The notes below the pieces were generated by a model, which saw only the letters and a program-made list of their open reading frames with translations, did no database searches and had not been told where the DNA came from. Shown piece by piece: positions 1-21,364 of a stretch of 21,364 nt of DNA; position 1 is the stretch's first letter, and the number at the start of each line of letters is the position of its first letter. Source of the DNA: a virus; the IMG/VR virus record IMGVR_UViG_3300034072_001195, positions 1-21,364 of that record; one strand, 5' to 3'. Both the position numbers and the translations under genes were made by a program.

Positions 1-1545
1 CTAGCAGAAGCAATGGCACCACTGCCATCGTTTAACTGCGCTGCAACCAATATGGTTTCAGACTCTGCTCGCAAGGCTGCAGATACTAGAACTAGAATCG
101 CTAACTACTACGTCTCCTCATCTGAATTACAAATCCAGATGTATCAGGGAGCCGATTGGTTTAACACCTACGGTATGTTGCCATCTATCGTTGAGATGGA
201 TTACGAGACAAACAATCCTCGTATCCGCTTGCTAAATCCTTTTGGAGTCTATCCAGAAATTGATAGATTCGGTCGCTGTATCTCACTTACTCAAGTAGTA
301 AATACCGATGCAGAGACTCTAGCAATGCAATATCCAGAGTTCTACAATCAGATTGTTGCAAAGAATCAATACGCATCAGGTTCTCCATATATCACAATGG
401 TCCGTTACCACGACAAAGACCAGGATATGATTTATGTTCCTGATCGTAACAACTTAGTTTTATCTAACTTACCTAACCCCGTTGGTAAGTGTTTAGCACG
501 CGTTGCCGTCCGTTCCTCTCTTGACGGTGAAGCACGCGGTCAGTTTGATGATGTTCTAGCGGTGCAGTTGGCACGCGCTCGATTTGCAGTTCTGCAAATA
601 CAGGCAGCAGAGAAATCGATTCAAGCCCCTATTGCTATTCCACAAGATGTGCAAGAACTCGCGCTTGGACCTGATTCGATTATGCGCTCTGCTAATCCAC
701 AGGCGATTCGCCGTGTACCGCTAGAACTTCCTCCTGGCGTATTCGCTGAATCTGGTGTACTAGAGCGAGAGTTACGACTCGGCGCTCGTTATCCAGAGAC
801 AAGAAGCGGAAATCTAGATGCTTCAATCATTACCGGTCGTGGCGTACAAGCGCTACAGGCTGGCTTTGATACTCAGATTCGTGCAGCACAAGCACAGTTC
901 GCTCGTCTATTTACCGAACTTGTATCTGTTTGCTTTGAGGTAGATGAAAGAATCTTTGGTTCTATGACCAAGGAAATCAAGGGTACTGATGATGGTACTC
1001 CATTTAATATGAAGTATGTACCAAGCCGTCAGATTAACGGTGAGTATGGTGTAGATGTCCGCTATGGAATTATGTCCGGTATGGATCCTAACCGTGCAAT
1101 CATTGCACTACTTCAGATGCGAAGCGACAAACTTGTATCGCGTGATTATGTACGCCGTGAGATTCCAATGGAGTTAAATGTTACTCAAGAAGAACAACGT
1201 GTGGACATTGAAGAGATGCGTGATTCTCTTCGCGTTGCTGTTGCTCAGTATGCTCAGGCTATCCCCTCGATGGCAGCACAAGGCGCAGATCCTTCACTCA
1301 TTGTTTCAAGAATCGCTGAGGTTATCAAGGGTCGTCAAAAAGGTAAGCAACTAGAGACCATCGTAGAAGAAGTATTCGCCCCAGAGCCTCAACCTGAAGT
1401 TCCGATGACGGGCGAAGAAGTTCCAGCGGCAGGAATGGCCCCAGCCCCTGCCTCGCAGCCAACTCCAGAAATGATGGCTGGTGCGGCCCCTGCTGCTGGC
1501 GCTCGTCCCGACATCGCAAGTCTACTTGCACAAATTGCAGGCTAG
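1..1545 (+). CDS. Portal protein, 5' end outside the window
   Basis: This is probably the portal, the dodecameric ring through which DNA enters and leaves the capsid. The frame is open from base 1 (L-A-E-A before the first ATG at 13), so the true start lies upstream and the 510 residues from that ATG are a minimum. An N-terminal mixed region leads into a helical segment at about residues 265-320 (GRGVQALQAGFDTQIRAA), the kind of helix-rich stem expected in portals. The last 50 or so residues are a flexible Pro/Ala/Met-rich tail. Its position upstream of scaffold and MCP genes fits a portal. The assignment rests on size, general pattern and gene order; no unique catalytic motif exists to confirm it. 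It is followed 11 bases later by a small basic gene with a strong ribosome site. Confidence 0.7.
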   Translation, partial: LAEAMAPLPSFNCAATNMVSDSARKAADTRTRIANYYVSSSELQIQMYQGADWFNTYGMLPSIVEMDYETNNPRIRLLNPFGVYPEIDRFGRCISLTQVVNTDAETLAMQYPEFYNQIVAKNQYASGSPYITMVRYHDKDQDMIYVPDRNNLVLSNLPNPVGKCLARVAVRSSLDGEARGQFDDVLAVQLARARFAVLQIQAAEKSIQAPIAIPQDVQELALGPDSIMRSANPQAIRRVPLELPPGVFAESGVLERELRLGARYPETRSGNLDASIITGRGVQALQAGFDTQIRAAQAQFARLFTELVSVCFEVDERIFGSMTKEIKGTDDGTPFNMKYVPSRQINGEYGVDVRYGIMSGMDPNRAIIALLQMRSDKLVSRDYVRREIPMELNVTQEEQRVDIEEMRDSLRVAVAQYAQAIPSMAAQGADPSLIVSRIAEVIKGRQKGKQLETIVEEVFAPEPQPEVPMTGEEVPAAGMAPAPASQPTPEMMAGAAPAAGARPDIASLLAQIAG

Positions 1546-1556
1546 GAGGTGGATAA

Positions 1557-1685
1557 ATGAAAAAAGGCGGTCGCGCAAAGGCTCCAATGGCAAAGCCAGT
1601 TGAGGGCAAGAAGGATATGAAGAAGCCAGGAGGCAAAGTCGAATTTGGCTATGCTGGCAAGGCACGTAAAGGCAAGAAGGCTTAA
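1557..1685 (+). CDS. Tiny lysine-rich protein (42 aa)
   Basis: A 42-residue protein starting MKKGGRAKAPMAKP. By hand count it has 13 Lys and 2 Arg and only three acidic residues, so it is strongly basic. The start is supported by a near-perfect Shine-Dalgarno (AGGAGGT at 1544-1550) that overlaps the portal stop codon. It has no membrane segment and no cysteines, and it is probably unstructured. It resembles in composition the tiny basic proteins at 12473-13409 of this same window. A role in binding nucleic acid or the inner capsid surface is possible but is only inferred from charge. I do not recognise a named family. Confidence 0.7.
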   Translation: MKKGGRAKAPMAKPVEGKKDMKKPGGKVEFGYAGKARKGKKA

Positions 1686-1710
1686 GTAAAGGCTAACGAG
1701 AGGACAGAGC

Positions 1711-1929
1711 GTGGATAAGAAACCAGATTACATACCTCGCTCTGTTCGTCTCGCCGATATCTTTGTTTTATTCGCAGGTTTGTTTCACAACATTATGAGC
1801 GCAGTTCACGTATTTGCAGAAGAAGTTTTAGATTTAGCAACATATAACGCAATTAGAAAGAACCAAGTAAATCAGGCTTGGGAACAATTTACAGTAGATT
1901 TAGAGACGATGGAGGACCCAAATGGCTAG
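1711..1929 (+). CDS. Small hypothetical protein with one hydrophobic helix (72 aa)
   Basis: It starts at GTG 1711 behind a GAGAGGA ribosome site at 1699-1705. Residues about 15-38 (ADIFVLFAGLFHNIMSAVHV) form a hydrophobic or amphipathic helix, followed by a charged helical half ending in METMEDPNG-like acidic sequence. It overlaps the next gene by 8 bases, and that gene's ribosome site (GGAGGA at 1910-1915) lies inside its last codons, so the two are probably translationally coupled. The function is not recognised. A small membrane-associated or virion-associated protein would fit equally well. Confidence 0.65.
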   Translation: MDKKPDYIPRSVRLADIFVLFAGLFHNIMSAVHVFAEEVLDLATYNAIRKNQVNQAWEQFTVDLETMEDPNG

Positions 1930-2350
1930 AGGACCACTCGCAGGTGCTGCCGGTCCAGGCAAGTTCTCCAAGAGAACAGATATGGATTTAGGTTCAATCG
2001 CATACGGTGAAGGTGTAGAAACTGCTGCCATTAAGTCAGGCGCACCGCTTGCTAAGACTCCAGATGTTCGTGGCGCTAGAGCAAGTGATGTTCGCGCCGC
2101 TGCAGCACAGGCTCCAGTAACTCCATTATACGCACCATCAGAGAGACCAGATGAGCCAATCACAACTGGTATTCCAATGGGACCAGGTGCAGGTCCAGAA
2201 GTTTTAGGTATTAACAACAACATTGATACAGAAGAAGATAAGGCTCGTATGGTTTCTTATCTTCCAGCGTTAGAAGTTTTAGCAGCATCACCAGATTCGT
2301 CTCAGGCGTTTCGTAACTACGTTAGGCAAATCAGGGCCAATCTTCTATGA
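1922..2350 (+). CDS. Hypothetical structural-region protein (142 aa)
   Basis: A Gly/Ala/Pro-rich, probably largely disordered N-terminal two thirds (MARGPLAGAAGPGKFSKRTD) is followed by a helical C-terminus of about 40 residues (TEEDKARMVSYLPALEVLAA). The start ATG at 1922 sits 6 bases after GGAGGA. The stop overlaps the next start by 4 bases (ATGA at 2347), so it is coupled to the giant gene downstream. Small Gly/Pro-rich proteins are common next to portals in environmental phages, but no function is established from the sequence. A role as an assembly cofactor or minor virion protein is inference from position only. Confidence 0.7.
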   Translation: MARGPLAGAAGPGKFSKRTDMDLGSIAYGEGVETAAIKSGAPLAKTPDVRGARASDVRAAAAQAPVTPLYAPSERPDEPITTGIPMGPGAGPEVLGINNNIDTEEDKARMVSYLPALEVLAASPDSSQAFRNYVRQIRANLL

Positions 2351-5300
2351 GTGATAGAGAAATCGCGCAGAGGATTTATTCTGACAAGTTAAAGTCTAAG
2401 AATCCATCTGCATTCGACACAATGGGTGCATTCAACGCTATGTACAATAGCGATGCTCGCAAGCCCGTATCTTTGGCAGCACCTGCTGACTTCGGTCGCT
2501 CGTTGCCGCCACAAGACCGTGCTCAAGCCCAGGATATGTTTTATCGCCAACAGCAAGTTAAGGAAACCGAAAAGGGTCCTGGCTTCTGGGGAAAACTATT
2601 TGCTGGTATGGAGAAGGCTTACAACCTGTCAGCGCAAGCAGTTACCTTTGGCCTACAACTAAGAGATGTAAATAATCCGCTATACCAGGGCAACTTTAGA
2701 CCAGAGGCTGTTCGTGAATCTTGGGATAAAGCCCGCGAGATTACTCCAGGTAGAGCGTTAATTGCTACTGTAATTGGTCAGCCAATAAATCTTTTTGAAG
2801 ATGCTCTTAACGCTGCCACAATGGGCAGAACTAGAAACAAGACAGAGAAGTTCATCAAGGACCATCTGTTATTTGCTGCTAATGATTTCAATATCTACGA
2901 CAAGAATCAGGCAGAAGAAGCATTCCGTGAGCAGACCTATGGTCGTTTCTCATCTTGGGGAACAGATGTAGTTGCTCGTTTTGTTATCGACCCAACCATT
3001 ATCGCTGGTAAGGGTTATCAAGCAGCCCGCGCTGCTCGACTTGCAGTAGAGGGAACTCAAGAACTCAAGGCAGTTCTAGCAGGCGAGAAGGTTGGTCGTA
3101 GAGCAGAACGTATCAAGGCTACGCTACAAGACTTCGTTGAGAAGACAGATGATATGAACGTCACTGATCTTATCCGAGTCAAGTCTATTCGTGAATCTGC
3201 TGCCCCTGCAGCATTCGCAGACCTAATGGCTAAGGCCAACAAGATTGAAGATGTTACCGCTAGACATCAGGCTAAGACCGATATTGTCCAGTGGGCAATG
3301 GGTGATACCGATGCAGCAATGCGTTTGCTTCAGACGAATGCAAACATTGCCGCAGACATCGCAAACCTACAAGATGAAATCGTAGGTGCTAAGTTTTTTG
3401 GCGCCGGAATTGATAAGACCACAGGCCAATACACAATGGACTTGGTAAACCAGGGCGATAATCTTGAGAAGAACATTGCAACTGTGGCCCAGTATGAGGC
3501 AGATCTAGCCGCTAATTTCCAGAAATTAAATACCTCTAGCATTCTTAACCCAAATGTTATTCCAAGCGTTGATAAGATGGCATCGATTCGATCTTACTTT
3601 GCTAGTGGAGAAGATATATTAGGGACTGGTAAAAGTTTTATTGACCTACGTGCTGGCGCTGCAAGCGTTCCAGTTCGCTTTTTGTCAGGCTTCTTTTACA
3701 AGCGCCCCAAGGGTTGGATTGATTTTACAGATAACCAATCAGTTCAGACCGTTGACAATATGCTCAACCGAGTTCGTGGTGTATCTGACAAGCAGATTGG
3801 TGTTTACCAAGCCAAGATTCGCCAACTAACAGATGATGTCGAAAAGATTACCGATGAGACTAAGAAAAAGATTCTTAACTCTCAAATTAAGTCTTACGAA
3901 GATGCTATTGAACGTTCTAAATTTACGGTAGAGCGCAAGAATCAACTACTTGAGAAGTATGTTATGGCTACTGACGATGTTGCTAGAGCCAGGGCTTATC
4001 AGGAAATCGAAGATGAGTTGTTTGTAACCATCGCTCGCCAGATGGGTTTTACGAATCAAGCCGATGTTCGCTCTGCTTTAAGTAAGTTTACTGGTGCTAG
4101 AGATCGCGCTAGGAATCTAATCCGCGAGCGAGCCTATACAGGTGCTATCGATCCAGTAACAGGTGGTCCAGTAGGTGGCAAGATAACACCTATTGAGGGT
4201 CTTGATGGAACTAACTATGTAATTCCACTACCTTTAACTGAGGCTCAGTTGGTAAAGCAATTACCAACCCTAGATGTTGACGCTATGTATGGCGCTTTAA
4301 CTAAGGCAACTCGTGCTTCTCGCTTTGAACCACTAGATAAGGTCTATGCTTTCCAACGTGGGGCAACTGAGGTTACTCAATTTATTGACTCCTTAATTAA
4401 GTTTGAGGTTTTAGCCCGTATTGGCTATCCAGTCCGTAACGTCACCGAAGGTTTTTTGCGTGTTGCAAATACTGCAGGCGCAATGGCTATTATGAGCCGC
4501 ATTGGCGTAGGTACAAAGAATGTAATTAACAATCGTTTCAAAGGTGCAAAGCCTACCGAAATTATTGATTATCTAGATAGTGTTAAACTCAATACCAAGA
4601 AGTCTGAGTTGCTGGCATCTATTGATAATGTAGACGACCCAGCAATGATTGAGCGCCAGATTGCAGAGATTGACGCAATGCTTGATGGCAAGATTAAAAT
4701 TAAAGACAAGTTCGGTCTTGGTTTGCGCCAAGTAAAGATTGGCGATGAGGTATTTACCTACGAAGATGCTTTTGGTGCTACACCTTCTCAGGCTAAATAT
4801 ATCCAAGATAAGTTCGTTTCTAATGCTGCGTCTCTTATGGATAACGCTTTTAGTGAGTCTAGCAAGAAACTACGCAACGCATTTGAGACAAATGGCGACT
4901 GGGTAGTTATTAAAGGTGACGATCCCAACTGGGCAGACTCCTATCTTCGTGTGGTTAATCGCCAGGTTCGTTCCTCTAAGTTTGCATCTATCCTTCTTGG
5001 TCCAGGTACCAGAGAAGAAGTAATGGATAAGGCTAAGATGTTCCTGCTTAAAGATCCAGAAGGCCGTAAGATTCTTAGAAACCTAGCCCTTGGTCGTAAT
5101 GTAGATGAACTTGTTGAAGCCAATATGCAGAATATTGAGTCTTTATTCCCTGCATATATCTCACCAGCGTTGAAGAACATCGCATCTAAGCGTTCTTTGA
5201 CTGCAGATGATGTGGCTAAGTATATTCCAGTAACCGGTCGCCCAGATGTAAACGCAGCCCAAGTCACTAATGCTATGGGACGCGGCGCCGCTATGCGCTT

Positions 5301-7002
5301 GTGGGGTAATCTTCTTGATAATTTCTATCGAGGTTTTGGTGAAATGCCAGAAACTTCTCTAGTCCGTAACTCTTTATTTGTGGATTTATACCGCAAGCGT
5401 ATGGACGCGCTAGTTAAGAATGCGATTGACACTTATCCTGGCGATTCAATCCCACCTAATTATCTACGCAAACTAGAAAGCAATGCTCGCCAATGGGCTA
5501 GAGCAGAGATGCGTCGTACTCTTTACGATACATCAGAGCGCATAGAGGCAGCAACAACACTTCGTTATATTTTCCCGTTCTTTGGTGCTTTCGCAGATGT
5601 GGCTCAAAAGTGGGGACGTATTATCCTGAATGACCCATCAGTTATCCGCAAACTAGAGACTATCTATGATTCTCCAGATCGTAATGGTATGGTTGAGGAG
5701 CGCGATGGGATTACATACATCAATGTTCCTGGTGAATGGGCTAAGTGGTTACGCTTTGAAGAGCGCCCCTTCTCAATTCCTAAACCATCTCTAAACCTTA
5801 TCTACCAGGGTAATGCTTGGTGGAATCCAGGTGCTGGATGGTTCGTACAGTATCCACTGTCTAAGTTACTTACCGAGTTTCCAGAAAAAGAAACCAACAG
5901 AATTGTTCGTGAAATATTGCCTTATGGAGCGCAAGATACCAGTATCACTAACTTCCTAGTCCAGAATGCAGCGTTCCGACGCGCTATGCAAGGATTCGAC
6001 TCAAATAGCCAATTACGTTCTAACCTAACAGTTCTTATTATGGCAGAAGAAAGCCATAAGTATGCTACTGGTCAGCGCGATACCCCTCCTACGATTAAAG
6101 AAATAAACAATAAAGTTCTATGGACTATAGGGCTAGATGTGGTTTCTCGCGTAATGCTTCCGTTCGCTACTCAGACCAGAAGCCCATATCAATTCTGGCT
6201 TGACGAGTATCGTCGTATGCGTGAGGAAGATCCACTAAACGCGTCTGAGAACTTCTACAAGAAGTATGGTGACGATTATTATTACTTCACAACCAGCCTT
6301 TCTAAAAACTACACTGGTATTGCAGCAACAGTAGAGGCCGATAAGCGAGCCAAGAAACTATCTGACTTGATTGCATCAAATCCAGAATACGGTTGGTTCT
6401 TAGTCGGCGACGCTAACGCTGGTGAATTTTCGCCTACTGTATATCAAAAGCAACAAGATCAAACAGTTGCCCCTGGCTCTACTGTTAGATTTAGAGGTCG
6501 GCAGGATCCGTTTGAGGCTATCAAGGAAACTAATGCTGAACGTGGCTGGATTGAATACAACAAGGGTATGGACAGAATTGAGGCAGAGCGTATCAATCGT
6601 GGCCTCAAGAGCCTAGAGTCCAGAGGCGCTGAAGACTTAAAGCAAATGAAGGCTGACTTTATTGCCTATCTTGCCGAGAGAAACCCAGACTGGGATTCAG
6701 TTCGTGGTCAGATAGATACTCGTAAAGTTATGAACTTCCTTAAGTTTGCTGACAAGAGCGCTAAGGACCCACGTCTATCAGGCAGAAACGATATGAAAAC
6801 TATGTCTGAGTATATCAAAGGACGTAATTACATAATGGATTTACTCGCCCAGCGCGAAAGTAAGAACATAGACAACGAAAACAATGCCGACCTCAAGGCT
6901 ATGTGGGCAGAGTTTACGGGATTACTTATTGATAAAGATGTCACTTTCAATAGGATTTATACAAGAATCTTAGAGAATGACAAATTGTTAGAGAGGCTGT
7001 AA
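2347..7002 (+). CDS. Giant putative internal virion / DNA-ejection protein (1551 aa)
   Basis: At 4.66 kb this is by far the longest gene in the window. The protein is predominantly helical. There is a coiled-coil-like stretch at about residues 480-560 (QAKIRQLTDDVEKITDETKK onward), a second charged helical region near 750-790, and a conspicuous aromatic motif at about 1073-1085 (RYIFPFFGAFADVAQKWG) in an otherwise hydrophilic context. The C-terminal 250 residues are charged and helical. I see no protease, lysozyme or nuclease motif that I can defend. Very large helical proteins encoded beside the portal and scaffold of phages lacking a tape measure are usually internal or ejected proteins, and that is the basis for the call. 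A large tegument-like protein with polyvalent domains is the main alternative. It overlaps the upstream gene by 4 bases and the downstream gene by 1 base (TAATG). Confidence 0.6.
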   Translation: MSDREIAQRIYSDKLKSKNPSAFDTMGAFNAMYNSDARKPVSLAAPADFGRSLPPQDRAQAQDMFYRQQQVKETEKGPGFWGKLFAGMEKAYNLSAQAVTFGLQLRDVNNPLYQGNFRPEAVRESWDKAREITPGRALIATVIGQPINLFEDALNAATMGRTRNKTEKFIKDHLLFAANDFNIYDKNQAEEAFREQTYGRFSSWGTDVVARFVIDPTIIAGKGYQAARAARLAVEGTQELKAVLAGEKVGRRAERIKATLQDFVEKTDDMNVTDLIRVKSIRESAAPAAFADLMAKANKIEDVTARHQAKTDIVQWAMGDTDAAMRLLQTNANIAADIANLQDEIVGAKFFGAGIDKTTGQYTMDLVNQGDNLEKNIATVAQYEADLAANFQKLNTSSILNPNVIPSVDKMASIRSYFASGEDILGTGKSFIDLRAGAASVPVRFLSGFFYKRPKGWIDFTDNQSVQTVDNMLNRVRGVSDKQIGVYQAKIRQLTDDVEKITDETKKKILNSQIKSYEDAIERSKFTVERKNQLLEKYVMATDDVARARAYQEIEDELFVTIARQMGFTNQADVRSALSKFTGARDRARNLIRERAYTGAIDPVTGGPVGGKITPIEGLDGTNYVIPLPLTEAQLVKQLPTLDVDAMYGALTKATRASRFEPLDKVYAFQRGATEVTQFIDSLIKFEVLARIGYPVRNVTEGFLRVANTAGAMAIMSRIGVGTKNVINNRFKGAKPTEIIDYLDSVKLNTKKSELLASIDNVDDPAMIERQIAEIDAMLDGKIKIKDKFGLGLRQVKIGDEVFTYEDAFGATPSQAKYIQDKFVSNAASLMDNAFSESSKKLRNAFETNGDWVVIKGDDPNWADSYLRVVNRQVRSSKFASILLGPGTREEVMDKAKMFLLKDPEGRKILRNLALGRNVDELVEANMQNIESLFPAYISPALKNIASKRSLTADDVAKYIPVTGRPDVNAAQVTNAMGRGAAMRLWGNLLDNFYRGFGEMPETSLVRNSLFVDLYRKRMDALVKNAIDTYPGDSIPPNYLRKLESNARQWARAEMRRTLYDTSERIEAATTLRYIFPFFGAFADVAQKWGRIILNDPSVIRKLETIYDSPDRNGMVEERDGITYINVPGEWAKWLRFEERPFSIPKPSLNLIYQGNAWWNPGAGWFVQYPLSKLLTEFPEKETNRIVREILPYGAQDTSITNFLVQNAAFRRAMQGFDSNSQLRSNLTVLIMAEESHKYATGQRDTPPTIKEINNKVLWTIGLDVVSRVMLPFATQTRSPYQFWLDEYRRMREEDPLNASENFYKKYGDDYYYFTTSLSKNYTGIAATVEADKRAKKLSDLIASNPEYGWFLVGDANAGEFSPTVYQKQQDQTVAPGSTVRFRGRQDPFEAIKETNAERGWIEYNKGMDRIEAERINRGLKSLESRGAEDLKQMKADFIAYLAERNPDWDSVRGQIDTRKVMNFLKFADKSAKDPRLSGRNDMKTMSEYIKGRNYIMDLLAQRESKNIDNENNADLKAMWAEFTGLLIDKDVTFNRIYTRILENDKLLERL

Positions 7003-7772
7003 TGGCAGGCGAAGCAGATGAATTCTTTGGTGGTAAAAGTGCCACCACTACTACTGACGGTTCTTTAGTAAACAAGGTTTATATTAAAACTGTCAATAGA
7101 AAAGAAGTTAGATCCGTTAGCCCTACTGGTGTTGAATACTTTACTCCTGCAAGAACTGAAGATAAAGTAGAAACTACTGCAGAAGCAAAGCGCCGCTACC
7201 TAACAGATCCAAAGTTGCAATCATCTTGGCTTGTTCTACTTAGGAAGAATGGATTTGAAACCGATCCTTTACAGGCTCGTGCTCTATGGGAGATATCCGT
7301 AGATGGTGCATCTGACTGGTATGCCACATCAGATGGTCAGCAGAAGATTACACCTCAACAATATCTAACTTGGTATTCCAGAGGAACTCAAAAGAAAAAG
7401 GGTCCAGCCCTACCTACTCGCCAGATTTATCAGGTTCCAGAAGAGCAGATTATGTCTGACATTGACACTGTTGCTCAAAAGGTTCTAGGTCGCACCATTA
7501 GCGATGTTGATAAAGCAGAAGAGTGGTACACCGATCTTGTCAAAGGTATCAATAAGATGTACCAAAAGGGTACCGTAACTACCGTCAAGGAAGTTGTAAA
7601 CCCAAGAACTGGCAAGAAGGAAAAGCAGGTCGTTCAGACTCCAGGCTTTTCCAAAGAAGGTATCCAGGAAAGAATCGAAACTACCGTTCGCGGTGCTGCT
7701 CCAGTTGATGTAGAGCGCAAAGAACGAGTTGACTTTACCAAGTGGTTGTTTAGTCAGGGAGGGCAGGGCTAA
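7002..7772 (+). CDS. Putative virion protein (256 aa)
   Basis: It starts at an ATG overlapping the preceding stop (TAATG) and is coupled to the next gene in the same way. The protein is hydrophilic. It has a Thr/Ser-rich N-terminus (EADEFFGGKSATTTTDGS), a middle segment rich in Trp/Tyr (residues about 75-130), and a Lys-rich C-terminal part with helices (DIDTVAQKVLGRTISDVDKA). There is no signal peptide, membrane segment or catalytic motif. It is part of the block between the portal and the scaffold that probably encodes internal core or ejection components. That role is inferred from gene order alone. Confidence 0.55.
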   Translation: MAGEADEFFGGKSATTTTDGSLVNKVYIKTVNRKEVRSVSPTGVEYFTPARTEDKVETTAEAKRRYLTDPKLQSSWLVLLRKNGFETDPLQARALWEISVDGASDWYATSDGQQKITPQQYLTWYSRGTQKKKGPALPTRQIYQVPEEQIMSDIDTVAQKVLGRTISDVDKAEEWYTDLVKGINKMYQKGTVTTVKEVVNPRTGKKEKQVVQTPGFSKEGIQERIETTVRGAAPVDVERKERVDFTKWLFSQGGQG

Positions 7773-8680
7773 TGGTACGAGCAAGCGGTCCTCTTCTAGA
7801 TGATGGTGGAGTAACACCAACTCCAGTTGCTGGCGACAACACTAAGGCTGATGCAAATGCTCAGTCTGCCCGTGACAAGTTTGGTATTGGCGAAGCGCTT
7901 CTTAACGATCCAAAGTATGGCGCTCAACTTCGTAGAGTCTTTGAACTATGGAAAGCCGGTAAGTTTACCGAGGCTCAGGATGAATACTTTAAGAGTGACT
8001 GGGCTAAGTTAGATGCCGACGTTCAAGACCGCTACCTACTAGCGCTTGAAAATGATGCTCTTTATAAAGAGCGTCTAACTAAGTTTACCGTAAACCTACG
8101 CAAACTACTTGCACCATACGGCATAAAGATTGACGATGCCAAGGTTAAGGATTACTACGATCGCGGTATCGATGAGGAAGTTATCCTTGATGAACTCATT
8201 AGTGGTGTTGGTGCTAAGGATGCTGCTGGTATTGCAGCCAATGCGCTAGATGACCTACGCACAACCGCTCGTAACAATGGCTTTAATCTAGATAGAGACT
8301 TCGGAAACCAAGTAGATGACTGGTTACGTCGCATCTCTCGTGGTGAAGATGTTGATGACTTCAAGCGTCTTATCCGTCAGCAGGCTAAGTTAGGCTTACC
8401 TGAGAAGGTAGGAGCGTTGCTTGATGAAGGGCTAGACCTATCAAACGTCTTTTCTCCATACCGCAACACTATGGCTGCGTTACTTGAGGTAACTCCAGAT
8501 TCAATCAATCTTGATGACCCGCTACTTCGTAGCGCTTATGGACCAGACAAGGAAACATCTATCTATGATTTCAAGCGAGCAGTCCGTAAGGATCCTCGCT
8601 GGCAGTACACCGATAACGCTCGTGAAGAAGTTTCTAATGTTGCACTACAAGTCCTTCGTGACTTTGGATTCCAGGGGTAA
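7772..8680 (+). CDS. Putative internal virion protein, helical (302 aa)
   Basis: The ATG at 7772 overlaps the upstream stop by one base and follows the purine-rich GGGAGGGCAGGG ribosome site. The protein is acidic and almost entirely helical in appearance, with short repeated-looking helices (YYDRGIDEEVILDELISG; DWLRRISRGEDVDDFKRLIR). The C-terminal domain from about residue 225 (SPYRNTMAALLEVTPDSINL) ends in DPRWQYTDNAREEV. No enzyme signature was found. Together with the genes on either side it forms a tightly coupled set upstream of the scaffold, which suggests a packaged or core protein. The function is not established. Confidence 0.55.
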   Translation: MVRASGPLLDDGGVTPTPVAGDNTKADANAQSARDKFGIGEALLNDPKYGAQLRRVFELWKAGKFTEAQDEYFKSDWAKLDADVQDRYLLALENDALYKERLTKFTVNLRKLLAPYGIKIDDAKVKDYYDRGIDEEVILDELISGVGAKDAAGIAANALDDLRTTARNNGFNLDRDFGNQVDDWLRRISRGEDVDDFKRLIRQQAKLGLPEKVGALLDEGLDLSNVFSPYRNTMAALLEVTPDSINLDDPLLRSAYGPDKETSIYDFKRAVRKDPRWQYTDNAREEVSNVALQVLRDFGFQG

Positions 8681-8682
8681 TA

Positions 8683-10077
8683 ATGGTTGACGAGAGAGAT
8701 AGATTACGTAGACTTCGCCAATTAGAGGCGACAACTGCCCCTAAGTCTTCCACGATTAACGACCCATATTACATCCGTGACCCCAAGACCGGTCTTAGCC
8801 CTGCTCAAGTAGATGCACAAAAGGCAGTGCAAGAAGCACAAGCAACTAATGAAGCGCTAGGAATTGCAAGCAAAGTAGTTTCTAAGCCTGGTAGTGCTGG
8901 AAGTATCTCAACTCCCCCAGGAGCACCAAGGGCTGGCTATGAATGGTACGCATTTAATCTACCTGGTGGTGGATTTGAATGGCGTGAAAGACCAACAAGG
9001 GAAACTCTAATCAAGTCCTTCGGCGGAGGCGGCGGAGGAGGAGGCGGTGGAGGCGGAGGTGGAGGTAAAACTCTAGTTTCCACTTACACTGATGAAACTA
9101 CTGGCGATGTAATTGGTGTCTATTCAGATGGCACAACGGCTATTATTTCTAAAGGAAACAAAGCAGCCGCAGATGCGCTTGCCGCACAACAGGCAGCACA
9201 GGCTGCAGCGGAAGAAAAGCGTCGTCAGGGGCAATCTGCCTACTCGTTACTATTCTCAGAGTTTGAGCGGTATGGTCTAGGCGCATTAGTAGAACCACTA
9301 AAAGGATTTATTACCGAAGGTCTATCTCCAGCAGAGTTTACACTTCGCTTGCGAGAGACTGATGCCTACAAGAAGCGCTTCGCTGCTAACACACAGCGCA
9401 TCAACAAGGGCCTTCGCGCTTTATCAGAAGCAGAATACATTGGACTAGAAGACCAATACCAGAACATTATGCGTAACTATGGTCTACCTGCTTCCTATTA
9501 TGCTCGCGGTGAAATGGGAGCACAACAAGGATTTGAGAAGTTTATCGGTAACGATGTATCTGCAGCAGAGTTGGAAGATCGTATCCAGACTGCACAGAAT
9601 CGCGTTCTTAATGCAGCCCCAGAAGTATCAAAGGCGCTACGTGAGTTCTATCCAGACATCACCAATGGTGACATCTTGGCTTACACCCTTGATCCAGATA
9701 AGGCTCTTACCGACATTCGTCGTCGCGTAACTGCTGCTGAAATTGGAGCAGGTGCAATGCAGGCAGGACTACGTACTGGCCTTGCTAGAGCAGAAGAACT
9801 TGGTCGGTTTGGAATTACTGGCGAGCAGGCTCGTCAAGGATTTAGCACCATCGCTGAGGTTCTACCTGGCGCAACTAAACTTGGAGAGATTTACGCAAAG
9901 CAGGGAATGGGTCCATTCACCCAAGAGACTGCAGAACAAGAAGTCTTTGGCATTACTGGCGCTGCTGAAGCAAGAACAAAGCGCCGTAAACTTGCCGAAC
10001 TTGAAACCGCACAGTTCTCCGGTACATCCGGAGCCGCTGGTGGCGCACTAGCCCGCGAACGCGCAGGGCAATTCTAG
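8683..10077 (+). CDS. Putative internal virion protein with a poly-glycine linker (464 aa)
   Basis: Two parts are visible. Residues 1-113 hold a short domain with aromatic residues (AGYEWYAFNLPGGGFEWRER). A run of 15 consecutive glycines (residues 114-128, bases 9022-9066) then leads into a long Ala/Glu/Arg-rich helical region from about 165 to the end. Helical segments such as LRETDAYKKRFAANTQRI and ALSEAEYIGLEDQYQNIMRN resemble the style of the 302-residue neighbour. The gene starts 2 bases after the upstream stop, with GGGG before the start. A packaged core or ejection protein is the best inference from position. The glycine run probably acts as a flexible hinge between two modules. Confidence 0.55.
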   Translation: MVDERDRLRRLRQLEATTAPKSSTINDPYYIRDPKTGLSPAQVDAQKAVQEAQATNEALGIASKVVSKPGSAGSISTPPGAPRAGYEWYAFNLPGGGFEWRERPTRETLIKSFGGGGGGGGGGGGGGGKTLVSTYTDETTGDVIGVYSDGTTAIISKGNKAAADALAAQQAAQAAAEEKRRQGQSAYSLLFSEFERYGLGALVEPLKGFITEGLSPAEFTLRLRETDAYKKRFAANTQRINKGLRALSEAEYIGLEDQYQNIMRNYGLPASYYARGEMGAQQGFEKFIGNDVSAAELEDRIQTAQNRVLNAAPEVSKALREFYPDITNGDILAYTLDPDKALTDIRRRVTAAEIGAGAMQAGLRTGLARAEELGRFGITGEQARQGFSTIAEVLPGATKLGEIYAKQGMGPFTQETAEQEVFGITGAAEARTKRRKLAELETAQFSGTSGAAGGALARERAGQF

Positions 10078-10196
10078 GCCTGCTGACAGATACGCTGGCA
10101 CTGTCAGAGAGAAAGTAAGTCCAGAAGTAGGAGCCGTATTGATTCCCCCGATCAATGCGAGGCCTGCGAAACCAACTAACTAAGGGAGAAGGACCT
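10078..10196 (+). other. Gene-free spacer with two inverted repeats before the scaffold gene
   Basis: This 119-base stretch is the longest gene-free interval in the window. It contains CTGACAG/CTGTCAG (10083-10089 and 10101-10107, 11-base loop) and ATTGAT/ATCAAT (10138-10143 and 10151-10156, 7-base loop). A short direct repeat AGGCCTGC occurs at both ends (10076-10083 and 10160-10167). Neither hairpin has a T-tract behind it, and I find no convincing -35/-10 pair. The ribosome site for the scaffold (GGGAGAAGGA, 10184-10193) closes the interval. A transcript-processing or attenuation site that lets scaffold and MCP be expressed at a different level is plausible. Confidence 0.4.
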
Positions 10197-10667
10197 ATGT
10201 CCAACTATGACTACGAAGACGACGACTTTGATACTCCATCAAATGATGGCGGAGATCTCGTCAAGCAGTTGCGTAAAACCGCAAAGCAAAAGGATAAAGA
10301 ACTAGCCGAACTAAAGGCTCAGTATGAATCCCTCGCAAAAGCGAATAGAGAACGAGCAATCAAAGACGCCCTCGCTAGTCGCGGGGTAAACAGCAAGATT
10401 GCTGCATTTATCCCACAGGATATAGACCCAACTGAGGAGTCTGTATCAAAATGGCTGGAAAACTATGCCGATGTATTCGGTGTACAAGGCCAGTCGAACC
10501 AGGCAACACCTAATGTAGATCCTAAGCAGGCTGCTGCTTATCAACGGATGACCAATGCTGTAGAACAGGGAGCAACTCCTGAGTTCCAAGCAGAGATTCA
10601 TCGCAAGTTGTTAAATGCACAAAGCCGCGAAGAATTAGATGAAATTATTAGGTCGTCTGGACTCTAA
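10197..10667 (+). CDS. Capsid scaffolding protein (156 aa)
   Basis: A small, highly charged protein lies directly upstream of the MCP, the standard place for a scaffold. It has an acidic N-terminus (YDYEDDDFDTPSND), a coiled-coil-like segment at residues about 20-60 (LRKTAKQKDKELAELKAQYE), and a helical C-terminus ending SREELDEIIRSSGL. The scaffold would guide capsid shell assembly and then leave or be degraded. The start is set at ATG 10197 because GGGAGAAGGA precedes it at the right distance. An in-frame ATG at 10155 would add 14 residues but lacks a good ribosome site. No protease domain is visible here or beside it. Confidence 0.75.
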   Translation: MSNYDYEDDDFDTPSNDGGDLVKQLRKTAKQKDKELAELKAQYESLAKANRERAIKDALASRGVNSKIAAFIPQDIDPTEESVSKWLENYADVFGVQGQSNQATPNVDPKQAAAYQRMTNAVEQGATPEFQAEIHRKLLNAQSREELDEIIRSSGL

Positions 10668-10693
10668 CCGAACCTAATCGAAAGGCAAGTTAA

Positions 10694-11635
10694 GTGGCAA
10701 TTCCAACAGGTACACTTACATCGTCTTCGACAATCAGCAACCTAGTCCAAACAGCGTACGATCAGTACGTCCGTATGGCACTTCGCTCCATCCCAGTGAT
10801 GAGAGCGCTTGCAGATGTCAAGCCGGTGCAACAGGCAATGCCAGGTTCGTCAGTTGTATTCTCCATCTACTCAGATCTAAGCACCGCAACCGGTACTTTG
10901 ACTGAAACATCTGACGTTGACTCCATTGCTCTTGGTAACCCATCACAGGTTACAGTTACACTCAACGAGTACGGCAATGCCGTAACAACCACCAAGAAGT
11001 TGAACCTCACATCGTTCAACGACGTAGATGCAGCACTTGCTGACATCATTGCTTACAACGCAGCCGATTCTATCGACACTGTTGTAGCATCTGTTTTGAC
11101 CGGCTCAACCGGAACAAACGTAATCTACGGTGGCAACGCAACAGGTACCAACTCAATTACCTCTTCAGGTACCATCACCGCTGCAAACATCCGTGAGGCT
11201 GTTGTTCAACTTCGCAGCAATAAGGCAGTTCCTCGCATTGGCGAACTCTATGCTGCCTACCTACACCCACGTCAGTCTGCTGACCTCCGCGCCGAGTCCG
11301 GTACTGGTGGATTCCAGGATTTGACCAAGTACGTAGATCGCACACCATTCGTGGCTGGTGCCGTCGGCGTTCTTGAAGGTGCATTCATTGTGGAAACACC
11401 TCGTGTTCCATCTGCAGCAAATACTCAGTCACCAGCCGTCACTGTCTACAAGGCAGTCGTTGCTGGTCGTGAAGCACTTGCTGAAGCAACCGTACAAGAT
11501 ATCTCAACCGTTATCGGTCCAGAAATTGACGCACTCCGTCGTTTCCGCACCATCGGTTGGTACTACTTCGGTGGTTTCGCACGTCTTCGTGAAGCGGCTC
11601 TATACCGCATTGAGACTGCAACATCCATCAACTAG
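10694..11635 (+). CDS. Major capsid protein, N4-gp56-like (313 aa)
   Basis: This is the shell-forming protein with an HK97-type fold. The pattern matches the N4-gp56 family as I know it. An N-terminal helix (SNLVQTAYDQYVRMALRSIP) precedes a TGTLTETSDVD extended-loop region (about 66-76). Next come the conserved segment NEYGNAVTTTKKLNLTSFND (91-110), a Tyr-Gly-Gly near 145-147, a helix leading to the Leu-His-Pro motif (190-192) in YLHPRQSADLR, and a C-terminal WYYFGGFARLREAALYRIET. Translation probably starts at GTG 10694 after AAAGG (10681-10685). The gene lies 26 bases after the scaffold, and a strong hairpin follows the stop. Third-position C is noticeably more common here than in neighbours, as expected for a very highly expressed gene. 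Confidence 0.88.
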   Translation: MAIPTGTLTSSSTISNLVQTAYDQYVRMALRSIPVMRALADVKPVQQAMPGSSVVFSIYSDLSTATGTLTETSDVDSIALGNPSQVTVTLNEYGNAVTTTKKLNLTSFNDVDAALADIIAYNAADSIDTVVASVLTGSTGTNVIYGGNATGTNSITSSGTITAANIREAVVQLRSNKAVPRIGELYAAYLHPRQSADLRAESGTGGFQDLTKYVDRTPFVAGAVGVLEGAFIVETPRVPSAANTQSPAVTVYKAVVAGREALAEATVQDISTVIGPEIDALRRFRTIGWYYFGGFARLREAALYRIETATSIN

Positions 11636-11641
11636 TAGTTG

Positions 11642-11685
11642 ATTGACTGCTGGGCAGGGGAAACCCTGCCTAGTGGTGAGTCAAT
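11642..11685 (+). terminator. Nested hairpin behind the MCP gene
   Basis: The inner stem GGCAGGG (11653-11659) pairs perfectly with CCCTGCC (11664-11670) around a GAAA tetraloop of GNRA type. An outer stem ATTGACT (11642-11648) pairs with AGTCAAT (11679-11685). No run of T follows, so this is not a classical intrinsic terminator. It may be a partial terminator, or a stabilising or processing structure protecting the abundant capsid mRNA. Its position straight after the MCP stop codon supports a regulatory role. Confidence 0.6.
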
Positions 11686-11699
11686 TCTGAAAGGAAGAT

Positions 11700-12023
11700 A
11701 TGACCTATAGGCTTACTACAACTTGGACTTGGGAAACTTGGGGTTCTGATTATTACAACTTTACCCCATACTCACGTCTTGCTGGTAGACCTATTCAGGG
11801 CGGTTCTATAACTGGAACTGTAAACCCCTTCCTCACTGATGTTCCTAGAGGAATCACATTCCTTGTCAATGGAACAACAGTTACAACCCAACGTACTCCG
11901 AGTCAGGATGACCTAGCCGCTGCAGATTCGTATTATCTTGGCGGTCACGAATATGAGATATCTGATTCAGAAGCACAGATATTTATTGACGCTGGATATG
12001 GGAGTTACGTAACACAAATATGA
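11700..12023 (+). CDS. Hypothetical protein behind the MCP (107 aa)
   Basis: The ATG at 11700 is preceded by AAAGGAAG (11690-11697). The protein is rich in Thr, Tyr, Gly and aromatic residues (TYRLTTTWTWETWGSDYYNF), with probable beta structure and no membrane segment. Its stop overlaps the next start (ATGA at 12020). Immediately after an MCP one often finds a head-decoration or head-completion protein, and the beta-rich composition would suit that. No family is recognised, so the role is an inference from position. Confidence 0.6.
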   Translation: MTYRLTTTWTWETWGSDYYNFTPYSRLAGRPIQGGSITGTVNPFLTDVPRGITFLVNGTTVTTQRTPSQDDLAAADSYYLGGHEYEISDSEAQIFIDAGYGSYVTQI

Positions 12024-12310
12024 GTAATCCAAATTGTCGTTCAGGTTGCAAGACACAAGATCACGAGTCCTATTCAGATTGCTTGCAATCAGCAAACTTT
12101 AGTTTTGCAGGGTGCTTCCCTACCAGGCAAGGCTGGGATAAGGACAAAGAAAAGAAGTGGGATTCAGAATTGGATTCGTACTACTCGGCAGTACGCCAAG
12201 GGGTAGAGCCAATATCAACCAAGAAAAAAGATATAGATGCAGCAATGATGCTTTCCAACGAGGCTGGTAAGGCTTTCGATGGAAACACTATGAAGTTCAA
12301 GGAGAACTAA
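12020..12310 (+). CDS. Cysteine-containing small protein, possible metal site (96 aa)
   Basis: The first 32 residues carry four cysteines (C6, C10, C21, C32) and His15 in the segment NPNCRSGCKTQDHESYSDCL. The remainder is charged and helical (WDKDKEKKWDSELDSYYSAV). The Cys/His cluster could hold a zinc ion or form disulfides, but spacing alone does not decide. I have the impression that similar CxSGCxTQDHxSYxxCL segments occur in other actinophage-like genomes as proteins of unknown function; this is recall and was not checked. The gene overlaps the upstream gene by 4 bases, and the next gene starts 1 base after its stop. Confidence 0.65.
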   Translation: MSNPNCRSGCKTQDHESYSDCLQSANFSFAGCFPTRQGWDKDKEKKWDSELDSYYSAVRQGVEPISTKKKDIDAAMMLSNEAGKAFDGNTMKFKEN

Positions 12311-12311
12311 A

Positions 12312-12470
12312 ATGCCAGGAAACTACCCAAACGAATACGGTAACAAGTTTGTGCCAGAGGAGAATGAATACACTCCTTGGCCACCAGATACAAATGACAA
12401 GCCATTTATGACCTACGAGTCCTTGATGAAGGGCGCAATGGGTAAGCCAGCACCAAAGCAAGGGAAATAA
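12312..12470 (+). CDS. Tiny hypothetical protein (52 aa)
   Basis: It starts at ATG 12312, with GGAG at 12301-12304 inside the preceding gene's end. The sequence is Pro- and Asn-rich at first (MPGNYPNEYGNKFVPEENEY), then ends in a short basic tail with KPAPKQGK. It has no hydrophobic segment and no cysteine, and no family is recognised. It is real in the sense that it has a ribosome site and fits exactly between two coupled neighbours (1- and 2-base gaps). Coding status otherwise rests on context. Confidence 0.6.
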   Translation: MPGNYPNEYGNKFVPEENEYTPWPPDTNDKPFMTYESLMKGAMGKPAPKQGK

Positions 12471-12472
12471 CT

Positions 12473-12706
12473 ATGCCAAATGCAATGAATGAAGGATTCG
12501 GAGTATCTCCTAAGAAAATGGCAAAACTGCTAGGTGTAACCGAAGCAGAACTAAAGAAGGCAATGAAGCAGGCACAGAAGGGTTCTACAAAGCCAGCAAA
12601 GATGCCTGGTAAGCCTAAGAAGATGAACGCTCTTGACAAGGCCATTATGAAACAGAAGCCACTCAAGTCAAAGAACAAGAACCCAGGAAGATACCTAGAC
12701 AAGTGA
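12473..12706 (+). CDS. Small basic protein (77 aa)
   Basis: The N-terminal half looks like a small helical domain (GVSPKKMAKLLGVTEAELKK), similar in feel to a short helix-turn-helix or ribosome-hibernation type helix pair, although I would not call DNA binding from it. The C-terminal half is a lysine/proline-rich tail (KPAKMPGKPKKMNALDKAIM). It starts 2 bases after the previous stop and overlaps the next gene by 4 bases (GTGA at 12703). It belongs to a run of tiny basic proteins whose job is unknown. Confidence 0.65.
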   Translation: MPNAMNEGFGVSPKKMAKLLGVTEAELKKAMKQAQKGSTKPAKMPGKPKKMNALDKAIMKQKPLKSKNKNPGRYLDK

Positions 12707-12867
12707 AGAAGAAAAACGGCAAGAAAAAAGTCGCTAAGGTAATGCGTGAGTTCAAGAAGGGCGAACTACGTTCAGGTTCCAAGAAGGGGCCAGTAGTTAA
12801 GTCCCGCAAGCAAGCCGTCGCTATCGCTATGAGCGAAGCAGGAATGGCTAAGAAGAAAAAGAAGTAA
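12703..12867 (+). CDS. DUF6496-like lysine-rich protein (54 aa)
   Basis: The core KVMREFKKGELRSGSKKGP followed by SRKQAVAIAMSEAGMAKK matches what I know of the DUF6496 family: a short segment with a conserved lysine-rich turn, then a helix ending in Ser-Glu-Ala. Members occur in bacteria and phages and have no established function. By hand count 21 of 54 residues are Lys or Arg, and the protein ends in five lysines. The GTG start at 12703 overlaps the upstream stop (GTGA). The stop overlaps the next start (TAATG). The family assignment is from memory of the motif. Confidence 0.7.
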   Translation: MKKKNGKKKVAKVMREFKKGELRSGSKKGPVVKSRKQAVAIAMSEAGMAKKKKK

Positions 12868-13019
12868 TGTCTTCAGGTCAATATAAAACCCACAGAGGTT
12901 TCAATAAAGTTCAGATTAAGAATGGGCTAGTAGTCCGTCTTAATAAGAACGGAACTATCAGAGCAGTCTTAGGAAAGTACGGAGAGTATGGCAAGCAAGA
13001 AGGATCCAAGGCTCGCTAG
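12867..13019 (+). CDS. Tiny basic hypothetical protein (50 aa)
   Basis: The ATG at 12867 overlaps the upstream stop codon (TAATG). The protein has a compact, possibly beta-rich middle (NKVQIKNGLVVRLNKNGTIR) and a Lys/Arg-containing tail. It overlaps the following gene by 32 bases in another frame, which is unusually long for this window and leaves the shared segment under double constraint. No family is recognised. It is judged real because both neighbours are coupled to it and the reading frame starts exactly at the overlap. Confidence 0.55.
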   Translation: MSSGQYKTHRGFNKVQIKNGLVVRLNKNGTIRAVLGKYGEYGKQEGSKAR

Positions 13020-13254
13020 GGCTGGAGTATCTGGGTTTAATAAACCAAAGAGAACTCCTAGTCACCCGAAGAAGTCACACGTAGTTGTGGCTAAAGAAGG
13101 CAGTCAAGTAAAGACAATCCGTTTCGGACAGCAAGGCGTTACTGGTGATAGAAAACCAACTAAGCGTCAGGCTTCCTTCAAGGCTCGTCACGCAAAGAAC
13201 ATTGCTAAAGGCAAGATGTCTGCAGCGTACTGGGCAGATAAGGTGAAGTGGTGA
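12988..13254 (+). CDS. Conserved phage basic protein of unknown function (88 aa)
   Basis: The segments SHVVVAKEGSQVKTIRFGQQ and KARHAKNIAKGKMSAAYWAD are a pattern I recognise from many environmental phage genomes, where the C-terminus typically reads SAAYWA-KVKW. The function is unknown. The protein is strongly basic, with a short beta-like centre (VVVAKEG...KTIRFG) and a basic helical C-terminus, which would suit nucleic-acid or capsid contact. ATG 12988 is chosen with AGGAAAG (12971-12977) as the ribosome site. It overlaps the upstream gene by 32 bases and the next by 4 bases (GTGA). Confidence 0.72.
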   Translation: MASKKDPRLARAGVSGFNKPKRTPSHPKKSHVVVAKEGSQVKTIRFGQQGVTGDRKPTKRQASFKARHAKNIAKGKMSAAYWADKVKW

Positions 13255-13409
13255 AGAAGAAAGCATTCTGGGATAAAGAAAATCCAAAAAAGAAATCTAA
13301 GAAGTTAACACCTGCACAAAAGTCTGCCGCTAAGAAGCGAGCAAAGGCAGCAGGTCGTCCCTATCCTAACTTAGTAGATTCGGCTTGGGCTTCAAGAAAG
13401 AAAAAATGA
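13251..13409 (+). CDS. Tiny lysine-rich protein (52 aa)
   Basis: GTG 13251 overlaps the upstream stop. The sequence has a basic N-terminus, a helix (LTPAQKSAAKKRAKAAGRPY) and the segment GRPYPNLVDSAW, then ends in RKKK. By hand count 19 of 52 residues are Lys or Arg. I recall similar AKAAGRPYPNLVD tails in other environmental phage proteins, without a known function. The stop overlaps the endonuclease start (ATGA at 13406), so both are probably translated from one message. Confidence 0.65.
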   Translation: MKKKAFWDKENPKKKSKKLTPAQKSAAKKRAKAAGRPYPNLVDSAWASRKKK

Positions 13410-13840
13410 AAACTTGTCCTACCTGTAAAGAATCTAAACCATTGCAAGATTACTGGAAAAGCCAGTACAGTTGCATACCTTGCACTAAAGAAAAACAAAA
13501 GAATAGATGGGCAAGCAGGTCTCCTAAGAAAAGACTTCATCAACACCTTAAATATAAATACGGTGTAACTGAAGAACAACTTATGGATACTTTACATAAT
13601 CAAAATAATGCTTGTGCTATATGTAAAGAACCGTTGCCAGATTTACTAGTTTACGAAAACCGCAGACGTGGTTATGCCATAGACCACAACCACGATTCCG
13701 GTGAGTTTCGTGGAGTTTTATGTACTAACTGCAATACCTTGTTAGGTATGGCAAAAGACAATAAAGATATTCTATTTGCTGCAATCAATTATCTTGAAGC
13801 AAATGGCACATACGCAGCAGTAGCAAAAAAGAAGAAGTAA
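13406..13840 (+). CDS. Recombination endonuclease VII-like HNH nuclease (144 aa)
   Basis: Two zinc-binding parts are visible. The N-terminal knuckle has C4/C7 and C23/C26. The second set, C70/C73 and C106/C109, brackets the catalytic D93-H94-N95-H96 (YAIDHNHDSGEFRGVLCTNC). This Cys-x2-Cys, DHxH, Cys-x2-Cys order is characteristic of the T4 endonuclease VII family, which resolves branched DNA before packaging; a free-standing HNH nuclease is the alternative. ATG 13406 is preferred over the in-frame ATG at 13385, because it overlaps the upstream stop in the ATGA style used throughout this operon and begins right before the first zinc knuckle. The gene ends in a Lys tail (AKKKK), like its neighbours. 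Confidence 0.85.
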   Translation: MKTCPTCKESKPLQDYWKSQYSCIPCTKEKQKNRWASRSPKKRLHQHLKYKYGVTEEQLMDTLHNQNNACAICKEPLPDLLVYENRRRGYAIDHNHDSGEFRGVLCTNCNTLLGMAKDNKDILFAAINYLEANGTYAAVAKKKK

Positions 13841-13850
13841 GGAGTAAGAA

Positions 13851-14137
13851 GTGGCACTGGGAGTCTATGGTACAACTCTTAATGATGAGTTGAATCGTCT
13901 TGCAAATGGTGGTACCTATCGCATTGCTGCCGATATGGTTGATATGGCTAAGGCTGCCCAGGAATGGGCTGCTCAACGCAGTGTCACTCTTACCGTTACA
14001 GATACTGTAGGAGTCTTAAATGAAATTGCTGGGATTGCTTCTAAAGCCGATTGGCTTGATTTTAGCGGCGTATGTAATTACATCGCTAGCACTTCTGGCC
14101 TACCTGCAGCGGCTGCTCTCAGACAGGTCTCATCCTG

Positions 14138-14138
<1 letters not shown>
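13851..14138 (+). CDS. Hypothetical helical protein (95 aa)
   Basis: GTG 13851 follows a TAAGGAG ribosome site (13838-13844) that overlaps the nuclease stop. The protein looks all-helical and Ala-rich (LNDELNRLANGGTYRIAADM; MAKAAQEWAAQRSVTLTVTD), with no membrane segment. Its stop overlaps the next start (TGATG at 14136-14140). No family is recognised. Lying just upstream of fibre-related genes, it may be a minor structural or neck component, but this is only context. Confidence 0.6.
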
Positions 14139-15959
<1,821 letters not shown>

Positions 15960-15968
15960 AATTGTGGT

Positions 15969-17054
15969 ATGAGATTCCACGTAGTGGCACTGCCACATAC
16001 CCAAGTAACTAGAGCCTTCGCTGGGTGTGCATACACCGAAAAGGTCAGACGCTTCTGTAATATGATGAAGGGTCTAGGCCATACAGTTTACCTATATGCC
16101 GGAGAAGAAAACGAAGCAGAAGTAGACGAACTAATTCCCTGCATAACTGAAACACAACGCAGGATTGTAGTAGGCAAGAAACCTTATGTCGAAGCACCCT
16201 TTGACTATCGCCTACCTCACTGGGAGAAGTTTAATAAGAAGGCTGCGAAAGAGATTCGCAAGCGAGCAGAACAAAAAGATTTTGTCTGTGTAATTGGTGG
16301 CGCAAGCCATAAACCAATCGCAGATGCTCTACCAGAAATGATGACAGTAGAGTTTGGCGTTGGATACGCAGGAGTATTTTCTAAGTATAGAGTCTTTGAA
16401 TCTTATGCTTGGATGCACGCAATCTATGCCCAGCATCAGAATGCTGCAATGGTAGATGGTTCATTCTTTGATGCGGTAATCCCAGGTTATCTAGATCCTG
16501 AGATGTTCCCGCTAGGTAAAGGCGATGGAGATTATTACCTTTACATTGGAAGAATGATTCCAAGAAAAGGCGTTGACATAGCAGCGCATATTTGCAAAGT
16601 AATCGGCGCTAAGTTGATATTTGCAGGACCAGGACCGCATATACCAAGTTATGGTGAGTATCTAGGTCCAGTAGGACCTGAGAAGCGGGCAGAGTTGATG
16701 GGTGGAGCAATCGCTACATTCGTCCCAACGCTTTACTTAGAACCATTTGGTAATGTGAACATTGAGTCACAGGCTTGTGGAACTCCAGTGATTACAACAG
16801 ACTGGGGTGCATTTACTGAGACAGTAGTCCAAGGTGTTACTGGCTATAGATGTAGGAATGTTGAAGAGTTTATCTTGGCTACACAGAATGTAAAGAACTT
16901 GGATAGGCAGGCTATTAGAGATAGGGCTATATCGCTCTACTCAGTAGATGTCATAGCCAAGCAATATGAATACTACTTCCAAAGGTTAGAGACCTTATGG
17001 GGAGATGGCTGGTACACGGAAGGAAGCAATGCCAACACTGGGAGAAATGATTGA
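15969..17054 (+). CDS. GT4-family (GT-B fold) glycosyltransferase (361 aa)
   Basis: The C-terminal half carries the hallmarks of retaining GT4 enzymes: Y192-I-G-R-M-I-P-R-K-G at the start of the second Rossmann domain, and the EX7E motif E258-PFGNVNI-E266 followed by ACGTPVITTDWGAFTE, which bind the nucleotide sugar. The N-terminal domain is the acceptor side (FCNMMKGLGHTVYLYAGEEN). It starts 9 bases after the GT25 gene, with GGTATG just at the start, and overlaps the next gene by 26 bases. With the GT25 enzyme it probably acts in the cytoplasm on one acceptor, adding successive sugars. Whether that acceptor is the collagen-like fibre or a host glycan cannot be told from the sequence. Confidence 0.82.
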   Translation: MRFHVVALPHTQVTRAFAGCAYTEKVRRFCNMMKGLGHTVYLYAGEENEAEVDELIPCITETQRRIVVGKKPYVEAPFDYRLPHWEKFNKKAAKEIRKRAEQKDFVCVIGGASHKPIADALPEMMTVEFGVGYAGVFSKYRVFESYAWMHAIYAQHQNAAMVDGSFFDAVIPGYLDPEMFPLGKGDGDYYLYIGRMIPRKGVDIAAHICKVIGAKLIFAGPGPHIPSYGEYLGPVGPEKRAELMGGAIATFVPTLYLEPFGNVNIESQACGTPVITTDWGAFTETVVQGVTGYRCRNVEEFILATQNVKNLDRQAIRDRAISLYSVDVIAKQYEYYFQRLETLWGDGWYTEGSNANTGRND

Positions 17055-17931
17055 TGAGATCAGAGCCAATCTACAAGGCTATGCTCTTCGTCAGGACCGC
17101 GTAACTTATATAAATAATTCAGGTGGTATCACAGCCACCAGCAACTCCATCACCGTAGGCTCTGCTAATAATCTCGCTAAGGGCGTCATTGAGATTGATG
17201 ATGAGTTAATCTGGATTGATACCTTTGATAAGGCTAACAACCAGATGACCGTAGCGCCAGGTTTTGGTAGAGGTTATCAGGGTACCACCGCTGCTCCTCA
17301 CTCGCAGTATGCCCAAGTTACTTTGGCTCCAACCTTTCCAAGAGTTAATATCAAGAAGGCTATTAACGATACTATCAACAGTTACTATCCTAAACTCTGG
17401 TCTGTTGCTTCAACTACCTTTACCTTCAATGCTTCTCAGATTACTTATGCGCTACCGGATGATGCAGAACAAGTTCTGTATATGTCTTGGCAGACGACAG
17501 GATCTAGCCAGGAATGGCTACCAATCAATCGTTGGCGTATGGACCCAATGGCTAACGCTGCAACCTTTAACACAAACAATACGGTGAATATCTATGAAAA
17601 CATTCAACCTGGACGTACAGTTCAAGTCTGGTACACCACAGAACCCAATACCCTTGATGCTAGTACCGACGATTATGAGGATGTTACAGGCCTACCTGCT
17701 AGTACTTATGATGTCACTGTTCTTGGTGCTTCGTACAAACTTCTCTCTTTCCTTGACGCTGGCAGAATAAATCTAACCAGCGCTGAGGCTGACCTTAACG
17801 ATACTAAGAATCCATACAACTCTGGTGCTACTGCATCTAGATATCTATTCGCTTTGTTCCAGCAGAGACTTCAGGAGGAGGCACTGAAGTTATCTGACAA
17901 GTACCCAATAAGACTCCACTATACGAAATAA
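17029..17931 (+). CDS. Structural protein of the neck/tail region (300 aa)
   Basis: ATG 17029 is chosen because GGAAGGA (17018-17024) precedes it; an in-frame ATG at 17005 lacks this. Residues 1-20 are helical (PTLGEMIDEIRANLQGYALR). A beta-rich domain follows (VIEIDDELIWIDTFDKANNQ, then GFGRGYQGTTAAPHSQYAQV). Next is a helix with NDTINSYYPKLW, a beta-rich middle and a helical end. The initial helix plus the AINDTINSYYP segment is reminiscent of head-to-tail adaptors and tubular proteins of short-tailed phages. No definite family can be assigned. It overlaps the GT4 gene by 26 bases. Confidence 0.6.
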   Translation: MPTLGEMIDEIRANLQGYALRQDRVTYINNSGGITATSNSITVGSANNLAKGVIEIDDELIWIDTFDKANNQMTVAPGFGRGYQGTTAAPHSQYAQVTLAPTFPRVNIKKAINDTINSYYPKLWSVASTTFTFNASQITYALPDDAEQVLYMSWQTTGSSQEWLPINRWRMDPMANAATFNTNNTVNIYENIQPGRTVQVWYTTEPNTLDASTDDYEDVTGLPASTYDVTVLGASYKLLSFLDAGRINLTSAEADLNDTKNPYNSGATASRYLFALFQQRLQEEALKLSDKYPIRLHYTK

Positions 17932-17940
17932 GGAAGGCCA

Positions 17941-18318
17941 ATGACTCGTAAGTTCTCGTCAATCAGCGTTGAGACAACGCTGGCATCCGGCATAAACAAC
18001 AGCACTACTACGGTAACTGTTGCATCCGGCACTGGCTCTGCTCTTATGGGTGGAGTCACACTAGCGTCAGGCAACGTTGATCAGTTCACAGTTGCCCTAG
18101 ACCCAGATACAAACAACGAAGAGATTGTCTTCGTAACCCAGGTTTCGAGCGACACCCTTACCGTCGTTCGAGGTAGAGCAGGAACAACGGCAGTAACCCA
18201 TTCTTCCGGCGCTACAGTAAAACACGTTCTGACCTCAGATGACCTAAACGCATTTGAAGCAGGAGTAGTAAATTCACAAGAAACAATACCAACTTCATTT
18301 CTCTATATGGGAGCATAA
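17941..18318 (+). CDS. Beta-rich tail/fibre-associated protein (125 aa)
   Basis: A Thr/Ser/Val-rich protein with the recurring segment ALDPDTNNEEIVFVTQVSSD followed by LTVVRGRAGTTAVTHSSGA, a type seen beside fibre genes of many phages. A related motif (DELIWIDTFD...GFGRGYQGTTAAPHS) occurs in the 300-residue protein upstream, so the two share a small beta module. ATG 17941 follows AAGGAAGG (17931-17938). The end reads FLYMGA-stop, where GGGAGC also provides the ribosome site of the next gene. Confidence 0.6.
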   Translation: MTRKFSSISVETTLASGINNSTTTVTVASGTGSALMGGVTLASGNVDQFTVALDPDTNNEEIVFVTQVSSDTLTVVRGRAGTTAVTHSSGATVKHVLTSDDLNAFEAGVVNSQETIPTSFLYMGA

Positions 18319-18648
18319 ATGGCTACAACCTACAAAGTACTAGGGCAGTCTGCCCCTGCTGCGACAACGCAAGCAGATCTCTACACAGTGCCTGCTGCTA
18401 CTTCAACGATTGTCTCTACAATCACTGTAGCCAATAGAGGCGCTTCTTCAGGAACCTACCGCGTCTACGTAAGAATTGCAGGCGCTGCTGCTGCTAATGC
18501 GCAGTACCTCATCTATGACGCATCTCTGTCTGCTAACTCGACAGACACTATGACCTTGGGAATTACCTTGGCTGCGACAGATGTTGTATCAGTCTACGCA
18601 TCTACGGCTGATTTCTCGTTTAACGCATTCGGAACGGAGTTGTCATAA
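18319..18648 (+). CDS. Small beta-sandwich structural protein (109 aa)
   Basis: The protein is Ala/Thr/Ser-rich with alternating hydrophobic residues: KVLGQSAPAATTQADLYTVP, then STIVSTITVANRGASSGTYR, VRIAGAAAANAQYLIYDASL, TMTLGITLAATDVVSVYAST. This is a widespread small phage protein type found before fibre genes, probably an Ig-like or jelly-roll domain in the tail or fibre base. It starts directly after the upstream stop (18318/18319), and the fibre gene begins one base after its own stop. The detailed role is not known. Confidence 0.6.
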   Translation: MATTYKVLGQSAPAATTQADLYTVPAATSTIVSTITVANRGASSGTYRVYVRIAGAAAANAQYLIYDASLSANSTDTMTLGITLAATDVVSVYASTADFSFNAFGTELS

Positions 18649-18649
18649 T

Positions 18650-19417
18650 ATGGCTATAGGACGTATTCCAGAACCAGGGACTGGTATCCCTGAGTCTATC
18701 GTTGACGCTAAGGGAGATATCGTCACAGCAACCGCTGCTGACACCCCAGCCCGTCTTGCTGTAGGAACCAATGAGTATCGCCTCGTTGCCGATTCAGGTG
18801 AGACCACAGGCTTGAAGTATGTAGCCGATACCACCAACTATGCTGTTGCTGCCAAGGGTGATCTCTTGGTTGGCACCGCAGCCGATACCCTATCTGCCTT
18901 ATCAGTAGGCACAGACGGCTACACACTCGTAGCGGACTCTTCAGAGACCACCGGACTCAAGTGGCAGGCACCTACTTTTGCCGGATGTCGTATTTACAAC
19001 AGCACAGATTTTGCCTCAAATAGCGGTTCATCCGTAAAAGTGACTTTTAATAGTGAAGATATCGATACCGATAGTTTTCACAGCACTTCGAGCAATACTT
19101 CAAGAATCACTATCCCGACCGGTAAAGGTGGAAAATATCTTTTTACTTATTCAATGGGCTGGAGCCATATTGTTGGAACACCAGGAACAGGTGTTAGGAT
19201 TGCTTGGTTAGTTAAAAATGGTTCAACTTACTTGGGCGGAGCAACGCAAGGTGGGTTAGCGGCTACAACGACTTTTTGTAATGGCTCTTTCATTGTCGAT
19301 GCCGTAGCAACAGATTATTTTGAAATAGAAATTTTCCAAAATAGCGGTGACAACACCACGGCAGTTCGCGGTGGGACTACATACAATAACTTTTGCTGCG
19401 AATTTTTAGGAGCGTAA
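18650..19417 (+). CDS. Tail fibre, complete, with C1q-like tip (255 aa)
   Basis: This is the receptor-binding fibre in its expressed form. Residues 1-19 (MAIGRIPEPGTGIPESIVD) are a probable docking peptide. Residues 20-57 and 68-105 are two copies of a shaft repeat starting AKGD and ending ETTGLK-aromatic. The hinge VADSSETTGLKWQAP follows at residues 94-108. The tip from about 110 has the strand order of C1q/TNF-like jelly rolls (VKVTFNSEDIDTD; ITIPTGKGGKYLFTYSMGW; WLVKNGSTYLGG; DYFEIEIFQNSG; C-terminal FCCEFLGA). GC falls sharply after the hinge, which suggests the tip was acquired separately. The start ATG 18650 follows the previous stop by one base. The last codons (GGA GCG stop) supply the ribosome site of the chaperone gene. 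Confidence 0.8.
   Translation: MAIGRIPEPGTGIPESIVDAKGDIVTATAADTPARLAVGTNEYRLVADSGETTGLKYVADTTNYAVAAKGDLLVGTAADTLSALSVGTDGYTLVADSSETTGLKWQAPTFAGCRIYNSTDFASNSGSSVKVTFNSEDIDTDSFHSTSSNTSRITIPTGKGGKYLFTYSMGWSHIVGTPGTGVRIAWLVKNGSTYLGGATQGGLAATTTFCNGSFIVDAVATDYFEIEIFQNSGDNTTAVRGGTTYNNFCCEFLGA
18707..18964 (+). repeat. Two-copy 38-residue shaft repeat in the fibre
   Basis: Unit one (18707-18820) and unit two (18851-18964) each encode AKGD, then TAADT, then VGT, Tyr, LVADS, ETTGLK and an aromatic residue. They are separated by ten residues. Their DNA has diverged at many synonymous sites. The unit end is the same hinge motif that begins the two extra tip cassettes downstream, so the hinge is the natural junction for domain exchange. 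Confidence 0.75.
18929..18973 (+). repeat. Hinge sequence, copy 1 (inside the complete fibre)
   Basis: These 45 bases encode VADSSETTGLKWQAP. Two related copies head the tip cassettes at 19639-19683 (plus strand) and 21205-21249 (minus strand). By hand count copy 1 agrees with copy 2 at 33 of 45 bases and with copy 3 at 32 of 45. All three share the first eight bases, GTAGCGGA. Confidence 0.8.
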
Positions 19418-19418
19418 A

Positions 19419-19598
19419 ATGACACTTTGCGAAATTATTTTGGCTGCTTATCCTGAATTAACTTGGAACGATTTTACACCTTTTGATGGCGTAATAAATG
19501 TCAAAGATGATTCAGATGGATTAGGTGAATATATCGCCAAGTGGAACTATTCCAAACCCATCCCTGACGGCCTGACCCTGGGCAAGCCTTCAGCATAA
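19419..19598 (+). CDS. XkdW-like tail-fibre assembly protein (59 aa)
   Basis: A 59-residue protein (MTLCEIILAAYPELTWNDFT, then INVKDDSDGLGEYIAKWNYS and KPIPDGL). The run DDSDGLG-YI-KWNY-KPIPDGL is the pattern I associate with the XkdW family, small proteins encoded next to phage tail fibres and thought to help fibre assembly. It has a strong ribosome site (TTAGGAGC, 19406-19413) formed by the last codons of the fibre gene. It probably pairs specifically with the C1q-like tip upstream, because the other two cassettes have a different chaperone type. The last 13 bases before the stop lie within the inverted repeat 19586-19615. Confidence 0.7.
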   Translation: MTLCEIILAAYPELTWNDFTPFDGVINVKDDSDGLGEYIAKWNYSKPIPDGLTLGKPSA

Positions 19599-19615
19599 TC
19601 CTCCGAGATTGTTCC
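19586..19615 (+). repeat. Left inverted repeat at the cassette 1 / cassette 2 border
   Basis: Thirty bases that run through the stop codon of the XkdW-like gene and end in GATTGTTCC. They align with the minus strand of 20412-20442 at 24 of 31 columns (one gap), and all six mismatches are transitions. The left copy is read in a different frame from the right copy relative to the overlapping genes, so the similarity is not protein-driven. An internal dyad ATAATC-N6-GATTGT is present (19595-19612). Confidence 0.6.
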
Positions 19616-20136
19616 GCTACGGAAGATCAGCATTTTTCGTAGCGGATAGTTCAGAAACTACAGGTCTAAAGTGGGCTGCTCCTGCTGGTGGCAAAGTTTT
19701 ACAAGTTGTTTCCGCTACTTATTCAACGCAAACGACTTCAACTTCGACTACTTGGTCGGATAGTGGTCTAAATTGCTCGATAACTCCGAGCGCAGCGACT
19801 TCTAAAATTTTAGTTCTTCTTACAATGCCAATCACTCAATGGCGCGATGCACAGGCCAATTTTGGCGGTTGGAGATTAATGCGAGATAGCACTTTTATTT
19901 TCGGCGATGATTCGGCAAACTCGCCTTTCTTTTGGTCGGGTCATTACGAAGGCGCTTCTAGTCAGCAAAGAATAAGGGCTACTTGGGCAATCAATTATTT
20001 AGATGCTCCAAGCACTACTAGCGCCACAAATTACAAGATTCAAATCGGCGTAAATGATACCTCCAATAGTGGTTCGTTAAGGGCTTTTGAGAGTAGCCAA
20101 ACCGGAATGATTATGTTATTAGAGATTGGAGCATAA
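19609..20136 (+). CDS. Fibre-tip cassette 2, lacking the N-terminal part (probably silent)
   Basis: The reading frame has only a TTG at 19609 as a possible start, with no Shine-Dalgarno (the preceding bases are CCTCCGAGA). It enters the hinge VADSSETTGLKWAAP at 19639, without docking peptide or shaft repeats. The tip (KVLQVVSATYSTQTTSTSTT; then LNCSITPSAATSKILVLLTM) is a beta-rich type I recognise from other phage fibres, where a related N-terminus is followed by the ITPSA-SSKILV segment. It ends IGA-stop with GGAGC, like the first fibre. It is best read as a spare tip that must be joined to the N-terminal part of the fibre at 18650 to be displayed. It could also be a decayed duplicate fibre. 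Confidence 0.7.
   Translation: MFRYGRSAFFVADSSETTGLKWAAPAGGKVLQVVSATYSTQTTSTSTTWSDSGLNCSITPSAATSKILVLLTMPITQWRDAQANFGGWRLMRDSTFIFGDDSANSPFFWSGHYEGASSQQRIRATWAINYLDAPSTTSATNYKIQIGVNDTSNSGSLRAFESSQTGMIMLLEIGA
19639..19683 (+). repeat. Hinge sequence, copy 2 (start of tip cassette 2)
   Basis: This stretch encodes VADSSETTGLKWAAP. It agrees with copy 3 (minus strand, 21205-21249) at 38 of 45 bases, including the first 12 without a mismatch (GTAGCGGATAGT), but with copy 1 at only 33 of 45. Copies 2 and 3 are therefore closer relatives and stand in inverted orientation. Confidence 0.8.
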
Positions 20137-20137
20137 A

Positions 20138-20383
20138 TTGGCTAGTGCCGAAGATGTTTTATTTTATTTGAGACCTAATGGCGGCTGGGTAATTAGGGGT
20201 GAAGATTACGAAGGGATTGAGTTCCTAGAAGCCGAGCCATTTACCAAACAAGAATTTCTAGCCGCCTTTGATTTAGCAGATGAGGCGAAAGCGCAAGCAC
20301 AAGCCGAAGCAACTGCTAATCGCCAAGCCCTATTAAAGCGTCTCGGAATCACCGAGGAAGAGGCTCGCCTGCTTTTAGGCTAA
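20138..20383 (+). CDS. Fibre-tip chaperone of cassette 2 (81 aa)
   Basis: TTG 20138 is chosen because GGAG at 20128-20131 precedes it; a TTG at 20126 lies inside the upstream gene. The N-terminal half has an aromatic/acidic module (VLFYLRPNGGWVIRGEDYEG, then FLEAEPFTKQEFLAAF). The C-terminal half is an Ala/Glu/Lys helix ending LLKRLGITEEEARLLLG. The helix-plus-LG-helix end is shared with the minus-strand chaperone at 20435-20704 and is common in small proteins encoded after phage fibres. A tip-specific assembly role is inferred from position and this resemblance. Confidence 0.65.
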   Translation: MASAEDVLFYLRPNGGWVIRGEDYEGIEFLEAEPFTKQEFLAAFDLADEAKAQAQAEATANRQALLKRLGITEEEARLLLG

Positions 20384-20389
20384 GACTGA

Positions 20390-20413
20390 CCCTGCCCGAT
20401 CAAAAGGGCAGGG
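20390..20413. terminator. Hairpin between convergent cassettes 2 and 3
   Basis: CCCTGCCC (20390-20397) pairs perfectly with GGGCAGGG (20406-20413) around an 8-base loop, GATCAAAA. It sits between the ends of two converging gene pairs, where a bidirectional terminator is expected. Neither side has a clear T-tract. The stem bases are nearly those of the hairpin behind the MCP, with the arms in the opposite order. Confidence 0.55.
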
Positions 20414-20442
20414 AACAATCTTGAGGGGATTGTGCTAAAGAC
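20412..20442 (-). repeat. Right inverted repeat at the cassette 2 / cassette 3 border
   Basis: This is the minus-strand partner of 19586-19615. It begins with GGAACAATCT on the plus strand and runs into the stop codon of the minus-strand chaperone gene. It includes the dyad ACAATC-N7-GATTGT (20415-20433). Together with the left copy it encloses cassette 2 as an inverted-repeat-bounded segment of about 0.8 kb. Confidence 0.6.
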
Positions 20443-20704
20443 CGAGAGCCTTTAAGTCATCACTATCAAGACCAAGAGCGGCGAGTTTGGCTAATGCCGC
20501 TTCGCGCTTGGCTGCTGCTTCGGCTTTAGCGGCTTCTTCGGCGGCTGCTTTTTCTATTTTCGCTATTTCTGCATCGGCCCAAGATTCAATAAGTAAATCA
20601 TATTCATCGCCAGTAATTTTTTCATAACCAGTTTCTTCACTACCTCGGCGAAGAATAGGATTTTCATTTTTATATTTTGCTATGATTTCTTGTTTTGTCA
20701 TCAT
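20435..20704 (-). CDS. Fibre-tip chaperone of cassette 3 (89 aa)
   Basis: Read leftward. The start at 20704 overlaps the upstream tip stop (TAATGATG, two possible ATGs). The N-terminal half is charged (TKQEIIAKYKNENPILRRGS, then YEKITGDEYDLLIESWADAE). The C-terminal half is an Ala/Glu/Lys helix ending LAKLAALGLDSDDLKALGL. That ending parallels the chaperone of cassette 2 (LLKRLGITEEEARLLLG). GC content is low (about 29% by hand count over 20581-20700). No ribosome site is obvious, which fits translational coupling or a silent state. Confidence 0.65.
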   Translation of the reverse strand: MMTKQEIIAKYKNENPILRRGSEETGYEKITGDEYDLLIESWADAEIAKIEKAAAEEAAKAEAAAKREAALAKLAALGLDSDDLKALGL

Positions 20705-21273
20705 TATAGTGCCAATCCGTAAATAGACGCTGTGAGAGTTAGATTACCGCTAGAACTTGAAAAAATTAGTCCTGTGTAAGTTCTCGTTGTGTGTTGTAAT
20801 CCAATAAATGTGCATATTTCCTCGGTATCATCTTCTCCATAAGTTCCATACATAAGAGGATAACCGCCATTAACTCTACTAATCCAGAAATTGCCTGAAC
20901 CTGGTCGGCCACCGCCCGTATTTCTTGCAATTTGCCAATAATTGCTGGGATTTGCATAAGCGCTGGCAGTTGTTCCATTGCTTATATTAGTAAAATTATT
21001 CCAATAATAAGTTCCGGCTTGAGTTGTTGGGCCAGCGTATCGTAATTGAATATATGGGTCAGGGCCAGCACCGGCAGAATTAGACCAAGACTCTATAGCA
21101 ATTAAATAATTATTGTAACTTGCACTAAAAACTCCATCAAAAGTTGTTCCAGTATCAGCAACACTCGTTGAAGTTGCTCTTTTAATTAAAGTTAATCCGC
21201 TTGAAGGTGCCGCCCACTTTAACCCTGTCGTTTCCGCACTATCCGCTACAAGACTTCCGATTGTTCCTGGCAC
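20704..21273 (-). CDS. Fibre-tip cassette 3, inverted, lacking the N-terminal part (probably silent)
   Basis: On the minus strand a GTG at 21273 is the closest possible start, giving MPGTIGSLVADSAETTGLKW; the frame stays open upstream to a TTG at 21357. The hinge is at 21249-21205, followed by a tip of about 160 residues (LIKRATSTSVADTGTTFDGV; later GNFWISRVNGGYPLMYGTYG) ending NLTLTASIYGLAL. That ending and the TxFDGVFSASYNNYLI segment are typical of one class of phage fibre tips. It has no docking peptide or shaft, and I see no minus-strand promoter in the remaining 90 bases. It is therefore probably a silent alternative tip, unrelated in sequence to the other two tips beyond the hinge. Confidence 0.7.
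   Translation of the reverse strand: MPGTIGSLVADSAETTGLKWAAPSSGLTLIKRATSTSVADTGTTFDGVFSASYNNYLIAIESWSNSAGAGPDPYIQLRYAGPTTQAGTYYWNNFTNISNGTTASAYANPSNYWQIARNTGGGRPGSGNFWISRVNGGYPLMYGTYGEDDTEEICTFIGLQHTTRTYTGLIFSSSSGNLTLTASIYGLAL
21205..21249 (-). repeat. Hinge sequence, copy 3 (start of tip cassette 3)
   Basis: It encodes VADSAETTGLKWAAP on the minus strand. It matches copy 2 at 38 of 45 bases and copy 1 at 32 of 45. Immediately upstream on its own strand lies CAGGAACAATCGG, which contains the same 9-base core (GGAACAATC) found in both inverted repeats. Confidence 0.8.
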
Positions 21274-21291
21274 AATCCTGTGCAAATGTGC

Positions 21292-21321
21292 TTGACAAGA
21301 GAATAATCCCCTTACTAAAGT
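21292..21321 (+). promoter_or_regulatory. Sigma70-type promoter for a leaderless gene
   Basis: A perfect -35 TTGACA (21292-21297) is followed after 18 bases by TAAAGT (21316-21321, four of six matches to TATAAT). The ATG at 21329 lies 7 bases beyond the -10, where the transcript would begin, so the message would be leaderless, a common arrangement in actinobacteria. Just upstream, GCACA-N4-TGTGC (21270-21283) plus a further TGTGC (21287-21291) could be an operator. Confidence 0.6.
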
Positions 21322-21328
21322 GCAGGTT

Positions 21329-21364
21329 ATGGAACAGACACCATTAGAAGTAATCAAAGAAAAA
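21329..21364 (+). CDS. Start of a rightward gene, cut by the window end
   Basis: Only 12 codons are present (MEQTPLEVIKEK). The frame opens at an ATG placed exactly where the predicted transcript starts, and no Shine-Dalgarno lies in between. It begins a transcription unit separate from the structural operon. Nothing can be said about function; a regulator, lysis gene or recombinase would all be possible at this place. Confidence 0.5.
   Translation, partial: MEQTPLEVIKEK

Follow-up and report, generated by a model that had tools for sequence, protein, structure and literature searches.

A probable tyrosine-recombinase shufflon exchanging fibre tips in a group of uncultured phages

The fibre locus analyzed here is very probably a fibre-tip shufflon, in which a tyrosine recombinase would invert DNA at a hinge word and thereby swap the tip together with its helper gene. 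This reading comes from comparing the 21,364-nucleotide window, a complete IMG/VR record taken at its full length, with related loci. A constant fibre head continues in frame into a single receptor-binding tip, and one to three extra cassettes, each comprising a tip and a helper gene, lie silent downstream with neither a head nor an evident start signal. The recombinase, encoded just outside the array under its own promoter, is predicted to act on two opposed hinge words. Recombination at GTAGCGGA-T/C would then invert the intervening DNA, so that the head acquires a new tip along with the helper gene belonging to it. With hinges (+,−,−) in the three-cassette form, hinge 1 could pair with either of the other two, giving access to four arrangements and allowing all three tips to be expressed. 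The window would correspond to the state after inversion between hinges 1 and 3.

The locus consists of a complete fibre and two headless tip cassettes, the second of these inverted. In the list of open reading frames the fibre occupies 18650–19417 (+) and has PHROG matches of the tail-fibre type. Its constant part, a docking peptide and shaft repeats, runs from 18650 to 18928 up to the crossover core, and tip 1 follows in the expressed position (18929–19417, +). Tip 2 (19639–20136, +) is headless and silent, as is tip 3 (20704–21249, −), which lies inverted and has counterparts in L246, L247 and other relatives. The first-pass annotation had placed three tips each behind a copy of the same hinge with the third on the minus strand, and we find the hinge VADS-ETTGLKW at 18929 (+), 19639 (+) and 21241–21249 (−). 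A head is present in cassette 1 only. In cassette 2 the hinge motif is separated from the preceding in-frame stop by 22 codons; TTG provides the sole start codons upstream, and no Shine-Dalgarno sequence is evident. The reading frame of cassette 3 extends back into the recombinase promoter region, again with no evident start signal. This inspection agrees with the annotation that tips 2 and 3 lack convincing ribosome sites.

Tips 1 and 2 model as C1q/TNF-like folds akin to phage receptor-binding and lectin domains. The AlphaFold2 model of tip 1 (pLDDT 78.5) is a C1q/TNF-like knob, most closely matching the spike knob of phage phi812 (Z 20.4) and also the cell-binding domain of the cyanophage A-1(L) short tail fibre (Z 15.7). 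That of tip 2 (pLDDT 82.3) has a TNF-like lectin fold, matching the lectins PLTL (Z 13.1) and BC2L-C (Z 12.6). A change of host receptor would be the probable outcome of exchanging the tips. Each tip had been assigned its own chaperone-like gene. A small ORF does follow each one, at 19419–19598 (+), at 20126–20383 (+; start uncertain, TTG 20126 or 20138) and at 20435–20704 (−). A chaperone or assembly role is putative: only the first ORF has a match, to XkdW (PF09636; E 1.9e-4), and its 21.6 bits lie under the cut-off of 24.6.

Word counts and breakpoint comparison identify the crossover core as GTAGCGGAC at hinge 1 (18929–18937, +) and GTAGCGGAT at hinges 2 (19639–19647, +) and 3 (21241–21249, −). 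The word GTAGCGGAY has three exact copies in the whole window, all at the hinges and none elsewhere; chance alone predicts 0.19, and three copies were reached in 0 of 100 shuffles. The core lies within Val-Ala-Asp codons. It is short, with 8–9 bp conserved; inverted arms are not obvious, and the sequence on its left side varies by slot. Hinges 2 and 3 are linked by a 45-nt inverted repeat that is 84% complementary (19639–19683/21205–21249), and hinges 1 and 2 by a 50-nt direct repeat (74%). Just upstream of hinge 2 the 8-bp core occurs once more in inverted form, as TCCGCTAC (19613–19620, −), and it does so in the relative L002 as well.

Exchange of tips between relatives breaks at this core. 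We compared 45 locus pairs, not mutually independent, having flanks at least 96% identical and unrelated tips. Identity spans the 9-bp core and drops immediately past it, the single exception ending at base 9. Between L086 and L090 the constant fibre part is 100% identical across 843 bp, ending at the core. The spelling of the core also follows the recombinase: GTAGCGGA(T/C) is present in 33 of 42 recombinase-positive fibres vs 1 of 40 recombinase-negative ones. The exceptions are L082, where the wrong fibre was taken and the locus's own hinge has the word, and a distant recombinase group without cassettes.

The annotation's statement that the window contains no recombinase is nearly but not quite right: the final 36 bases (21329–21364, +) encode MEQTPLEVIKEK, the opening 12 codons of a gene for such an enzyme, a tyrosine recombinase (PF00589). 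The gene is cut by the end of the contig and intact in relatives, with its full length in L002 and L014. The search of the adjacent sequence proposed in the annotation thus finds a tyrosine enzyme directly beside the locus. A sigma-70-like promoter, TTGACA-18-TAAAGT (21292–21321, +), precedes it, matching 10 of 12 consensus positions and being the best of nine matches. The window's own protein is read from 12 codons only, and the features that follow come from relatives. The L014 recombinase has 262 amino acids and scores 47 bits against PF00589 (cut-off 27.1); the residues R132, K158, H211, R214, H238 and Y247 are invariant across 14 aligned relatives. Its alignment with XerD begins at residue 27, too early for an N-terminal arm domain to fit in front, leaving core-binding and catalytic domains. 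The gene lies outside the invertible segment, past site C (see below), and the inversion is probably carried out by this enzyme. A search of the window and of relatives for a serine recombinase (PF00239) gave no match. A diversity-generating retroelement was also considered and rejected, there being no reverse transcriptase (PF00078) in the window or in the contigs of nine relatives, some of them incomplete.

The cassettes are bordered by palindromic sites with 8-bp arms and asymmetric 6-bp spacers, of which 129 occur in recombinase-positive loci, all within the locus; within one phage each spacer type is normally present once. Site B, GCATAATC-CTCCGA-GATTGTTC (19593–19614), is inverted relative to the (+,−,−) relatives. 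Site A (20384–20435), between the tail-to-tail cassettes, combines a G+C hairpin (20390–20413; RNA fold z −4.8) with the palindrome GAACAATC-TTGAGGG-GATTGTGC, and its orientation reports the inversion state. Site C, beginning GATTGTTCC-TG-GCACAATC (21263–21291), is beyond the invertible segment and is oriented as in L002. Arms around a 6-nt spacer resemble a tyrosine-recombinase site, and we considered the palindromes as crossover sites; this was rejected because of the usual single copy of each spacer type per phage and because the breakpoints of tip exchange are at the hinge core. Site A is likely a two-way terminator, a role more probable than crossover because the palindromes directly follow the 3′ ends of the helper genes and in view of the stability of its hairpin.

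The architecture recurs in many of 84 recombinase-bearing loci, usually with two or three cassettes. The commonest order is fibre (+), tip (−), tip (−), and the window is (+,+,−), as would result from inverting the DNA that separates hinges 1 and 3 in the former. In the nearest relative, L002, the recombinase-side flank is 98.4% identical over 123 bp and shares its orientation. The segments 19592–19674 (site B and hinge 2) and 20376–20462 (site A) match L002 inverted (94% and 84% respectively) and in reversed order, as predicted for this inversion. The orientation of site A appears random on the recombinase tree, with 11 changes vs a shuffled mean of 10.6, and is opposite in four of eight pairs at least 99% identical, including L129/L130 (100% over 1501 bp). 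Exact inversion isomers, with three tips shared in two orders, were absent among the loci compared. Inversion probably also occurs within a single phage population. Contig ends pile up in the 210 nt preceding the recombinase, where there are 10 against an expectation of 3.4 (p = 0.001), a hint that assemblies may have broken on mixed states.

The same tip families are joined to a head in some relatives and headless in others, with the context changing at the hinge core; all five families with at least six members are found both expressed and silent. One tip, 100% identical over 529 bp, occupies the expressed position in L226 but a silent one in L248, with divergence within 2 nt of the core. 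The silent tips are intact. All 58 complete silent tips among the relatives are open and full-length, free of frameshifts and truncations, and median dN/dS is 0.38 for silent-silent vs 0.30 for expressed-expressed pairs, with dS near saturation in most pairs; these values come from an enlarged locus set, the first having given only four silent pairs. If the array had arisen by duplication of fibre genes and then decayed, cassettes 2 and 3 would be remnants, the outcome that the annotation named as refuting its proposal. Their missing heads and translation signals would fit, but with dN/dS well below 1 and headless forms the rule in dozens of phages we reject this reading as extremely improbable. 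The proposal that cassettes 2 and 3 are a reserve of tips brought into use by inversion withstood the comparative tests that we ran, opposite arrangements being found in relatives.

Where backbones are near-identical, the set of tips usually differs as well, and exchange between phages is visible at least as much as inversion in these comparisons. The tips might have been rearranged over evolutionary time only, through interphage homologous recombination at the hinge and at the helper end or palindrome, with no switching within a phage and an unrelated recombinase. Unrelated tips on near-identical backbones (L129/L130) fit this, as do a tip 100% identical in two phages with fibre heads only ~81% alike, a block from core to site A common to L264 and L002, and conserved hinge and helper-end segments (~45–85 bp) usable as homology arms. 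Yet the breakpoints fall at one 9-bp word whose GTAGCGGAY spelling goes together with the recombinase, site A orientation is randomized even where recombinase regions are at least 99% identical, and most silent cassettes are placed such that inversion, not deletion, delivers a new tip to the head. We consider this explanation unlikely. A more tentative extension of the shufflon is that the recombinase also acts across phages at the hinge word during co-infection. The guild might then share a pool of tips and helpers in an integron-like manner, each array being a small changing sample and the palindromic border sites part of the machinery; we regard this as possible but doubtful.

The recombinase might instead be a lysogeny integrase lying by chance beside a variable fibre locus, with inversion a rare side reaction. 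There is just one PF00589 protein per contig in 11 positive contigs, possibly incomplete and at most 39.9 kb long. Among isolated phages the nearest relatives carry integrase annotations (~32% identity or less among the matches listed), and a related version occurs without cassettes: in phages with a single fibre, where silent cassettes were not found, the recombinase is 75–79% identical and may have another role. Against this, the genomes of 84,980 species of bacteria and archaea contain no close copy, relatives being 24–39% identical, so no prophage was seen; the best, L155 (an Actinomycetes MAG, 39%), has no fibre locus found beside the recombinase. The recombinase moreover predicts the hinge spelling, and the fibre-bearing relatives that lack it (L053, L067 and L033) have no PF00589 integrase in the contigs searched. 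We consider an integrase still less probable than evolutionary rearrangement. A whole-locus nucleotide search of isolated phages gave no match.

On sequence grounds the locus is best read as belonging with fibre switching of the Rin, phiCh1 and Mu kind. The Rci shufflon of plasmid R64/ColIb-P9 uses a tyrosine recombinase and several segments to exchange C-terminal ends of a pilus adhesin, at sites with a conserved core and one non-conserved flank. Our locus shares all of these features but concerns a phage fibre, and the 19-bp sfx repeats gave no match in the window at up to three mismatches. In the Gin, Cin and Min systems of Mu, P1 and p15B, inversion exchanges a fibre C-terminus plus assembly gene (in Mu S/U, S′/U′) using serine recombinases. 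The annotation's comparison with Mu holds for the logic of switching and fails for the enzyme, which here is a tyrosine recombinase. A description of the Gin, Cin and Min systems is given in PMC6109161. Natrialba virus phiCh1 shares recombinase-driven exchange of fibre C-terminal ends, but there the invertible segment encloses the recombinase gene, with a fibre gene on either side (PMC4284463, PMC8651126), whereas ours is outside, with up to three or more tips present. Closest is the Rin shufflon of Bifidobacterium (PMC6109161) and Eggerthella lenta (PMC8778435) prophages. Both have a phage-encoded tyrosine recombinase adjoining the array, whose core-binding and catalytic domains come without an arm-type domain (here judged from L014), a constant receptor-binding-protein N-terminus followed by several headless C-terminal genes, some opposed, and a short asymmetric crossover word before each variable gene; both have actinobacterial hosts, probable here from Streptomyces-phage relatives. 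The Rin word is TTCCCTAACCC or ttccgtat and ours is GTAGCGGAT; TTCCCTAACCC has no exact match in the window, and one single-mismatch match at 469, off the locus, is within chance. Unlike in Rin, a dedicated helper gene accompanies the tip in every cassette here, the borders carry palindromes whose spacers are asymmetric, no separate integrase was found in the 11 positive, possibly incomplete contigs, and the carriers are many uncultured viral contigs, not prophages.

In the literature we found, tyrosine-recombinase fibre shufflons are known mainly from gut actinobacterial prophages and haloviruses. What is new here is a probable shufflon among uncultured phages that form a large group with kinship to actinobacteriophages. 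Its states could be detected in existing metagenomic reads by the GTAGCGGAT hinge together with ATCCGCTAC ~80–130 nt before the recombinase start. The group numbers at least 116 related recombinase loci in IMG/VR, part of them lacking silent cassettes. In it the crossover word is defined, the stored tips are intact and lectin-like, alternative states can be seen, and cassettes pass between phages. Whether phages switch receptors via programmed, reversible DNA rearrangement may now be put to the test.

At the right end of the window, the complete 21,364-base IMG/VR entry of a tailed phage, lie a complete fibre gene (18650–19417, + strand) and two headless tip cassettes, cassette 2 (19639–20383, + strand) and cassette 3 (21249–20435, − strand). 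A common hinge opens all three tips, and a separate small ORF follows each one; the first-pass annotation had described the locus correctly as one fibre plus two headless cassettes with a shared hinge. The core word GTAGCGGAY has three exact matches in the whole window, one per hinge, where 0.19 are expected. An exact inverted 8-bp copy of the core (TCCGCTAC) lies at 19613–19620, 18 nt before hinge 2; it is present in the window and its relative L002, absent from other aligned relatives, and may be what is left of an emptied cassette. The closest named isolates for the capsid and conserved structural protein are Streptomyces phages such as FlowerPower and Kumquat (~38–45% identity), making an actinobacterial host likely. 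Amid the structural genes, 14479–15378 encodes a collagen-like protein with G-X-Y repeats (PF01391, 141 bits), followed downstream by two ORFs (15375–17054) that we take from their appearance to be glycosyltransferase-like.

The final 36 bases of the window (ATGGAACAG...) code for MEQTPLEVIKEK; in relatives this opens a tyrosine recombinase of 262 residues that lies directly after the array. The contig therefore ends shortly after the start of the gene that the first-pass annotation had proposed looking for in adjoining sequence; its statement that the window holds no recombinase stands for a whole gene, but not for these last bases. In the related locus L014 (9561–10349) the recombinase matches PF00589 with 47 bits (cut-off 27.1) and also PHROG integrases. 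Residues R132, K158, H211, R214, H238 and Y247, which we assign from alignments to the catalytic R-K-H-R-H-Y, do not vary across 14 diverse members. Of the promoter-like sites in the region, the best one, TTGACA-18-TAAAGT at 21292–21321, belongs to the recombinase. Nine further loci (L141, L144, L148–L154) have a recombinase, 75–79% identical, that follows directly on a single fibre gene of another kind, and no silent cassettes were found beside it. L014 also carries a proteasome/HslV-like peptidase gene (13978–14583; PF00227, PHROG 1040) downstream of the endolysin.

The crossover point was mapped in 45 non-independent locus pairs with flanks at least 96% identical and unrelated tips; the first hinge supplied 8 of them, the last 26 and the middle 11. 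The pairs agree across all nine bases GTAGCGGAT, one exception at base 9 aside, and identity drops straight after. Val-Ala-Asp can be coded in 32 ways. Close recombinase-positive fibres spell it GTAGCGGA(T/C) in 33 of 42 rows, the exceptions being L082, where the script took another fibre, and a distant cassette-less recombinase group. Among recombinase-negative fibres the spelling occurs in 1 of 40 (L029), a strong contrast though an imperfectly matched one, since for roughly one negative in three the script had picked up a VAAS hinge further upstream. This constraint at base level goes with the recombinase and ties the enzyme to the hinge. L029 itself, a recombinase-less phage contig, has at 6000–6700 one tip with a GTAGCGGAT hinge, together with an XkdW-like gene and a site A that has decayed; an endolysin-like gene comes directly after. 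The tip is probably a captured cassette.

Searching IMG/VR with the recombinase gave at least 116 relatives. Arrays of two (+,−), three (+,−,−) and more cassettes recur among 84 loci inspected, some of which have a single tip; the (+,+,−) order is found in the window and L111, and inside the larger arrays of L086 and L088. Three palindromic sites recur in relatives. Site A separates the tail-to-tail cassettes; site B separates hinge 2 from the end of cassette 3 or, where an array has two cassettes, stands ahead of the recombinase; site C is close to the recombinase. In recombinase-positive loci all 129 palindrome matches lie upstream of the recombinase and within 4.3 kb of it, with none elsewhere in 702 kb; 71 recombinase-less loci have 12. 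Counted in the window alone the matches show no excess over chance, and the case for border sites comes from the comparison with relatives. Site A combines a G+C hairpin with the palindrome (fold z −4.8) and probably serves as terminator for the expressed cassette, whichever side transcription comes from. In seven loci (L110, L123–L125, L132, L137, L138) the palindrome GCACAATCCTCTGAGATTGTTC is retained 27 nt ahead of the recombinase although hinge words or silent cassettes are missing; several have similar fibre/tip-like genes in tandem on the + strand instead.

L002, the nearest relative found, has the order (+,−,−). Its recombinase-side flank matches that of the window at 98.4% over 123 bp in unchanged orientation, whereas site B with hinge 2 (94% over 83 bp) and site A (84% over about 90 bp) are inverted and exchanged in order. 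This is what an inversion with ends at hinges 1 and 3 would give. Site A is asymmetric, so the inversion state can be read from its orientation whatever the tips are. It is plus in 18 and minus in 14 of 32 loci; comparison with related phages does find the segment in the opposite arrangement. Orientation is opposite in 4/8 pairs with at least 99% recombinase-region identity, 4/8 at 97–99% and 76/142 at 80–90%; mapped on the recombinase tree it changes 11 times, against 10.6 with shuffled labels. L129 and L130 have opposite site A despite identity over 1,501 bp. Array orientation therefore changes faster than the neighbouring gene diverges. Among the fetched loci, no pair of contigs shared all three tips while differing in their order. 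Contig ends are over-represented close to the recombinase on its upstream side (10 within 210 nt, 3.4 expected, p = 0.001); such clustering would be expected if assemblers break at mixed states, though the sign is an indirect one.

Four lines of evidence point the same way (the neighbouring enzyme, the precise breakpoints, the constraint at base level and the randomised orientation), and it is very probable that the fibre-tip array is inverted by the adjacent recombinase at the hinge cores. With hinges (+,−,−) the recombinase would invert the DNA between hinges 1/2 or 1/3, and with (+,+,−) between 1/3 or 2/3. Four arrangements would be reachable, and the head could receive any of the tips. If hinges in the same direction recombined, cassettes would be deleted; single-tip loci such as L116, whose junction is at the palindrome/helper end, may show this outcome. 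The closest known system is the Rin shufflon of Bifidobacterium (PMC6109161) and Eggerthella (PMC8778435) prophages, which shares the constant head, headless tips, short crossover word and a tyrosine invertase without an arm domain; by analogy the window locus would work like Rin. The haloarchaeal virus phiCh1 likewise inverts fibre ends with its own recombinase (PMC4284463, PMC8651126). The window locus differs in its crossover word, tip-plus-helper cassettes and bordering palindromes, and in that a second integrase is apparently absent from the recombinase-positive contigs searched.

The AlphaFold2 model of tip 1 is a C1q/TNF-type jelly roll, whose best solved match is the phi812 spike protein knob (Z 20.4, rmsd 1.4 over 138 residues); it also matches the cell-binding domain of the cyanophage A-1(L) short tail fibre (Z 15.7). 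The tip 2 model resembles the bacterial TNF-like lectins PLTL (Z 13.1) and BC2L-C (Z 12.6). These likenesses make a receptor-binding role likely. The small ORFs paired with the tips probably help in fibre assembly; the first alone has a weak XkdW match.

Among 108 tips of recombinase-positive loci, all five families with at least six members occur both head-fused and headless. In the enlarged set 58/58 complete stored tips are open, and the median dN/dS of stored pairs (0.38) is similar to that of expressed pairs (0.30), dS being high in most pairs. These observations rule out remnants, and the stored tips are working parts, in keeping with the earlier suggestion of a store of alternative tips. 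L226 expresses and L248 stores a tip that is 100% identical between them over 529 bp; their fibre-head ends are only ~81% alike and the context changes within 2 nt of the core. A tip expressed in L246 and stored in L084 and L090 is 97% identical over its first 280 bp, and the core-to-site-A block expressed in L264 and stored in L002 is 91% identical over 838 bp. Cassettes therefore also travel from phage to phage.
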